64,000 nucleotides of DNA from Actinomycetota bacterium (lineage in GTDB: Bacteria > Actinomycetota > Geothermincolia > Geothermincolales > RBG-13-55-18). Location: assembly GCA_028697145.1 (NCBI GenBank), contig JAQVFR010000015.1, positions 1 through 64,000 on the forward strand, read 5' to 3'. The notes under the pieces were generated by a model. The model made no database searches, was not told the origin of the DNA, and worked only from the letters and a program-made list of their open reading frames with translations. Numbering within the stretch: the first letter of the stretch is position 1; every line of letters starts with the position of its first letter. This document shows, in pieces, positions 1-64,000 of this stretch. Position numbers and translations under genes: made by a program.

Positions 1-80
1 GTTAGAGCAAGGTCCCCGCGCGGACAACGCCGGACAGAGGCTGGAAATCCGGATGACGGGAACTGCAGGAACGGCAGCGG

Positions 81-1343
<1,263 letters not shown>

Positions 1344-1451
1344 TAAGCTCAACCTCCGTTTACTTACCTCTATTATCGGCCCCTGCCGCCGCTTTCTAAC
1401 CCCTTATATCCTTCCCGGCCAGCGGCTGCACCGGGAACGAGGCCGCACGCC

Positions 1452-2063
1452 CTACTTCAGCTTCTCCTCTTCCTCCAGCTTCTTCTCGATCAGCGCGTCG
1501 ATGACCCCGTACTCTTTGGACTCCTCCGCGGTCATGATGAAGTCGCGGTCCGTGTCCGCCCTGATCTTGTCCAGGGGCTGCCCGGTGTGATCCGACAAGA
1601 TCTCGTCCAACAGGTCGCGCAGGCGCAGGATCTCGCGCGCGTGGATGTCTATATCCACCGCCTGGCCGCTCGTCCCGCCCGCCGGCTGGTGCAGCAGCAC
1701 CCGGGAGTGGGGAAGCGCGAAGCGCTTGCCCCGCGCGCCGGCGCAGAGCAGCAGCGCCGCCCCCGATGCCGCCTGCCCGATGCAGATGGTGGAGACGTCG
1801 GAGTTGACGTACTGCATGGTGTCGTAGATGGCCAGGGTCGAGGTGACCACGCCCCCGGGGCTGTTGATGTAGAGGTGTATGTCCTTGCCCGGGTCCTCCG
1901 AGTCCAGGTGCAGGAGCTGTGCCATGACCACGTTGGCCACGTGGTCGTCGATCTCCGTCCCCAGGAAGATGATGCGGTCCTTGAGCAGGCGCGAGTAGAT
2001 GTCGAACGACCTCTCCCCGCGGTTCGTCTGCTCGATGACTATGGGTATCAGGCTCGATGCCAT
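1452..2063 (-). CDS. clpP: ATP-dependent Clp protease proteolytic subunit ClpP
   Basis: Serine peptidase of the ClpXP complex, 203 aa. The catalytic triad is in place: Ser in GQAASGA (most family members have GQAASMGA), His in LLHQPAGG, and Asp in the DTDRDF segment. The signature HSRVLLHQP is present. It sits between tig and clpX with about 100 nt to clpX, so co-transcription is likely. It is a single copy in this window. Confidence 0.97.
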
Positions 2064-2141
2064 TTCTTATCACCCTTTTCCTTCGAAAACAGGCCTTTCA
2101 AATAAGATTATACCTGTGCGCCGACAATGGCCGACATGATA

Positions 2142-3584
2142 TCATGCGTCCTGCTGCGGCCCTTTCTCCTCTTCCTGAACGGTGTCTTCCGCGGGCGCCG
2201 TTTCGCCTTCTTCCTCTTCCGCCTCACCCGTTTCTGACTCCGTTCCGGCCGTTTCCGTTCCGGAAGCCTCTTTGCTCCCTTCACCGGCAAATACGGCATT
2301 GTCACCCAAAAACTTAAGCGCCTTCCTGCGCCGCAGGTCCTCCCTCATCTCCTCCAGGGCGCCCCTCTCCTCCAGGACCTTGCGGAAGCTCTCCGGCTCT
2401 ACGCCGAACATCTCCGCCCTTTTGGCTATCTCCTCCTGCAGCTCCTCATCGCTCGCCTCCAGCCCCTCGGCGCGGATCACCGCGTCCAGGACAAGCTCGT
2501 TGCGGATGAGCTGTTTCGCTGCGTCCTCGAACTCCTCCTCCATGCGTTCCTCGGTGTAGTCCACGGCCTTGAGGTAATTATCGAGGGTGATCCCGCTGGA
2601 GGACAGGCGCGCCTCCAGCTCGTGCTTGCGCTGGTGCGCGTAGTCCTCGATCATCTTCCCGGGTATCTCCACGTCCAGTTCCTCCGCCAGCTTCTCCAGG
2701 ACCTGCATGCGCACCGACTCCTGGGCCTGCGTCTTCTTCGCCTCCACCAGCTTGCTGCGGATGTCCCCTTCGAGCTCGCCCAGGGTATCGAACTTGCTTG
2801 CCTCCTTGGCGAAGTCGTCGTCGCTCTCGGGCAGCTTTTTGACCTTGACCTCCTTCACGATCACCTTGAAGGAGGCTATCTTCCCGGCCAGCTCCTCGTC
2901 CGGGAACTGCTCCGGCATCTTTACCTTGACGTCCAGGATGTCGCCCTTGCGCTTGCCGCGCAGTTCCTCGTTGAACTCGGGCCATATGTTCTCGGTGCCC
3001 ACCTCCAGCATGAAGTCCTTCGCGGAGCCCCCCTCGAAGACGACGCCGTTGACCGTACCGTCGAAATCGATAAGGGCGAAGTCCCCGTCGGTGAGGGTCT
3101 TGCCCGATGCCACCTCCAGTTGGGCGAACTTCTCGCGCATGTTGTCGAGGACGCGGGAGACCTCCTCGTCCGTGACCTCCTCGTCCGGACGCTCCACCTC
3201 CACGCCCTTGTAGCCCTTCAGCTCCACCCGTGGTCTTATCTCCACCGTGGCCTCGAAGACCATCGGCTTGCCCTCCTCTATCTCGATCTCGTCGATATCG
3301 ATATCCGGCTCGTCGATGGGCTCGATGCCGAGCTGCTCCAACGCCTCCGCATAATACTCCGGCAGGTTGGCCTGTTTGACCTCTCCGTATATGGTGTCCA
3401 TGCCCAACCTGGCCTGCAGCACCCGGCGCGGCACCTTCCCCTTGCGGAAACCGGGGATGGTCACCTCGCGCGCGATCTCACGAAAAGCGCGGTCCACGGC
3501 CTTGCCGATGTCCTCGGCGGGCACCTCGACCCTTATGCGCACCTGGTTTTTGCCTGTTTCCTCCATCTCAGCTTTCACGGCCAC
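2142..3584 (-). CDS. tig: trigger factor, ribosome-associated chaperone/peptidyl-prolyl isomerase
   Basis: Binds the ribosome exit tunnel and folds nascent chains. The N-terminal ribosome-binding signature IPGFRKGKVPR is near residue 45. The central FKBP-type domain (around GDFALIDFDG) and the helical C-terminal domain follow. The last 45 or so residues form an acidic tail rich in Glu, Thr and Gly, longer than in E. coli and probably disordered. The GTG start at 3584 has GGAAGGAG 8 nt upstream; another GTG two codons later is possible. First gene of the tig-clpP-clpX block. Confidence 0.95.
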   Translation of the reverse strand: MAVKAEMEETGKNQVRIRVEVPAEDIGKAVDRAFREIAREVTIPGFRKGKVPRRVLQARLGMDTIYGEVKQANLPEYYAEALEQLGIEPIDEPDIDIDEIEIEEGKPMVFEATVEIRPRVELKGYKGVEVERPDEEVTDEEVSRVLDNMREKFAQLEVASGKTLTDGDFALIDFDGTVNGVVFEGGSAKDFMLEVGTENIWPEFNEELRGKRKGDILDVKVKMPEQFPDEELAGKIASFKVIVKEVKVKKLPESDDDFAKEASKFDTLGELEGDIRSKLVEAKKTQAQESVRMQVLEKLAEELDVEIPGKMIEDYAHQRKHELEARLSSSGITLDNYLKAVDYTEERMEEEFEDAAKQLIRNELVLDAVIRAEGLEASDEELQEEIAKRAEMFGVEPESFRKVLEERGALEEMREDLRRRKALKFLGDNAVFAGEGSKEASGTETAGTESETGEAEEEEGETAPAEDTVQEEEKGPQQDA

Positions 3585-3671
3585 CTCATGTGCTCCTTCC
3601 CATCACCAATGCCCTCTCGTTCGAACCGCTCGTAAAAAATCCCACCCCCGTGCGGGTGCGGGAGTTCCTGG

Positions 3672-3754
3672 TGCGAGAGGGGGGACTCGAACCCCCACGG
3701 TTAAAAACCACTGGGTCCTAAACCCAGCGCGTCTACCGGTTCCGCCACTCTCGC
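3672..3754 (-). tRNA. tRNA-Leu(TAG)
   Basis: The complement folds as a class II tRNA: acceptor stem GCGAGAG/CTCTCGC with discriminator A, anticodon stem CTGGG/CCCAG with loop TTTAGGA (anticodon TAG), a long variable arm and a T arm with GGTTCGAGTCC. CCA is not encoded. Confidence 0.94.
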
Positions 3755-3872
3755 CCGAATATGTATTGTGCAGGAACGATAAATATACTACTACGGGCAA
3801 ATATAAGTCGCAAACCTGGGTGGAACCCTTGTCGTTGAATGCAACCTTCTCGTTTATGGTGAAATGAAGGGG

Positions 3873-3881
3873 TGCTATAAT
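3873..3881 (+). promoter_or_regulatory. extended -10 promoter of the tRNA-Arg/tRNA-His pair
   Basis: TGCTATAAT (extended -10 plus perfect -10 hexamer) ends 15 nt before the tRNA-Arg 5' end. The same TGnTATAAT or TGnTAGAAT form precedes the other stable RNA genes of this window. No good -35 hexamer is visible. Confidence 0.7.
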
Positions 3882-3896
3882 TTCCTTGCGGATCGT

Positions 3897-3972
3897 GCGC
3901 CTGTAGCTCAAAGGATAGAGCAGCGGACTTCTAATCCGCAGGTTGGAGGTTCGAGTCCTCCCAGGCGTGCCA
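3897..3972 (+). tRNA. tRNA-Arg(TCT)
   Basis: Acceptor GCGCCTG/CAGGCGT, D arm GCTC-AAAGGATA-GAGC with the A20 expected for arginine, and anticodon stem GCGGA/TCCGC with loop CTTCTAA (anticodon TCT). CCA is encoded. Ten nt separate it from tRNA-His, so the two are probably one transcript. Confidence 0.95.
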
Positions 3973-3982
3973 TGATAAACGT

Positions 3983-4059
3983 GGTGGGCGTAGCTCAGCC
4001 GGCAGAGCACTGGGTTGTGGCCCCAGAGGTCGCGGGTTCAAGTCCCGTCGCTCACCCCA
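3983..4059 (+). tRNA. tRNA-His(GTG)
   Basis: Anticodon stem CTGGG/CCCAG with loop TTGTGGC (anticodon GTG). The genomic G at 3983 can act as G-1 opposite the discriminator C at 4056, the histidine identity pair. CCA is encoded at 4057-4059. Confidence 0.95.
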
Positions 4060-4067
4060 AACATAGC

Positions 4068-4095
4068 AAGCGGGGGCTTTCCGCCCCCGCTTTTT
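4068..4095 (+). terminator. intrinsic terminator after tRNA-His
   Basis: The GC-rich stem AGCGGGGGC / CCGCCCCCGCT closes a short TTT loop and is followed by a T run. It ends the tRNA-Arg/tRNA-His transcript just before the convergent gene at 4105. Confidence 0.85.
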
Positions 4096-4104
4096 CGATG
4101 CGGC

Positions 4105-4713
4105 TTACCCCTGTTCCTCTTCCTCTTTCCTCAGAAGCGCCCGTGCGCTCCTCATCTCCTGCGCCCTGCGCCTCAACAGGGGGGTCAGGGTGGCGACGAG
4201 AAAGATGCCTGAGAAGACCGCCGCTATATACAGGCTGCTGTCGGGGCTGGTAGGGATATCCCTGCCTGGATCCAGTACGGCCAGCGAGTGGGCATGGATA
4301 TCGAAGTCCCCGCCGTGCTCATTGCAGCCGGCGTTGAATACCCCGCGCACCTCCACCAGGTCGCCCGCCGTCCCGTATCTCCCCAGCACCTCGATCTTGT
4401 CCGCCTCCGCAGTGGGGAGCCATACCCCGATGCCGCTGTTCCCCCCCCGCAGCTCGCCCGACTCCAACCTCGCCTCACGGCTGTAGGAGTCGTCGTTCAC
4501 GGTGATCCAGGCATAGTCCCCTCTGCGCATGACGTCTCCCACCGCCTCCCCGCGCAGGATGACCTCTCTGCCGTCCAGCTCCTGCCAGCTTTCAAGGAGG
4601 TCGATGGTGCTGACCTCGACGGCAACCTCGCCGGGCAGGGCGAACGCCGGCAATGACATCGCCGGGAGGACGAGGGCGGCGGTAAGCACGATGCAGAACA
4701 GGACCTTTTTCAC
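4105..4713 (-). CDS. exported membrane-anchored OB-fold-like protein, copy 1, TrkH-associated
   Basis: A product of about 202 aa with a Sec signal peptide (Lys-Lys then a hydrophobic run to about residue 26). The extracytoplasmic domain, about residues 30-150, carries phrases typical of an OB-fold (LDGREVILRGEAVGDV, AWITVNDD, GDLVEVRGVFN). One C-terminal transmembrane segment near 165-185 is followed by a basic tail. The GTG start shares GTGA with the stop of the upstream trkH gene, so translation should be coupled. A paralogue at 6453-7058 holds the same position after the second trkH, and a common function is inferred from that pairing. No family name is assigned. The open frame extends further upstream, but that part only shadows trkH. 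Confidence 0.8.
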   Translation of the reverse strand: MKKVLFCIVLTAALVLPAMSLPAFALPGEVAVEVSTIDLLESWQELDGREVILRGEAVGDVMRRGDYAWITVNDDSYSREARLESGELRGGNSGIGVWLPTAEADKIEVLGRYGTAGDLVEVRGVFNAGCNEHGGDFDIHAHSLAVLDPGRDIPTSPDSSLYIAAVFSGIFLVATLTPLLRRRAQEMRSARALLRKEEEEQG

Positions 4714-6212
4714 TTCCGCCCCCTCCTCAGCATGCTCAGGAAGTATGCGATCATAACCACGACCGCCAGCAATTCCAGCCTCCCCGCCCACATCTGGAAA
4801 ATGATCACCACTTTGAGCAGGGCGGGCATCCTGTAGTCGACGACCCCCGTGGTCAGCCCCGAGTTGCCTCCCGCCGACGCCGATTCGAACATCGCCGTGG
4901 ACAGGTCGTAACCGTACAGGAGGGCGACGGTCATGCCCAGCAGAAACAGCAACACGAACAGGATGGTGATATGCATGACCGTCCTGACCATCACGTCCGT
5001 CATGGTCAATTCCCTGATATGGTGGAAACGCTCTACCACGACCGCCGATACCGGGGAGAGGGACTTTTTCATCTTGAGCCTTATCTCCTTGGCGATGATC
5101 CCTATCCGGAATGCCTTGATGCCACCGGAGGTGGAGCATACACATCCCCCCAGCAACATGGCCATGGCGATGGTATAAAGGGCCAGGTCGCCCCAGCGCT
5201 GCCCGATGTGCTGGCTGGGAATGGTCGAGAAGCCGGTCGTGCTCTGCGCGGAGATGGCATGGTAAGCGCCGCGCCGCAAGTACGCCCCGAACGATGCGAA
5301 GACGTCCGCCCGGACCAGGCTCGCCAGCACCAGGCTTATGAGCATGAGCATTATCGTGAACATCACCCTCAGCTCCATGTTCTTCACCAGCTCGCCGGGG
5401 CGCCCCCGCCAAACCTCGTACTGCACCGCGAAGTTGGTCATGCCCAGGAAAATAAAGACAAGGGTGATCAATTCCACCGGCAGGCTGTGATAATAGCCGA
5501 CGCTGAGCGCCTGGGGCGTGAAGCCCCCGGTGTCGAATCCCGCCATGAACAGGCAGCATGCCTGGAAGAACGAGCGCACCGGCGCCATCCCCTCGGCCAG
5601 GAGGCAGATTCCCAGGGCCAGAGTCCCGGCCACCAGGTAAGTAACGCTCACTTTCCAGATGAAGCGCGAGCTCTCGACGACGTTGGGCATGATGCTCTCC
5701 CGCGCCTCTCCCGTGTACATCTGGACCGCCGCGCCTGTGCCGGCGACGAAATATGTCAACACCAGGATGACGATCCCCTGGCCGCCCATGAAATGCATGA
5801 AATGGCGCCAGAAGGCTACGCCGTAGGCCATGTGATCGAGGTCATGCACCAGGGTCCGCCCCGTGGTGGTCAGGCCGGACATGGACTCGAAACAGGCATC
5901 CAGGAATGAAGCGTAGTGCCCGCTGAGGTAGAGCGGCAAGGCCGCGAAGAGCATGGCGAAAAACCACGTGAGGGCCACTATGACCAGGCCCTGGTTCCAG
6001 GTAATCCTGCGCCGCGACCGCAGGGTGAAATACAGGAGGTTCCCGACTCCCGCCGTAATGCAGGCCGAGAGGAAGAACCTGAGGGCTCCCGACCACTCAC
6101 CCGCCACCACACTGACCACAAGGGGCAACGACATGGAGAGCCCGAGCGCGATGAGGACGATGCCCACGTAACGGAAGATGTTTTCGAGGTCCTTGCGCGA
6201 GGGCTTCAGCAT
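4710..6212 (-). CDS. TrkH/KtrB-family cation channel subunit, copy 1
   Basis: Polytopic membrane protein of 500 aa for potassium (or sodium) uptake. The four P-loop glycine signatures of the family are readable: LTTTGRT near 115, GFDTGGFT, STTGFST and GNSGLTTG. The ATG at 6212 was chosen because it aligns with the start of the second copy (both read M-hydrophobic-KPSRKDL) and has AGGAG upstream. The family normally needs a cytosolic NAD- or ATP-binding TrkA/KtrA partner; none is encoded in this window. The gene overlaps the following small exported-protein gene by 4 bp. Confidence 0.9.
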   Translation of the reverse strand: MLKPSRKDLENIFRYVGIVLIALGLSMSLPLVVSVVAGEWSGALRFFLSACITAGVGNLLYFTLRSRRRITWNQGLVIVALTWFFAMLFAALPLYLSGHYASFLDACFESMSGLTTTGRTLVHDLDHMAYGVAFWRHFMHFMGGQGIVILVLTYFVAGTGAAVQMYTGEARESIMPNVVESSRFIWKVSVTYLVAGTLALGICLLAEGMAPVRSFFQACCLFMAGFDTGGFTPQALSVGYYHSLPVELITLVFIFLGMTNFAVQYEVWRGRPGELVKNMELRVMFTIMLMLISLVLASLVRADVFASFGAYLRRGAYHAISAQSTTGFSTIPSQHIGQRWGDLALYTIAMAMLLGGCVCSTSGGIKAFRIGIIAKEIRLKMKKSLSPVSAVVVERFHHIRELTMTDVMVRTVMHITILFVLLFLLGMTVALLYGYDLSTAMFESASAGGNSGLTTGVVDYRMPALLKVVIIFQMWAGRLELLAVVVMIAYFLSMLRRGRK

Positions 6213-6452
6213 CCTGCTCGCTCCTTTGGTGCGTCCTCGGCTTTCGACGCGGAAGGACGACCGGGCCGCGTAATCCGACCGCGTCCGTGCTGCCCTTATG
6301 ATAGCCACACCGCCCCCGCAGGACAAATTCCGCCCTGGCTTCACGCAAACTTGGCATGAAGGCTTGACCGCATGCGAGGCTCTGGTTGCCGGACTCGGAA
6401 GGGGGCGGGTTAGGATGTCGTGCCAGCCGGGGCAGCCATCGTCATCGACACG

Positions 6453-7058
6453 CTATTGCACGTCCTCCTCCCTTCTCAGCAGCGCCCGGGCGCTCCTTAT
6501 CTCCCGTGCCCTGCGCCGGAGAAAAGGGACCAGGGTGGCGAGCATGAAGACGATGGCGAATACGGCGGCCAGATATTTGCCGGGATCGGGGCCGGTATCG
6601 AGGGTTCTCCCGGGATCGATGACCGCGAGCGTATATGCGTGTATGTCAAAATCCCCCCCGTGCTCCGGACAATCCGCGTTGAAGACACCGCGCACCTCCA
6701 CGAAGTCCCCCACCGTGCCGAACCTGCCCAGGACCTCTATCTTCTCCGCCTCCGAGGCTGGCAGCCACACGCCTATGCCGCTGTTCCCGCCCCGCAACTG
6801 GCCGGCCTCCAGCCTGGCCTCCCGGCTGTAGAAGTCGTCGTTCACGGTTATCCAGGCGTCTTCTCCTCTGCGCATGACGTCGCCGACGGCCTCGCCGCGG
6901 AAGACGACTTCCTTTCCGTCGAGCTCCTCCCAATTGTCGAGAAGATCGCTCGTGCTTACGTCTATCTCCCCTCCCCGCGCCAACGCGTATGCCGACAGCG
7001 ATGCCATGCAGAGCACGAGGACGACGGCCATGAGAAGGCACAGCAAGGCCTTTTTCAC
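6453..7058 (-). CDS. exported membrane-anchored OB-fold-like protein, copy 2, TrkH-associated
   Basis: 201 aa, same architecture as the product of 4105-4713: signal peptide, beta-rich domain, one transmembrane helix and a basic tail. Long blocks are nearly identical between the two (GEAVGDVMRRG, SREARLE, LRGGNSGIGVWLP, HGGDFDIHA). The mature domains are better conserved than the signal peptides and tails, which suggests selection on an extracytoplasmic function. GTG start in a GTGA overlap with the second trkH. The biochemical role is unknown. Confidence 0.8.
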   Translation of the reverse strand: MKKALLCLLMAVVLVLCMASLSAYALARGGEIDVSTSDLLDNWEELDGKEVVFRGEAVGDVMRRGEDAWITVNDDFYSREARLEAGQLRGGNSGIGVWLPASEAEKIEVLGRFGTVGDFVEVRGVFNADCPEHGGDFDIHAYTLAVIDPGRTLDTGPDPGKYLAAVFAIVFMLATLVPFLRRRAREIRSARALLRREEDVQ

Positions 7059-8557
7059 TTCCGTCCCCTCCTCAGCATGCTCAGGAAGTATGCGAACACC
7101 GCCACCACCGCCAGCACCTCCAGGCGGCCTGCCCACATCTCGAATATATAGACGACCTTGAGAAGAACGGGCATGTCAAAACCGGTTATCCCGGTGGTCA
7201 AGCCCACGTTTCCCGCCGCGGACACCGACTCGAAGGCGGAGGCGGTGAGGCCGTAACCGTATAAAAGGCCCACGACCGTGCCCAGCAGGTAGAGGAGCAG
7301 GTAGAGGACGGTAGTGAATAGCGCCGCCCTCGCCATCCCTTCCGTCAGGGTCAACTCTTTTATGTGGTGGAAGCGTTCCACGATGACCGCCGATGCCGGC
7401 GAGAGGGCTTGCTTCGTCTTCACTTTTATCTCTTTGACCAGGACCCCTACCCGGAACGCCTTGATGGCGCCGGAGGTGGCGCAGGCGCATCCTCCGATGC
7501 CCATGGCCGCGATGATGCCGAGGAGGGCCAGGTCGCCCCAACGCACTCCCAGTTGCTGGCCGTAAACGGTCATGAAGCCCGTCCCGCTGTGCGCTGATAT
7601 GAGCTGGTAGCCGCCCCGCCGCAGTTCCGCGCCGAAAGAGCTGAAGGCGCCGGCCAGGCTCAAGGCCGCCAGAACGAGGCCAAGGATCACGATTATGCTC
7701 ACCGCGAGGACCCGGACTTCCATGTTCTTCACCAGCTCTCCGGGGCGCCCCTTCCATACCTCGTACTGCACGGCGAAGTTGATCATGCCCAGGAGCATGA
7801 AGACTATGGTTATCAGCTCCACCGGCAGGCTGTGGTAATAGCCCACGCTCAAGGCCTGGGTCGTGAAGCCCCCGGTATCGAAACCCGCCATGAACAGGCA
7901 GGAGGATTGGAAGAACGAGCGCACCGGCGCCACACCCTCCGCGAGCAGGCAGACCCCCAGGGCGAGCGTTCCCGCCACGAGATATGCCATGCTCACCTTC
8001 CATATGAAGCGGGAGCTCTCGATGACGTTGGGCATGATGCTCTCCCGTCCCTCCCCCGTGTACATCTGTGTCGCCGTGCTGGTTCCGGCCATGAAGTAGG
8101 TTATCACCAGGACCACGATGCCCTGGCCGCCCAGGAACATGATGAGATGCCGCCAGAAGTTGACGCCGTAGGTCATGTGGTCCAAGTCATGCACCAGGGT
8201 CAGGCCCGTGGTGGCCAGCCCCGACATGGACTCGAAACAGGCATCGAGGAATGACGAGTAGTGACCGCTGAGATAGATGGGCAGGGCCGCGAAGAGCATG
8301 GCGAATAACCAGGACAGGGCCACGATGACCAGGCCCTGGTTCCAGGTGACCTGTCCCCGCGAATGCAGGCTGAAATACAGGATGTTTCCGACCCCTACGG
8401 AAACGCAGGCGGAGACGAGGAAATCGAGCACCGCCGACCATTCGCCCGCCGCCATGCTGATCACCAGGGGCACGACCATGCACACCCCCAGCGCTATGAG
8501 GACTACGCCGACGTAATGGAATATGTTCCCGAGATCCTTGCGCGAGGGTTTGAACAT
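7055..8557 (-). CDS. TrkH/KtrB-family cation channel subunit, copy 2
   Basis: 500 aa, colinear with the protein of 4710-6212 over its whole length. The P-loops read LATTGLT, GFDTGGFT, SGTGFMT and GNVGLTTG. P3 and P4 differ from copy 1 (STTGFST and GNSGLTTG), so the two channels may differ in ion preference or affinity; this is inference. The gene starts the second trkH/exported-protein unit. About 240 nt of non-coding DNA separate the two units, so each may have its own promoter. Confidence 0.9.
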   Translation of the reverse strand: MFKPSRKDLGNIFHYVGVVLIALGVCMVVPLVISMAAGEWSAVLDFLVSACVSVGVGNILYFSLHSRGQVTWNQGLVIVALSWLFAMLFAALPIYLSGHYSSFLDACFESMSGLATTGLTLVHDLDHMTYGVNFWRHLIMFLGGQGIVVLVITYFMAGTSTATQMYTGEGRESIMPNVIESSRFIWKVSMAYLVAGTLALGVCLLAEGVAPVRSFFQSSCLFMAGFDTGGFTTQALSVGYYHSLPVELITIVFMLLGMINFAVQYEVWKGRPGELVKNMEVRVLAVSIIVILGLVLAALSLAGAFSSFGAELRRGGYQLISAHSGTGFMTVYGQQLGVRWGDLALLGIIAAMGIGGCACATSGAIKAFRVGVLVKEIKVKTKQALSPASAVIVERFHHIKELTLTEGMARAALFTTVLYLLLYLLGTVVGLLYGYGLTASAFESVSAAGNVGLTTGITGFDMPVLLKVVYIFEMWAGRLEVLAVVAVFAYFLSMLRRGRK

Positions 8558-8716
8558 CCCTCCTGCTCCTTACCGGCGACCCCGATACATGGAATGCGAA
8601 CACCGCGTCCGGGCTGTTCCCGGCGCACGCCTCGGCTCATCTGGTAGTTAATGATATATTGACCGCCACCGTCGAACAACTTCGAAGCGGCCCAGGCCCC
8701 GATGCGCGGCCGAGGC

Positions 8717-9349
8717 CTATTCCACGTAAAGCCAGAGGTGGCTGACCATGGGCTTGGATATGGTCGCATAGACTCCCATGTCGTGGCGGAAACAGCAGTC
8801 GGTGAGGGGGCCCAGGTCCTCTCCTCCCCATGTGCAGCGGGCGGAGGTCACCTTGAAGATGCGCTCCATGCGGAAGCGGGTGTTGCGGCCCATCTCCGTC
8901 ATGCCCATCAGCTTCTGGTCGGGGTCGGTGCCCATGAGGGGAGCGGCCACGCGGGGAAGAAGCCTGTTGTAGAGGGGGTTTCTGGCGATGGACTCCGGCA
9001 CGCGGCTGGCGATGGGGTTGACCGCCTTGAGCAGGGGGGTCTCTCCGTAATCTACCTCCATGCGCAGTTCCCCCCTGTCACCCGAATCAAGCCCGATGCT
9101 CCAGCGGTTGCCCATGCGCAGCGACGAGATGGCGGCCACGTGGATCTCGTCGAAGCGGTGGATGGTGGATACGAGGTCCCTGCCCTCCACGCTGGAGACG
9201 TAAAGGGTGCGGTGGTCCTCGGGGGTGAAGTGGAAGACCGCCCGGTAGGGCCCAGCCGGCGTCTCGTCCCAGTCCTCGCAGAGGAATACGTCGTTCGCCC
9301 CGAACTGAATCGTGGGTATGAACCAGCCCTTTTCCACCAGCATCTCCAT
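8717..9349 (-). CDS. hypothetical protein, 210 aa
   Basis: Not recognised. It is a soluble protein without signal peptide or membrane segment. The N-terminal half looks beta-rich with many aromatic residues; a Cys-Cys pair and His occur near the C-terminus (DCCFRHD). The ATG start follows GAGGAAAGGGG. It is monocistronic between the trkH units and the tRNA pair. Codon use resembles the neighbours, so it is likely a real gene. Confidence 0.75.
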   Translation of the reverse strand: MEMLVEKGWFIPTIQFGANDVFLCEDWDETPAGPYRAVFHFTPEDHRTLYVSSVEGRDLVSTIHRFDEIHVAAISSLRMGNRWSIGLDSGDRGELRMEVDYGETPLLKAVNPIASRVPESIARNPLYNRLLPRVAAPLMGTDPDQKLMGMTEMGRNTRFRMERIFKVTSARCTWGGEDLGPLTDCCFRHDMGVYATISKPMVSHLWLYVE

Positions 9350-9595
9350 CCCCTTTCCTCACCTGATGCGGTCCCGCGCATGCTCCGCGCCGCGCGGCGC
9401 ACGGGCCGGCATGCGACGGCCGCGTGCTCTGCTTCCCCCGATCAAGCGCGGCAGCCTTATTATATGTGAGCCGCCGGCCGCCGGTCACGGGCACCAGGCC
9501 CACGGGGCGCGGAAAGGACGCCGCCAGGGGAAAGCGGCCATGGCGCCAGGTCGGGGTCCACCGCGGCGTAGACGGCGGGTGGACGCTGCGACCGG

Positions 9596-9604
9596 TGTTA
9601 TAAT
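9596..9604 (+). promoter_or_regulatory. extended -10 promoter of tRNA-Pro
   Basis: TGTTATAAT ends 8 nt before the tRNA 5' end, matching the stable-RNA promoter form seen elsewhere here. Confidence 0.65.
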
Positions 9605-9612
9605 CTAGGCGT

Positions 9613-9690
9613 CGGGGTGTAGCGCAGCTTGGTTAGCGCGCATGCTTTGGGAGCATGAGGTCGGCGGTTCAAATCCGCCCACCCCGACCA
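9613..9690 (+). tRNA. tRNA-Pro(TGG)
   Basis: Acceptor CGGGGTG/CACCCCG, anticodon stem CATGC/GCATG with loop TTTGGGA (anticodon TGG). CCA is encoded. Seven T residues follow directly. Confidence 0.95.
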
Positions 9691-9732
9691 TTTTTTTCGC
9701 CCGGACGTGCACCCCGGCACCGGGGTGGGCTA

Positions 9733-9741
9733 TGCTAGAAT
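9733..9741 (+). promoter_or_regulatory. extended -10 promoter of tRNA-Gly
   Basis: TGCTAGAAT lies 13 nt upstream of tRNA-Gly. A 7-bp inverted repeat (CACCCCG/CGGGGTG) at 9710-9727 precedes it and may end the tRNA-Pro transcript. Confidence 0.65.
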
Positions 9742-9754
9742 ATGACGCAGGCGA

Positions 9755-9830
9755 GCGGGAGTAGCTCAGTTGGAAGAGCGAGAGCCTTCCAAGCTCTAGG
9801 TCGCGGGTTCGAGGCCCGTCTCCCGCTCCA
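9755..9830 (+). tRNA. tRNA-Gly(TCC)
   Basis: Acceptor GCGGGAG/CTCCCGC with discriminator T, anticodon stem AGAGC/GCTCT with loop CTTCCAA (anticodon TCC). CCA is encoded. Confidence 0.95.
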
Positions 9831-9908
9831 TTTTCTTCTCAGGGCCCAGGCGGATGCAAAAGAGCGCCCGCTCCTGCATCTCGCCCCGCGGGCGAAACGG
9901 CGGGGGCA

Positions 9909-10367
9909 TCAGGGCGATTCCAGCAGCTCCTTGAGCTGTCGCACCGCCGTTTCCGAATTTCTCCTCAGCATCGCGGCGAAGAAGAGCCTGTCCAGCAAGG
10001 CGAACCACCCCGGAAGGTAGAAACGCATCTCCCTCTCCCACAGCGTGCCGCCGTCACGGGGATTCAACGCGTATGTGATCTTCACCTTCTGCCCGTAGCG
10101 CTTGCTCTTCCCGCGGATCTGCCATCTCTCCGGTGGCCTGCATTCCATGACCTCCCAGGGGAAGGTGTCCCTGAGTATGCCGTGCCTGACCTTCTCGACG
10201 ATCACCTCGCCCTCGCGTGCAGGGTGGTCCACTGCGCCGGCGACGGAGACTGTCGCCGGGTGCCAGCGCGGCCAGCTGGAGCAAGTGGTGATGAAATCGA
10301 ATACCTCCGGCGGCGGGCGCCCGATATGAACGGACACCGTGTGGGCAGAGACATATACGTCAGTCAT
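9909..10367 (-). CDS. SRPBCC-family (START/polyketide-cyclase-like) protein
   Basis: 152 aa. The N-terminal pattern (I-G-R-P-P-P-E-V-F-D-F-I, then WPRWHPA) and the later WEREMRFYLPGW are typical of SRPBCC hydrophobic-ligand pocket proteins. They fit a helix-grip fold with a long C-terminal helix ending in a Leu/Glu-rich segment. No catalytic residues can be named. GGGGAGGG precedes the ATG. It stands alone between tRNA-Gly and rdgB. Confidence 0.75.
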   Translation of the reverse strand: MTDVYVSAHTVSVHIGRPPPEVFDFITTCSSWPRWHPATVSVAGAVDHPAREGEVIVEKVRHGILRDTFPWEVMECRPPERWQIRGKSKRYGQKVKITYALNPRDGGTLWEREMRFYLPGWFALLDRLFFAAMLRRNSETAVRQLKELLESP

Positions 10368-10460
10368 GGTTTTCCCTCCCCGTTTACCGTGAATCGATCT
10401 GGCCGCTTCAGGTAGCCTTGAAACCCAACCCTTGGGCGTCTGATCCCGAGATGTTGAGAC

Positions 10461-11090
10461 TCAACTCCCGGGTGCCGACCACAGCCAGCCCGGCTCTCCG
10501 CGCACCAGCAGGGCACGCAGGCGGCGCAGTGCCCTGCCGCGGTGGCTGACGGCGTTCTTCTCCTCCAGGGACAGCTCGGCCATGGTCCTCTCCATGCCGT
10601 CGGGTACGAATACCGGGTCGTAGCCGAAGCCGCCCTCTCCCCGGGGCGCGGTGGTTATGGCTCCCTCACAAGTCTCCCGGATCTCCAGGGTCTGGCCGCC
10701 GGGCGATGCGAGCACGAGTACACATACGAAGCGCGCTTTTCTCTTTTCGGGAGGGGTGCCTTGCATCTCCCGTAGCAGCCTGGCGATGTTTGCGGCATCG
10801 TCTCCCTGGGCGCCGGCGTAACGCGCGCTGATCACTCCCGGCGCTCCACCCAGTGCCTCTACCTCCAGCCCGGAATCGTCGGCCAGCGCGGGCATGCCGG
10901 CCCAGCGGGAAAGCTCCAGGGACTTGGTGGCGGCATTTTCCTCGAAGGTGTCGCCCTTTTCCTCCAGCGCCGGCCACCCCTCCAGGTCGTCCCGGGCCAG
11001 CACCTCGATGTCCAGACCCGCGAGCAGATCCCTCATCTCCCTTATCTTGCCACGGTTGCCCGTGGCCAGAGCCAGACGCACCGCGCTCAA
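10461..11090 (-). CDS. rdgB: dITP/XTP pyrophosphatase (RdgB/HAM1 family)
   Basis: Hydrolyses non-canonical purine triphosphates (ITP, dITP, XTP) to monophosphates and pyrophosphate. The family signatures [12 protein letters not shown] at the N-terminus, [19 protein letters not shown] and GFGYDPVF are present; 209 aa is normal. The start is TTG in a TTGA overlap with the rph stop codon, with GGAGG upstream. Linkage murI-rph-rdgB is common in Actinomycetota and Firmicutes. Confidence 0.93.
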
Positions 11091-11839
11091 GTGGCCTCCC
11101 CCAGGAACGCCACGCCGTCCTCGGCGAAGAGGGCCCTGTTCTGGAGCCAGGTCACCTGCTCTATCCCTTTCCAGGCCAGGTCGAGCAAGGCGTCCAGCTC
11201 GTCGCGGCTGAAGGGCTTCTTCTCCGCCGTGCCCTGCAGCTCGACCATGGCTCCGCTCCCGGTCATGACCACGTTCATGTCGACCTCCGCCCCCGAGTCC
11301 TCCTCGAAGTCCAGGTCCAGGAGGGGGATGCCCCCGACTCTACCCACGCTCATCGCTGCCACCGACCCGGTCAGCGGCACCTCCGCCAATCTCTTCTGCT
11401 CCACCATGTAGCGGAAGGCGTCGTAAAGGGCCACGTAGGCGCCGTTTATAGCGGCGGTGCGCGTCCCCCCGTCTGCCCGGATGACGTCGCAGTCGATCCA
11501 GATGGTGCTTTCCTTGAACGCCTCCAGGTCGGTGACGGCCCGCAGGGACCTGCCGATGAGCCTCTGTATCTCCAGGGTCCTGCCCCCTTGCCGGCCGGAG
11601 ACGGACTCGCGGTTCATCCTCTCCTGGGTGGAGCGCGGCAGCATGCCGTACTCCGCCGTCACCCATCCCCGTCCCGATCCGCGCAGGAACTGCGGGACCT
11701 TGAACTCCAGGGTGGCGGTGCATACCACCATGGTCTTGCCCAGCTCCACGCATGCCGATCCCTCGGCATGGGCGATGTAATTACGCATTATCCTCATCGG
11801 GCGCAGCTCATCGGGCTTTCTCCCATCACGCCTTGACAT
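11087..11839 (-). CDS. rph: ribonuclease PH
   Basis: Phosphorolytic 3'-5' exoribonuclease that trims tRNA 3' ends. The family signatures are present ([13 protein letters not shown] at the start, [30 protein letters not shown]). ATG at 11839 was preferred over the GTG three codons earlier because GGGAGG sits 8 nt upstream of it. The stop overlaps the rdgB start. Confidence 0.94.
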
Positions 11840-11868
11840 CAATGCCACCTCCCAGGTGCAGTTCCATG

Positions 11869-12672
11869 CTATGCGGGCAGTTCCACCTTCTCCACTTTTT
11901 CCACCTCGGGACCCAGGAAGATACGGCCCAGTTTAATGGACTGCTCCTTATCTCCGGAGCAAATGAAGCGGTAGGAGGGCGGGGAAGTGCCGTCGCGCAG
12001 GTATCCCCTGCGCACCAGGTTTTCCTCGACCTCACGCGCGACTTCCCAGTCGGAGCTGATGAGGCTCACGCCCTCCCCGGCCACATCGCCTATGACCTTG
12101 CTTATGAGGGGGTAATGGGTGCATCCCAGCACCAGGGTGTCTACTCCCCTCCTCAGCAAAGGCGCCAGGTAGCGGCGTACTTCCTCTTCCACGCGCGGCC
12201 CCTCCACCTCGCCCCCCTCCACGAAATCCACCAGCGATGGGCAGGCGCGGGAGTGCACCGTGGCCCCGGCGTCGAGGGCGTGTATGGCCCTGAGGTAGGC
12301 GCGGCTGGAGATGGTGGCCCGGGTGCCGATCACCCCGATGCGGCGGTTGTGCGTGGCCTGTACCGCTCCCCGCGCCCCGGGCTCGACGACGCCCAGGACC
12401 GGCACCCGGCACCTGCGCTGCACCTCCAGCAGTCCCGCTGAGGTGGCGGAGTTGCAGGCGATGACGATGAGCTTCACCCCCAGGTCCTCCAGGAAGGCGG
12501 CGATCTCGAGGGCGAATCCGCGTATCTCACCTATATCGCGGGAACCGTAGGGACCACGCGCGTTGTCCCCGAAATAGCAGATGGATTCCCCCGGAAGCCT
12601 GTGCATGACCGCCTTCATCACCGTGAGGCCGCCTACTCCAGAATCGAATATCCCTATGGGAGCCTCGTTCAA
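11869..12672 (-). CDS. murI: glutamate racemase
   Basis: Makes D-glutamate for peptidoglycan. The N-terminal [13 protein letters not shown] and both catalytic cysteines are present (ACNSATSAG, where Ser replaces the commoner Thr, and LGCTHYPLI). 267 aa is normal. The start appears to be TTG at 12672; AAGGAGGG lies almost directly against it, an unusually short spacing, and no better in-frame start exists. A strong hairpin lies in the leader (12707-12734). Confidence 0.93.
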
Positions 12673-12706
12673 CCCTCCTTGCCTCCCCCTTTCCCGTACT
12701 CATTCG

Positions 12707-12734
12707 GCACGTGGCGCGATTTCGCGCCACGTGC
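12707..12734 (-). promoter_or_regulatory. 28-nt perfect inverted repeat in the murI leader
   Basis: Two 13-nt arms (GCACGTGGCGCGA and its exact complement) are separated by 2 nt. It lies between the likely murI promoter and the murI start. It could be an RNA hairpin at the 5' end of the transcript or a dimeric protein-binding site. It lacks the T run of a terminator. Confidence 0.6.
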
Positions 12735-12750
12735 GCTGAAACATCATTAG

Positions 12751-12759
12751 ATTCTAGCA
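12751..12759 (-). promoter_or_regulatory. likely murI-rph-rdgB promoter (extended -10)
   Basis: On the minus strand the sequence reads TGCTAGAAT, identical to the tRNA-Gly promoter core. Initiation near 12744 would give a leader of about 70 nt that contains the 12707-12734 hairpin. Confidence 0.6.
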
Positions 12760-12866
12760 CAACGCCGTCCCCAGCCCATCGCGAGGGAGCACGGCCGGTT
12801 TCGCCGCGTTGACCCTCATACATGATATGCATAAGATGTTCAGTTAGAGGGATTGAACCCTCCTAT

Positions 12867-12882
12867 ACGTATTTGAATACGT
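12867..12882. promoter_or_regulatory. candidate operator: 16-bp palindrome upstream of the GMC operon
   Basis: ACGTATT and AATACGT arms with a TG spacer lie 33 nt before the first ATG of the oxidoreductase operon. The size and symmetry resemble TetR-type operators. No regulator gene is adjacent. Confidence 0.4.
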
Positions 12883-12915
12883 CCACGGGCAACCGCCGGT
12901 AAACGGGGAGGAGAG

Positions 12916-13323
12916 ATGAGAGCATATTTCGCGCGCAGGCTGCGCCTCCTGGCGCCCATATTCATCGAGCCGGTGGAGGGCCTTCCTCCGGCCGACCCCG
13001 AGGGGGTGGTGGAATTCAACCGCGAATTTCTGCGTGCGGGAACCCCCGCCTTCCGCCTCCTCTATTACGCCATGATCCTGGTCCTGCAGGCGCTCTGCCT
13101 CGCCACCCGGGGCAAGTCGCTCTATTCCCTTCCCCCCGACGAGGCGGACCGCTTTATACAGTCCCTCTACTCCCACCGCGTCTCCGCCCTCGGCGCCGTG
13201 CCGGCCGTCCTGGGCACCGTAATTTACATGTCCCATTATAACCGTGACGACCTGCAGGCCTTGCTCGGGTTCGACGTCGCGGCCATGCGCGAGGAGGCGG
13301 CACAGAGAGGGGTGCAGCGATGA
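12916..13323 (+). CDS. small subunit of a GMC oxidoreductase, gluconate-2-dehydrogenase-subunit-3-like
   Basis: 135 aa. The pattern FNREFL..., a hydrophobic stretch around residues 50-65, YSLPPDEADRFIQSLYSH and a C-terminal half with LGTVIYMSHYNRDDLQALLGF resemble small partner subunits of membrane-bound GMC dehydrogenases. Homology is inferred from pattern and context. There is no clear Tat signal. GGGGAGGAGAG precedes the ATG and the stop overlaps the next start as ATGA, so a 1:1 complex is likely. Confidence 0.7.
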   Translation: MRAYFARRLRLLAPIFIEPVEGLPPADPEGVVEFNREFLRAGTPAFRLLYYAMILVLQALCLATRGKSLYSLPPDEADRFIQSLYSHRVSALGAVPAVLGTVIYMSHYNRDDLQALLGFDVAAMREEAAQRGVQR

Positions 13324-14924
13324 TAGTCAAGCCCGGGGAATTGACCGGTAACATAAGGCGCGAGGCGGACGTGGCCATCATCGGCTCGGGGGCCGGCGGC
13401 GGCCCCATAGCCAAGGAACTGGCCGAGGCCGGCTACAGCGTCGTGGTCCTGGAGGAGGGGGGTTACTTCACGCGCGAGGATTTCGACTTCAGGCCCGGGC
13501 AGGCATTCATGCGCCTCTACCGCGATGCCGGACAGACCGCGACCGTGGGGCTGCCGGTCATCATCGTACCCCAGGGAAAGACGGTGGGGGGGACCACCAC
13601 CGTCAACTCCGGGACCTGCCTGCGCGTCCCCCGCCACGTGCTCAAGCGCTGGCACCTGGAATGCGGGCTGCGAGACCTCGAGGAGGACGAGCTGAACCTC
13701 CTGTATGCCGCGCTGGAGGAATACCTCTTCGTTAAAAGGGCCGATCCCGAGGTCGTTGGGGAAAACAACCTTCTCTTCCTGCGCACCGCGGAAAAGCTCG
13801 GCTATTCCGGCGGTTTCCTGCCGCGCAACGCCAAGGACTGTGAGGGCTACGGAGTTTGCGCGTACGGCTGCCCCTCCGGCGCCAAACAGAGCGTCGACGT
13901 CTCCTTCATCCCCGACGCGGTGCGGGCGGGCGCGGACGTGTACACGCGGTGCCGCGTGGAACGCATCGTGGTGCGGGGGGGGAAGGTGACCGGGGTGCGC
14001 GGCCATTTCCTCGATCCGCGCAGCGGACGGAGGACCTTCCGCATGGGGGTGGACGCCCCGGTGGTGGTCCTGGCCGGCGGGGCCTTCCAGACCCCCTCCC
14101 TGCTCCTGCACAACCGTATATGCCTGTCCTCCGGCAGGGTGGGGGAGAACCTGTCCATCCATCCCTGCGGCGCAACCATGGCCCTCATGGACGAGCCGTT
14201 GGGAAACCCCAGGGGCATACCCCAGAGCGCCTACGTCGATGATTTCGCCCCCGAGGGCATCATGCTGGAGGGGGTGACCCTGCCCCCGGCGATAATGGCC
14301 ATGACCCTGCCCTGGGGAGGCAGGCGTCACGCAGAGGCCATGTGCATGTATTCCCGTATAGGCACCTTCGGTTCCATGATCAGCGAACACGACTCCTCCG
14401 GCAGGGTGGTCGCGGGGCCGTCCGCCCGTCAGCCCCTGGCCTTCTACAACATGGGCCGTGGGGACGTGGAGAGGTTGAAGCGTTCCGTGCTACTCATGGC
14501 GGAGGTCTGGTTCGCGGCGGGGGCCAGGCGCGTCTATACCCCCCTCGAGGGCTTCAAGGAGTTGGCGGGCGCGCGCGACCTCGGCAGGCTCGCCCGCACC
14601 CGCCTGAGAAGAGCGGGCATCTACGGCCTCAGCGCCTACCACCCCATGGGCACCTGCGCCATGGGCGGCGATCCCCATAACTCCGTGGTCAGGAGCTCCG
14701 GCGAGACCTGGGAGGTGGAGAACCTCTTCATCTGCGACGCCAGCGTGCTGCCCACCTCTCTCGGCGTAAATCCGCAACTCACCATCATGGCGCTGGCCGT
14801 GCGCGCAGCGGGCTTCATCGACGACCGCCTCTCCGAGGGCTCCATCGATACGCGGAACGCAAGCCGCCTGGACAGGCTGCGGAACCGCCTGCGCAGGGAG
14901 AAGGAATCTACCATCGTTCAATAA
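13320..14924 (+). CDS. FAD-dependent GMC-family oxidoreductase (alcohol/sterol dehydrogenase type)
   Basis: 534 aa. The N-terminal FAD-binding Rossmann motif VAIIGSGAGGGPIAKEL is at about residues 18-34 and is followed by the FAD ribose-binding Glu in VVLEEGGYF. GKTVGGTTTVNSGTCLR is the GMC signature region. The C-terminal block has the catalytic His in SAYHPMGTCAMGG and the flavin-contacting DASVLPTSLGVNPQLTI. A cysteine-containing segment (GVCAYGCPSGAK) resembles long-chain alcohol oxidase and cholesterol-oxidase-like members. The substrate cannot be told from sequence. Confidence 0.88.
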   Translation: MIVKPGELTGNIRREADVAIIGSGAGGGPIAKELAEAGYSVVVLEEGGYFTREDFDFRPGQAFMRLYRDAGQTATVGLPVIIVPQGKTVGGTTTVNSGTCLRVPRHVLKRWHLECGLRDLEEDELNLLYAALEEYLFVKRADPEVVGENNLLFLRTAEKLGYSGGFLPRNAKDCEGYGVCAYGCPSGAKQSVDVSFIPDAVRAGADVYTRCRVERIVVRGGKVTGVRGHFLDPRSGRRTFRMGVDAPVVVLAGGAFQTPSLLLHNRICLSSGRVGENLSIHPCGATMALMDEPLGNPRGIPQSAYVDDFAPEGIMLEGVTLPPAIMAMTLPWGGRRHAEAMCMYSRIGTFGSMISEHDSSGRVVAGPSARQPLAFYNMGRGDVERLKRSVLLMAEVWFAAGARRVYTPLEGFKELAGARDLGRLARTRLRRAGIYGLSAYHPMGTCAMGGDPHNSVVRSSGETWEVENLFICDASVLPTSLGVNPQLTIMALAVRAAGFIDDRLSEGSIDTRNASRLDRLRNRLRREKESTIVQ

Positions 14925-15108
14925 CCTGCTGGTCTGAGCACATACCTCCGTGGTTTGCACCGCGTAAGCGACAGCGGCGCCCGAAGGGCGACGCGTCGTG
15001 TGGTCTCACACCCCCGTCCTCTCCCCAACCCGCTGGTCTGCCCACCACCGCCCGTCCCGTAACCCGCCGACAGGGCTCAGTTTTGCGTCCTAGCCGCAGG
15101 CGAGGAAT

Positions 15109-15291
15109 GACAAGACCGAGCCTTGCCCACCCCCAAGGCCAGCGACGCGAAGCGCTGTGGGCCAGGATTTATCCTGGCCCCAACCCCCATTACCTCGAGA
15201 CCAGGCGTCGAATAGACAGCCACCCCTACCGTTCGAGACCACTCCCCTCCCAGGGCAACGCCGGGAAGGACGTGAACCGCTCGGACACAAG
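15109..15291 (-). repeat. dispersed ~185-bp repeat, copy 1
   Basis: Read on the minus strand it aligns end to end with 38096-38283. The best-conserved parts are CTTGTGT at one end, GCGTTGCCCTGG, AGGTAATGGG, the perfect palindrome gggccaggat-N2-atcctggccc (15159-15180) and CAGCGCTTCGCGTCGCT. It lies between the convergent GMC and metallo-hydrolase genes. No plausible coding frame is conserved. Confidence 0.8.
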
Positions 15292-15357
15292 CCATGGGGG
15301 TCACGTCTTGCATGCACGCGACAAAACCCCTACTACCAACAGGCAACATACCGCGGT

Positions 15358-15383
15358 ATGCAAAAAACAAGACCTGACCCCCC
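15358..15383 (+). repeat. short interspersed motif ATGCAA...AGACCTGACCCCC, copy A
   Basis: Related to 33835-33859 and, less closely, to 29961-29987. It abuts the stop codon of the metallo-hydrolase gene, which reads in from the other strand. The remaining parts of the 14925-15383 non-coding stretch hold copy 1 of the large repeat and nothing else recognisable. Confidence 0.55.
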
Positions 15384-16094
15384 TCAACAGAGCGGCCAGA
15401 TCTTTCCTTCCCGCAACAGAGCCCGGAAACGGTCCCCGGCGCCGTCGAGTATCGCCTCGCCATGCCCTGGAAGCAGCATATCGAAGTCCAGCTCCGATAT
15501 CCTCCGCAAGGAGACGGCGGCGGCTTCCTCGTCGGGGGTGTAATGGGGCGGTGGGCCCTCGAGCACGCCCCTCTCGTTGCGCACCAGGTCCCCGCTAAAC
15601 AGGATACCGCGGCCGCGGCCGTAGAGGCACACGCTGCCCGGGGAATGGCCCGGCGTATGCAGTACCTCCAGTCCCCCCAGGAGATCGAGGACCTCCCCCT
15701 CCTCCAGGTGGCGGTCGGGCTGGAAGTGGCGGTAGCGGAAGAGAGGCCACAGCAAGGTATAGAAAAGCAGCGTGAAGAAGGGCACGTCGGTGGTCTCCTG
15801 CGGGCATTGCGCGCTGGCGTAGGCCGCGTCCTCGCGGTGCATGGCCGAGCGCACCCCGTACCGCTTCTGCAGGCCCGCAAACGTGCCCGTGTGGTCGCCG
15901 TGATAGTGGGTGGCGATGACGAGATCGATATCGCGCGGCGAGGCCCCAAGAGCCCTGAAGGCCAGGTGGATCGCGGGCAGGTCCATGGGAAAACCGCCGT
16001 CCACGAGGGTCAGCCCCCCATCGGTGATGACATAGATGTTGGAGCCGAATGATCCCCTGATGTGGTAGAGATCTTCTGAGAGTTTTGCCGGCAT
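15384..16094 (-). CDS. metallo-beta-lactamase-fold hydrolase
   Basis: About 236 aa. The zinc signature HYHGDH lies near residue 69, with further ligands in HTPGHSPG, FSGDL and the late His of LLPGHGE, the order expected of the MBL superfamily (glyoxalase II-like). The ATG at 16094 has CGGAGGA upstream; the longer frame adds an implausible N-terminus. The stop codon lies against the interspersed motif at 15358-15383, so the original C-terminus may have been altered there. No substrate can be assigned. Confidence 0.85.
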   Translation of the reverse strand: MPAKLSEDLYHIRGSFGSNIYVITDGGLTLVDGGFPMDLPAIHLAFRALGASPRDIDLVIATHYHGDHTGTFAGLQKRYGVRSAMHREDAAYASAQCPQETTDVPFFTLLFYTLLWPLFRYRHFQPDRHLEEGEVLDLLGGLEVLHTPGHSPGSVCLYGRGRGILFSGDLVRNERGVLEGPPPHYTPDEEAAAVSLRRISELDFDMLLPGHGEAILDGAGDRFRALLREGKIWPLC

Positions 16095-16266
16095 TAACGT
16101 TCCTCCGTGCCTAGAAGCCGTCTGCCCCGCGGCGTATAGCATAATACTCCAATCGCGCCGGACGACCCAAATCGTCCACCAGCGCGGCCGCATTGGCGTC
16201 TCCCGCGTTTCCTCCCCGCCCGGGGCGTGCGGTATGATATTCCATGCCGTTTAAAGGGAGGACGTC

Positions 16267-16740
16267 ATGGCGATGGTTAAAACCCTGGCCGAGAACCGCA
16301 AGGCCAGGTACGACTACCATATAGAGGAGAAATACGAGGCCGGCCTCGCCCTGCTCGGGTCTGAGGTCAAGTCCATCAGGGAGGGGAGGGCCAACCTGCG
16401 TGACAGCTTCGCCAGGATTAAGGGCGGCGAGTTGTTCCTCGAGAACGTCCACATCGCCCCCTACAGCCACGGCGGCGTTTTCAACCACGAGCCCCTGCGC
16501 GAGAGGAAGATACTCATGCACAAGGAGGAGATACGGCGCCTGGAGGGCAAGGTGAACGAGAAGGGCTACACCATAATTCCCCTGCGCCTCTTCCTCAGCG
16601 ACAGGGGTAAGATAAAGGTCGAGCTGGGCCTGGCCCGGGGCAAGGCCAAAGCCGACCGCCGCCGCGACATCATGGACAGGGAGGCCAGGAGGGACATGGA
16701 GCGCATGATGAAATCCAGCGGCAGGGCGAGAGAAGAGTGA
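16267..16740 (+). CDS. smpB: SsrA-binding protein SmpB
   Basis: Binds tmRNA and delivers it to stalled ribosomes. 157 aa, with ENRKARYDYHIEEKYEAG at the N-terminus, GSEVKSIREGRANL, and the basic C-terminal helix KADRRRDIMDREARRDMER. GGGAGG precedes the ATG; a second ATG two codons later is possible. It lies immediately upstream of ssrA, as in many bacteria. Confidence 0.96.
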   Translation: MAMVKTLAENRKARYDYHIEEKYEAGLALLGSEVKSIREGRANLRDSFARIKGGELFLENVHIAPYSHGGVFNHEPLRERKILMHKEEIRRLEGKVNEKGYTIIPLRLFLSDRGKIKVELGLARGKAKADRRRDIMDREARRDMERMMKSSGRAREE

Positions 16741-16746
16741 TAGAAT
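16738..16746 (+). promoter_or_regulatory. likely ssrA promoter (extended -10)
   Basis: TGATAGAAT overlaps the smpB stop codon and lies about 36 nt before the mature tmRNA 5' end, leaving room for a short 5' leader removed by RNase P. Confidence 0.5.
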
Positions 16747-16782
16747 AGTGATGTGGAGAACATGGTAGCACCTTGAAAACAT

Positions 16783-17127
16783 GGGGGCGAAACGGTTTCG
16801 ACAGGGATCGGCGGGCAGCGCGGGAGCGAGCCGGGGGCCCGAGCCTCGTCAGCAATCGGGAAAACAAAATAAAAGCTGACAGTGAGTTAGCACTGGCTGC
16901 GTAAGCAGTCCGTCCCTCTCCGGGAGGCCCGCGACCGGGGAAGGGGCGTCATGCAGCGGGATCACCGAAGCCCTACTCCCGTTAAGGCCGAGGGACATCT
17001 TCTCGGGATAGCCACCGTCAGGCCATTCGCCGGGCACGCCGGCGGTGAAATTTAAGCGGCGAATACGCTCGTAGAGCCCACCTGGCCGGGTTTCTGGACG
17101 GGGGTTCGACTCCCCCCGCCTCCACCA
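16783..17127 (+). ncRNA. ssrA: transfer-messenger RNA (tmRNA)
   Basis: Rescues stalled ribosomes by adding a degradation tag. The 5' end GGGGGCGAAACGGTTTCGAC and the 3' end with GGTTCGACTCC, acceptor strand CGCCTCC and encoded ACCA form the tRNA-like domain (GGGGGCG/CGCCTCC). The tag frame at 16875-16904 starts at GCT after AAAATAAAA and reads ADSELALAA before TAA. The ADS start and ALAA end resemble actinobacterial tags. About 345 nt long, a one-piece tmRNA. Confidence 0.96.
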
Positions 17128-17315
17128 GAATAAGAGGCTATCGTGCCTTGAGGGCGATGTTTTTTCTGAGGACAGTCGTAATGCGTTGAGGCTAGAGAGA
17201 ACGGTTGCGGAAACATCAAGGGGGTTTGAAAATGAAAAGGCCGTATTAGTGATCGCGGTTGTATTCCTTCTTATTCTTTCAGTTATCCGCTAAAGTCAAA
17301 AGGAGAGGGATGAAT

Positions 17316-18302
17316 ATGAAGAAAATTCTGGTTATTGTACTTATGCTGGCCATGGTGCTCGTGACGGCCAGTCTTTTGGGATGCCAGAACGAAGACGGCC
17401 AGGAAGAAGAAGTGGTCTCAATCGGTATTATCCAGATCGTGGAACACCCCGCGCTTGATGCTGCGCGTGACGGCTTCATAGACGCGCTCAAAGACGCCGG
17501 CTACGAAGACGGCAAGAACGTCTCCCTCGATATACAGAATGCGCAGGGAGATACGAACAACCTGTCCACAATCAGCGACCGGTTCGTCAGCAACAAGGTT
17601 GACCTCGTGCTGGCAATAGCAACTCCTTCCGCACAGTCGATCGCAGGGAAAACGACGGAGATCCCGATACTTGGAACTGCCATAACCGACTACGTGGCTG
17701 CCGGGCTCGTGGCCTCCAACGAAGAGCCTGGCGGAAATATCAGTGGCACAACGGACATGAATCCGGTAAAAGAGCAGATCGAACTGCTCGTAAAGCTGGT
17801 TCCCGATGCAAAGACCGTCGGCACGATGTATAATTCGAGCGAGATCAACTCCGTAATCCAGGCGGAGATGGCCAAAGAAGCCGCCGAAGCGCTCGGGCTT
17901 GAATATACCGAAGTCACCGTGTCCACCTCAAATGATGTGCAGCAGGCCGCGCAGGCGCTTGTTCAGAAATGCGATGCCATTTATTTGCCCACCGATAATA
18001 TTATGGCTTCGTCCATGCCGTTGATACACGACATAGCCGTGACGTCCAAGACCCCCGTTATCTGCGGCGAGGAAAACATGGCTCTCAGCGGTGGCCTGGC
18101 CACGCTGGGCATAAATTATTACAACCTCGGGTATTTGACCGGCCAAATGGCCGTAGAAGTCATGGAGGGAGAGGCGGAAACCGCTACCATGCCCATCGGA
18201 TCGCTCAAGGAATTTGATTACGTCATAAACGGGGCCGTGGCGCAGGAAATCGGCTTGACGATACCGTCCGATATGACGCAATACATCGTCGAAGGCAAGT
18301 AA
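17316..18302 (+). CDS. ABC transporter substrate-binding lipoprotein (PF04392-type)
   Basis: About 328 aa. A signal peptide with lipobox LLGC ends near residue 23; the mature protein would be anchored by a lipidated Cys. The body (IGIIQIVEHPALDAARDGF, then DLVLAIATPSAQ and AGLVASNEEPGGNISGTTD) matches the ABC-type TrpX/YtfQ-like family often linked to aromatic amino acid or related uptake. The ligand is not determinable. ATG 17316 is chosen over 17310 for its spacing to AGGAGAGG. Base composition is more AT-rich than the flanking genes. Confidence 0.88.
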   Translation: MKKILVIVLMLAMVLVTASLLGCQNEDGQEEEVVSIGIIQIVEHPALDAARDGFIDALKDAGYEDGKNVSLDIQNAQGDTNNLSTISDRFVSNKVDLVLAIATPSAQSIAGKTTEIPILGTAITDYVAAGLVASNEEPGGNISGTTDMNPVKEQIELLVKLVPDAKTVGTMYNSSEINSVIQAEMAKEAAEALGLEYTEVTVSTSNDVQQAAQALVQKCDAIYLPTDNIMASSMPLIHDIAVTSKTPVICGEENMALSGGLATLGINYYNLGYLTGQMAVEVMEGEAETATMPIGSLKEFDYVINGAVAQEIGLTIPSDMTQYIVEGK

Positions 18303-18315
18303 CAGACGATTACGA

Positions 18316-18358
18316 TTATCAAGGGCAGGGAGGGCAAAAGCATCCCTGCCCTTGATAA
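18316..18358 (+). promoter_or_regulatory. 16-bp stem-loop between the binding-protein and permease genes
   Basis: Arms at 18316-18331 and 18343-18358 are perfectly complementary and flank an 11-nt loop, 13 nt after the stop codon. No T run follows, so it is more likely an mRNA-stabilising or partial-termination element that raises the amount of the binding protein over the membrane components. Confidence 0.65.
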
Positions 18359-18575
18359 AATGCGGCTCTTCGCATTCTACCCCCTCGCCACCCGGGGATC
18401 CTCCCATCCCAAGGCCGGCTCGAACGTGCCCTTCTGCTTCATTCCCGCCCCTCCTCGCTGGCTGTCCATTTTTTCCCGTTTCACTCCTGCGAGGAAAAGC
18501 GTTATCCTTGTCAGGTGACGGTATCGCCCATACGATCTAGCGAAGAGGCCAAAGAACAGGGTTGGTTGAAAGGTT

Positions 18576-19505
18576 ATGCTTGAAGTCTTAACAGGGGCTG
18601 TTACTCTCGGATTGCTATGGGCCGTTATGACAATAGGCGTTTACATCACGTACCGCATTCTCAACATCGCGGATCTGACTGTCGAGGGCAGCATAACTAC
18701 GGGCGCCGCCATTGCCGCCGTCTCCATAACACATGGCATCAACCCCTATCTATCGGTCCTTTTCGCTTTATTCGGAGGCATGGCGGCCGGGCTTATAACG
18801 GCATTGCTTCACGTAAAACTGAAGATTCCCGCGCTTCTGTCGGGTATTTTGACTATGATAGCCCTTTATTCGGTCAACCTCCGGATAATGGGGAAATCCA
18901 ACATCCCTCTTTTGCGCGTGAATACCGTCTATACGGTCATGGAGAATCTCGGATTGAGCCGGCAGACTGCCGTTATGATACTGGGCCTTATCGTCGTCCT
19001 CGGCTTTGTCGGCATACTGTATTGGTTTTTTGGAACCGAGATAGGCTGTGCGATACGCGCTACGGGCAACAACCCCCAGATGGTCAGAGCGCAGGGGATC
19101 AATACAAACACCATGATAAGTATAGGTTTGATAATAAGCAATGGGCTGGTGGCGGTGAGCGGCGCTTTGATCGCCCAATACCAGAGCTTTGCAGATATCC
19201 AGATGGGCATCGGCTCAATAGTCATAGGGCTGGCGTCCGTTATCATCGGCGAAGTGCTGTTTGGAAAGAGGAGTTTTTTCAGCCGGCTGGTCGGGCTCGC
19301 TCTGGGCGCGATCACGTACCGCATAATCATCACGCTCGTGCTGCAGCTTGGCATGTCGCCCAACGACTTGAAGCTTTTCACCGCCATCACGGTGGCCGTT
19401 GCTCTGTCGTTGCCAGTCTTCAGGTCATACCTTATCCCGATAAAAGCATCGACAACGAGGGAGAGCTCGAATGCTCAGCGTAAAAAGAATAACAAAGGTG
19501 TTTAA
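18576..19505 (+). CDS. ABC transporter permease
   Basis: 309 aa, about eight hydrophobic segments. It has the branched-chain/TrpY-type permease look: TYRILNIADLTVEGS near the start and the cytoplasmic EIGCAIRATGNNPQMVRAQGIN loop, which contacts the ATPase. It ends with a basic tail (RKKNNK). About 270 nt separate it from the binding-protein gene and it overlaps the ATPase gene by 35 nt. Confidence 0.88.
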   Translation: MLEVLTGAVTLGLLWAVMTIGVYITYRILNIADLTVEGSITTGAAIAAVSITHGINPYLSVLFALFGGMAAGLITALLHVKLKIPALLSGILTMIALYSVNLRIMGKSNIPLLRVNTVYTVMENLGLSRQTAVMILGLIVVLGFVGILYWFFGTEIGCAIRATGNNPQMVRAQGINTNTMISIGLIISNGLVAVSGALIAQYQSFADIQMGIGSIVIGLASVIIGEVLFGKRSFFSRLVGLALGAITYRIIITLVLQLGMSPNDLKLFTAITVAVALSLPVFRSYLIPIKASTTRESSNAQRKKNNKGV

Positions 19506-20265
19506 TCCGGGAACGGTCATCGAAAACATCGTGCTCAAGGACCTGAGCCTCTCTCTTGAGGCGGGCGATTTTGTGACTCTTATAGGAGGCAATGGCTCGG
19601 GTAAATCGACGCTGCTCAACTGTATTGCCGGCGTTTACCCGGTTGAAGCGGGCGCCATCATCATCGACGGCGTGGACGTCACAAAATTCAGGGAGCCAAA
19701 ACGCGCGGCTATTCTGGGGCGGGTATTCCAGGAGCCGATGCTTGGAACGGCCTCCAATATGGGAATAGAAGAAAACCTTGCGCTGGCATTGCGCCGCGGA
19801 CAGCGCCGCGGCTTGAAGTGGGGCATCAGCAACAAAGAGCGTGAGAAATACAGAGAATTGCTCACAACGCTTGAGCTCGGCTTGGAAAACCGCTTGAGCA
19901 CTAAGGTCGGCCTGCTTTCGGGAGGGCAGCGGCAAGCACTCACACTGTTGATGGCCACGCTCAAAGAACCAAAACTTCTGCTGCTCGACGAGCATACCGC
20001 GGCATTAGACCCGAAAACCGCTCAAAAGGTGCTTGAAATGAGCGACCTGATCGTAAGAGAGCACGACTTGACGACATTGATGGTGACGCACAACATGCGT
20101 GACGCCATCCAGTATGGCAACCGCCTTATTATGATGCATGAAGGAAGGATCATACTCGACATTCGGGGAGAAGAGAAGAAAAACCTGGCCGTTGAAGACT
20201 TGTTGAGGCGCTTTGGCAATGCCAGCGGCGAGGAATTCGTGGATTCAGACGCGCTGCTTGCATAG
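19471..20265 (+). CDS. ABC transporter ATP-binding protein
   Basis: 264 aa. Walker A GGNGSGKST near residue 40, signature LSGGQRQAL, Walker B LLLLDEHTAALDP and the H-loop in MVTHN. It lies third in the transporter operon and overlaps the permease, so the three genes form a complete importer. The stop is followed by about 117 nt to the convergent ctpA. Confidence 0.9.
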   Translation: MLSVKRITKVFNPGTVIENIVLKDLSLSLEAGDFVTLIGGNGSGKSTLLNCIAGVYPVEAGAIIIDGVDVTKFREPKRAAILGRVFQEPMLGTASNMGIEENLALALRRGQRRGLKWGISNKEREKYRELLTTLELGLENRLSTKVGLLSGGQRQALTLLMATLKEPKLLLLDEHTAALDPKTAQKVLEMSDLIVREHDLTTLMVTHNMRDAIQYGNRLIMMHEGRIILDIRGEEKKNLAVEDLLRRFGNASGEEFVDSDALLA

Positions 20266-20382
20266 AATCACGCCCTGTCGCCTCGAAAATCCGGTAGTGC
20301 CGATGATTTTGTGCATCCCGATTGGCGCCAAGCCAAGCGGGCCTTCATCCCCCGTAATCGATCTCGCCGTTTCAGGCATCCT

Positions 20383-21690
20383 CTACATGCCGCTTAACGC
20401 AAGCTCCATGGCCTTTTCCAGCTGCAGGTCCTGCTCTCCCGTGACCGGGTTCTTCACCACCACGTCAGGGGCTATGCCCTCGTCGTCTATGCTGGCCCCG
20501 CTGGGCGTATAATAGCGCGCTATGGTCAGGCGCACGCCGGTGCCGTCCGCCTGCCTGAATATCTTCTGGATGGAGCCCTTGCCGAAGGTCGTCTCCCCCA
20601 CCAGGATGCAGCGCTCGTTCTCGCGCAGGGCGGCCGCGAATATCTCCGAGGAGCTGGCGCTGCCGCGGTCAACGAGGATGACCACCGGCAGGTCCCACTC
20701 CACCCCGCTTTCGGCCGCGTACTCCCGGGTGGCGCCGGCGATGCGCCCGCGGGAGGTCACGATCGTCCCGCCGCGCAGGAACAGGTCGGCCGCCTGTATG
20801 GCGGGATCCATGTACCCTCCCGGGTTCACCCTCAAGTCGATGATCAAGGCCTTCGCCCCGCCCTCTCGGAGTGCGGCGAGGGCATCGGATACCTTCGTGG
20901 CCGCGTCCTGGGTCCAGTCGGTCAGGCGCAGATATCCGATCCCTCCCTCCTTCATCTCCGTCTCGATCACCGGGATCTCGATCTCCCGCCGCGTTATGTC
21001 GTAGTAGATGATATCCGAGGAAGGGGGCCTGATTATCCCCAGCCTTACCACGGTCCCCTCCGGCCCCCTGATCATATAGACGACCTCGTTGATGTCAACC
21101 CCGCTTATGTCCCTGCCGTCGACCTCCTTGACGATGTCTCCCTCCTGCAGGCCGACCTCCTGGGCCGGGGTCCCGTCCAGCACCATCGACACCCTGATCT
21201 CGTTCTTCACCGTCTCCATGGCCACCCCTATGCCGGTGAGCCGACCGGATAGCTGGGTATCCAGAGCCTCCAGTTCCTCCTCGCTCATGAACGATGAGTG
21301 GGGGTCGTCCAGGGAATCGATCATGGCGGTGATGCCCCGGTCCACCAGCGCCTCGTCCTCCGCCCCCTCCTTTGCCATCCTGCGGATGCCCCGCGCCCCG
21401 GCATAGAGCAGCTCCTCCTCGCCCACCTCGTCGACGTAGTTCTGCTCCACGATGTCCTGGGCCTCGATATAGGGCTCCTCGCCGGCCAGGAAGTTCTCGA
21501 GTTCGCTCATCTTCCCGTCCGCCGCGGGCGCGGCGCCCCTCTCCGCCTCGGCGTCCGTGGAGGAGTCGCCGGAGGAAAGGAGGTAAGGAACGGCGAAACA
21601 CGCGCCCACGAGGAGCAGGGAGAGGACGACGGCCAGGATGATGATGGTCCTGTCCCGCCGGGTCCTGAGATCTTGTGTGGGATTGTCCAT
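20383..21690 (-). CDS. ctpA: C-terminal processing protease, S41 family with PDZ domain
   Basis: 435 aa. One N-terminal transmembrane anchor (about residues 16-37) is followed by an exported region with a PDZ domain (around GIGVAMETVKNEIRV to GTVVRLGIIRP). The catalytic domain has Ser in RGSASSSEIF and Lys in GETTFGKGSIQ. Such proteases cleave cell-envelope or signalling proteins. The position next to ftsEX matches ctpB in Bacillus. Confidence 0.93.
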   Translation of the reverse strand: MDNPTQDLRTRRDRTIIILAVVLSLLLVGACFAVPYLLSSGDSSTDAEAERGAAPAADGKMSELENFLAGEEPYIEAQDIVEQNYVDEVGEEELLYAGARGIRRMAKEGAEDEALVDRGITAMIDSLDDPHSSFMSEEELEALDTQLSGRLTGIGVAMETVKNEIRVSMVLDGTPAQEVGLQEGDIVKEVDGRDISGVDINEVVYMIRGPEGTVVRLGIIRPPSSDIIYYDITRREIEIPVIETEMKEGGIGYLRLTDWTQDAATKVSDALAALREGGAKALIIDLRVNPGGYMDPAIQAADLFLRGGTIVTSRGRIAGATREYAAESGVEWDLPVVILVDRGSASSSEIFAAALRENERCILVGETTFGKGSIQKIFRQADGTGVRLTIARYYTPSGASIDDEGIAPDVVVKNPVTGEQDLQLEKAMELALSGM

Positions 21691-21721
21691 GTCCTGCCTC
21701 CGGCGCGCGGCGCCCCGCGGG

Positions 21722-22621
21722 CTAAACCTCGAGGAAGCGTCCCAGGGCGTAGGCGCTGCCCAGGGCCCCGATGATTATACCCCCCACGATCATGCACGGG
21801 AACAGCACCCACAGAAGGCTGGAGGAAAGCGACAGGCGCAGGAACTGCAGGTTGTCTATGAGCTTGTCCAGTATCCATACCTTGACTGCCCACGATACCA
21901 GTATGGCGACGATCGATCCCAGCAGCCCCTCGAACACGCCCTCCAGCAGGAAGGGCCAGCGGATGAACCAGTTGGTGGCCCCCACCAGCTTCATGATGCC
22001 TATCTCCCTGCGCCGGGCGAAGATGGCGACCTGGATGGTCACCGAGACCAGCAATATGGAGATGATGGCCAGGGCGATGACCCCGATGATGCCGATCTGG
22101 CGGAACTTGTCGAAGATGTTCTCCAGCTTCTCGATTGCCCCGCTGGCCGACTTTATGTCCTCGATGCGCTCGCGGTAGGGGGCGTTGTTGCTGATCTCCC
22201 CCACCACCACGCCCACGTCCTTGGGGTCCTTGGTCGAAAGCTCGTAGGAGTTGGGCAGCGGGTTCTCGGTCAGGTATTCCCACAGCTCCGGCTGGTCCTT
22301 GAACCTCTCCTTGAACTCCTGCAGGGCGGTCTCCTTGTCCTTGTAGGTTACCTGGAGCGGGTCGACCTCGGGTATGCTCACCAGGTAAGCCTCGATGGCC
22401 TGGCGCTCCTCCTCCATGGTGAGGTCGGAGAGGTAGACGTCGATCTCGCCCACCTTGCGCTCGGCGCTCTTGATCATGTTGCTGAACATGTTCCATCCCA
22501 TGACCACCAGGGCCAGGATGCCCAGGGAGACCGCCACCACGGCGATGGCGGCCACGGCGAGGATGAGGTTCTTGCGCAGGGACGCCCAGGTCTCGGAGGC
22601 GAAATAGGTTATCTTATTCAT
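21722..22621 (-). CDS. ftsX: cell division protein FtsX
   Basis: 299 aa, FtsX/permease-like topology: one N-terminal helix (about 20-45), an extracytoplasmic domain of about 130 residues, then three helices. Together with FtsE it transmits ATP hydrolysis to peptidoglycan hydrolases at the septum. MNKITYFASETWASLRKN is a typical FtsX start. The start overlaps the ftsE stop by 8 nt. Confidence 0.94.
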   Translation of the reverse strand: MNKITYFASETWASLRKNLILAVAAIAVVAVSLGILALVVMGWNMFSNMIKSAERKVGEIDVYLSDLTMEEERQAIEAYLVSIPEVDPLQVTYKDKETALQEFKERFKDQPELWEYLTENPLPNSYELSTKDPKDVGVVVGEISNNAPYRERIEDIKSASGAIEKLENIFDKFRQIGIIGVIALAIISILLVSVTIQVAIFARRREIGIMKLVGATNWFIRWPFLLEGVFEGLLGSIVAILVSWAVKVWILDKLIDNLQFLRLSLSSSLLWVLFPCMIVGGIIIGALGSAYALGRFLEV

Positions 22622-23297
22622 ACCCGTACACGCCCCTGTCCTGGTCGCGGATGATGCGCCCGTTCTCCATGGCTATGACCCGCTTGCGGAAGGTGTTGAC
22701 GATCTGCTTGTCGTGGGTGGCCATGATCACCGTGGTCCCGCTGTCGTTTATCTTCTCCAGAAGGCGCACCACCCCATCGGCGAGGGAGGGGTCCACGTTT
22801 CCCGTCGGCTCGTCGGCGAGGAGGATGGGGGGGCGGTTGATGAATGCTCTCGCTATGGCCACGCGCTGCTGCTCGCCTCCGGACAGCTCGTCCGGGAAGG
22901 ATTCCAGCTTGTGGCCGAGGCCCACCAGCTTGAGCACCTCCGGCACCTGCTGCTCCGCGATACGGTGGGACTTTCCGGTCACCTCCATGGCGTAGGCCAC
23001 GTTCTGATAGACGGTCTTATGGGGCAGGAGCTTGAAGTCCTGGAAGACGCAACCTATCTTGCGGCGCAGGTAGGGCACCTTCCACTTGCGCAGCTGGTTG
23101 ATGTTGGTGTCGGCGATATAGATCTGGCCGCCGGTGGGCTCCTCCTCCTTTATCAGCAGCTTGATAAAGGTGCTCTTTCCCGATCCCGACGGCCCCACCA
23201 GGAAGGCGAATTCGCCGCGCTCTATGTCTACCGTCACGTCCTCGAGGGCATAGACGTTTCCCTTATATACCTTGGTGACCCTTCTCATCCGGATCAA
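22614..23297 (-). CDS. ftsE: cell division ATP-binding protein FtsE
   Basis: 227 aa ABC ATPase: Walker A VGPSGSGKST, signature LSGGEQQRVAIARA, Walker B ILLADEPTGNVDP, and MATHDKQIV. The start is TTG, giving M-I-R-M-R, which aligns with other FtsE proteins; a later ATG at 23288 is the alternative. Confidence 0.95.
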   Translation of the reverse strand: MIRMRRVTKVYKGNVYALEDVTVDIERGEFAFLVGPSGSGKSTFIKLLIKEEEPTGGQIYIADTNINQLRKWKVPYLRRKIGCVFQDFKLLPHKTVYQNVAYAMEVTGKSHRIAEQQVPEVLKLVGLGHKLESFPDELSGGEQQRVAIARAFINRPPILLADEPTGNVDPSLADGVVRLLEKINDSGTTVIMATHDKQIVNTFRKRVIAMENGRIIRDQDRGVYGYE

Positions 23298-23349
23298 TCT
23301 CTATCATCTCCCGCTTGCTTCTCGTCTCCGCGCCGACCGCATTATTCTA

Positions 23350-24291
23350 CTACCCGCACAGGGTGCGGGCCACCTCGGCGATGTGACGGGAGCCGAGTCC
23401 GAAATGTTCCACCAGCTCCTCCGCCTTCCCGGAGGTGCCGAAGGTGTCCTTCATGCCTATCCTGCGCATGGGCGTGGGCATCTCCTCTCCCAGGAGTTCG
23501 GCGACGGCGCCCCCCATACCTCCCAGGACCGAGTGCTCCTCGCAGGTGATCACGCGCCGCGTGCGCGCTGCTGATGCCAGTATAACCTCGCGGTCCAGGG
23601 GTTTTATGGTGTGAAGGTCTATGATCTCGGCCTCCAGACCTTCCGCCGCCAGCTCCTCCGCCGCCTCGAGCGCCTTGTGCAGCATGAAGCCGCAGGCGAG
23701 CACGGTCACGTCCCGGCCGGGGCGCAGTATGAGCGCCTTGCCGAGTTCGAAGCGGTAGTCCTCGCCGAAGAGCACCGGCACCTTGGGGCGCCCGATGCGC
23801 ACGTAGACCGGCCCCTCTATCTCCGCGACCGCCTTCACCGCCTCCCGCGTCTCGTAGTAGTCGGCGGGCACGATGACCTTCATGCGCGGCACGGCACGCA
23901 TCAGCGCGATGTCCTCCAGCGCCTGGTGCGAGGAGCCGTCCTCCCCCACGGTGATGCCGCCGTGGCTGGCGCAGATCTTCACGTCGAGGTTGGAGTAGGC
24001 GATGGTGTTGCGTACCTGGTCATAGGCGCGCCCGGTGGCGAAGATGGCGAACGTGGAGGCGTAAACGGTCTTGCCCGTGGCGGCGAGCCCCGCCGCGGTG
24101 GCCATGAGGTTCTGCTCCGCCACGCCGCAGTCCACGAAGCGCTCGGGAAACCTCTGCTTGAACTTCTCCGTCTGGGTTGATTTCGCCAGGTCGGCATCGA
24201 GGACGACTACGTTCTCGTTTTTTTCGCCCAGCTCAAGCAGGGCCGCGGCGTAGCCGTCACGGGTACTCTTCGTCTCCTTTGATACCGTCAC
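23350..24291 (-). CDS. transketolase, C-terminal (pyrimidine-binding) subunit
   Basis: 313 aa. Contains the Pyr domain of thiamine-diphosphate enzymes: KSTRDGYAAALLELGEKN, DCGVAEQNLMATAAGLA with the conserved Glu, and HGGITVGEDGSSHQALED. With the 24288-25193 product it forms a split transketolase acting in the non-oxidative pentose phosphate pathway. The GTG start overlaps the partner stop as GTGA, so equal synthesis is expected. Confidence 0.9.
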   Translation of the reverse strand: MTVSKETKSTRDGYAAALLELGEKNENVVVLDADLAKSTQTEKFKQRFPERFVDCGVAEQNLMATAAGLAATGKTVYASTFAIFATGRAYDQVRNTIAYSNLDVKICASHGGITVGEDGSSHQALEDIALMRAVPRMKVIVPADYYETREAVKAVAEIEGPVYVRIGRPKVPVLFGEDYRFELGKALILRPGRDVTVLACGFMLHKALEAAEELAAEGLEAEIIDLHTIKPLDREVILASAARTRRVITCEEHSVLGGMGGAVAELLGEEMPTPMRRIGMKDTFGTSGKAEELVEHFGLGSRHIAEVARTLCG

Positions 24292-25193
24292 GAGCCCTCG
24301 ATCTCCTTCAAAGCTCTCTCCATCTCCTCGGGCGTGGGCGCTTTGCCGTGGAAGTCCACGTTGTTCTCCATAAAGGAGACTCCCTTGCCCTTGACCGTGT
24401 TGGCGACGACCATGCCCGGCAGGGCGGCCGAGGCGACTTTATCCAGGGCCCGGCAGACCTCCACTACGTCATGCCCGTCCACTTCCTCTACCTCCCAACC
24501 GAAGGCGCGCCATTTCGCGGCGACGTCGCCCAGGCCGACCACCTCGCAGCAGCTGCCGTCTATCTGCATCCCGTTCTGGTCCAGGATCGCGGTGAGGTTG
24601 CCCAGGCAGTGGTGCCCGGCAAGCATGGCGGCCTCCCATATCCCGCCCTCCTGGCTCTCGCCGTCCCCGATGAGAGCATAGACGCGCGCCGGGTTGCCGT
24701 CCATGCGCAGGCCCAGCGCCATGCCGCACGCCGCTGCCAGCCCCTGTCCCAGTGAGCCGGTGGATATCTCGACCCCGGGGGTCTTCAGGCGGTCTGGGTG
24801 TCCCTGCAGGATCGAACCAAGCTGCCGCAGGTGCCACAGCTCGTCGCGCTCGAAGTAGCCGCTCCTGGCCAGCACGGCGTACAGCGCCGGCGCGGCGTGT
24901 CCCTTGGAGAGGACGAAACGGTCGCGGCCGGGCCAGTGCGGCCGTCGGGGGTCGTGGTTCATGGCATGGAAATAGAGGCAGACCAGGATGTCCGTACAGG
25001 AGAGGGATCCGCCGGGGTGACCGCTCTGGGCCAGTCCGATCATGCGCACGATATCCCAGCGGATTTCCCTGGCAATGCCTTCCAATTCTTCCCTGAGTTC
25101 CTCGTGCTCGTTCTGCCGCAAGAGCGCTCCTTCCGGTCTTTGCATGGGGGTGGCCATGTTCGCCTTTCTCACTCGACGGGACTCGCCCCTCAT
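24288..25193 (-). CDS. transketolase, N-terminal (thiamine-diphosphate-binding) subunit
   Basis: 301 aa. RWDIVRMIGLAQSGHPGGSLS at about residue 44 and the ThDP/Mg motif GDGESQEGGIWEAAM...N are clear. It carries only the PP half of transketolase; the Pyr half is the next gene. The ATG at 25193 overlaps the PHP gene stop as ATGA; a start twelve codons later (MATPMQ) is possible. Confidence 0.9.
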   Translation of the reverse strand: MRGESRRVRKANMATPMQRPEGALLRQNEHEELREELEGIAREIRWDIVRMIGLAQSGHPGGSLSCTDILVCLYFHAMNHDPRRPHWPGRDRFVLSKGHAAPALYAVLARSGYFERDELWHLRQLGSILQGHPDRLKTPGVEISTGSLGQGLAAACGMALGLRMDGNPARVYALIGDGESQEGGIWEAAMLAGHHCLGNLTAILDQNGMQIDGSCCEVVGLGDVAAKWRAFGWEVEEVDGHDVVEVCRALDKVASAALPGMVVANTVKGKGVSFMENNVDFHGKAPTPEEMERALKEIEGS

Positions 25194-25933
25194 TCCAGGT
25201 TCAGCCTTTTGCCCCTGGACGCGAGAAAATCCTCCAGCCTCTCGATCGAGTAGTTTATCACGCTCTGAGGAGCTATGCCGATTTCGCGTAATATTTCGAC
25301 CGCACGGGAGAATTCTCCTGCAAAGGTGGCGACGTGGGCGTCGCTTCCCACCGCCAGCAGTCCGCCCATGCCCTTCACCAGGGCCGCCATGCGCAGACAG
25401 TTGTCCTCACTCCCCTTGCGCGTGTATACGAAGGAGCTGTTATTGACCTCCAGCGCCTTGCCCTCGCGCGCCGCCGCTTCCGCCAGCCTCTCCATGTCCA
25501 CCGGGTAGGACGGGTTGTCCGGGTGAACGATGACGTCCACCAGGGGGTGGGATAGGGCAGCCAGGAGGGCGGCGGTGTTGCCCTCCACCCCTTCTCCCTC
25601 GTACCCTGTATAAGGGTGCAGCCCGGCGTGGACCACGTCCAGCTTCTCCAGCACCTCGTCGGGCAGGTCCAACCGTCCCTCGGTGTCGAGGATATTCGCC
25701 TCCGCCGATCGCAGCACCACCACGCCGTGCCATCGCCGCGGCAGCACCCTCAGGTTCCAGAAATGGTATACGGTCCCGGAGCCGGGCATGGCGGGGCCGT
25801 GGTCGCTCACCGCGAAGGCCTCGAGCCCCCTTTCCGCCGCGGCGCGCGCGCATTCCTCCACCGTGGAGTAAGCGTGCCCGCTGGCGACGCTGTGCACGTG
25901 CAGGTCTACCTTGATGTCGTAACGTTCGCTCAT
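25190..25933 (-). CDS. PHP-domain phosphatase/phosphoesterase (YcdX-like)
   Basis: About 247 aa. The first metal motif is DLHVHS near residue 9 and the second VSDHGPAMPG; HAGLHP, VIVHPDNPSYPVD, LEVNNSS and GSDAHVA complete the trinuclear metal site of the PHP fold. Substrate unknown. The ATG at 25933 gives an ATGA overlap with prfB, better than an upstream in-frame start. Confidence 0.88.
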   Translation of the reverse strand: MSERYDIKVDLHVHSVASGHAYSTVEECARAAAERGLEAFAVSDHGPAMPGSGTVYHFWNLRVLPRRWHGVVVLRSAEANILDTEGRLDLPDEVLEKLDVVHAGLHPYTGYEGEGVEGNTAALLAALSHPLVDVIVHPDNPSYPVDMERLAEAAAREGKALEVNNSSFVYTRKGSEDNCLRMAALVKGMGGLLAVGSDAHVATFAGEFSRAVEILREIGIAPQSVINYSIERLEDFLASRGKRLNLE

Positions 25934-27031
25934 TGCGATGTCTTCCAACGAAGGTAGGCGTCGATGAAATCGTCGAGGTCGCCGTCCAGGACCGCGTCCA
26001 CGTTGCCTATCTCCATGCCGGTGCGATGGTCCTTGGCCATGCGGTAAGGGTGAAGGACGTAGGAGCGTATCTGGCTGCCGAAACCTATGTCCATCTTCTC
26101 CCCCCGCAGCTTCTCGATCTCGTCCTCGCGCTCCCTGCGCGACCTGTCCGCCAGGCGTGATGCCAGGATGCGCATGGCCGTGGCCCGGTTAGAGATCTGC
26201 GAGCGCTCGTTCTGGCAGGATACCACGATGCCGGAGGGGATATGGGTGATGCGCACCGCGGAGTCGGTGACGTTCACGTGCTGTCCGCCCGCCCCGCTGG
26301 AGCGGTAGGTCTCCACGCGCAGGTCCTTGGGGTCGATCTCCACGCTCTCCTCCCTCTCGAGCATGGGGATGACGTCCACGGACGCGAAGGACGTGTGGCG
26401 GCGGCTGGAGGCGTCGTAGGGAGATATACGCACCAGGCGGTGGACGCCCATCTCGGAGAGGAAGAGCCCGTAGGCGAAGCGGCCGTGCGCGGTGAAGGTG
26501 GCACTCTTGATGCCGCCTCCCTCGCCGGGCTGCATGTCGTTGAGGTCGGCCTTGAACCCCCGCGATTCCGCCCAGCGCAGGTACATGCGCAACAGCATCT
26601 CAGCCCAGTCCTGGGATTCCAGGCCCCCCGCCCCGGAATGGATGCTCACGATGGCGTCGCTCGCATCGAACTCGCCCGAGAGCAGGCTCTCCTCCTCCAG
26701 GCGGTCCACGTCGCGGCGCAGTTTGCCCACCCCACGGCCGATGTCCCCGGTGAGGCTGGCGTCGTCCTCCTCCTGTGCCAGCTGCGCCAGTTCCTCCAGC
26801 TCGCGCTGCTCGGCCGCGAGGCGCTCCCAGGTGTCCACCGCGTCCTTCAGGGCGGAGAGCTCCCCCAGGATGCGGCGGGCCCTGTCCTGGTCGTCCCACA
26901 GGTCAGGCCTGGCAGCCTGCTTCTCCAGCTCCTCCGCCTGGGTTCTCTTGCCCCCTATGTCAAAGGTACTCCTTTATCTTGTCCAGCCTTCCCGCTATCT
27001 CCTCGAGCTCGCCGCGGTAATCACTCAGCAC
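25930..27031 (-). CDS. prfB: peptide chain release factor 2, expressed by programmed +1 frameshift
   Basis: Terminates translation at UGA and UAA. Zero frame: GTG at 27031 (AAGGAG 6 nt upstream) through 23 codons to CTT, then an in-frame TGA at 26962-26960. A +1 shift on CTTTGAC continues into the long frame that ends at 25930, giving about 366 aa, the normal RF2 length. The GGQ peptidyl-hydrolysis motif (SSGAGGQHVN) is intact. The stop-codon recognition tripeptide, usually SPF, reads SPY (RISPYDASSRRHTSF). A simple ORF call would start at an internal codon and miss the N-terminus. Confidence 0.93.
26959..26974 (-). promoter_or_regulatory. prfB programmed +1 frameshift site
   Basis: On the coding strand: AAGGAG TAC CTT TGA C. 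An internal Shine-Dalgarno 3 nt before the CTT slip codon, followed by UGA and C, is the classical RF2 autoregulatory arrangement: low RF2 slows termination at UGA and favours the shift. Confidence 0.95.
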
Positions 27032-27222
27032 TTCTCTCTCCTTAAACCCTATGTCTGCCTCCTGCCTTCCGTCTGCACTTCCGCGCATGGATTATAACCC
27101 GACCGTCTGCCCACCCCCTAACGCTGCTTGCATCGCTTAAGCGATTGTGCCGTCCCCGGCACAACGGTGTCCAGCGCCAGTCCTGGCGTAGCCAGGCCTG
27201 CCCTGCCACGTATGCGCTTCAC

Positions 27223-29847
<2,625 letters not shown>

Positions 29848-29960
29848 GCGCACTCACTCCTCATATTCCACAACTATATCGGACCGCCCACCGCAAATCC
29901 GCGTTCCCTCCAGGTGAGAAATCGCGGCTGAGCCCGGGGCCGGAACCCAGACGGCGGTTT

Positions 29961-29987
29961 GGGCGAGAAACGAGCCCTGACCCCAAA
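29961..29987 (+). repeat. short interspersed motif, copy B (diverged)
   Basis: GAGAAACGAGCCCTGACCCC resembles the core of the motifs at 15358-15383 and 33835-33859. It lies between the HD-domain gene and secA. Confidence 0.4.
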
Positions 29988-30001
29988 GCGTTGGGTCTGG
30001 A

Positions 30002-31369
30002 TTATTCCTCATCGCGGAAGATCTCGTCGAAACTCTCCTTGAGCTCCTCCTGCTCCAGCACCCTTGCTCTCTGGCTGATCTCCCTCTCGGGCCGCCGGCG
30101 CGCACGCGCCTGGTACTCCACCACCTGCGAGAGGGTACGCAACACGATGGAATCGTAGAGCTTCCCGCGTTCCATACCCATCTCTTCCAGGGCCTCGCGG
30201 GGGGACAGCTTCCTCTTGGGCTGGTTGGTGAGCAGGTCGTAATCGCTCACTACCCCGATTATCTTGGACCCGGTGGAGACGTGCGCCGTTCCCGCCTCCG
30301 GCTCGGCGGCGGGATGGCAGTGCCGGATGATATGGGCGATGGGCCGCAGCCGCGTCACCTGTTCCAGCACCTCGGCGCCCCTCTCGGCGTGGTCCGGGGC
30401 CTCGGCGTCATCCTCGTACTCGATGCGCCCGATATCGTGAAGGACGGCCGCGTACCTGATATTGCGCGTCTCCTCCGCGGATATGCCCATCTCCCTCGCC
30501 ACCTCGGCCGCCAGGTTGCTCACGCGTCCGGAGTGTCCCGGCATGGCGCGCGAGAGGTCGAAGGCGTCGCCTATAACGCGTATGGTCTGGAAATATCTCT
30601 CGTCGAGCTCCTTGTCGCGGTTGGACTCAAGTCGCACCAGCAGCAGCGGGATGAAGAAGGCGAGGAAGTTCAGCCAGGGTATGCGCGGGAAATACAGGGC
30701 CATGAGGGCGCCAGCGCCGCTTATGGCAAGGTAGATGGGGAAGGTCTGCCGCATGTGCTGGGGGAGCACCATGCGCCAGTTGCCCCCAATCTGCATGGAC
30801 GTCTCCAGCGAAGAGGTCAGCATCTCCCCCAGGTAGAACACAAGGGCCATGGCCAGGAAAGCGACGGGGAAGATCAGCGCACGGTGCAGCACCACCGGGT
30901 TGAAATAGGTGAAGAACTCCGTGGCGGTGGCGGGACCCGGACCGAAGAGATTGGGCGGGTACGGGTTCCATGCCATATCCCACCCCATATTGGCTATGAG
31001 CTGATACACGACCCCCGCCAGGGCCACGATGTAGGTGCGCTGAACGATGTGCAGGAAGTCCCCTTCGCCGGAGCGCTGGATGCGCGTGAAGGCCCGGCCC
31101 AGCAGGCTGCCCAGGAGGAATATGAAGACCACCTCCGGCACCGGCCGGATAGCTACGATGCACAGTATGGCCGCCATGCCCAGCCGCAGGGGCCTTCCCC
31201 AGGGGAACTGCACCCTCCAGGTCTCGCACACCGCCAGTATGGCCACCAGCCCGAAGGTGCGCGCCGGGTCCAGGTCACCCCACTTCACGAAGGGGACGCA
31301 TACGCCCAGGACCACCAGGAAAAGCGCCACGGAGACATACTTCAGCGCCTTGAAACGCCTTTCGTTCAC
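30002..31369 (-). CDS. membrane-bound HD-domain protein without GYP motif
   Basis: 455 aa. About six to seven N-terminal membrane segments (to about residue 240) precede a cytoplasmic HD domain: GHSGRVSNLAAEVA, AAVLHDIGRIEYED, HAERGAEVLEQ, IIRHCHP and VVSDYDLL. The metal-binding His/Asp order of HD hydrolases is kept, but the HHExxDGxGYP segment of HD-GYP phosphodiesterases is missing, so the substrate is open. ATGA overlap with the upstream HD gene. Confidence 0.82.
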   Translation of the reverse strand: MNERRFKALKYVSVALFLVVLGVCVPFVKWGDLDPARTFGLVAILAVCETWRVQFPWGRPLRLGMAAILCIVAIRPVPEVVFIFLLGSLLGRAFTRIQRSGEGDFLHIVQRTYIVALAGVVYQLIANMGWDMAWNPYPPNLFGPGPATATEFFTYFNPVVLHRALIFPVAFLAMALVFYLGEMLTSSLETSMQIGGNWRMVLPQHMRQTFPIYLAISGAGALMALYFPRIPWLNFLAFFIPLLLVRLESNRDKELDERYFQTIRVIGDAFDLSRAMPGHSGRVSNLAAEVAREMGISAEETRNIRYAAVLHDIGRIEYEDDAEAPDHAERGAEVLEQVTRLRPIAHIIRHCHPAAEPEAGTAHVSTGSKIIGVVSDYDLLTNQPKRKLSPREALEEMGMERGKLYDSIVLRTLSQVVEYQARARRRPEREISQRARVLEQEELKESFDEIFRDEE

Positions 31370-32970
31370 GGCGCCTCGCCTCCCTCGTCCTCTCCCCCCG
31401 CGGACGTTATCCCGCCCTCTCCGGGCGGTGCCGTCTCGCCGGGCTTCCCTTCCCCGAGTTCGCCGAGGGCTTCTCTCTCCAGGCGTTCGCGTTTCTCCCT
31501 GCGCTCGCGCAGCAGCTCCTCCCGCCTGCGCGCCCTACGGCTGGCCGACCGCGGGATCTCCCTCTCCCGCTCCGGCGCCCTTTCCCCGGCCTCGGCCGGA
31601 ACCGCGGCGGGCGCGGCTGCCGCCGCGCTCCTGCCCGCCTCGGCCTCAAGTGCGGCGATGAAACTCTCCACGATCTCCGGGTCGAACTGCCTGCCACTGT
31701 TCTCCCGCAGCTCGGCCAGGGCCTTCTCGTGCCCCTTGGCCTCCCTCCAGGGCCTGCGGTGGAGCATGGAATCGTAGGCATCCGCCACGGCTATGATGCG
31801 GGCGGTAAGGGGAATGGTGTCGCCCGCGAGATGGTCGATGTATCCGCCGCCATCGTAGTACTCGTGATGGTGGCGCACCGCCTCGGCCATGTCGGCGAGG
31901 TATTCGACCTCCTCCAGGCGCGAGGCTCCCTCCAGCGGATGCGCCTTGACCCTCTCGAACTCCTCCTCGCTCAGGGGCGAGGGCTGCAGCAGCACCTCGC
32001 GGGGGATCGCCGGCCTGCCCAGGTCGTGCAGGAGCGCTGCATGGCGCAGCCGGTTCACTTCGTACTGCGGGAAGCGCAGCTGCCTGGCGATGAGGGCGGC
32101 GTTATCGGCCACCCGCACCGCGTGGCCATCCAGGTAGGGCTCGCGCTTCTCCAGGTAGGTGACCAGCACCTCCATGCTGTGGTCGTAGGCCTCCAGCAGC
32201 TCGATGTTCCTGCCGCTGAAATACCAGGCCACGCCGAGCACCACCGTGAGCGCGAACACGGCGAAGATGCCTCGCAGCGACTCGGCCACCGAACCGATGA
32301 TAATGGGGTTACCCAGGGTATCCAACACCATGGCGCCCTGGGCGTTGAGCAGCTCGTGGAAGGCGTTCTGGGCGTAGATCACGCCCATTCCCAATCCCAC
32401 CAGGGCGTATATGAGCTGGTTGGGCAGCAGCCTCAGGGCATCGCCCCTCACGAAGCCCATGGGGTCGGTGCCCCGCGACCAGCGCAGCGACAGCATCACC
32501 AGTATGGTGTTCAGCGCCCAGAAGACCGCGGCGGCAACCAGCAGCGGCACCAGGGAGCGCAGGGAATTCGAGGTGGTAAAGGCGCGCGAGGCCCCTCCCA
32601 GGGCATGGTAAACCGCCGCCGCCGCCCAGGTGCACACGGCATAGATGGCCGCGCTTCCGGCCATCTCCCAGGGACTGTCCTTGCGTTTTAGCAGTCTCAT
32701 GTGGAAGGCCGAGACCAGGGCTACGATCATCGCAGACGGCGTGTTGAGGGCTGCTATGGCCGCGAAAAGGGCTATGATGCCGTAGGTTGACCTCCCACCG
32801 GAGGCCATTCTCTCCCCCAGGGTCTCGCAGATCACCGCCAGGATGCCGAGGAGGAACACCGAGAACCAGAAGACCGGTTGGTCTCCCGCAAGGGCGAGAA
32901 ACAGGATTACTCCCACCGATCCCGCCAGCCCCAGGGATGCCAGGGCCATAACCCTTCTGTCCATGACCAT
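31366..32970 (-). CDS. membrane-bound HD-GYP-type protein
   Basis: 534 aa. About eight hydrophobic segments make up the first 260 residues. The HD-GYP core follows: DGHAVRVADNAALIA, HAALLHDLGRPAIP, VKAHPLEGASRLEE, VRHHHEYYDGGGY and RIIAVADAYDSM. The GYP tripeptide is changed to GYI. HD-GYP proteins usually hydrolyse cyclic di-GMP. The C-terminal 70 residues are charged, low-complexity and probably disordered. It is coupled to the second HD gene. Confidence 0.85.
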   Translation of the reverse strand: MVMDRRVMALASLGLAGSVGVILFLALAGDQPVFWFSVFLLGILAVICETLGERMASGGRSTYGIIALFAAIAALNTPSAMIVALVSAFHMRLLKRKDSPWEMAGSAAIYAVCTWAAAAVYHALGGASRAFTTSNSLRSLVPLLVAAAVFWALNTILVMLSLRWSRGTDPMGFVRGDALRLLPNQLIYALVGLGMGVIYAQNAFHELLNAQGAMVLDTLGNPIIIGSVAESLRGIFAVFALTVVLGVAWYFSGRNIELLEAYDHSMEVLVTYLEKREPYLDGHAVRVADNAALIARQLRFPQYEVNRLRHAALLHDLGRPAIPREVLLQPSPLSEEEFERVKAHPLEGASRLEEVEYLADMAEAVRHHHEYYDGGGYIDHLAGDTIPLTARIIAVADAYDSMLHRRPWREAKGHEKALAELRENSGRQFDPEIVESFIAALEAEAGRSAAAAAPAAVPAEAGERAPEREREIPRSASRRARRREELLRERREKRERLEREALGELGEGKPGETAPPGEGGITSAGGEDEGGEAP

Positions 32971-33065
32971 CCTTCCCTACCGCGCCCGTCTACAGGCGCA
33001 TGGAAGCCCCCTGCCGCACGACGTAATCGAGGACCTGGCGCACCATATCCATGAACTTGCGCATA

Positions 33066-33608
33066 TCATCCTCCGGGCTCGATCAGACCGTAGTTCCCAT
33101 CTTTTCTTCGATAAACCACGTTCGTGTCCTCCGTCTCGGCGTTGATGAACACGAAGAAGTCGTGGCCGAGAAGGTCCATCTGCAGGCAGGCCTCCTCGGG
33201 GGTCATGGGCTTGAGGGGAAAGCTCTTGGTCTTGACTATCGTGGGCTCCGCTTCCTCCGCTTCCGCGGCCGAGGCGTTTTCCTTGAAGGGGTTCCTGGCA
33301 TGGTGCGAACGGTCGATCATCTTCGTCTTCACCTTGCGCGCCTGGCGGTCCAGCTTGTTGGTGACCAGGTCTATAGCCTGGTACATGTCGCCCGCCGATT
33401 CCTTGGCCCGGATGATGGGACCGCTTGAAAAGATGGTGACCTCCACCACCTGGTTGTCCTGTATCTTGGGATTTCTCTCGACACTCATCTCTATCTCCGT
33501 CTTCAGGATGCGGTCGAGGTATTTCTCTACCTTGCTCACCTTCTCCAGGGCGTATTCACGCAGCGCCTCGGTGACCTCGAGGTTCTTTCCCTTGACGATG
33601 ATCTGCAT
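33066..33608 (-). CDS. hpf: ribosome hibernation promoting factor, long form
   Basis: 180 aa. The N-terminal S30AE domain (MQIIVKGKNLEVTEALREY, then SGDMYQAIDLVTNKLDRQ) is joined by an acidic linker to the C-terminal dimerisation domain (FPLKPMTPEEACLQMDLLGHDFFVFINAET). The long form drives 100S ribosome dimers in stationary phase. The ATG at 33608 fits the family start and has GAAGGAGG upstream. Confidence 0.95.
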   Translation of the reverse strand: MQIIVKGKNLEVTEALREYALEKVSKVEKYLDRILKTEIEMSVERNPKIQDNQVVEVTIFSSGPIIRAKESAGDMYQAIDLVTNKLDRQARKVKTKMIDRSHHARNPFKENASAAEAEEAEPTIVKTKSFPLKPMTPEEACLQMDLLGHDFFVFINAETEDTNVVYRRKDGNYGLIEPGG

Positions 33609-34295
33609 CGCGCCTGTTCCCTCCTTCTCAGTCAAAAAACCCATACCAGGTTCACGGCGGTATGGGCCTTCTCAGGACCTATAAAAGCGACGGTTCCCGG
33701 CCCCTGGCCTTAACCCGGCGCTTACGCACTCGACTCGCATAAGCCTAGCATACGTTCAATCCCCTGCCAAATAAAGAGGTCGGGTCGCGCCTTCCGCGCG
33801 CAAGGACGTCCCGATGGCGCCGAGGCGGCGGAACATGCAAGAGACGAGACCTGGCCCCCTTGCGAAAAGAAGGCTTCGAGACCCGGCTGACCTGGTCTTT
33901 TACCCCACACTCGCCTGCTGAGCGGCTCGCAGTGGGCGGGATCCCTCGCGGGCCATCGCCGCCCCCCACTAATACGCTTCTCCAGCTTATCTGCCGGGCA
34001 GGTCTTACCCCTAAGCCGCACTATGCTCACCAACCAAGAGTTGGCTTACGTGGGTCGTTTCGCCTGCGGCTGGCATCGACTTTCAACCACAGACCCGGGC
34101 CGAAGCCTTCATCTTTCATTATAGACCATTCCCCCTCTCAACCCCGCCCGAAAGGCGCCCCCCCTCTCGCCGCCTGTTCGCGGAACGGATGGGGACCGCG
34201 CGCGGCGCGCTCGGTGGAGGAGCGGCGGGCGTCCGCTCGTAGTCGCGGTCCGGGAGCCACGTGCTGGAGGTGAGGACGCCCGCTTGTGGAGCGGC
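33609..34295. other. non-coding stretch between hpf and the FlgM-like gene
   Basis: About 690 nt without a credible gene. It contains the interspersed motif at 33835-33859. In the Bacillus gene order the flagellar hook/filament genes lie in this interval. I see no gene remnants I can name and no clear riboswitch fold. Confidence 0.6.
33835..33859 (+). repeat. short interspersed motif, copy C
   Basis: ATGCAAGAGACGAGACCTGG followed by CCCCC matches copy A at 15358-15383 in most positions. Confidence 0.5.
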
Positions 34296-34544
34296 TCAGG
34301 TCAGCCGGGCCGAGAGGCAGCAGCGGATCATGCTCTCCGCCACCTTCTCTTCCGGCACGAAATACCTGTTCTCCATGACGGCCATGCGCAGCAACCCCAC
34401 CAGCTCCATGCGCATATCGGGGGTTCCGTTCAGCCTGGACATCACCGCTGCGGTTATCTCGTCGAGCTGGGTGCGGGTGAGGCCGAGCCTGTGTGGTGGC
34501 CCCGGTATGGCCCGCCTCGTCCTGCGTCCCTTGCGTCCGTGCAT
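34296..34544 (-). CDS. FlgM-like anti-sigma-28 factor
   Basis: 82 aa. The C-terminal half (VGLLRMAVMENRYFVPEEKVAESMI) has the FlgM pattern of a short helix, G/N-x-Y-x-V/P and a second helix that clamps sigma-28. The basic N-terminus (RKGRRTRR) is atypical. The ATG at 34544 follows GAAGGGA; the longer frame overlaps comFC and is rejected. The place directly after comFC is where flgM lies in Bacillus, which supports the call, but no flagellar gene occurs in this window. It may control another sigma factor. Confidence 0.6.
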   Translation of the reverse strand: MHGRKGRRTRRAIPGPPHRLGLTRTQLDEITAAVMSRLNGTPDMRMELVGLLRMAVMENRYFVPEEKVAESMIRCCLSARLT

Positions 34545-34599
34545 TTGCTTCCCTTCTTCCTTCAACCTACATGTGTTATCGACAATGGCGCGGCCCGGA

Positions 34600-35334
34600 T
34601 TAACGGCCAACCGGGCGAAGGCGGGCGGCCTGTTTCAACCTCGTGGCAGGCGCGGAGGCGAGCACGTCCCGCGCAAGCACGCAGGCGATCACCCTGCCCG
34701 CACCGATGGCCTTGAGGGCGGCGGCGCACTCGACCACGGTGCAGCCGGTGGTGAGGACGTCGTCCACCAGGACCACTTCCTCTCCATGCAGGCGCTCCGC
34801 CGTGGGCCGAAAGGACCCCCTGACGTTGCGCTGTCTTTCCTCCCGGCCCAGGGAGACCTGGGGGGAGGCGGGGCGCACCCTCTCCAGCAGGGGCACGGGC
34901 TCCAGGCCGAGGGCCTTGCCCACTCCCCCCGCCAGCTTCTCGGCGTGATCGTACCCTCGCATCCTCCTCTTGCGCGGATGCATGGGAACGAAGGTGAGCA
35001 GCGGGCGGGGCGACAGCAGCGACGGCGCAAGGCGGGTTGCCGCCATGGCGCCGAGCAGCGGGGCCAGCCTCCAGCCGTTGCCGTATTTGAGCTTGTGTAT
35101 GACCGACCGCAGCGGCTCTTCGTACGAGGCCAGGGCGACCGCGGCATCGAGGCGGCCCATGCGCCCCAGACACTCCACGCACCCGTCGACCTCGTGCGGC
35201 GTGGGGGTGCCGCAGCGGCTGCACGCTGGACCGCTGATGAGGGGAAGGGAAGCGTTGCAGCGCGGGCAGAGCGGCTGGCACGCACCGGCCCCGCAGCCCG
35301 CGCAGCGGGTGGGGAACAATGTCTCGAGCAACAT
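34600..35334 (-). CDS. comFC: ComF-family phosphoribosyltransferase-like protein
   Basis: About 244 aa. The N-terminal zinc-ribbon cysteines (CAGCGAGACQPLCPRC, CSRCG, CVEC) are followed by the PRTase domain with VVLVDDVLTTGCTV, the PRPP-binding loop. ComFC is needed for DNA uptake in competent bacteria; here there is no adjacent comFA. The start is ATG 35334 (MLLETLFP), the family start; the upstream extension is AT-rich promoter DNA. Confidence 0.88.
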   Translation of the reverse strand: MLLETLFPTRCAGCGAGACQPLCPRCNASLPLISGPACSRCGTPTPHEVDGCVECLGRMGRLDAAVALASYEEPLRSVIHKLKYGNGWRLAPLLGAMAATRLAPSLLSPRPLLTFVPMHPRKRRMRGYDHAEKLAGGVGKALGLEPVPLLERVRPASPQVSLGREERQRNVRGSFRPTAERLHGEEVVLVDDVLTTGCTVVECAAALKAIGAGRVIACVLARDVLASAPATRLKQAARLRPVGR

Positions 35335-35436
35335 GTATTTATTCAATATATTTAAGTAAATCATGTTATATATAATATATAATAACCATGGTGGTACGCA
35401 AGCGGGAAGCATGGGTGGCGAAGGCTGGGCCCGGAT

Positions 35437-36561
35437 TTACTCTGGTTCGCCCCTGAAGTGGTGGTTCTTCTCGATGACCGAGCCGGGCATGATGCTCACG
35501 CTGGGGTGGATGATGCTGCCCTCGCCGATGACGGTGCCGTGGCCCACAACCGTGTCCTTGAGCAGGGCGGCGCCGCTCCCTATATCCGTCTCCCACCCCA
35601 CGATGGAATCCAGCAGGTGGGCGTCCTTGCCTATGTAGCCGTCACCCCACTTGATGCCACGGTAGAGGATGGCGCCCTCGTCGATGATAGTGCGGTCTCC
35701 CACCACCAGGGGGCCGAAAAGCCTCGCGCCCCGCCTTACCTCGCACTGGGCGCCGACGCAGATAGGGCCGACCATGACCACCTCTTCCTCGACGACCGTC
35801 TCGTCCCCTATCCACACGTCTTCGCCGATGCGCACCCCCGGTATCTTCACCTTCACCTTGCCGGTGAGGGCATCGAAATTCCCGGCCTTGTACTCCTCCA
35901 GGCTGCCCACGTCGTTCCAGTAATCGCCGTGGCGGTAGCCGTAGAACTCTATCCCCTCCTCCAGGAAGCGGGGGAAGAGCTGGGAACCGAAATCGTAGAA
36001 GCCAGCGGGGATCATCTCCAGCACCTCGGGCTCGAAGACGTAGATGCCGCTGTTGGCCACGAAGCTGAGCGCCTCCTCGCGGCTCGGCTTCTCCTGGAAG
36101 CCGGTGATGCGCCCGTCCTCCTCGGTGATGACAACGCCGTACTTGGAGGGGTCGCTCACCGGGGTGATGACCAGGGTCGCCAGGCGTCCGTGCGCCCTGT
36201 GAAAGGCGAAGAGGGAGGTGAGGTCGAGGTCCGTGAGGGCGTCCCCGCTGATGACCAGAAAGGTCTCCCCTCCCAGTTCTCCCGCGAGTCTCTTCACCCC
36301 TCCGGCGGTGCCCTGCAGCTCCTCCTCGAGGGAATAGGTTATGGAAACCCCCCAGCGCTCGCCTCCCGAAAAATGGCGGGTGATGACGTCGGGGTGATAG
36401 TGCAGGTTGACGTAGAGCTCATCGAAGCCATGGCGGGCGAGGAGTTCGACGATGTGCTCCATCACCGGCCGGTTGGCGATGGGGACCATGGGCTTGGAGA
36501 TCTCCTCGGTAAGGGGTCGCAGGCGGGTGCCCAGCCCGGCGGCCAGGATCATGGCCTTCAT
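35437..36561 (-). CDS. sugar-1-phosphate nucleotidyltransferase with left-handed beta-helix (GDP-mannose pyrophosphorylase type)
   Basis: 374 aa. Nucleotidyltransferase signature MILAAGLGTRLRPLTEEISKPM at the start, catalytic SGDALTDLD, and the FQEKPSREEA lysine loop. From about residue 240 it has hexapeptide repeats (IGEDVWIGD, VGPICVGAQC, IIDEGAILYRG). Most similar in layout to mannose-1-phosphate guanylyltransferases, which would supply the GDP-mannose used by the two dehydratase/reductase genes downstream. ATGA overlap with mtnA. Confidence 0.85.
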   Translation of the reverse strand: MKAMILAAGLGTRLRPLTEEISKPMVPIANRPVMEHIVELLARHGFDELYVNLHYHPDVITRHFSGGERWGVSITYSLEEELQGTAGGVKRLAGELGGETFLVISGDALTDLDLTSLFAFHRAHGRLATLVITPVSDPSKYGVVITEEDGRITGFQEKPSREEALSFVANSGIYVFEPEVLEMIPAGFYDFGSQLFPRFLEEGIEFYGYRHGDYWNDVGSLEEYKAGNFDALTGKVKVKIPGVRIGEDVWIGDETVVEEEVVMVGPICVGAQCEVRRGARLFGPLVVGDRTIIDEGAILYRGIKWGDGYIGKDAHLLDSIVGWETDIGSGAALLKDTVVGHGTVIGEGSIIHPSVSIMPGSVIEKNHHFRGEPE

Positions 36562-37595
36562 GTATCCACGCCCTCCTTCTGATCTCTCAGCGCCGGTCCG
36601 TAGGGTGGGCGCGCCACCCCTCTCTCTGTAATGATAGCCGAAATGAGCCCGGCCGGGGTCACGTCGAAGGCGAAATTGCGCGCGGCGGCTCCGGGGGGCG
36701 CGACATCCACGCCCCCGCAGGACGTCACCTCCGCGGGATCCCTCTCCTCGATGGGGATGGCGGAGCCATCCGCGGTATCCAGGTCAACGGTTGACAGGGG
36801 GGCGGCGATATACAGGGGCAGGTTTTGGTGGGCGGCCAGGACCGCCAGGGTGTAGGTGCCGATCTTGTTGGCGCTGTCCCCGTTGGCGGCGATGCGGTCG
36901 GCGCCGGTTACCACCGCGTCCACCTCGCCCCGGGACATGAGGTGCCCCGCCGTATTGTCACAGACCACCGCCATGGGTACCCCCTCGCGCCGCAGCTCCC
37001 ATGCCGTAAGGCGCGCTCCCTGCAGCAGCGGCCGCGTCTCGTCCACCCATACGTGGGCTATCTTCCCCCGCGCGTGCGCGGCCTTGATCACCCCCAGGGC
37101 CGTGCCGTAGGACCAGGTCGCCAGGCCGCCGGCGTTGCAGTGCGTCAAAACGCGGCAGCCGTCCGGCAGCAGCTCGGCCCCCAGTTCACCGATGGCGCGG
37201 TCGGCCGCGTCCTGCTCCGCCGCGATGCGCCCCGCCTCGGCGAGCAGCGCGGGGGCGAGTTCCTCGGCAGAGGTCTTTTCGGCCAGGGCTCGCATGCGTT
37301 CCACGGCCCAGGATAGGTTTACGGCAGTCGGCCGGGCGCGGGCGAGCCCCTCACATGCTCGCGCCACCTCGGCCGCGGGATCGGCGGCAAGCGCCGCGAG
37401 CGCGGCGCCGTAAGCGGCGGCGATGCCGATGGCCGGGGCTCCCCGCACCTGCATCGTCTTTATGGCGGCGCCCACCTCCCGCCAGTCAGAAAGCTCGAGG
37501 TAGACCTCCTCGGCGGGCAGCCGCGTCTGGTCCAGCAGGATTACCCTGCCGTCTCTCCAGTCCACCGCCCTGAAAGCTTTTCCTTCCTCCGACAT
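36558..37595 (-). CDS. mtnA: S-methyl-5-thioribose-1-phosphate isomerase
   Basis: Converts methylthioribose-1-phosphate to methylthioribulose-1-phosphate in methionine salvage. 345 aa with MQVRGAPAIGIAAAYG, the catalytic Cys in LTHCNAGGLAT, WVDETRPLLQGARLTAWEL and the catalytic Asp in VVTGADRIAANGD. A TATAAT-like -10 and GGAGG precede it. With ahcY nearby it suggests recycling of S-adenosylmethionine by-products. Confidence 0.95.
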   Translation of the reverse strand: MSEEGKAFRAVDWRDGRVILLDQTRLPAEEVYLELSDWREVGAAIKTMQVRGAPAIGIAAAYGAALAALAADPAAEVARACEGLARARPTAVNLSWAVERMRALAEKTSAEELAPALLAEAGRIAAEQDAADRAIGELGAELLPDGCRVLTHCNAGGLATWSYGTALGVIKAAHARGKIAHVWVDETRPLLQGARLTAWELRREGVPMAVVCDNTAGHLMSRGEVDAVVTGADRIAANGDSANKIGTYTLAVLAAHQNLPLYIAAPLSTVDLDTADGSAIPIEERDPAEVTSCGGVDVAPPGAAARNFAFDVTPAGLISAIITERGVARPPYGPALRDQKEGVDT

Positions 37596-37843
37596 ATGCG
37601 AGCCTCCATAGCCTAATTAACGTGCAGACCTATTATAGCTACCTCCCGGGAAACTTGTGTTCCAACCAGGCTGACCATTCTCCCGGTAGAATGCGAGACC
37701 TGCGTGCCTGTCATCTCCCTTCTTCGCCTCAAGAATAGAGAGTGAGTGGGAGTGGGGATATCCACCGGCCCACTTCCGCCTTGGGGCCTCCAGGCTGGCT
37801 GAGCCTTTCGCCGGCCTTCGCGGCTTCCGGGGGTTGGATTGGG

Positions 37844-37917
37844 TGCCCCCGGCGGGATTCGAACCCGCGACCTCCCCGTGCGCCAGACGGGGGCTCTATC
37901 CGCTGAGCTACGGGGAC
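37844..37917 (-). tRNA. tRNA with GGC anticodon (nominally Ala), atypical body
   Basis: Folds as a class I tRNA: acceptor GTCCCCG/CGGGGGC, D arm GCTC-AGCGGATA-GAGC, anticodon stem CCCGT/ACGGG with loop CTGGCGC (anticodon GGC), T arm GCGGG-TTCGAAT-CCCGC. The alanine identity pair G3-U70 is absent (C3-G70), the D loop with A20 is arginine-like, and six nt instead of five lie between the anticodon and T stems. CCC, not CCA, follows. It is either an unusual tRNA or a decaying one. Confidence 0.75.
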
Positions 37918-37993
37918 TCCCCACTCCTCGTATCGGGTTTCCCCGAAACATGTATATCTTATAACTTATATACGACAATTGAAGATATATTTG

Positions 37994-38002
37994 TGCTATA
38001 AT
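37994..38002 (+). promoter_or_regulatory. extended -10 promoter of the candidate small RNA
   Basis: TGCTATAAT, the same core as the tRNA-Arg promoter of this window, in AT-rich DNA. Initiation is expected near 38008-38010, exactly where the tRNA-half copy begins. Confidence 0.65.
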
Positions 38003-38008
38003 TAAAAA

Positions 38009-38067
38009 GCGCCAGACGGGGGCTCTGAAGAGAGCTACGGGAGAGACGGGAAACCGTCTCTTTTCCT
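38009..38067 (+). ncRNA. candidate small RNA antisense to the 5' half of the adjacent tRNA
   Basis: About 59 nt between a near-consensus promoter and a terminator. Its first 18 nt (GCGCCAGACGGGGGCTCT) repeat 37880-37897 exactly; a diverged 5 nt and then GAGCTACGGG complete a copy of the tRNA D and anticodon arms. The copy has the same orientation as 37880-37897 on the plus strand, so the plus-strand transcript would be complementary to the minus-strand tRNA, with its single-stranded 5' end facing the anticodon loop. This is inference; a dead tRNA fragment is the alternative. Confidence 0.5.
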
Positions 38068-38070
38068 TTT
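38042..38070 (+). terminator. intrinsic terminator of the candidate small RNA
   Basis: The stem AGAGACGG/CCGTCTCT with a GAAA tetraloop is followed by TTTCCTTTT. The T-rich tail is on the plus strand only. Confidence 0.75.
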
Positions 38071-38095
38071 GGCGCCGGCACCACGCGTCTCTTGC

Positions 38096-38283
38096 CTTGT
38101 GTGGTAGGTGGTTCATGTTCTTCCCCGCGTTGCCCTGGAATGAACCTGGTCTCATCCGGCGGGGATGGCTACGTATCGATACGTTGGGTCTCTAGGTAAT
38201 GGGAATTGGGGCCAGGATAAATCCTGGCCCGCAGCGCTTCGCGTCGCTCAGCTCTGACAGGTGGGTATGGGCTCAGCCTTGTC
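38096..38283 (+). repeat. dispersed ~185-bp repeat, copy 2
   Basis: Aligns with the reverse complement of 15109-15291. The palindrome gggccaggat-N2-atcctggccc is at 38209-38230, followed by CAGCGCTTCGCGTCGCT. The sequence from 38284 to 38502 holds nothing I recognise. Confidence 0.8.
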
Positions 38284-38502
38284 GACCGGTTGTGTAGAGA
38301 GAGGGCGTGCGCATACCATGAGCGGTGCAGCGATAGATTGCCGCCGGGAAACGTGCATATTCAGTGGCCAATAAGGATGAGAACCCGCCCGGGTGTTTCC
38401 CTGCCCTCCAACCTATTTCCCGACTGGCCCGGGGAGCTACCGGGTCGGTCGCAGCGAGGCCTTGCGAGCGAGACCGTTACCCGGAGTCCCCGGGCCACCT
38501 CT

Positions 38503-39759
38503 CTACGTCCCCATGTCCCAACTGCAGAGGTACTTCTCCTGCTCGCGGGTGAGGCAGTCTATCTCCACGCCCATGGAGGCCAGCTTGAGGCGGGCTATCT
38601 CCTCGTCCAATTCCACCGGCACGTCATATACCTGCCGCTCCAGGCCGTCATGGCACTCCTTCACGTACTCCACCACCAGGGCCTGGTTGGCGAAGGACAT
38701 ATCCATGACCGAGGCGGGGTGGCCTTCGGCGGCGGCCAGGTTGACCAGCCTGCCGTCGGCCAGGAGGTAGATCCTGCGCCCGTCTTTCAGCAGGAACTCC
38801 TCCACGTTCTCCCGCACCCTGCGCCTGGATTTAGCCATCTTCTCCAGTGCGGGGATGTCTATCTCCACGTTGAAGTGGCCGGAGTTGGCCAGGATGGCGC
38901 CGTCCTTCATCTTCTTGAAATGCTCCGCCCTGAGCACGTGGACATCGCCGGTGACGGTTATGAAGAGGTCGCCTTTCTCGGCAGCGGACACGCATCCCGA
39001 TACCTCGAATCCCTCCATCACCGCCTCCAGGGCCCGCAGGGGGTCCACCTCCACGACGATGACGTGGGCACCGAGCCCCCTGGCCCGTGAGGCCACCCCC
39101 CGGCCGCACATGCCGTAGCCGTAGACGACCACGCGCCTGCCCGCGAAGAGGACGTTGGTAGCGCGCATTATCCCGTCCAGTGTGGACTGGCCGGTGCCGT
39201 AACGGTTGTCGAAAAGGTGCTTGGTCTTGGCGTTGTTCACCGCGATCACCGGGTAGAGGAGCATGCCGTCCTCGGCCATGGCCCGCAGGCGGATGACCCC
39301 GGTGGTCGTCTCCTCCGCTCCCGCCCATACCTTCTGCGCCTGGTCCTTGCGCTTGGAATGGATGGTGGAGATGAGGTCCGCCCCGTCGTCCATGGTCACC
39401 TGGGGTTTTATATCCAGGACGGAATCTATATGGGAGTAGTAGGTCCTGTTGTTCTCCCCGCGGATGGCGAAGACGGATATCTTGTGGTGCTTGACCAGGG
39501 AAGCGGCCACGTCGTCCTGGGTCGAGAGGGGATTGGAGGCGCACAGGGCTACCTTCGCCCCGCCCGCCTTGAGGGTGATCATGAGGTTGGCGGTCTCCGT
39601 GGTCACGTGCAGGCAGGCTCCCACGCGCACTCCTGCCAGGGGCTTGTCCGCCGCGAAGCGCTCCCGGATCTGGCGCAGCACGGGCATGTCCCGCTCCGCC
39701 CACTCTATCCTCAGGCGCCCCTCGCTCGCGAGGGACAGGTCCTTTACGTCGTAGTCCAT
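38503..39759 (-). CDS. ahcY: adenosylhomocysteinase
   Basis: Hydrolyses S-adenosylhomocysteine to adenosine and homocysteine using bound NAD. 418 aa with [13 protein letters not shown], the catalytic Asp of DDGADLIST, the NAD-binding [18 protein letters not shown] near residue 218, and HFNVEID. The C-terminus LCSWDMGT takes the place of the usual KPDHYRY-type tail and is shorter, as in archaeal and thermophilic members. Activity fits with mtnA in the same gene group. Confidence 0.94.
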
Positions 39760-39810
39760 TTCACGCTCCTTATCGGGTTGTATTCCGGCGTCCTCGTGCT
39801 ATGCGCGCGC

Positions 39811-40764
39811 TCACACGCGCTCGCGCCAGTAGTCGAGGAGGTCCTTTACGGTCTTCTCGAACGGTATCTCCGGCTTCCACCCCGTGGCGCGGTTGAACTT
39901 GCCGTAATCGCACAGCAGCAGTTCCACGTCCGAGGGCCGCATGCGTTCCGGCATCTGCCGCACCTCGATCTGGACGTCGCTCATGGAGAGGATGAGGTCG
40001 AGCAGCTCCTGTATGGTAATGGCCTTGCCGGACCCGAGGTTGTAGACCTCTCCCGGTTCGCCCTTCTCCAGGCTCAGCCAGTATGCGCGCACGATGTCAC
40101 GCACGTCGCTGAAATCTCGCCTGGCCTCGAGGTTCCCCACCTCGATCACCGGCTCCTTCTTCCCCTTCTCGATGAGGGCCACCTGGCGCGAGAAGTCGCT
40201 GGTGACGAAGACCTGGCCGCGCCGGGGGCCGGTGTGGTTAAAGGCGCGGGTGCGCACGGTGAAGATGCCGTAGCTCTTGTTGTACTGGTACGCCAGGTAA
40301 TCCTGGGCCACCTTGCTCACCGCGTAGGGGGAGAGGGGGCGCAGGGGGTTGTCCTCCTTGATGGGAGCCTCGTACTCGAACACCAGGCCGTATTCCTCGC
40401 TGGAGCCCGCCACCTGGATGCGGGTGTCGAGCTTCAGGTCGCGGATGGACTCGAGCAGGTTCAGCTCGGAGAGGATGTTGGTGGTGAGCGTCTCGGCCGG
40501 GGCCTTCCAGGAGGTGGGGACGAAGCTCTGCGCCGCCAGGTGGAAGATGTAGTCCGGCCTGACCTCCTCCAGTGCCTTCTTCACCGCGACGTTGTCACGC
40601 AGGTCGCAATCTAAGAGGTGGAGACGGTCCTCTATGTGCTCCACGTTGTCCATGCGCGACCTCCAGCGCACCGCGCCATAGACCTCGACGCCCTCCTTGC
40701 CCAAAGCGTATTCGGCCAGGTGGCTGCCCACGAAGCCGGTTATGCCGGTTATGAATATGCGCAA
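39811..40764 (-). CDS. NAD-dependent epimerase/dehydratase (GDP-mannose 4,6-dehydratase / GDP-6-deoxy-hexose reductase type)
   Basis: 317 aa extended SDR. Glycine motif GITGFVGSHLAEY at the N-terminus, FHLAAQSFVPTSW, and the catalytic SPYAVSK tyrosine-lysine pair; VTSDFSRQVALIE and NLEARRDFSDVRDIVRAY match GDP-sugar SDRs. TTG start at 40764 chosen because AAGGAGG lies just upstream. A second enzyme of the same type is at 42094-43062, so one may be the 4,6-dehydratase and the other the 4-reductase of a GDP-6-deoxyhexose pathway. Confidence 0.85.
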   Translation of the reverse strand: MRIFITGITGFVGSHLAEYALGKEGVEVYGAVRWRSRMDNVEHIEDRLHLLDCDLRDNVAVKKALEEVRPDYIFHLAAQSFVPTSWKAPAETLTTNILSELNLLESIRDLKLDTRIQVAGSSEEYGLVFEYEAPIKEDNPLRPLSPYAVSKVAQDYLAYQYNKSYGIFTVRTRAFNHTGPRRGQVFVTSDFSRQVALIEKGKKEPVIEVGNLEARRDFSDVRDIVRAYWLSLEKGEPGEVYNLGSGKAITIQELLDLILSMSDVQIEVRQMPERMRPSDVELLLCDYGKFNRATGWKPEIPFEKTVKDLLDYWRERV

Positions 40765-40860
40765 GTCCTTCCTCCTTGTCTCTCCGCGCGACGCGTCCAC
40801 CGCGGCGGCCTTTCTTCATCCGTCCATTATGCCTTGGTGATGCCCTCTTTTCCAGGGCGG

Positions 40861-41973
40861 TCAGAAGTGCAGGGTGGACGGCGGGATCTTCGCACGGGGC
40901 CATACCTTGATGCCGTGCTTGAGGTCGTTCCCGTCCTCGACCGTCACGCCTCCTCCCAGCACCGCCTGGTCCGAGACGTGGACGTTCTCCCCGACTCTCA
41001 CCCCGCTCGCCAGCACGCACTGCCGCAGCACGCTCTCCGCACCCACACGGCAGCCCTCGTGCAGCACCGCCCCCTCCAGGTGCGCGCCCTCGCCCACCTC
41101 GCAGCCGGGCCCCAGCACGCAGTTGCTGGAGACGGTGGCGTGGGGCGCGATGTGGCAGCCGGGGCCGATTACCGTGGGTCCGAACACCGCCGCCTCGGGG
41201 GAGACCTCCGCTCCTTCCTCCGCCCACACCGAAGGCTTGATCATCTCGCCGCTGAAATCGAAGGGCATCATGCGGGCCAGGATGTCGTAGTGCGCCTGCA
41301 GGTACTTGGCGGGGGTCCCTATGTCCATCCAGTAGGCGTCGCTGGGGAAACCGTACATGGGGATGCCGTCGTCCAGCAGACCCGGAAAGAGCTGCCGCTC
41401 GAAAGAGAAGCACTCCCCGTCCGGCACGCGGTCCAGGAGTTCGGGCTCCAGCACGTAGGTGCCGGCGTTGATGAGGTCGGTGATCACCTGGTCCCAGGAG
41501 GGCTTCTCGAGGAACTCCGCAATGCGCCCCCTGCGGTCCAGGGGGACCAGCCCGTACGCGGTGGGATCCTCGACCCGCGTCAGGTACAGGGTGGCCTTGC
41601 CCCCCTTCTCGCGGTGAAAGGCGATGAGGCTGGCGATATCGAGGTTGGTGAGCACGTCGCCGTTGAACACCAGGAAGGTGCCCGAGATATGGCGCTCGAC
41701 GTTTTTCACCGCCCCGCAGGTGTCGAGCGGCTCGTCCTCGGTGACGCAGGTGAGTTTGACCCCCAGGCGGCTGCCGTCGCCGAAATATTCCTCGAAGACC
41801 TCCGGCTTGTACGCCGTCGAGAGCACGATGTCCTTTATGCCGTGGCGGCGGCAGAGGTCTATCTGGAACTCCAGGAAAGGCCGGTTCATGAGGGGCAGCA
41901 TGGGTTTGGGCACGGTCAGGGTAAGGGGCCGCAGTCGCGTGCCCTGGCCTCCTACTAGTATCACTGCCTGCAT
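40861..41973 (-). CDS. sugar-1-phosphate nucleotidyltransferase with beta-helix domain
   Basis: 370 aa. MQAVILVGGQGTRLRPLTLTVPKPMLP signature region in two parts, FNGDVLTNLD, FLEKPSWDQV, and from about residue 250 hexapeptide repeats (GPTVIGPGCHIAPHATVS). Like the 35437-36561 protein it resembles GDP-mannose pyrophosphorylases; the two differ throughout and may act on different sugars. ATG 41973 was chosen for GGAGGT upstream. Confidence 0.85.
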   Translation of the reverse strand: MQAVILVGGQGTRLRPLTLTVPKPMLPLMNRPFLEFQIDLCRRHGIKDIVLSTAYKPEVFEEYFGDGSRLGVKLTCVTEDEPLDTCGAVKNVERHISGTFLVFNGDVLTNLDIASLIAFHREKGGKATLYLTRVEDPTAYGLVPLDRRGRIAEFLEKPSWDQVITDLINAGTYVLEPELLDRVPDGECFSFERQLFPGLLDDGIPMYGFPSDAYWMDIGTPAKYLQAHYDILARMMPFDFSGEMIKPSVWAEEGAEVSPEAAVFGPTVIGPGCHIAPHATVSSNCVLGPGCEVGEGAHLEGAVLHEGCRVGAESVLRQCVLASGVRVGENVHVSDQAVLGGGVTVEDGNDLKHGIKVWPRAKIPPSTLHF

Positions 41974-42093
41974 GCTCGGACCTCCCACATCTCAGGACTC
42001 GAGACCCTGTTCCGGATTCCAGGATATATTAAAATCAGCCCGTCAAATAATCAAACCCGCGATCGTCGCGGCCGCGCCGCCGCCGGCCCGGCC

Positions 42094-43062
42094 TCACGCC
42101 GTTTCCTGCCGGCCGAGCTCCTCGCGCCACCACCCGAGCACGTCCCCCAGGGTCTCCTCCAGGGAACGCTCCGGGGACCACCCCGTCACCTCCCGCATCT
42201 TGCCGTTGTCGCCCCGCAGCACCGGGATGTCCGACTTGCGCAGACGCTCGGGGTCCACATCCACCCTGATTGCCGCATCGCTCATGGACAGCAGCAGCTC
42301 CAGCACCTCAGCAATGGAACGGTCGCTTCCGCCGCAAACGTTGTAAGCCTCTCCCGGCTCTCCTTTTCTCAGCAGCAGCCAGTAGGCCCCCACCAGGTCG
42401 CGCACGTCGGAGAAGTCGCGCCTGGCCTCCAGGTTGCCCACGCGCATGACCGGCTCCCTCAACCCCGCCTCCACCTCGGCGATCTGGCGGGCGAAATCGG
42501 AGACGACGAACTCGGGCGACTGCCCCGGCCCTATCATGTTGAAGGCGCGGGTCACCACCGCCCTGGTGCCGTAGGCGTGATAGGAGAAGACGGCGTGGTA
42601 GTCCTGCATGACCTTGCTCAGGGCATAGGGGCTGGCCGGCCGCAGCGGGTGGTCCTCCCGGATGGGGAGTTCATCCTCCCCCACCCTGCCGTATTCCTCC
42701 GCCGAGCAGGCCACGTGCACCCTGGCGTCCAGCCCCGCCTCGCGCAGGGCGTCGAGGAGGTTGGCCTGGCCGGTGAGGGCGATGTCGTAGGTCAGCCGGG
42801 GGTCGTCCCAGGAACGGCGCACCGAGCTCTGGGCGGCGAGGTGAAAGACGTAGTCGGGCCGGAAACTTTCCACGTGAGAGAACATGCTTTCGCGGTCGAG
42901 GATGTCGCACTCCCCGTATGCGCAGCGGTCCCAGGGGCCGCCGCCTCGCGGTGGCTTGAGGTCCAGGCCCATCACCTCTGAGCCGCCCTCCTCCACCAGG
43001 AAAGACGCCAGGCAGCGGCCCACGAAACCGTCCGCCCCGGTGATGAGTACGCGCTCGGTCAT
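42094..43062 (-). CDS. NAD-dependent epimerase/dehydratase (GDP-mannose 4,6-dehydratase-like)
   Basis: 322 aa extended SDR: MTERVLITGADGFVGRCLA, FHLAAQSSVRRSW, SPYALSK, NLEARRDFSDVRDLVGAY. It is a paralogue of the 39811-40764 enzyme. ATGA overlap with the glycosyltransferase gene before it fixes the start at 43062; the longer frame upstream is a shadow. The likely product is a GDP-linked 6-deoxy sugar intermediate. Confidence 0.85.
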   Translation of the reverse strand: MTERVLITGADGFVGRCLASFLVEEGGSEVMGLDLKPPRGGGPWDRCAYGECDILDRESMFSHVESFRPDYVFHLAAQSSVRRSWDDPRLTYDIALTGQANLLDALREAGLDARVHVACSAEEYGRVGEDELPIREDHPLRPASPYALSKVMQDYHAVFSYHAYGTRAVVTRAFNMIGPGQSPEFVVSDFARQIAEVEAGLREPVMRVGNLEARRDFSDVRDLVGAYWLLLRKGEPGEAYNVCGGSDRSIAEVLELLLSMSDAAIRVDVDPERLRKSDIPVLRGDNGKMREVTGWSPERSLEETLGDVLGWWREELGRQETA

Positions 43063-43919
43063 ATACCGCTCCTCTTGGCGATCATGTCCGCGATGAGGCC
43101 GAGGACCAGGATCTGCAGGCCGCCCAGAAGCAGGATGACGGTGCTGGGAGCTATATGCCAGCTGAAGCGGACTATGTCCACGATCATCTTGCCGAGCCCG
43201 GTGAGCAGGAGGAGCAGCCCCAGCGGCAGGAATATCTTGAGCGGGCTGAACCAGGTCACGGTGCGGAAGATGGTCATGATATAGCTGCTGGTATCCCGGA
43301 TGGGGTGGAAGGTGGACTTGCCCTTGCGGGGATAGTAATCGATGGGAACGTACTTCACCGGGTGCCCGTTGTTGAGGAAGGCCAGGGTGATGGTGCTCAC
43401 CCACGAGTGCCCGCTAGGGAGCATGTGAAGGTACCGCAGGGCCGTCTCCTTGCGGATAGCCCTCATGCCCGAGTTGAGGTCCGGAATCTTCGCCCCGCTG
43501 ACGAATTCGGCCAGCTTGCGGATGAAGAACTTCGCCGGTACGCGCAGCACCTTCAGTGTCCCCTCCTCTTTCTGCCGCGCCCCCACCACCATCTCGCAGC
43601 TGTCCAGCTCCTCGACGAGGCGCGGGATGTCCTGCAGGGGATAGGTGCCGTCCCCGTCGGAGATGACCATTATCTCTCCCTGCGCCTTCTTGATGCCGGT
43701 GGTCCTCGCCCGCCCCCCGCCCATGTTGTAGGGGTGCCGCACCAGGGTGACCTCCGGGAAAGAGGCCGCTATCTCCGCTGTCCTGTCCCTGGAACAATCG
43801 TCGACCACGATTATCTCCCACTCCCAGTCCGTGGCCTTCAGGGTATCTATGGCCGTACGCAGGTCGCCCTCCAGGGCTTCCTCCTCGTTGAATACCGGCA
43901 GAACCAGGCTGACCTTCAA
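43059..43919 (-). CDS. GT2 glycosyltransferase, polyprenyl-phosphate sugar transferase type
   Basis: 286 aa. VSLVLPVFNEEEAL at the start, IIVVDDCSRD, and the metal-binding DGDGTYPLQDIP. Two C-terminal transmembrane segments (about 225-280) are typical of dolichyl/undecaprenyl-phosphate mannose or glucose synthases. The start is TTG at 43919: it has GGAGG 5 nt upstream and overlaps the preceding stop as TTGA. Confidence 0.88.
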   Translation of the reverse strand: MKVSLVLPVFNEEEALEGDLRTAIDTLKATDWEWEIIVVDDCSRDRTAEIAASFPEVTLVRHPYNMGGGRARTTGIKKAQGEIMVISDGDGTYPLQDIPRLVEELDSCEMVVGARQKEEGTLKVLRVPAKFFIRKLAEFVSGAKIPDLNSGMRAIRKETALRYLHMLPSGHSWVSTITLAFLNNGHPVKYVPIDYYPRKGKSTFHPIRDTSSYIMTIFRTVTWFSPLKIFLPLGLLLLLTGLGKMIVDIVRFSWHIAPSTVILLLGGLQILVLGLIADMIAKRSGI

Positions 43920-44311
43920 ATTAACCTCCAAGCCTGCAGCAGCGGAATACGCCGATCTTTTACAGCACGTAACATTCTAATGAATGGCATTATCCCGGTC
44001 AAAAAGCGAGGACTTGTCACGATTATATACAAAAACGCGTAGAGCGGGATGAGGTATTTTTTGCCGAATTGGATGCGGATGGTCGCCACGAAGATCGTCA
44101 GGAAAAAGATCGGCACGACCACGAACAGGTCGTTCATCCGTATCCTCCTCCAGGGGAAGAAGATCGACGCCAGCGCGAGGAGGGCGAGGACCCCCGGGGG
44201 TGTTTTTAGAAAGAACGCCTCCGTGGGAAGTGTGATGATCAACATGAAAGCGAGTATCACTGCTACCGCGATCCGTCTCAAGACGGTTTTCCTGAAGCTG
44301 ATGAACTTCAT
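43916..44311 (-). CDS. small membrane protein, unknown
   Basis: 131 aa, three to four hydrophobic helices between basic stretches; no recognised family. It lies between a methyltransferase and a lipid-linked sugar synthase gene and is translationally coupled to the latter, so a role in glycolipid formation or transfer is likely but unproven. Confidence 0.7.
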   Translation of the reverse strand: MKFISFRKTVLRRIAVAVILAFMLIITLPTEAFFLKTPPGVLALLALASIFFPWRRIRMNDLFVVVPIFFLTIFVATIRIQFGKKYLIPLYAFLYIIVTSPRFLTGIMPFIRMLRAVKDRRIPLLQAWRLI

Positions 44312-44346
44312 GGCTTTACCTCGGCTCTTTCGGAAACCTCCGGAGC

Positions 44347-44964
44347 CTAGGCAATATGCTCGTGGCGGGACTTCTCCAGGATGAAGAACCTGTGATATGG
44401 ATGTTCGAAGATCCTGTAAGTACTCGTTATCGAAAATCCCGCTGTTTCCATTTCATGAATGATCTTCCTCAGCGGGTATCCCTTCGCTCCGATCTCCCAT
44501 TTATGATATGCGTCGAGCTCGATGCCCCTGACTCTCGGGGCGGAGACCAGATACTTCTTCTCACTGATACCCGGCACGTTAAACAGGAGCTTTATCGCCC
44601 TGCTCTGATCCGGCAGGGAGATGACCGTGCTTCTGCCGCACACCCTGTATATCTCGGAAAGCGCGGCGCTGAAGCTATCGTATGCGATGTGCTCCAGGAC
44701 CTCGTAGCAGGCGACGACATCGAACGCGCCGTCGTCGAGCGGCATATCCAGCACGCCCGCCACGATGTCGGGGGACAGTTCCTCCCTGATATCCAGGGTG
44801 GTGACATTCAGACCCCTGTTTCTCAGGTAATTGGACACCATGCCATTGCCGATCCCGATCTCCAATACGTTTGATGGGACGAGCCGGAGTATCTCGTTTA
44901 TCTGATACCAGTAGCTGATGAATCTTCTCTTGTTATCGTAGCTGTGATCGAAATACCCGCTCAC
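44347..44964 (-). CDS. class I SAM-dependent methyltransferase
   Basis: 205 aa. Motif I VLEIGIGNGMVSNYLR near residue 36, DMPLDDGAFDVVACYEVLEH as motifs III/IV. Starts with GTG after GGAGGGAATCC. Probably methylates a sugar or lipid intermediate of the locus; the acceptor is unknown. Confidence 0.85.
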   Translation of the reverse strand: MSGYFDHSYDNKRRFISYWYQINEILRLVPSNVLEIGIGNGMVSNYLRNRGLNVTTLDIREELSPDIVAGVLDMPLDDGAFDVVACYEVLEHIAYDSFSAALSEIYRVCGRSTVISLPDQSRAIKLLFNVPGISEKKYLVSAPRVRGIELDAYHKWEIGAKGYPLRKIIHEMETAGFSITSTYRIFEHPYHRFFILEKSRHEHIA

Positions 44965-45088
44965 GGATTCCCTCCGGCACGCGCGATGACCTCGCCTGGC
45001 TGCATATCCAATCCAGTATAATACGTACTATCGCTTCAGGTAAGCTGGAGCCGGAGAAACTCATAAACCACTCTGGGGAGGCCTCGCC

Positions 45089-46948
45089 ATGGCTGGATTC
45101 GCCGGGTTTTCGGGACGGGCAGGCGGTGCGCTCGATTGCGAGCGGGCGGCCGCGGCCCTCTCTTTTACCGGTCGTGAGGTCTTGTCCCGCGTATCCTCCC
45201 GGGGGTTTTCCGGGGCCGCGTTAACGCATGCCGGGGAAGCCGCGAGGCTCTCGCCGATCTTCGTGGGCGATGGCGTCACCCTGATGCTGGACGGATACAT
45301 CACGGCGATCGAGGGATACCGGGAGGTCCCTGGGGGCGCCGCCCTTGCCGTCTGCGCGAGCTTCTACAGGGAGGAGGGGCCGGGGTTCGCGAGGCGGTTG
45401 AACGGCTCATTCGCGCTGGCGATCCGGGACGACGTCGAGGACGTGTTCCATCTTATCGCCGACCGCATTGGCAGCAGAAACGTCTATTATCGCTTGAGCC
45501 CCGGTCTCCTCGCGTTCGCGACACGGCTGGAAGCGATCAGGCGCGTGGACCCATCGGCCGCGGACAGGGTCAGGGAATCTGCCCTAGCCGAGTTCCTCTC
45601 GCTGGGCCGGCTCGTCGACGGCTGCCTGCTCGAAGGAGTCGACCTCGTGCCCGCCGCGCATGCGCTCACCTATGATGGTCAGACCCTGAAGGTACGGCGA
45701 TACTGGTCGCCCATCTTCTCTTACGAATCCGACCGGCTTGATCTGGAGACGAACGCCCGCCGCCTGGCCGGAGCGATTGGTGAAGCGGTGCGGGAATCCG
45801 TATGCGGCTGGGGAAAAGCGGGCCTGCTGCTCAGCGGCGGCCTCGATTCCAGGCTGGTGCTCCCCTTTCTCGACGGCCGGAAAACCACCTGTTACACCGT
45901 CTGCGACCGCCGCAACCTGGAGACGCGGGTGGCGGAGTGGGCCGCGAAGCGTGTGGGGGCCGTCCACGTGAAGCTGTGGAGGGGGGCGAGCCACTATATT
46001 GACATGGTGCCTGATGCGTCCCGCGTCTGCGAGGGAAGCTCCGAATATTTCCACGCTCATCTCGAGGGCCTATGGGATCGCTTCGGCCGCGACGAAGACC
46101 GCGTGCTCCTGTCCGGCTATGCGATGAATTCTCTGCTCAGGTCGTACTTCATGCCCTACCTCGGAGCCCTGCAAGGCACACGGACGGACCACAACGAGAC
46201 GTTCAGGAGTGTGCAGAGCGTGCGTTCCTTCGAAGAAAAGATCCTGAAGATACTGGTCCCTTCCGGGGACGCCCAGGCGGTCGTGGCGCCGGGATTGCGT
46301 CAGGATGTCCGCGCATACACCCTGGAGGCGGTCAAGCGTTTTGCCGCAAGGCACGTCGACTTTATCGCGTCGCCGCTGGACCTGTTCGAGCTGTACGTGT
46401 TCCACCATATAGCCCTGGGCCGCACCCATCCCTTCCTGGAGTCTCTGCGGCAACGCCTCCCGGAGCGCTGCCCGGTTTTCGACGAGCGCCTCGTTGCGAT
46501 CGCCCTTTCGACGCCCCCGGAACAGAGGTTCGATTCGCGGGTCTTCAGGCAGGCCTTGATGTTGACGGACCCGCGGCTAGCGCTCCTCATAGACGCGAAC
46601 ACCTGCGTTCCCGCCGTGGTGGGAGGCAATGCCGCCGTGCGTGGCAAAAAGGCTCTGCGGTTCGTCGAGCGCGTCCCCAACGCGGTCAGGAAACGGCTCC
46701 CCCGCTCCGGCACGCTGTGGCTGCAGAAGGCCAGCTCCTGGCACGATCTCGGCGCCCTGTGGAGATGGAGCGATCTCTGGAAAAGGCTGGACGACCTGCT
46801 TGCGGACGAGGCGGCGATGCGCGACGAGTTGCTGAGCGCGGACGGGGTCAGGGAGCTGCTGAGGAGGCACCTGGACGGGAAAGGCTATCATCAGAGCATA
46901 TTTTCGAGGGTCCTCTCTTTCCTCGAGTGGAGGCGCTCTTGTCCTTGA
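45089..46948 (+). CDS. asparagine synthetase-like protein lacking the glutaminase cysteine
   Basis: 619 aa with the two-domain asparagine synthetase layout: an N-terminal Ntn-like domain, then the ATP-pyrophosphatase domain with LLLSGGLDSRLVLPF near residue 250. The family's nucleophile Cys2 (MCGI...) is replaced (MAGFAGF), so glutamine hydrolysis should be absent; the enzyme may use ammonia or an amine, or form an amide on another substrate as beta-lactam-synthetase relatives do. GGGGAGG precedes the ATG. It is the only plus-strand gene in this part of the surface locus. Confidence 0.8.
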   Translation: MAGFAGFSGRAGGALDCERAAAALSFTGREVLSRVSSRGFSGAALTHAGEAARLSPIFVGDGVTLMLDGYITAIEGYREVPGGAALAVCASFYREEGPGFARRLNGSFALAIRDDVEDVFHLIADRIGSRNVYYRLSPGLLAFATRLEAIRRVDPSAADRVRESALAEFLSLGRLVDGCLLEGVDLVPAAHALTYDGQTLKVRRYWSPIFSYESDRLDLETNARRLAGAIGEAVRESVCGWGKAGLLLSGGLDSRLVLPFLDGRKTTCYTVCDRRNLETRVAEWAAKRVGAVHVKLWRGASHYIDMVPDASRVCEGSSEYFHAHLEGLWDRFGRDEDRVLLSGYAMNSLLRSYFMPYLGALQGTRTDHNETFRSVQSVRSFEEKILKILVPSGDAQAVVAPGLRQDVRAYTLEAVKRFAARHVDFIASPLDLFELYVFHHIALGRTHPFLESLRQRLPERCPVFDERLVAIALSTPPEQRFDSRVFRQALMLTDPRLALLIDANTCVPAVVGGNAAVRGKKALRFVERVPNAVRKRLPRSGTLWLQKASSWHDLGALWRWSDLWKRLDDLLADEAAMRDELLSADGVRELLRRHLDGKGYHQSIFSRVLSFLEWRRSCP

Positions 46949-47038
46949 GCGTGCCCGCGCTCCACGTCAACGGCGAGGCCGTCCCCGCATCCCCGCTATC
47001 TCCAGCGAAGCTCCCGTTCCCGCTGGGCATGCGCCCGG

Positions 47039-48487
47039 CTACCTCCTCCACAACAACCGCCAGTACTCCTTGAACAGGTCGCGCTCGAAGATGGCCAGAA
47101 AAGCCGCGTACAGTGACAGGCCGAAGACAACCAGTACAGCGAAGAGGGCGATACCGTTTGCCACGATTTCCTCGAGCAGCAGGCTGGCCGCATATGTCGC
47201 CGCCGCTACGATGGCGTTGGCGATGAGAGGGCGGGCGAGTGTCGCGAGGTATTCCGCGGGCTTTAATCCGATGACGCGGTTCAGGATCCATAACGCCAGG
47301 ATGAAGGATATGAAGGTCAAGCCGTTTTCCAGCCATGCGATCACGAAGACACCATATGAGACGAATATCCAGAAGACCACGGTGTTGACGACGGCGCCGT
47401 AGAGGTTCCAGTAAAAGCCCATGTCCGTTCTCCCCTTCGCGTACAGGATGGAGCCGATGGGGTTGATGAGCGCTCTCAACACACCGAGGATAACCAGTAT
47501 CTGGATGAGGGGTATCGCCTGATTCCACTTCTCCCCGAACAGGGCGGGGATGAAGATATGGGTCGTGGCCGCTATGAGGGCGAGTACGGGGAAGGTGAGC
47601 AGGGCCACCACTTTCGACAGCTCATAATAACCTTTGCGCAGCACGGCGTTGTCTTCCTGCTTCTTCGCGAAGACGGGGAAGGCGACCCTCACCAGGATCG
47701 GGTTTATCTTCAGGAAAGGCTCGACGACCATCTGGTAGGCGATCATGTAAATGCCCAGTATCTCGCCGCCAAGAAACCTGCCGAGGATTATGTAGTCAAT
47801 GTTCGCATAATAGAAGTTCAGGAGCCGCTCCCCCATGTTGAACAGCCCGAAACGGATGAAACCCCTCAGGTCCTTCCACCTGAAATGCACGTGGGGGTGC
47901 CAGTTCTTCCAGCCGACGACGACAAGCAGGGCAGCGCGGACTATGATATCGACGACCGAGCCCCACACGAGCGCATAGACCCCCCCATCCATCAACGCGG
48001 CTGATACCGCCACTATTGCCCCGACCACCGTGGCGATGATCTCTATCTTTGCAAGACGGCTGAAGAGAAGCTCTTTCTGCAGCATCATCTGGAACGGCAT
48101 GCCGGTCGATGAAACGAGGAATATCGGGGAGATCCACAGGACCAGGTCGTATAGGCGGGGTTCGTGATAGAAGAACACTACGAGCGGAGCTGCCGCTATC
48201 ACCAGGCCGGTGACGATTATCCCGGTCAGTATGTTGAACCAGTAGATGCTGGATAGCTCGTCGTCGCTGGCGTCCTGCTTCCATATGATAGAAAGGCTGA
48301 TGCCCATGTCCGAAAAAGCCTGTCCCAATCCGATGAGCACCGTCAGCATGGCCATCAGGCCGAAATCGTCCGGAACGAGCAGGCGCGCCAGGATTATGGT
48401 CCTGATATATTTCGCCGCCGTCACGGCAAGGGTCGACGTCGCGGTCCACTTTACCCCATCGACGGCCTGGGCTTTCAGGGTCGTCAT
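47039..48487 (-). CDS. polysaccharide flippase, Wzx/MOP superfamily
   Basis: 482 aa, about twelve to fourteen hydrophobic segments. The start (AVDGVKWTATSTLAVTAAKYIRTIILARLLVPDDFGLMAM split over two motifs) is typical of the PST family that moves lipid-linked repeat units across the membrane. It lies among the glycosyltransferase genes whose product it would export. Confidence 0.9.
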   Translation of the reverse strand: MTTLKAQAVDGVKWTATSTLAVTAAKYIRTIILARLLVPDDFGLMAMLTVLIGLGQAFSDMGISLSIIWKQDASDDELSSIYWFNILTGIIVTGLVIAAAPLVVFFYHEPRLYDLVLWISPIFLVSSTGMPFQMMLQKELLFSRLAKIEIIATVVGAIVAVSAALMDGGVYALVWGSVVDIIVRAALLVVVGWKNWHPHVHFRWKDLRGFIRFGLFNMGERLLNFYYANIDYIILGRFLGGEILGIYMIAYQMVVEPFLKINPILVRVAFPVFAKKQEDNAVLRKGYYELSKVVALLTFPVLALIAATTHIFIPALFGEKWNQAIPLIQILVILGVLRALINPIGSILYAKGRTDMGFYWNLYGAVVNTVVFWIFVSYGVFVIAWLENGLTFISFILALWILNRVIGLKPAEYLATLARPLIANAIVAAATYAASLLLEEIVANGIALFAVLVVFGLSLYAAFLAIFERDLFKEYWRLLWRR

Positions 48488-48570
48488 CTATTTCACCACT
48501 TCATCGTGTAAATGGTGGAGCAGCGGGATAGACCGGTTTAACTGGCGGGTTGTCATCCCGGGATATCCTC

Positions 48571-49764
48571 TCATGTCACCGTGACGTGAGGGGGGTATGC
48601 GGTAGAGCCCCGGTAGGCGGTTATGTGCCTGTGGGCGACCTCTGTGCCATCGATCTCCCACGAGCCCGCATCCCCCCGGGGGCGCGTCCCGCCTTCATCG
48701 AGATTCCGCCGCAACGCGGTATCGATGGCTCCCGCCAGGGTCTCCGGGCAATCGGGCCTGACCAGGTAAATGCCGTCACCCCTCATCTCCGCCAGGTCAC
48801 CGACATCGCTCGCAACTATCGTCTTTCCGAGGGAATAAGCGAGGACCACCGAACTGCTCGCGGAATCGAGGTGCCGGAAAGGGAACACCGCGAGGTCCGC
48901 CGCGACGATAAGCTTCTCCAGCTCGCGGAAGGGCAGGAACTCCAGCCTGGTGATGACGTTTTCCCGGATGCGCTCTTCCGCGATGATGCGGTCGTACTTC
49001 TCCCAGTCGCCCCACAGCTGGCCGGCGATCAGAAGCCTGGCGTCGGGATGGCTGTCTATGACCTGGGGCATCGCCTTGATCAGGACGTCCAGGCCCTTGT
49101 AGTCCCTGATGTTGCCGAAAAAGAGGATTAACGGTTGCCCCTCATCGATTCCCAGCTCATTGCGCGTTTCTGCCGCGTCCACGGCATCGTCGCCGGCGTC
49201 GCGGGAACACTGCAGGGGAGGATGAGGTACCGCATGTACTTTCTTCTTGCCCTTGACCTTGCGCGTCAACTTTTCCCTGCACGTATCGCCGTGCACGATA
49301 AACTCGTCACCCAGCGGAAGGATGCAATCGTTCAGGAGGCGCAGGAGTAACCTGTTTTCGTGCGGGTCCACGTTGTGAACGGTTATGATAACCCGTTTCC
49401 CCCTCAACCTGGCTATGGTGAGGACGACGAGGTAAACGGGAGCCAGTATCCCGGTCCACCACTGAGCGTGGACGACGCGCCCCCGCATGCCGAAACCGGC
49501 CTTGAACCACGTATAGGGATTGCAGAAATCGAGCAGCCTTCGCCGCGTGATATTGCTGCGGGTGATATCAACCGGGTAAAGGTCATCTTCCTCGGTCTTG
49601 CCCGGATAGAACCTTTCCGGATACAGCCGCTTGAAGTCGAGGAACTCGATCCTCATGTGTTCGCTGAGCAGGACGGCCAGCTCCGCGCAATAGGGGCTGA
49701 TCCCCTTGAGGGGAGGCAGGGTCCCGATCATGGTCACGTCGTATATGGATTCGCCGCCGCTCAT
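48571..49764 (-). CDS. GT4-type glycosyltransferase
   Basis: 397 aa, GT-B fold: N-terminal GTLPPLKGISPY, RVVHAQWWTG and VITVHNVDPHENR; C-terminal LILFFGNIRDYKGLDVLI, LLIAGQLWGDW, FPFRHLDSASSSVVLAYSLG. The ATG at 49764 follows GGGAG. The upstream extension of the frame is AT-rich and non-coding in appearance. Confidence 0.88.
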   Translation of the reverse strand: MSGGESIYDVTMIGTLPPLKGISPYCAELAVLLSEHMRIEFLDFKRLYPERFYPGKTEEDDLYPVDITRSNITRRRLLDFCNPYTWFKAGFGMRGRVVHAQWWTGILAPVYLVVLTIARLRGKRVIITVHNVDPHENRLLLRLLNDCILPLGDEFIVHGDTCREKLTRKVKGKKKVHAVPHPPLQCSRDAGDDAVDAAETRNELGIDEGQPLILFFGNIRDYKGLDVLIKAMPQVIDSHPDARLLIAGQLWGDWEKYDRIIAEERIRENVITRLEFLPFRELEKLIVAADLAVFPFRHLDSASSSVVLAYSLGKTIVASDVGDLAEMRGDGIYLVRPDCPETLAGAIDTALRRNLDEGGTRPRGDAGSWEIDGTEVAHRHITAYRGSTAYPPHVTVT

Positions 49765-50051
49765 CTCCGCTCCCGCTATGCCCGCAGGGCAGTGTCCTGT
49801 ATATTGCAGTCTCCTGTCCCTATATATATTAAACGCAATCGCGGCAAATACTAATCTCCCGCACTTGAAATGACAATATCCGTGTTGAGATAGCCCTGTC
49901 CCGGAGGCGCCAGGACGTTTCAACTCGCCTGCGTGCTGGTAGAATACATGCATCGGTGGATACGAGCGGGAAATACCTGTTTATTATGTTCAACGATCTT
50001 GTTGATTCGCGTGATAAGGCGAATATTCATAAACCGAAGGGATTGTCGCCT

Positions 50052-50891
50052 ATGGTGAGCGTTGTTTTGTGCACGTTCAACCGGGCAGACCTGCTGCCAA
50101 GGGCTGTGGGGAGCGTCCTGGGGCAGGATTACGGTAACCTCGAGCTGATCATCGTGGACGACGCTTCCACGGATGGGACCGAAGCTCTCGTGGGGTCTTT
50201 CGAAGACGAACGTATCGTATATATCAGGAACGACACGAACATCGGCGCCGCGGCCTCGCGAAACAGGGGGATAGCCCTCGCCCGGGGGGAGTTCGTAGCC
50301 TTCCAGGACAGCGATGACGTCTGGCTCCCGGGCAAGCTGAGCCGCCAGCTCGAGGCACTGAAGGATCCGCCCGCGTCCTACGCTGCCTGTTACTCTTCCC
50401 TATGGAGGGTAGGCCCCGCGGGCATCTCCATGCTGCCGGGAAAAAATGCTGCCGGCGAAGGCGACGACCTCTTCGATAAGCTCCTGCGTTGGAACCTCGT
50501 CGGCATCCCGACGCTCGTGGTGAGAAAGGACTGCTTGACCAGGGTGGGGGCCTTGGACGAAAGGCTTCCCCGCCTCATCGATTGGGACCTGGCTCTGCGG
50601 CTTGCCCGCGAATATCCCGTGCTTTTCTGCAGGGAGCCCCTGCTGCTCTCGTATCATACCGAGTCGAGCATCACCGAAAACGTGGATGCATATATCGAAT
50701 CCGTCGCATTGATCCTCTCGAAATATGCGGAGGACTATAAGGGAAGATGGTGGCTGGTAGTGAATCATTACCTCTTCAACGCCAGGTACCTCGCGCGTAA
50801 CCGGAGGTATGGGCGGGCCCTGGAGTATCTCCTCAAAGCCCTGGGGGTCCCGCTGCAGAGGTTGATTACAGGGGAGGTCACTATCCCATGA
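50052..50891 (+). CDS. GT2 family glycosyltransferase
   Basis: About 279 aa from the ATG that opens MVSVVLCTFNRADLLPRAV. IIVDDASTDGTE and QDSDDVWLPGKL carry the nucleotide-sugar contacts, and LIDWDLALRLA the acceptor-side motif. The frame is open from 49956 (GTG) and 49986 (ATG); GAAGGG favours 50052. First of four plus-strand genes closing with the membrane GT-C gene. Confidence 0.85.
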   Translation: MVSVVLCTFNRADLLPRAVGSVLGQDYGNLELIIVDDASTDGTEALVGSFEDERIVYIRNDTNIGAAASRNRGIALARGEFVAFQDSDDVWLPGKLSRQLEALKDPPASYAACYSSLWRVGPAGISMLPGKNAAGEGDDLFDKLLRWNLVGIPTLVVRKDCLTRVGALDERLPRLIDWDLALRLAREYPVLFCREPLLLSYHTESSITENVDAYIESVALILSKYAEDYKGRWWLVVNHYLFNARYLARNRRYGRALEYLLKALGVPLQRLITGEVTIP

Positions 50892-50943
50892 GAGAGAACA
50901 GCCTCGATCTCCTGCGGTGCGCAAAGGCAGCGAGGAGGACCTG

Positions 50944-51876
50944 ATGGCAGATGATCCGCTTGTCAGCATCATCACTCCTACCCATAACCGGGCACGCGTG
51001 CTTCCCCGCGCGATCGCAAGCGTGCTTGCGCAGACGCACGAGAACCTCGAGTTGATAGTGGTGGACGACTGCTCCACGGACCGCACGCCCGAGTTGATCT
51101 CGTCCATGCAGGATCCCCGCCTGCGCTACGTAAGGCTGCCGGAAAACGTGGGGGCTGCCGCGGCCAGGAACGCCGGCCTGGAGATCATGCGCGGTGATTT
51201 CGCGTGCTTTCTCGACGACGACGACGAGATACTCCCCGACAAGCTCCGGCTCCAGCTGGAGAGGTTCGCCGGCTCATCCCCCGATGTCGGCCTCGTCTAT
51301 TGCGGGGCTTCGCTCTGTCTGGATGCGGAGAAGCGCAAGGTGATCGAGGTCCAGCCCGTGTTGAGGGGCGCCGTCTACGCGCAGCTGCTGGGGAGGAACT
51401 ACTTCGTCATGAGCTCTCCCCTTATCAGGAGGGAAGACCTCGAGGCGGCGGGGGGCTTCGATGCGATGCTCTCGAGTTGCATCGATTGGGACCTGTGGAT
51501 CAGGATCGCGCGCCGTTGCGAATTCGATTATGTTCCCGACCTCCTCTGCATCCACTACATACATGGGGACCAGATCTCCACCAGCCTGGAGAAGAAGATC
51601 GCAGCACGCGAACTCATCATGCACAAGTACGGGGAAGACCTGTCGAGATACCCGGCCTCCTTCGCGGACTCCCTGAGAAGGCTCGCCATCCTCTATTGCC
51701 TGGCTGGCGACCCGGGCAGAGGGCGGACCTGCTTCCGCAAGGCGCTCTCAACCGGCTCCGGAAAAAACAGCCTGTACGCGCATCTGCTCCTGGCTGCCCT
51801 CGCGCCTTCCCTGCACCGCAGGATGCTGGAGAGACGTTTTACCCTGGAGGTAGGCGAGGAAAGGTTTTTGATATGA
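50944..51876 (+). CDS. GT2 family glycosyltransferase
   Basis: 310 aa. VSIITPTHNRARVLPRAI, LIVVDDCSTDRTPE and FLDDDDEILPDKL. It is a close relative of the previous gene product, sharing the CIDWDLWIRIA block, and probably arose by duplication. ATG 50944 follows GAGGAGG. Confidence 0.87.
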   Translation: MADDPLVSIITPTHNRARVLPRAIASVLAQTHENLELIVVDDCSTDRTPELISSMQDPRLRYVRLPENVGAAAARNAGLEIMRGDFACFLDDDDEILPDKLRLQLERFAGSSPDVGLVYCGASLCLDAEKRKVIEVQPVLRGAVYAQLLGRNYFVMSSPLIRREDLEAAGGFDAMLSSCIDWDLWIRIARRCEFDYVPDLLCIHYIHGDQISTSLEKKIAARELIMHKYGEDLSRYPASFADSLRRLAILYCLAGDPGRGRTCFRKALSTGSGKNSLYAHLLLAALAPSLHRRMLERRFTLEVGEERFLI

Positions 51877-51916
51877 GCGTTCCCCGCTTGCGTCCCAAGT
51901 GCGTGGAGGCGGTCTA

Positions 51917-52843
51917 ATGGGCGATAGCTCTCCGCATGTGACCATCGTCATCTTGAACTGGAACGGGAAAAACCTCACCCTCGACTGCCTGCGCTCCCTT
52001 TCCGGACTAGATTATCCCGGCTGCGACATCGTGGTGGTCGATAACGCCTCCACGGACGGGTCGGTGGAGGCTATCAGGAGGGCTTTCCCGCAGGTACATG
52101 TGGTGGAGAACGAGGCGAACCTGGGGTTCTCGCAGGGGAACAACCGGGGCATAGCGTATGCCCTGGAGCAGGGTTCGGATTACGTGCTCATCCTCAACAA
52201 CGACACTCTTCTCCGGCAAGGCGGCTTCCTCTCTATCCTCGTCGCATACCTGGAGGAGAACCCGGGGGTGGCCGCGGTCAGCCCCCTCATCCTCTATCCC
52301 GATTCCTCCCTGGTCTGGTCCGCCGGTGGGCGCCTGCGCATCAGGCTCGGCATGTGCAGCCATATAGGCAAGAACGAACCGGCCGGCCTTTTTACCGCAA
52401 GGGAACCCTACGAGGTCGATTACCTTCCCGGCTGCTGCCTGCTTGCCGGGAGGAAGGCCATCGCGGATGTGGGGCTCCTCGATCCCGACTATTTCCTCTA
52501 TTTCGAGGACCTGGACTGGTGTTTCCGGGCCGGCGAAAAAGGTTACCGCTGCATGGTCCACCCCGTCGATGCCATCTATCACATAAAGTCAGGCACCGCC
52601 GGGACCAGCGGCAGCGATAAGCTCAGCCCCACGCAGGCTTTCTTTTACGCCCGCAACGGCATCCTGTTCGCGAGAAAGAACCTGGGGGGCGTCTCCAGGG
52701 CCGTTTTCATCGTGGCACAGTTCAGCGTAAAGGCCGTTTACAGCCTTTTGCACATGCAGAGCCCGCGCGCGGCCCTGGACTACGCAAAGGGACTAGGGGC
52801 GGGCCTGTTGCCCGGGGGCAAATGGGATAGAATAGCGAGATGA
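51917..52843 (+). CDS. GT2 family glycosyltransferase, rhamnosyltransferase-like
   Basis: 308 aa. VTIVILNWNGKNLTLDCL, IVVVDNASTDGSVEAI, LILNNDT, EVDYLPGCCLLAGRKAI and FEDLDWCFRAGEKGY are the WbbL/rhamnosyltransferase type motifs. ATG 51917 with GGAGG upstream. ATGA overlap with the following gene. Confidence 0.88.
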   Translation: MGDSSPHVTIVILNWNGKNLTLDCLRSLSGLDYPGCDIVVVDNASTDGSVEAIRRAFPQVHVVENEANLGFSQGNNRGIAYALEQGSDYVLILNNDTLLRQGGFLSILVAYLEENPGVAAVSPLILYPDSSLVWSAGGRLRIRLGMCSHIGKNEPAGLFTAREPYEVDYLPGCCLLAGRKAIADVGLLDPDYFLYFEDLDWCFRAGEKGYRCMVHPVDAIYHIKSGTAGTSGSDKLSPTQAFFYARNGILFARKNLGGVSRAVFIVAQFSVKAVYSLLHMQSPRAALDYAKGLGAGLLPGGKWDRIAR

Positions 52844-54339
52844 CCAGGAAGACACAGATACTGATACTGACGCTGCTGAGCATCGTCTTTTTCTTCGCCT
52901 ATTCCTCCTACCTCATGGGACGGGAGGTCAGTTTCACTACGCCGGACGAGAACGTAAACCTCTTCTACACCAGGTATGTCGCCGAAAACCACAGCATCGT
53001 CTACGAGGACGCCCTGAACGAATCGCTCGATACCACCGCTATCCGGCCGCGGGGGATGAGGTACCAAGAGGGTAAGGTAGTGCCCAACCTGTTCTTCGGC
53101 ATGTACTTCATCTACGGGGGGTTCCAGCAGGTTTTCGGCTTCCTCCATCTCCCCGACAGCGCTGTCCTCTACCTCAACCCCCTGTTTGCCGTTATCGGAG
53201 TATGGCTCCTCTATTTCCTCGTAGGCGAGGTCTTCGACGAAAAGACGGCGCTCATCTCGGCATGCCTCCTCTTCGTGCTCCCGCCCTACTGGTATTGGGG
53301 AAGCCTGTTCTTCTCGAATATCCTCGCGGTGGTGCTGTTCATCGCCGCGCTTCTTTTTTCCTTCAAAGCCCTCAACCGGGAGCGGCCGGGATTCTATGCG
53401 CTGGCGGGCCTGTTCTACGGCCTCACCGCGTTCGTCAGGCCGGATTTCGTTTATCTCTACCCTTCCGTACTGGTCCTGATACTGGTCCGCTGGCGTTCTA
53501 TCAGGATAAAGTACCTGGGATTGGCGGTGCTCACCTTCGCGCTCTCAATGGCCCCGCTGCTTCTCCTGAATGACTATCTCTACGGCGGTTTTTTAAAGAC
53601 CGGCCAGCACGTCTCCCTCGCATGGAAGGGGGTCGTGCCACCAGCGGGCGACAGGCCCGATTACCTGGGAGAGAATATCGCCCTGGTGCTATCCGCGGTG
53701 CCCCTGTCCGTATTCTCGTTCGGCGGTTTTATTTATCTCCTGAGGAAGAGGAAACACCTCGATTACCTGCTCCTCCTTCCGATCCCCATCCTCCTCTTCG
53801 GCTATTTCTTCCTTACGGGACAACCCGGCCGTTTCGATATAATAGCCCACAACTCCTACGTCCGCTATTTCGTACCGATCTACGTATTGATGCTGCCCCT
53901 GTTCGTGATCTTCCTGCTCCGCGTGGTCAGAAAGAGGTACCTGGTTGCCGCAGCGCTGGTTGTTTTCATCTCCTTTTCCGTCTTCACCGCCTACACCGGC
54001 GTTCTCGATACCAGGAGAACGGCCATATATTACGCGGGTAAGGCGGGCTCCATAGAATCCCAGACGGAAAGCGATGCCGTCATCTTCTGCAACTCCCTGG
54101 ACAAGATCCTCTTTCCGCTGAGAAAAGTCGCCCTGTATAACTTCTCCGAGGAAGCTATCGACAACGCGGCTTCCCTGTGCTCCCGCATGATCGATATGGG
54201 CCTGCCTGTTTACCTGGTCGTTGAGAGACCTTCGACAACCAATCTCTTCTCTCGTTTACTTGAATACTATGGCTGCAAAATGTCGGTTGTCGATCCCGCC
54301 AACAACCTCTACTCTATCAGCAAAGCAAAGCGTATTTGA
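52840..54339 (+). CDS. GT-C-like multi-spanning membrane protein
   Basis: 499 aa. One N-terminal helix, an extracytoplasmic loop with TTPDENVNLFYTRYV (the acidic Asp-Glu pair expected of GT-C enzymes), then about ten helices and a soluble C-terminal tail. Similar in organisation to ArnT/PMT glycosyltransferases that use lipid-linked sugars. No family is assigned with certainty. Confidence 0.72.
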   Translation: MTRKTQILILTLLSIVFFFAYSSYLMGREVSFTTPDENVNLFYTRYVAENHSIVYEDALNESLDTTAIRPRGMRYQEGKVVPNLFFGMYFIYGGFQQVFGFLHLPDSAVLYLNPLFAVIGVWLLYFLVGEVFDEKTALISACLLFVLPPYWYWGSLFFSNILAVVLFIAALLFSFKALNRERPGFYALAGLFYGLTAFVRPDFVYLYPSVLVLILVRWRSIRIKYLGLAVLTFALSMAPLLLLNDYLYGGFLKTGQHVSLAWKGVVPPAGDRPDYLGENIALVLSAVPLSVFSFGGFIYLLRKRKHLDYLLLLPIPILLFGYFFLTGQPGRFDIIAHNSYVRYFVPIYVLMLPLFVIFLLRVVRKRYLVAAALVVFISFSVFTAYTGVLDTRRTAIYYAGKAGSIESQTESDAVIFCNSLDKILFPLRKVALYNFSEEAIDNAASLCSRMIDMGLPVYLVVERPSTTNLFSRLLEYYGCKMSVVDPANNLYSISKAKRI

Positions 54340-54431
54340 TCGCAGGACAACGTCTGTCGATGTGGTGACCTTTGTAGATCACGGATTCTCTTACGCTCGT
54401 TTTGTCGTTTCCGCATACATCGCTATCGCGT

Positions 54432-55490
54432 TTATTGAAGCCATCTCCTCCGAACGGCCTCGATCGCGGGGTATTGCTGCCTGAGCTTACGCCTCTCCTT
54501 CATGATGCCGCCGAATGGCGCGAATGGATTGCGCCCCAGACACGCCCCCGAGATGAGCGCCGCGGCAAACCTGAAGATATTCAGATACAAAAAGTTAAAG
54601 ATCGCCTCCAGGGGATAGTACTTCAACACGACCAGGAGATGGTTCTTGTTCTGGTTGTAGGACCTTACGAGGTCTATGCTCTCCCAAAACCTTTTCGTTC
54701 CCGATATTCCGCGGTTATGGTATGCGACTGCGGATGAAACGCAGTAAGAGGTGTAGCCGCACAATCTAAGCCGCCAAGCCAGATCGACATCCTCCAAGAT
54801 AATAAAGAAACGCTCATCCAGGAGACCCGCATCCTTCAGGGCACCGGCGTTGTACAGCGCCGCGGCAGCGCATGTCCCGAATATCTCGACATTGCCGAAG
54901 GGGCCCGGGTCTCGCTCCCCCTGGCCCATGTCCTTCGCCCTGCCGTTGCGGTAAACCGCCTGCCCGAGCGAGTCTACGACCCCGCTCGCACCCTTGCGCA
55001 GTATGCGTGGCTGCACCGAGCCGATCTCCCGCGAGCCCCGGGCAAAAGCGGCGAGGATAGCAAGGGAATCAGGTTTCAAGACGACGTCGTTATTGAGGAG
55101 CATCACGTAATCGGGATCGACACGTGAGAAGGCAAGCTCTATGGCCATGTTGTTGCCTCTGGTAAAGCCGCGGTTCACCCCGTTCGCGAGGAGAAACGCC
55201 CACTTCCTCCGGCGCTCCGCCTCTGCGCCCGTGCTTCCACGGGCGCCCGTATAGGCGACCGCCCTGCATTCGTCCAGGCCCACGGCGCCCATCTCCTCCC
55301 GCGACTCGGACACCCCGGAAAGCCAGCGATCGATCTTGCCCGCCTCGCCGTCGCGGGAGCCGTTGTCCACCACGAACAGCGACAGGCCCGCGTACTCCAG
55401 GGCCATCACCGATTCGAGGCAATCCCTGGTGTTCTCCCACCCGTTGTAGTTGAGGACGATGATCGCGACATGCGCCCCGGACATGGCCAT
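54432..55490 (-). CDS. GT2 family glycosyltransferase, rhamnosyltransferase-like
   Basis: 352 aa. VAIIVLNYNGWENTRDCL, LFVVDNGSRDGE, MLLNNDVVLKPDSL and FFIILEDVDLAWRLRLCGY. A 40-residue insertion follows the first beta strand compared with the 51917-52843 protein. Start codon overlaps the preceding stop (TGATG). Convergent with the plus-strand operon; 92 nt without an obvious terminator separate the two. Confidence 0.86.
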   Translation of the reverse strand: MAMSGAHVAIIVLNYNGWENTRDCLESVMALEYAGLSLFVVDNGSRDGEAGKIDRWLSGVSESREEMGAVGLDECRAVAYTGARGSTGAEAERRRKWAFLLANGVNRGFTRGNNMAIELAFSRVDPDYVMLLNNDVVLKPDSLAILAAFARGSREIGSVQPRILRKGASGVVDSLGQAVYRNGRAKDMGQGERDPGPFGNVEIFGTCAAAALYNAGALKDAGLLDERFFIILEDVDLAWRLRLCGYTSYCVSSAVAYHNRGISGTKRFWESIDLVRSYNQNKNHLLVVLKYYPLEAIFNFLYLNIFRFAAALISGACLGRNPFAPFGGIMKERRKLRQQYPAIEAVRRRWLQ

Positions 55491-55939
55491 CACTCTTCGT
55501 CACCATCGCGGGCGTAAAAGCCCACATATACAGCCGTAACGGTCAGGACCCCCGCGGCGACGGCGATGAGAACGCCATAGATACCGTATGAAGACATGAG
55601 GTGATAGGTCAGGAGCGCCGCCAGTGATGCCGCTGCCGCCGGGAGCGGCAGGGACCGGGCCCGCGAACGGCCTGACGCCGCGGTACGCACGGCTTCCGGG
55701 CCATACATACCCGCGAGGATATGCAGAAACCCCGCCGCGAGGCATATATACAGGACGATATCGACATCGGTGAAAGATGATACGCTGCCTTCCCTTACCT
55801 TTTCCATGACCAGCAGGACGAGGTAGACCAGAAAGCTCGTGAGGAAAATGCACGCGTTGACGTCGAGGACCAGGTTCAGTAGGCCCGACTTCCCAGCCTT
55901 GCTCTCATCCCGCCCGATCTTGTTCGCCTTTTCCTCCAT
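55490..55939 (-). CDS. small four-helix membrane protein, unknown
   Basis: 149 aa with four hydrophobic segments (about 28-47, 60-80, 98-118, 120-142). It is not recognised. Coupled to the glycosyltransferase gene that follows and 16 nt behind the 525-aa gene, so probably part of the same export or assembly unit. Confidence 0.7.
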   Translation of the reverse strand: MEEKANKIGRDESKAGKSGLLNLVLDVNACIFLTSFLVYLVLLVMEKVREGSVSSFTDVDIVLYICLAAGFLHILAGMYGPEAVRTAASGRSRARSLPLPAAAASLAALLTYHLMSSYGIYGVLIAVAAGVLTVTAVYVGFYARDGDEE

Positions 55940-55955
55940 AGCGGTTCTTCCCTGT

Positions 55956-57533
55956 CTACTTGTCGCCTACTGCAGTGATGCTGTTCAGGGTGACCGGCGC
56001 GCCGCTGCTCAGCCCCGGAACGATCAGGATGACCTCGATGGTGCGGTCCGCGAAGACGACGCCCTCCAGATCGAAGGCGACCTCTTGCCTCCAGCCGTCG
56101 CCCTCGGGCTCGGGAATCCTGTAATCCGCGATCACGTAGTTGAAATCGCTCACCGGGAACAGGCGTGAATACGGCGTGCTGGTGATGGGGAAGAAGAGCG
56201 AGTCGGCCGAGAACGAGAAATAGGCCCCCCCGCTGCTCAGCATGAGGCTTCCCGCCTGCGTGGTTATTTCGTTCACGTCGCCGCTCATCTCCGCCGAGTA
56301 GGATATGTTCTCCCTGGCGAGCGCGAGCTCCTCATCCCCGTTGATGGTGATGGTCTGGATGCCTTCCACGTGCCAGGTCTGCGCGTTCAGCCTCCTGCCG
56401 TCGGTGAAAAGGGTGCTGGATTTCGCCGCCATGCCGTACATGGGGTGGTCCGCGAGAAAGACGCTGTCTAAGAAGCACAGGTAGTTCTGGGCCGATCCGA
56501 TGCCCGAGAACACGACGTCGTTCCCGCAGTTTATCTCGACCCGGTATGCACCTTCCGCCAGGTCCGGCAGGAAGAGCTCGAAGCGCCGGGGCGCCGACGG
56601 TACCTGGCTCGCCGACAGGTCGCCGTCGTCCGGCAGAGACTCGGCGTGGATCACGTCTTCCCCCGCATACACGAAAACGCTCAACTGATCCGGGCCGTCG
56701 GACCAGTTTATGTCCAGCCAGTCAAACCCTATGCTCAGGGGTGCCTCTTTCACGTATGTCGATATGACGTGCTTGCCCCGAAAGGAATGGTCTATGAATG
56801 TCTCCCTGTCGGCGATCCCGAGATCGACATCCGGATAGGCCGGCTCCAACTCGTAGTAGTACGTGGCGACCTTATTACCCGTTCTGCCGAACGTATCGTC
56901 ACCGCTGCCCCGGAACGTGCCCAGGAAGGCGTCCACGTCGGGATAAACGGGCGTTCTCTGAAAGAGGGTCGCTGCATCCTCGGACACCATGCTCCAGCCG
57001 AGGTCGTTCAGGGACCTGTTGTGGACCGGCCTGGATATGAGCTGGTTGCCCACGGGATTCACCACGCCCAGGATGAGCTCGTCGGGGTCGCCGCCATATT
57101 CTATCTCAAAGGCCAGCCGCGAGAGGCTGTCATACGGCATCTTGAGCTTGAACCTTACCTGCTCGGTCGACATCACCAGCTCTTCGACCTGGTAGAGCAG
57201 GCCGTTACCGTCCTCCCCGGCGACGGCCGAAGGCGTCAGGGGCGAGGGCAGGGTGACGAATCCGGACTCCCCCCCGACCTCGATCTCGTACCTCACGTTC
57301 GCCCCGAACGGGGCCCAGTTCTTCCATATCAGGCTGGCGACGAAGAGGACGGCCACGGTGATTATGACGGCCTGCGCCGCGATCCTCACCTTCGCCCACG
57401 ACGTCAGATTTTTTCCCCCAAGATCGCCGCTGCGATCCGCAGTGCTCCCGACCTCTCCCTGGGTTTGCCCGCGAGCTTCCTCTTTCTCCCCATCTTCACC
57501 CGGCACTTCCATGCCGGTGTGATCTTTATCCAT
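55956..57533 (-). CDS. membrane-anchored extracytoplasmic beta-rich protein, unknown
   Basis: 525 aa. A charged cytoplasmic N-terminus of about 45 residues, one transmembrane helix (about 50-70), then a large domain rich in beta strands with repeated Tyr-Pro-Asp-Val-Asp and Gly-Asp patterns, suggestive of carbohydrate or calcium binding. No catalytic motif is recognised. Its position in the polysaccharide operon suggests a surface assembly or anchoring role. Confidence 0.72.
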   Translation of the reverse strand: MDKDHTGMEVPGEDGEKEEARGQTQGEVGSTADRSGDLGGKNLTSWAKVRIAAQAVIITVAVLFVASLIWKNWAPFGANVRYEIEVGGESGFVTLPSPLTPSAVAGEDGNGLLYQVEELVMSTEQVRFKLKMPYDSLSRLAFEIEYGGDPDELILGVVNPVGNQLISRPVHNRSLNDLGWSMVSEDAATLFQRTPVYPDVDAFLGTFRGSGDDTFGRTGNKVATYYYELEPAYPDVDLGIADRETFIDHSFRGKHVISTYVKEAPLSIGFDWLDINWSDGPDQLSVFVYAGEDVIHAESLPDDGDLSASQVPSAPRRFELFLPDLAEGAYRVEINCGNDVVFSGIGSAQNYLCFLDSVFLADHPMYGMAAKSSTLFTDGRRLNAQTWHVEGIQTITINGDEELALARENISYSAEMSGDVNEITTQAGSLMLSSGGAYFSFSADSLFFPITSTPYSRLFPVSDFNYVIADYRIPEPEGDGWRQEVAFDLEGVVFADRTIEVILIVPGLSSGAPVTLNSITAVGDK

Positions 57534-57587
57534 AGACCTTTAACGCCTCCTCGTAAAAACCATCACCTGCGAGCATACGCACGGCCT

Positions 57588-59756
57588 TCACGGGTCCGGT
57601 TGCAGGGAAGGCATGCCGTCCCCGCCGTTTTCCGGTCGTAAGCGGTATAGAAGGATCGCCTCATCGATAAACTCCCGCCTGGATGGCCTGTGCTCGAAGC
57701 TCTTCTCCAGGCTTTCCTCCCGGAAACGGTATTCCCCCACCAGCTCCAGACGCAGGTTCTCAACCAATGGTATATTATCCCCGGACGATCCGGGACGCCA
57801 CAACAGGAAAATGGGGCTCCCGGTAAAATCCAGGTCCTCAAGGAGTGACAGGAACTCGCTCTCCCGCAACACGGCGTTGTCCCTCAGCCAGGCGCTCTCT
57901 ACCCCGTACATGCACCTCAGCGGGGAACCGAACAGGTCGCCGAGGTGATAATCCATGACCAGGGTAGCCTCACCGCCCACGTCAGCGGCAATATCCTCGC
58001 ATAACTCCACCTGGTTGCCGCTTTCGTCCAGTCCGAATAGGGGCACGGAGGCGTTCACGGAGAAGAGGATGAGGTAGAGGAGAAACGCGAACACGAACAC
58101 CCTGGAGGCCCACGCGACCCAGGCGGGTTTTCTCCTCATTTGCCCGACGCCGTCGAGGAGGCTCTTGAGGACGTAGGCTACCGCCAGCACCGCCATGGGG
58201 AACACCACCGGCAGGAGCCTGCGCATGACCAGGATGTGCATGGGCATAGCCCGCATGTTCCAGGCATAGAGCAAGGTGTAAGCCAGGCCGATAAAGCCCA
58301 GCGTGTACTCGCCGTATCCGCGCCGCCGCGCAAACCATGCCGCATACCCCGCGAACACGGCCGCCAGGCCCGCGAAGGACAGGTACCATCCCCACCTGAC
58401 TAGGCTCTCGTTTGTGTAGCTGGGGCCCCGCATCTCCTTGATGAAACCGTAGCCAACGACCGCGTCGGCCCCCTGCGGCCGGATGAAGTAGAGAAAGACG
58501 AATGCCCCGCACAATATCAGCCAAAGCGCTGGGACCCAAAGGGACCTCGCGTCCCTCAACTTTCGCACCGCTCCCTCCAGCTTGCGGCCGAAGATCAAGG
58601 ACGCGAGCAAACCCAGGACGAAAACGACCCCGAGGGGTGAGTATGCCCAGCCCAGCGACGCGAAGAAGTCCCTCCAGATGAACTGGAAGTAGACCCGTGA
58701 AAAAAGCAGGCCCGCGAGGATGGAGAGGGTCGCCCCGGCGGCGAGCAGGGCCAGGAAGAGACGGTCGTCGCGAGTGATCCGGCCGGATATCCTCCTGGCC
58801 AGGTAGCACAGGGCGATGGGCGCTAAGACGAATATGAAGTCGATGCGGCAGAAAAATCCCAGGCTGAAGAAGACCGCGGCCAGGACCGCCATGCTCCCCC
58901 CACCGCCCCCTTCGTCACGCAGGTAGGCCAGCACGCACAGGGACCCGGAAAGGAAGAGAAGCATGTTCATCATTTCCGAGGTCGTGTAATGCGAGAAGTA
59001 CAGTATCAGCGGGGAGAGGGCGAACAGGACCGCCGCGGCGATTGCCCACCGCCTGCCGAGCAGGCGCGCCGCCAGGAGCCAGAATCCCCACAACGCCATA
59101 ATCGCGACGACGGTGACGGCCCAATACTGGCCAGAGAGGCCGATAAAGGAAGCGAAGACCGCCAGCAGGGAAGGCCACAGGTAGTAGAACCACGGGCGCA
59201 CGGTGCCGCTTTCGAAGTCGTCTATGATGAAGAACTGGTTCTCGAAGTAGATGCCGTCATCTGAGCGGTCCTGCTCCTCGTAGAAAAGGAGGCCGCGTCG
59301 TTCCTCGTCCACCATGGAGGCGACCCGGTTCTCGACAGAGATGCCCCCCTCCTGTTCTATATGGGTGGAGATGTTCGTGTACACGCCCACGTCCGACCAC
59401 CCGAAGACGATGCGCCAGGGGGAGAGGAAGAGGATCAGGCCTATGGCCGCGATGGCCAGGGCGAGGATCACGTCCTTAAAACCCAATCGGAATATCCAGC
59501 CGATCCTTTTCCTCGCCGCCAGGCCCATGGCGGCGCACAGAGACCCGACCAGGATGAGCAGCAAGGTAAGGCTGTACAGCGATGTTAGGGCGAGGATCAG
59601 GGAGCAGAAGGATACGGTACCTACGCCGAGGGATGCTGCCAGGAACAGTCTCTCCCCGCCGTTAACGTCCCCCTTGTCCCCGCGAAGCAGCGAGAATGCC
59701 AGCCAGCCGGGGATGAAGAGAAAGGCGGCCAAGGCGAGAGCGCGCAGAAGGATCAA
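57588..59756 (-). CDS. large GT-C-like membrane protein
   Basis: 722 aa from a TTG that overlaps the preceding stop as TTGA, with AAGGGAAAGG upstream. About twelve to thirteen helices; a first-loop acidic region FGWSDVGVYTNISTHIE resembles the Asp-containing first loop of GT-C glycosyltransferases. The C-terminal 150 residues are soluble. The frame is open further upstream, but that part only shadows the GT2 gene at 59753-60625. Confidence 0.75.
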   Translation of the reverse strand: MILLRALALAAFLFIPGWLAFSLLRGDKGDVNGGERLFLAASLGVGTVSFCSLILALTSLYSLTLLLILVGSLCAAMGLAARKRIGWIFRLGFKDVILALAIAAIGLILFLSPWRIVFGWSDVGVYTNISTHIEQEGGISVENRVASMVDEERRGLLFYEEQDRSDDGIYFENQFFIIDDFESGTVRPWFYYLWPSLLAVFASFIGLSGQYWAVTVVAIMALWGFWLLAARLLGRRWAIAAAVLFALSPLILYFSHYTTSEMMNMLLFLSGSLCVLAYLRDEGGGGGSMAVLAAVFFSLGFFCRIDFIFVLAPIALCYLARRISGRITRDDRLFLALLAAGATLSILAGLLFSRVYFQFIWRDFFASLGWAYSPLGVVFVLGLLASLIFGRKLEGAVRKLRDARSLWVPALWLILCGAFVFLYFIRPQGADAVVGYGFIKEMRGPSYTNESLVRWGWYLSFAGLAAVFAGYAAWFARRRGYGEYTLGFIGLAYTLLYAWNMRAMPMHILVMRRLLPVVFPMAVLAVAYVLKSLLDGVGQMRRKPAWVAWASRVFVFAFLLYLILFSVNASVPLFGLDESGNQVELCEDIAADVGGEATLVMDYHLGDLFGSPLRCMYGVESAWLRDNAVLRESEFLSLLEDLDFTGSPIFLLWRPGSSGDNIPLVENLRLELVGEYRFREESLEKSFEHRPSRREFIDEAILLYRLRPENGGDGMPSLQPDP

Positions 59757-60625
59757 GCCTTTCCCTTCCTTTCCCTTCCGGACCTTATCCTTCCGATCAG
59801 GAGGGAGAGGACAAACCTCGCCGCCAGCCCCGCCGCCACCACGGGCATGAGCAGCGCGCCCCTCCACCCCCGGTACCGCTTGCGGAAAAAGATGAACATG
59901 CTGCGGTGATGGTGGTAGAGCATGCGCACCGACTGCTGGGAGCTGGTCCTGCCGATGTGATGCAGCAGCCGCATGGAGGGGTCGTAGACCACGCGGTATC
60001 CCGCCCGGCGCAGGCGCCAGCAGAAGTCCACGTCCTCCACGTACATGAAGTAGGCCTCGTCGAAGCCGCCCACCTCCAGGGCCGCCTCCCGCCTCAGCAG
60101 CATGGCCGCGCCGGAGACCCAGTCCACCTCGCAGGGCTCGTCCCGGCACAGGTCCTTCATCTGGTAGGCGCGGGTCAGGGGGTTGTCCGGCCAGGCCTCG
60201 CCCAGAAAGCCGTGGACCACGCTCTCGAGCATCGAGGGGAATAGGCGGCAGGACATCTGCACGCTGCCGTCGCTGTTGAGCACCATGGGCCCGAGGGCCC
60301 CGATGCCGGGATCGGCGTCCATGTGGTCGAGGACGGTTTCGAGCCCGCCCTCCAGGAATTCCACGTCGCTGTTGAGGATGAACACGTAGGGGCGCTCCGT
60401 CGCCGCGATGCCCCGGTTGCAGGCGGAGGAATAACCGGGGTTGCCCGGGTTGTCGATGAGCCGGGCGTCGGGGAACTCGCCCTTGACCATCTCGCGGCTG
60501 CCGTCCGTGGAGCCGTTGTCCACCACCAGCGTCTCCACCTCGCCGGGCATCTCCCGCGCGGACTCCAGGCACTTGCGCAGGTCCGCCATGGTGTTGTAGT
60601 TGACGATCACCAGCGCCGCCCTCAC
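59753..60625 (-). CDS. GT2 family glycosyltransferase, rhamnosyltransferase-like
   Basis: 290 aa. AALVIVNYNTMADLRKCL, LVVDNGSTDGSREM, FILNSDVEFLEGGL, EVDWVSGAAMLLRRE and YVEDVDFCWRLRRAGY. GTG start in a GTGA overlap with the previous gene. Confidence 0.9.
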   Translation of the reverse strand: MRAALVIVNYNTMADLRKCLESAREMPGEVETLVVDNGSTDGSREMVKGEFPDARLIDNPGNPGYSSACNRGIAATERPYVFILNSDVEFLEGGLETVLDHMDADPGIGALGPMVLNSDGSVQMSCRLFPSMLESVVHGFLGEAWPDNPLTRAYQMKDLCRDEPCEVDWVSGAAMLLRREAALEVGGFDEAYFMYVEDVDFCWRLRRAGYRVVYDPSMRLLHHIGRTSSQQSVRMLYHHHRSMFIFFRKRYRGWRGALLMPVVAAGLAARFVLSLLIGRIRSGRERKGKA

Positions 60626-61638
60626 CGGCGCTTCCTCCTCGCCAGCCCGGCCACGTACCCGGCCATCTTGGCGCCGTCTATGGCCAGCATGAGCAGGGAG
60701 ATGCAGGGAACGGCGGCTGCCTGTTCCCGTGCCGGGCGACCCTCCATAAAGGACGGGATGCGCATCCAGCGCCGGCCGGCGTACATTGCCGCCGCCGCCG
60801 CCGTCGGTGCGGCCATGCGCCGCCCGCGCGGGGAGGCCGCGCAGAACGCCAGCCAGGCGTAGGTGGCAAAGCGCAGCAGGTGGCGCTGGGGGTACATCCC
60901 GGACTCACCGTCCCCCCGGGCGTATAGGAAGTACTGGCGCAGCAGGGAGCGGGGGCCTGGCCTCATCCTCCAGTAGACCAGTGCGTCCCTGGCCATGACG
61001 TGGCGTATACCCATATTCTTCCATGTATGGTTGAAATACATGTCCTCGCCTATCTCCAGCCACTCCGGGTAGCCCCCGGTCGCCTCCCAGACGGAGCGGC
61101 GGAAAGCCAGGGAGCGCGAGGAGGGCATGAAGCGGCGCTCGCGCACCTCCCACGCCAGGGGCAGGGTGGCGCACGCCGAGACCTCCTCGAAGAAGCTCCC
61201 GGTGAGGGGCTTGTAGAACCCCGCGACCAGGTCTATCCCCGCATCCTCATACATGGGGGCCACGATCTTCTCGAGCCAGAACGGGCCCAACACGCAGCCG
61301 GCGTCGGTAACGGCGATGATCTCTCCTGTGGCCATGCCGATGGCTATGTTTCTGCCCCGCGCGATGTTGCAGCCCTCGCAGACCTCCAGCCGCACCGGAA
61401 AGGGCGCCGTCGCCGAAAGCGCGCGCAGCATCTCCAGGGTGCCGTCCCGGGACCCGCCGTCGACCAGGACCACCTCGTCGGGCTGGCGCGACTGCCCCAG
61501 GATGCTCGTCCACCATTCCGCCAGGTTGTCCGCCTCGTTGAGCAGCGTGGCCACCAGCGTCACGCCGCTGCCGGCCACCGCGACCGCGCGCGCGGGCCGG
61601 ACGGCCCCGCCTTCGCCCCTCGCCAATGCATCTGGCAA
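60622..61638 (-). CDS. GT2 family glycosyltransferase
   Basis: 338 aa. VTLVATLLNEADNLAEWW, VVLVDGGSRDGTLE, ARGRNIAIGMATGEIIAVTDAGC split over two motifs, and LEIGEDMYFNHTWKNMG. C-terminal hydrophobic stretch near 305-325. The start is TTG with AGGAGGT upstream, 4 nt after the stop of the GT4 gene. Confidence 0.87.
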   Translation of the reverse strand: MPDALARGEGGAVRPARAVAVAGSGVTLVATLLNEADNLAEWWTSILGQSRQPDEVVLVDGGSRDGTLEMLRALSATAPFPVRLEVCEGCNIARGRNIAIGMATGEIIAVTDAGCVLGPFWLEKIVAPMYEDAGIDLVAGFYKPLTGSFFEEVSACATLPLAWEVRERRFMPSSRSLAFRRSVWEATGGYPEWLEIGEDMYFNHTWKNMGIRHVMARDALVYWRMRPGPRSLLRQYFLYARGDGESGMYPQRHLLRFATYAWLAFCAASPRGRRMAAPTAAAAAMYAGRRWMRIPSFMEGRPAREQAAAVPCISLLMLAIDGAKMAGYVAGLARRKRR

Positions 61639-61641
61639 TCC

Positions 61642-62802
61642 CTACACCTCCTCCATGACCCGTTTGTAGATGTCCATCACCTGCGCGGCGGCCTTCTCCC
61701 AGGTGAAGATGCGGGCCCTCTCCCGCCCCCCCTCGACCAGGCGCGAACGCAGGACGTGGTCGGAGATGACCTCCTCCACCCTTGCGGCTATCTCCTCCGC
61801 CTCGAGGGGGTCCTCCAGCAGCAGGGCGGCATCCCCCACCACCTCGGGCAGGGAGGCGCGCCTCGAGGTGATCACCGGCACCCCGCAGGCCATGGCCTCC
61901 AGGGGCGGCAGTCCGAAGCCCTCGTAGATGGACGGGAACACCAGCATGTCCGCGCTGGCCAGGAGCGACCTCAGGCGTTCGTCCGGGACGTATCCAGTGA
62001 ACACGACCTCATCCCCAAGCCCCAGGTCATCGACCCTGAACGCCAGCTTGCGGTACTCGGTATTGTTGAGCTTGCCCAGGCCTCCCCCCCCGATCACCGC
62101 CAGCCGGTGCTCGAGGCCTCTCTCGCGCAGGAGCGCGAACGCCTCCAGCAGGGTGGCCAGGTTCTTGCGTGGGTGCAGGTTGCCGACGTAGGCGATATAG
62201 GGGGGGTCGAGGCAGTAGGCGCGCAGGGCGGTGTCGATCTCCCCCGGGTCCGGCTCCTCCAGGAAAACGGGGTTCAAGCCCGGGTAGACCACCTCCACTT
62301 TCCCGGGCGGCAGCCCGTATACCTCCGACAGCTCGTCCGCGGTGAAGCGCGAGTCGGCAAGCACCACGCGCGACCGCTCCAGGAGTTCGGGAAGGTACGC
62401 TATGAAGCGCCGGATGCCCCTGCTCTGCATCTCCGGGAAACGCACGAAGTTGATGTCGTGCACGGTGGAGACCAGGCGCGCCTCGCGCAGGGCCGGGGCC
62501 TGGTAATTGGTGGCGTGGAAGATATCGAACCCCCCCAGGAGTGACTCGGCGGGGAACGCATCGGTCCTCCTCCACCAGGTGTAGTAGAGAAAGTTCGCCG
62601 GGAGGTTGAACCCCTTCACCGTCACGCCCTCCAGCGGCGGCGAGACGTCCTTGAGGCGGTGCCCCCCGCGCAGGGATATGGAGAAGAGCTCGGCCTCCAG
62701 GCCGATCCCCGACCTCAATAGGTGCGCGATGAGGTTCTCGGTGTAATGACCGATCCCGGTCTTCTCGAGGAGGAACGGGGTGCCGTCGAAAACGACCTTC
62801 AT
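61642..62802 (-). CDS. GT4 family glycosyltransferase
   Basis: 386 aa, GT-B fold. VVFDGTPFLLEKTGIGHYTENL, VSTVHDINFVRFPEM, ADSRFTADELSEVYG, YIAYVGNLHPRKNLATLLEA, VFTGYVPDERLRSLLASADM and FPSIYEGFGLPPLEAMACGVPVI are typical of mannosyl/rhamnosyl-transferases of this family. Confidence 0.92.
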   Translation of the reverse strand: MKVVFDGTPFLLEKTGIGHYTENLIAHLLRSGIGLEAELFSISLRGGHRLKDVSPPLEGVTVKGFNLPANFLYYTWWRRTDAFPAESLLGGFDIFHATNYQAPALREARLVSTVHDINFVRFPEMQSRGIRRFIAYLPELLERSRVVLADSRFTADELSEVYGLPPGKVEVVYPGLNPVFLEEPDPGEIDTALRAYCLDPPYIAYVGNLHPRKNLATLLEAFALLRERGLEHRLAVIGGGGLGKLNNTEYRKLAFRVDDLGLGDEVVFTGYVPDERLRSLLASADMLVFPSIYEGFGLPPLEAMACGVPVITSRRASLPEVVGDAALLLEDPLEAEEIAARVEEVISDHVLRSRLVEGGRERARIFTWEKAAAQVMDIYKRVMEEV

Positions 62803-62830
62803 TTCCTACCCGCCGTATGCCCTTCCGCCA

Positions 62831-63250
62831 TCAGGGATTCGTCGTGCTCCACTGCCCCCAGTTGATAAGGACTATCCCCGCCACGATCGCCGCTACCCCT
62901 ACCCAGTTAAGGGAGAGGATCTCCCGGTTCTCGAAGAATTTGTCGTAGAACATGACCACGATATAGGTCAGGCTCACGAAGGGATAAGCGACGCCCAGCG
63001 GCACGTCCGTGAGCACGATAAGCCAGAACATGGCCGAGCTCACGAAGAAGAACAGCCCCAGGAGGACTATCCAGTTGGTCAGGATCTCCTTGAAAAATGT
63101 GGCTGGCTGTTTCAGGAGCTCCAGGGCCCCCATCTCGGTCCTCTCCTTCACGGTGCTCATACCGCGCCGCAGGCACAACTGCCCGCTGATGGCCAGGCTC
63201 ACGCTGATTATCACCAGGACATAGGATATCGGCTTGACCGCACTTTCCAT
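62831..63250 (-). CDS. small multidrug resistance/EamA-like transporter, lipid-sugar flippase type
   Basis: 139 aa, four helices. The end PLGVAYPFVSLTYIVVMFYDKFF and LNWVGVAAIVAGIVLI resembles EamA/SMR proteins such as the ArnE/ArnF lipid-linked aminoarabinose flippase. ATG 63250 with GGAGG upstream. A role in flipping a lipid-linked sugar fits the operon. Confidence 0.8.
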   Translation of the reverse strand: MESAVKPISYVLVIISVSLAISGQLCLRRGMSTVKERTEMGALELLKQPATFFKEILTNWIVLLGLFFFVSSAMFWLIVLTDVPLGVAYPFVSLTYIVVMFYDKFFENREILSLNWVGVAAIVAGIVLINWGQWSTTNP

Positions 63251-63374
63251 CTCTCCTCCTTGTACATCGGTGCTCCCTCTGCCCCGCCGGGCCGCCCCGG
63301 ACCCCACGCCGGGCGGGGGCATTTCAGGCGTATTATACCAGCCTCTCGCGACTCCTGGCGCAACATGCGGTTGC

Positions 63375-64000
63375 TCACACCGCCTCATGGGAGAAGGCGG
63401 GCGCCTCGATGGGCAGCGGCGGTTCCTCGCCGTAAGCGGAAAAGGTGAAGGTCACGAGCGTGTGCCTGCTCGAGCCGTCGTCCAGTTCGATCGACTGCTC
63501 CATGACCACGCGGCGCGGCAGGCCGTCCTTCTCCCCTATCCACAACTCCACCGACAGCTCCCCCAGGATATCGGCAAGCCCCAGGCCCCCGTACTGCTCC
63601 GCGAAGTAGGGGTCGTTCTGGATGCGCAGGCCGACCAGTTCTTCGCCGCTCGCGACGTAGGACGCGCGCGCGCACCTTACGCCATCCACTTCCTCGTAGC
63701 CGAGCCACTCCGGTTCCCCTCCCATGGCGACCAGGCCGGCCATGACCTGGTCGTAGTCGAAGAAGCGGTTTTGGCCGGACTCGGGGGTGTAGTGGACCCA
63801 GCCGGTCACGCCCAGCTCCCGCGAAAGCCGCTCGCCCATGACGTACGCCGTGGCTCCCCGGTCCAGCGTGAGATAGGAGAAAGAGTTGCGCTGCGGCTGG
63901 TCCGGCTGCAGCGAGCTGCTAACCGTCTCTTCGTATTCGTAGGTCTCGCGGTCGGGGAATATTATGTCGCCCTCCACGCGCAGGACCTGCTGGAACTCCC
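63375..64000 (-). CDS. LolA/LppX-like exported protein, partial
   Basis: The frame runs off the end of the window, so the N-terminus and any signal peptide or lipobox are missing. The visible 208 residues are beta-rich with a pattern (VEGDIIFPDR, YVMGERLSR, VDGVRCARASYVA, LWIGEKDGLPRRVV) like LolA/LppX/LprG lipid carriers, in which a strand-helix-strand half-barrel binds lipid. Assigned from pattern only. Confidence 0.65.
   Translation of the reverse strand, partial: EFQQVLRVEGDIIFPDRETYEYEETVSSSLQPDQPQRNSFSYLTLDRGATAYVMGERLSRELGVTGWVHYTPESGQNRFFDYDQVMAGLVAMGGEPEWLGYEEVDGVRCARASYVASGEELVGLRIQNDPYFAEQYGGLGLADILGELSVELWIGEKDGLPRRVVMEQSIELDDGSSRHTLVTFTFSAYGEEPPLPIEAPAFSHEAV

Follow-up and report, generated by a model that had tools for sequence, protein, structure and literature searches.

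In the ColE1 pair RNA I and RNA II, contact between tRNA-like loops starts antisense pairing, and the specificity of the pair can co-change. Because a single DNA stretch encodes both of them, on opposite strands, their matching is automatic. We describe here a locus with a similar pairing scheme, as predicted from sequence, that consists, unlike ColE1, of two separate stretches that must change together. It lies in a 64,000-nt stretch of contig JAQVFR010000015.1 (the window, to which the coordinates refer; genome G000, of an uncultured actinobacterium). Intact copies were found in three genomes only: G000, G001 (JAFGDU010000031.1; same genus as G000) and G009 (JABLXL010000083.1; same family, different genus), the latter two from public Actinomycetota MAG records.

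In arrangement, we find the locus closest to the divergent type I toxin-antitoxin loci (ZorO-OrzO, ShoB-OhsC, TisAB-IstR). In these, as predicted here, a divergent small RNA adjoins its target and is complementary to it over 18-21 nt, which in OrzO lie at the very 5' end (PMC3919570). For OrzO, whose gene diverges from zorO, the first 18 nt are enough for repression and specificity is set by a variable stretch (PMC3919570). Whereas the target in these loci is an mRNA encoding a small hydrophobic protein, the target here would be a tRNA-shaped RNA with no conserved reading frame, and three-frame translations point to no small toxic protein.

In RNA-only pairs such as CreTA (type VIII), both partners are RNAs, as they would be in our locus, and translation would be the likely target here too. 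CreT toxins sequester rare tRNAs and CreA acts through a CRISPR effector (PMC8501985); we found no such CRISPR link for our locus in G000, G001 or G009. Bacillus cereus tRNA-Other (PMC3399842) resembles it: this RNA too is tRNA-shaped and neighbours mobile DNA, and its role is not in translation. The part of that paper drawn on here gives its anticodon as Trp and describes neither an antisense partner nor a conserved leader or trailer. Neither Rfam nor the open-access papers searched yielded a separately encoded, co-varying antisense RNA that serves a single tRNA or tRNA-like partner, and our literature searches, which covered open-access publications, found no described counterpart. Besides tRNA, no Rfam family matched the locus at its gathering score (YrlA, 15.5 bits versus 69).

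A candidate small RNA gene facing a tRNA-like gene

We consider it probable that the locus encodes a dedicated antisense small RNA that pairs with a tRNA-like RNA (Table 1). The original prediction, made from the letters of the window, had described an 18-nt exact repeat of 37880-37897 starting about 7 nt after a promoter core, followed by a second copied stretch and a GAAA-tetraloop terminator, next to a tRNA on the minus strand. Sequence comparison recovered every one of these elements, and ARAGORN and Rfam agreed on the tRNA call, with anticodon GGC. As the promoter core ends at 38002, the predicted start lies 7 nt past it.

Table 1 Features of the locus in window coordinates
Feature	Position	Strand	Basis or comparison
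Candidate antisense small RNA gene	38009..38070	+	Predicted +1 at 38009, end at terminator; unit also in G001 and G009
Guide, 18 nt	38009..38026	+	Complementary to tRNA-like positions 21-38
Small hairpin GCTCT-GAAG-AGAGC with second stretch GAGCTACGGG	38022..38041	+	Second stretch lost in G009
Second copied stretch GAGCTACGGG	38032..38041	+	Follows the guide after GAAGA
Terminator-like hairpin AGAGACGG-GAAA-CCGTCTCT with T-rich tail	38042..38070	+	Kept in three genomes
Extended -10 TGCTATAAT of small RNA	37994..38002	+	TGNTAWAAT in all three genomes
GACA, 19 nt upstream of TATAAT	37974..37977	+	Spacing kept in all three genomes
Predicted -10 TAAGAT of tRNA-like gene	37956..37961	-	Same register: TAGAAT in G001, TAAGAT in G009
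Predicted start of tRNA-like gene	near 37949	-	
Leader hairpin CGGG-GAAA-CCCG	37933..37946	-	In three genomes; changes keep pairs
GGAGTGGGGA, directly 5' of tRNA-like domain	37918..37927	-	Invariant in three genomes
tRNA-like domain, called tRNA-Ala(GGC)	37842..37917	-	ARAGORN and Rfam (56.8 bits)
Trailer: CACCCAATCCAACCC, irregular hairpin, GGATATCCCCACTCCCAC	37746..37845	-	Five copies in four genomes
TCCCCACTCC, end of trailer	37749..37758	-	Can pair with GGAGTGGGGA

A generic promoter and terminator scan flagged neither signal for the small RNA gene, so both calls rest on their conservation in G001 and G009. In all three genomes the extended -10 is followed by six bases, after which the copied stretch opens the predicted RNA. 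The guide covers the 3' strand of the D stem, the 5' strand of the anticodon stem and the anticodon loop of the tRNA-like RNA. The second copied stretch matches the acceptor/D-stem region of the tRNA; it is lost in G009, where the guide is retained. Read in the tRNA sense, the copy is CCCGTAGCTC-TCTTC-AGAGCCCCCGTCTGGCGC and the tRNA CCCGTAGCTC-AGCGGAT-AGAGCCCCCGTCTGGCGC, the D-loop being the sole difference.

The 18-nt exact match between tRNA and copy is beyond chance. The 18-mer occurs at only these two places in the genome, and the next match has two mismatches. For 87 distinct tRNAs and their flanks of up to 600 bp, the longest tRNA-to-flank matches are typically 6-9 nt. The few others of at least 15 nt all involve 3' parts, none copying the 5'/anticodon half, and we read them as shared with neighbouring tRNAs or att-like. 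An 18-nt direct copy of the 3' part of a tRNA-Arg(TCT) lies about 150 bp downstream of it in G029 (C258) and resembles an ordinary integration-site duplication.

Distribution and apparent mobility

Among 59 genomes searched, matches extending beyond the tRNA core were found in G001 (73% over 223/234 bases) and G009 (86% over 139). The comparison also covered about 400 genomes of the phylum (BLAST, a 25-nt pattern with three mismatches allowed, and a covariance model; the three-mismatch pattern matches were not inspected individually) and, by pattern, viral contigs and GTDB r220. Only G000, G001, G005 and G009, all of one family, gave clear copies, and the tRNA-like gene is missing from 11 of the 15 genomes of that family. 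The GTDB r220 scan with the trailer pattern returned 23 records, of which G001 and G009 only were true as judged by tRNA context. Pattern scans of viral contigs gave no match, or matches without the element. A phage or plasmid origin was considered and set aside, since the listed matches span the tRNA core alone and the annotated ones are mostly tRNA-Arg; as far as seen, the module does not sit on a plasmid.

The loci are not syntenic among the three genomes. From the ORFs, we take the neighbours to be AHCY and mtnA in G000, a predicted lipoprotein and an FAD-dependent oxidoreductase in G001, and other genes in G009. The AHCY-mtnA gap measures about 910 bp in G000 versus roughly 10-340 bp in most relatives. 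The element is more similar between G000 and G009, from different genera (85% identity), than between the congeneric G000 and G001 (76%), the opposite of AHCY (86% and 93%, respectively). The flank at 38107-38500 contains repeats present dozens of times in G000 and its relatives. These dispersed repeats lie at 38107-38281 and 38427-38496 (54 flank matches in G000), and the second (about 70 nt) occurs in abundance in G007 as well.

Additional copies were also seen. In G005 (C4, 1403-1575, minus strand), the tRNA-like part and trailer are present with a replaced leader and imperfect stems, and keeping the anticodon stem shortens its loop to six bases. No copy of at least 12 nt of the tRNA-like 5' half was found within 16 kb there, and neither was the antisense gene; we regard it as a decayed copy lacking that gene, and count this loss of leader and stem pairing in favour of the dedicated pairing elsewhere. 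The second copy in G009 (C82, 155-294) is truncated to the T-arm and trailer, broken in the anticodon arm and joined to an unrelated reading frame. No mobilizing enzyme was identified for the module. Because of the lack of synteny, the wider AHCY-mtnA gap, the discordant identities, the flanking repeats and the extra or decayed copies, the two-RNA module is apparently mobile.

The tRNA-like RNA and its predicted larger transcript

The cloverleaf of the tRNA-like domain is complete according to ARAGORN and Rfam, with a normal D-loop, T-loop and 7-nt anticodon loop (CTGGCGC). It has C3:G70, and A73 is followed by CCC, CCA not being encoded. The domain appears to be embedded in a larger conserved transcript. 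Its trailer of about 100 nt, which shares its first bases with the end of the tRNA call, opens with the invariant CACCCAATCCAACCC; five pairs of its predicted fold are maintained despite changes on both sides, and CCAATCCAACCC within it is invariant and probably unpaired. Since the cloverleaf and the leader/trailer pairing did not emerge jointly from a consensus fold of the whole RNA, the overall shape is our own reading. A small toxin ORF in the minus-strand RNA was rejected, as three-frame translations are not conserved and frames shift between genomes, and no protein gene accompanies the module across genomes.

G3:U70 is the main alanine identity element. All three genuine tRNA-Ala genes of the genome (anticodons GGC, TGC and CGC) have G3:U70, and CCA is encoded in every extracted tRNA of this genome except the tRNA-like domain. 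C3:G70 replaces the identity pair in all four genomes, G000, G001, G009 and G005. Because a genuine tRNA-Ala(GGC) is present, making the domain redundant, because G3:U70 and CCA are absent and because the domain belongs to a larger conserved RNA, it is probably neither an ordinary translating tRNA-Ala nor charged with alanine.

We nevertheless weighed whether it could be a supernumerary functional tRNA that is matured, charged and used, the small RNA setting its level. Since the gene does encode CC of the CCA end, maturation of the 3' end would still be possible, and the normal loops and the two tRNA calls also fit. Against the missing identity pair and CCA, the redundancy, the stem mismatches in G001 and G005 and the absence from most of the family, we find this unlikely. 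In G001 the acceptor and anticodon stems have one mismatch each, and this copy may therefore be decaying. The original idea of a dedicated tRNA-targeting RNA thus stands in part: we still favour a dedicated small RNA with its 5' end opposite the anticodon loop, and the target is revised from an ordinary cellular tRNA to, probably, a CCA-less tRNA-shaped RNA within a larger conserved transcript, the two genes together forming one apparently mobile module.

Complementarity co-varies across three genomes

The same layout with co-varying changes in related genomes, proposed at the outset as a check, is found in G000, G001 and G009: a divergent promoter, copy and terminator face the tRNA-like gene at unrelated loci. 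The predicted +1 of the small RNA lies an identical 92 bp from the tRNA 5' end, and the complementary stretch sits at that +1 in each. Only 2-3 of 6 bases match between genomes on each side of the anticodon stem (positions 26-31 and 39-44); in the variable/T-arm/3'-acceptor segment, 31-32 of 32 match. The stem changes are paired, for instance CCCGU/ACGGG at 27-31/39-43 in G000 and GCGCU/AGCGC in G009.

Aligned from the D stem outwards, the G000 copy agrees with its tRNA-like partner in 17 of 17 positions, the G001 copy differs at position 28 and at the outermost base (of 20), and the G009 copy differs at position 26 and at one G-U-compatible position. By copy identity, 18, 19 and 18 bases would pair in G000, G001 and G009, plus one wobble in G009. 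With few exceptions, the match of the small RNA appears to have been kept in three species while the sequence of the arm changed. Own pairs have predicted duplex energies of -45.3, -43.9 and -40.9 kcal/mol (same order), and cross-pairs, G005 included, of -21.8 to -29.8 kcal/mol. Pairing of the guide with ordinary G000 tRNAs is predicted to be at the background level of shuffled guides (best tRNA, -24.8 kcal/mol; shuffled mean, -22.9). A formal co-variation test has little power with three genomes, so the argument rests on the size of this energy gap. The layout, the co-varying complementarity, the redundancy with tRNA-Ala(GGC) and the changed genomic position all come from such comparison of sequences.

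Among the points that count against our reading are the small number of intact copies (three), the guide's one mismatch in G001 and its one mismatch and one wobble in G009, the encoded CC and the stem mismatches of G001; gene conversion between direct repeats could likewise keep the copies alike. The latter is part of another explanation, in which a non-functional partial copy of the tRNA gene, left by integration or rearrangement, is kept similar by conversion. It would fit the direct repeat, the dispersed repeats around the module and the truncated second copy in G009. However, promoter and terminator flank the copy at fixed spacing in three genomes; the D-loop difference persists in all of them, and conversion would need to halt at the guide. 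The G001 guide, moreover, is suited to a U at tRNA position 28, a base that could pair with A42 as well, and is thus no fresh copy of today's tRNA. The part of a tRNA normally duplicated by integration is the 3' part, and here it is the 5' part. We rate this explanation as quite improbable. For a scar of a lost integrating element or an att site, an alternative offered originally, free decay would be expected; the layout recurs at unrelated loci in two other Actinomycetota genomes with promoter, spacing, guide, terminator and co-variation kept, and we do not retain it.

Pairing works in both directions, so the tRNA-like RNA could instead be a sponge or sensor and the small RNA an effector with other targets, the invariant CCAATCCAACCC perhaps binding something else. 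This is very doubtful, as G000 contains no second close match to the guide and the changes in the guide track those of the tRNA-like RNA instead of a constant target.

Proposed mechanism

For the favoured reading, a small RNA dedicated to the tRNA-like RNA, we infer transcription of both RNAs, silencing, degradation and toxicity as follows. The minus-strand gene would produce an RNA of roughly 200 nt with a complete, CCA-less tRNA fold, around which leader and trailer can pair. The plus-strand gene would produce an RNA of roughly 60 nt whose 5' end is the guide. In all three guides the first nine bases include CGCCA, which matches the conserved loop sequence UGGCG; this suggests first contact at the anticodon loop. 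Strand invasion would then proceed down the 5' side of the anticodon stem and into the D stem, destroying the tRNA fold, and the duplex would be degraded, probably by RNase III. The small RNA would in this way keep its partner silent. Unopposed, the tRNA-like RNA could be harmful, perhaps as an uncharged or mischarged tRNA competing at GCC/GCU codons.

Addiction would be the likeliest reason for retaining such a pair on a movable element, although we propose an addiction function only tentatively. The module may, with the same reserve, be an RNA-only one: the toxin a tRNA-shaped RNA, the antitoxin antisense to its anticodon arm, and the stem diversifying such that modules of other species are not neutralized. 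A CreTA-like scheme, with the small RNA guiding a CRISPR effector to an RNA toxin gene, shares the combination of RNA toxin and RNA guide (PMC8501985) and Cas1 is present in G000 and G009, but we reject it as hardly credible because no Cas1 was found in G001 (92% complete) although the whole module is there, the CRISPR repeats of G000 and G009 are unrelated (at most 7 nt shared with the module), and complementarity begins at the predicted +1, which leaves no 5' handle for the effector.

If the dedicated pairing is right, one half of a mobile RNA pair, the regulated and perhaps harmful one, can have a tRNA fold, and some 'extra' annotated tRNAs without identity elements or CCA should be examined for an antisense gene opposite them. 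The co-changing guides would also constitute a natural series of orthogonal RNA pairs.

Two further observations concern the same genomes. CRISPR arrays lie beside cas1 in G000 (C24, 1-12000; 12 repeat copies seen) and in G009 (C34, 78000-95000; 66 seen). Elsewhere in the window, Rfam places a raiA RNA motif at 33878-34103 on the minus strand (165.8 bits).
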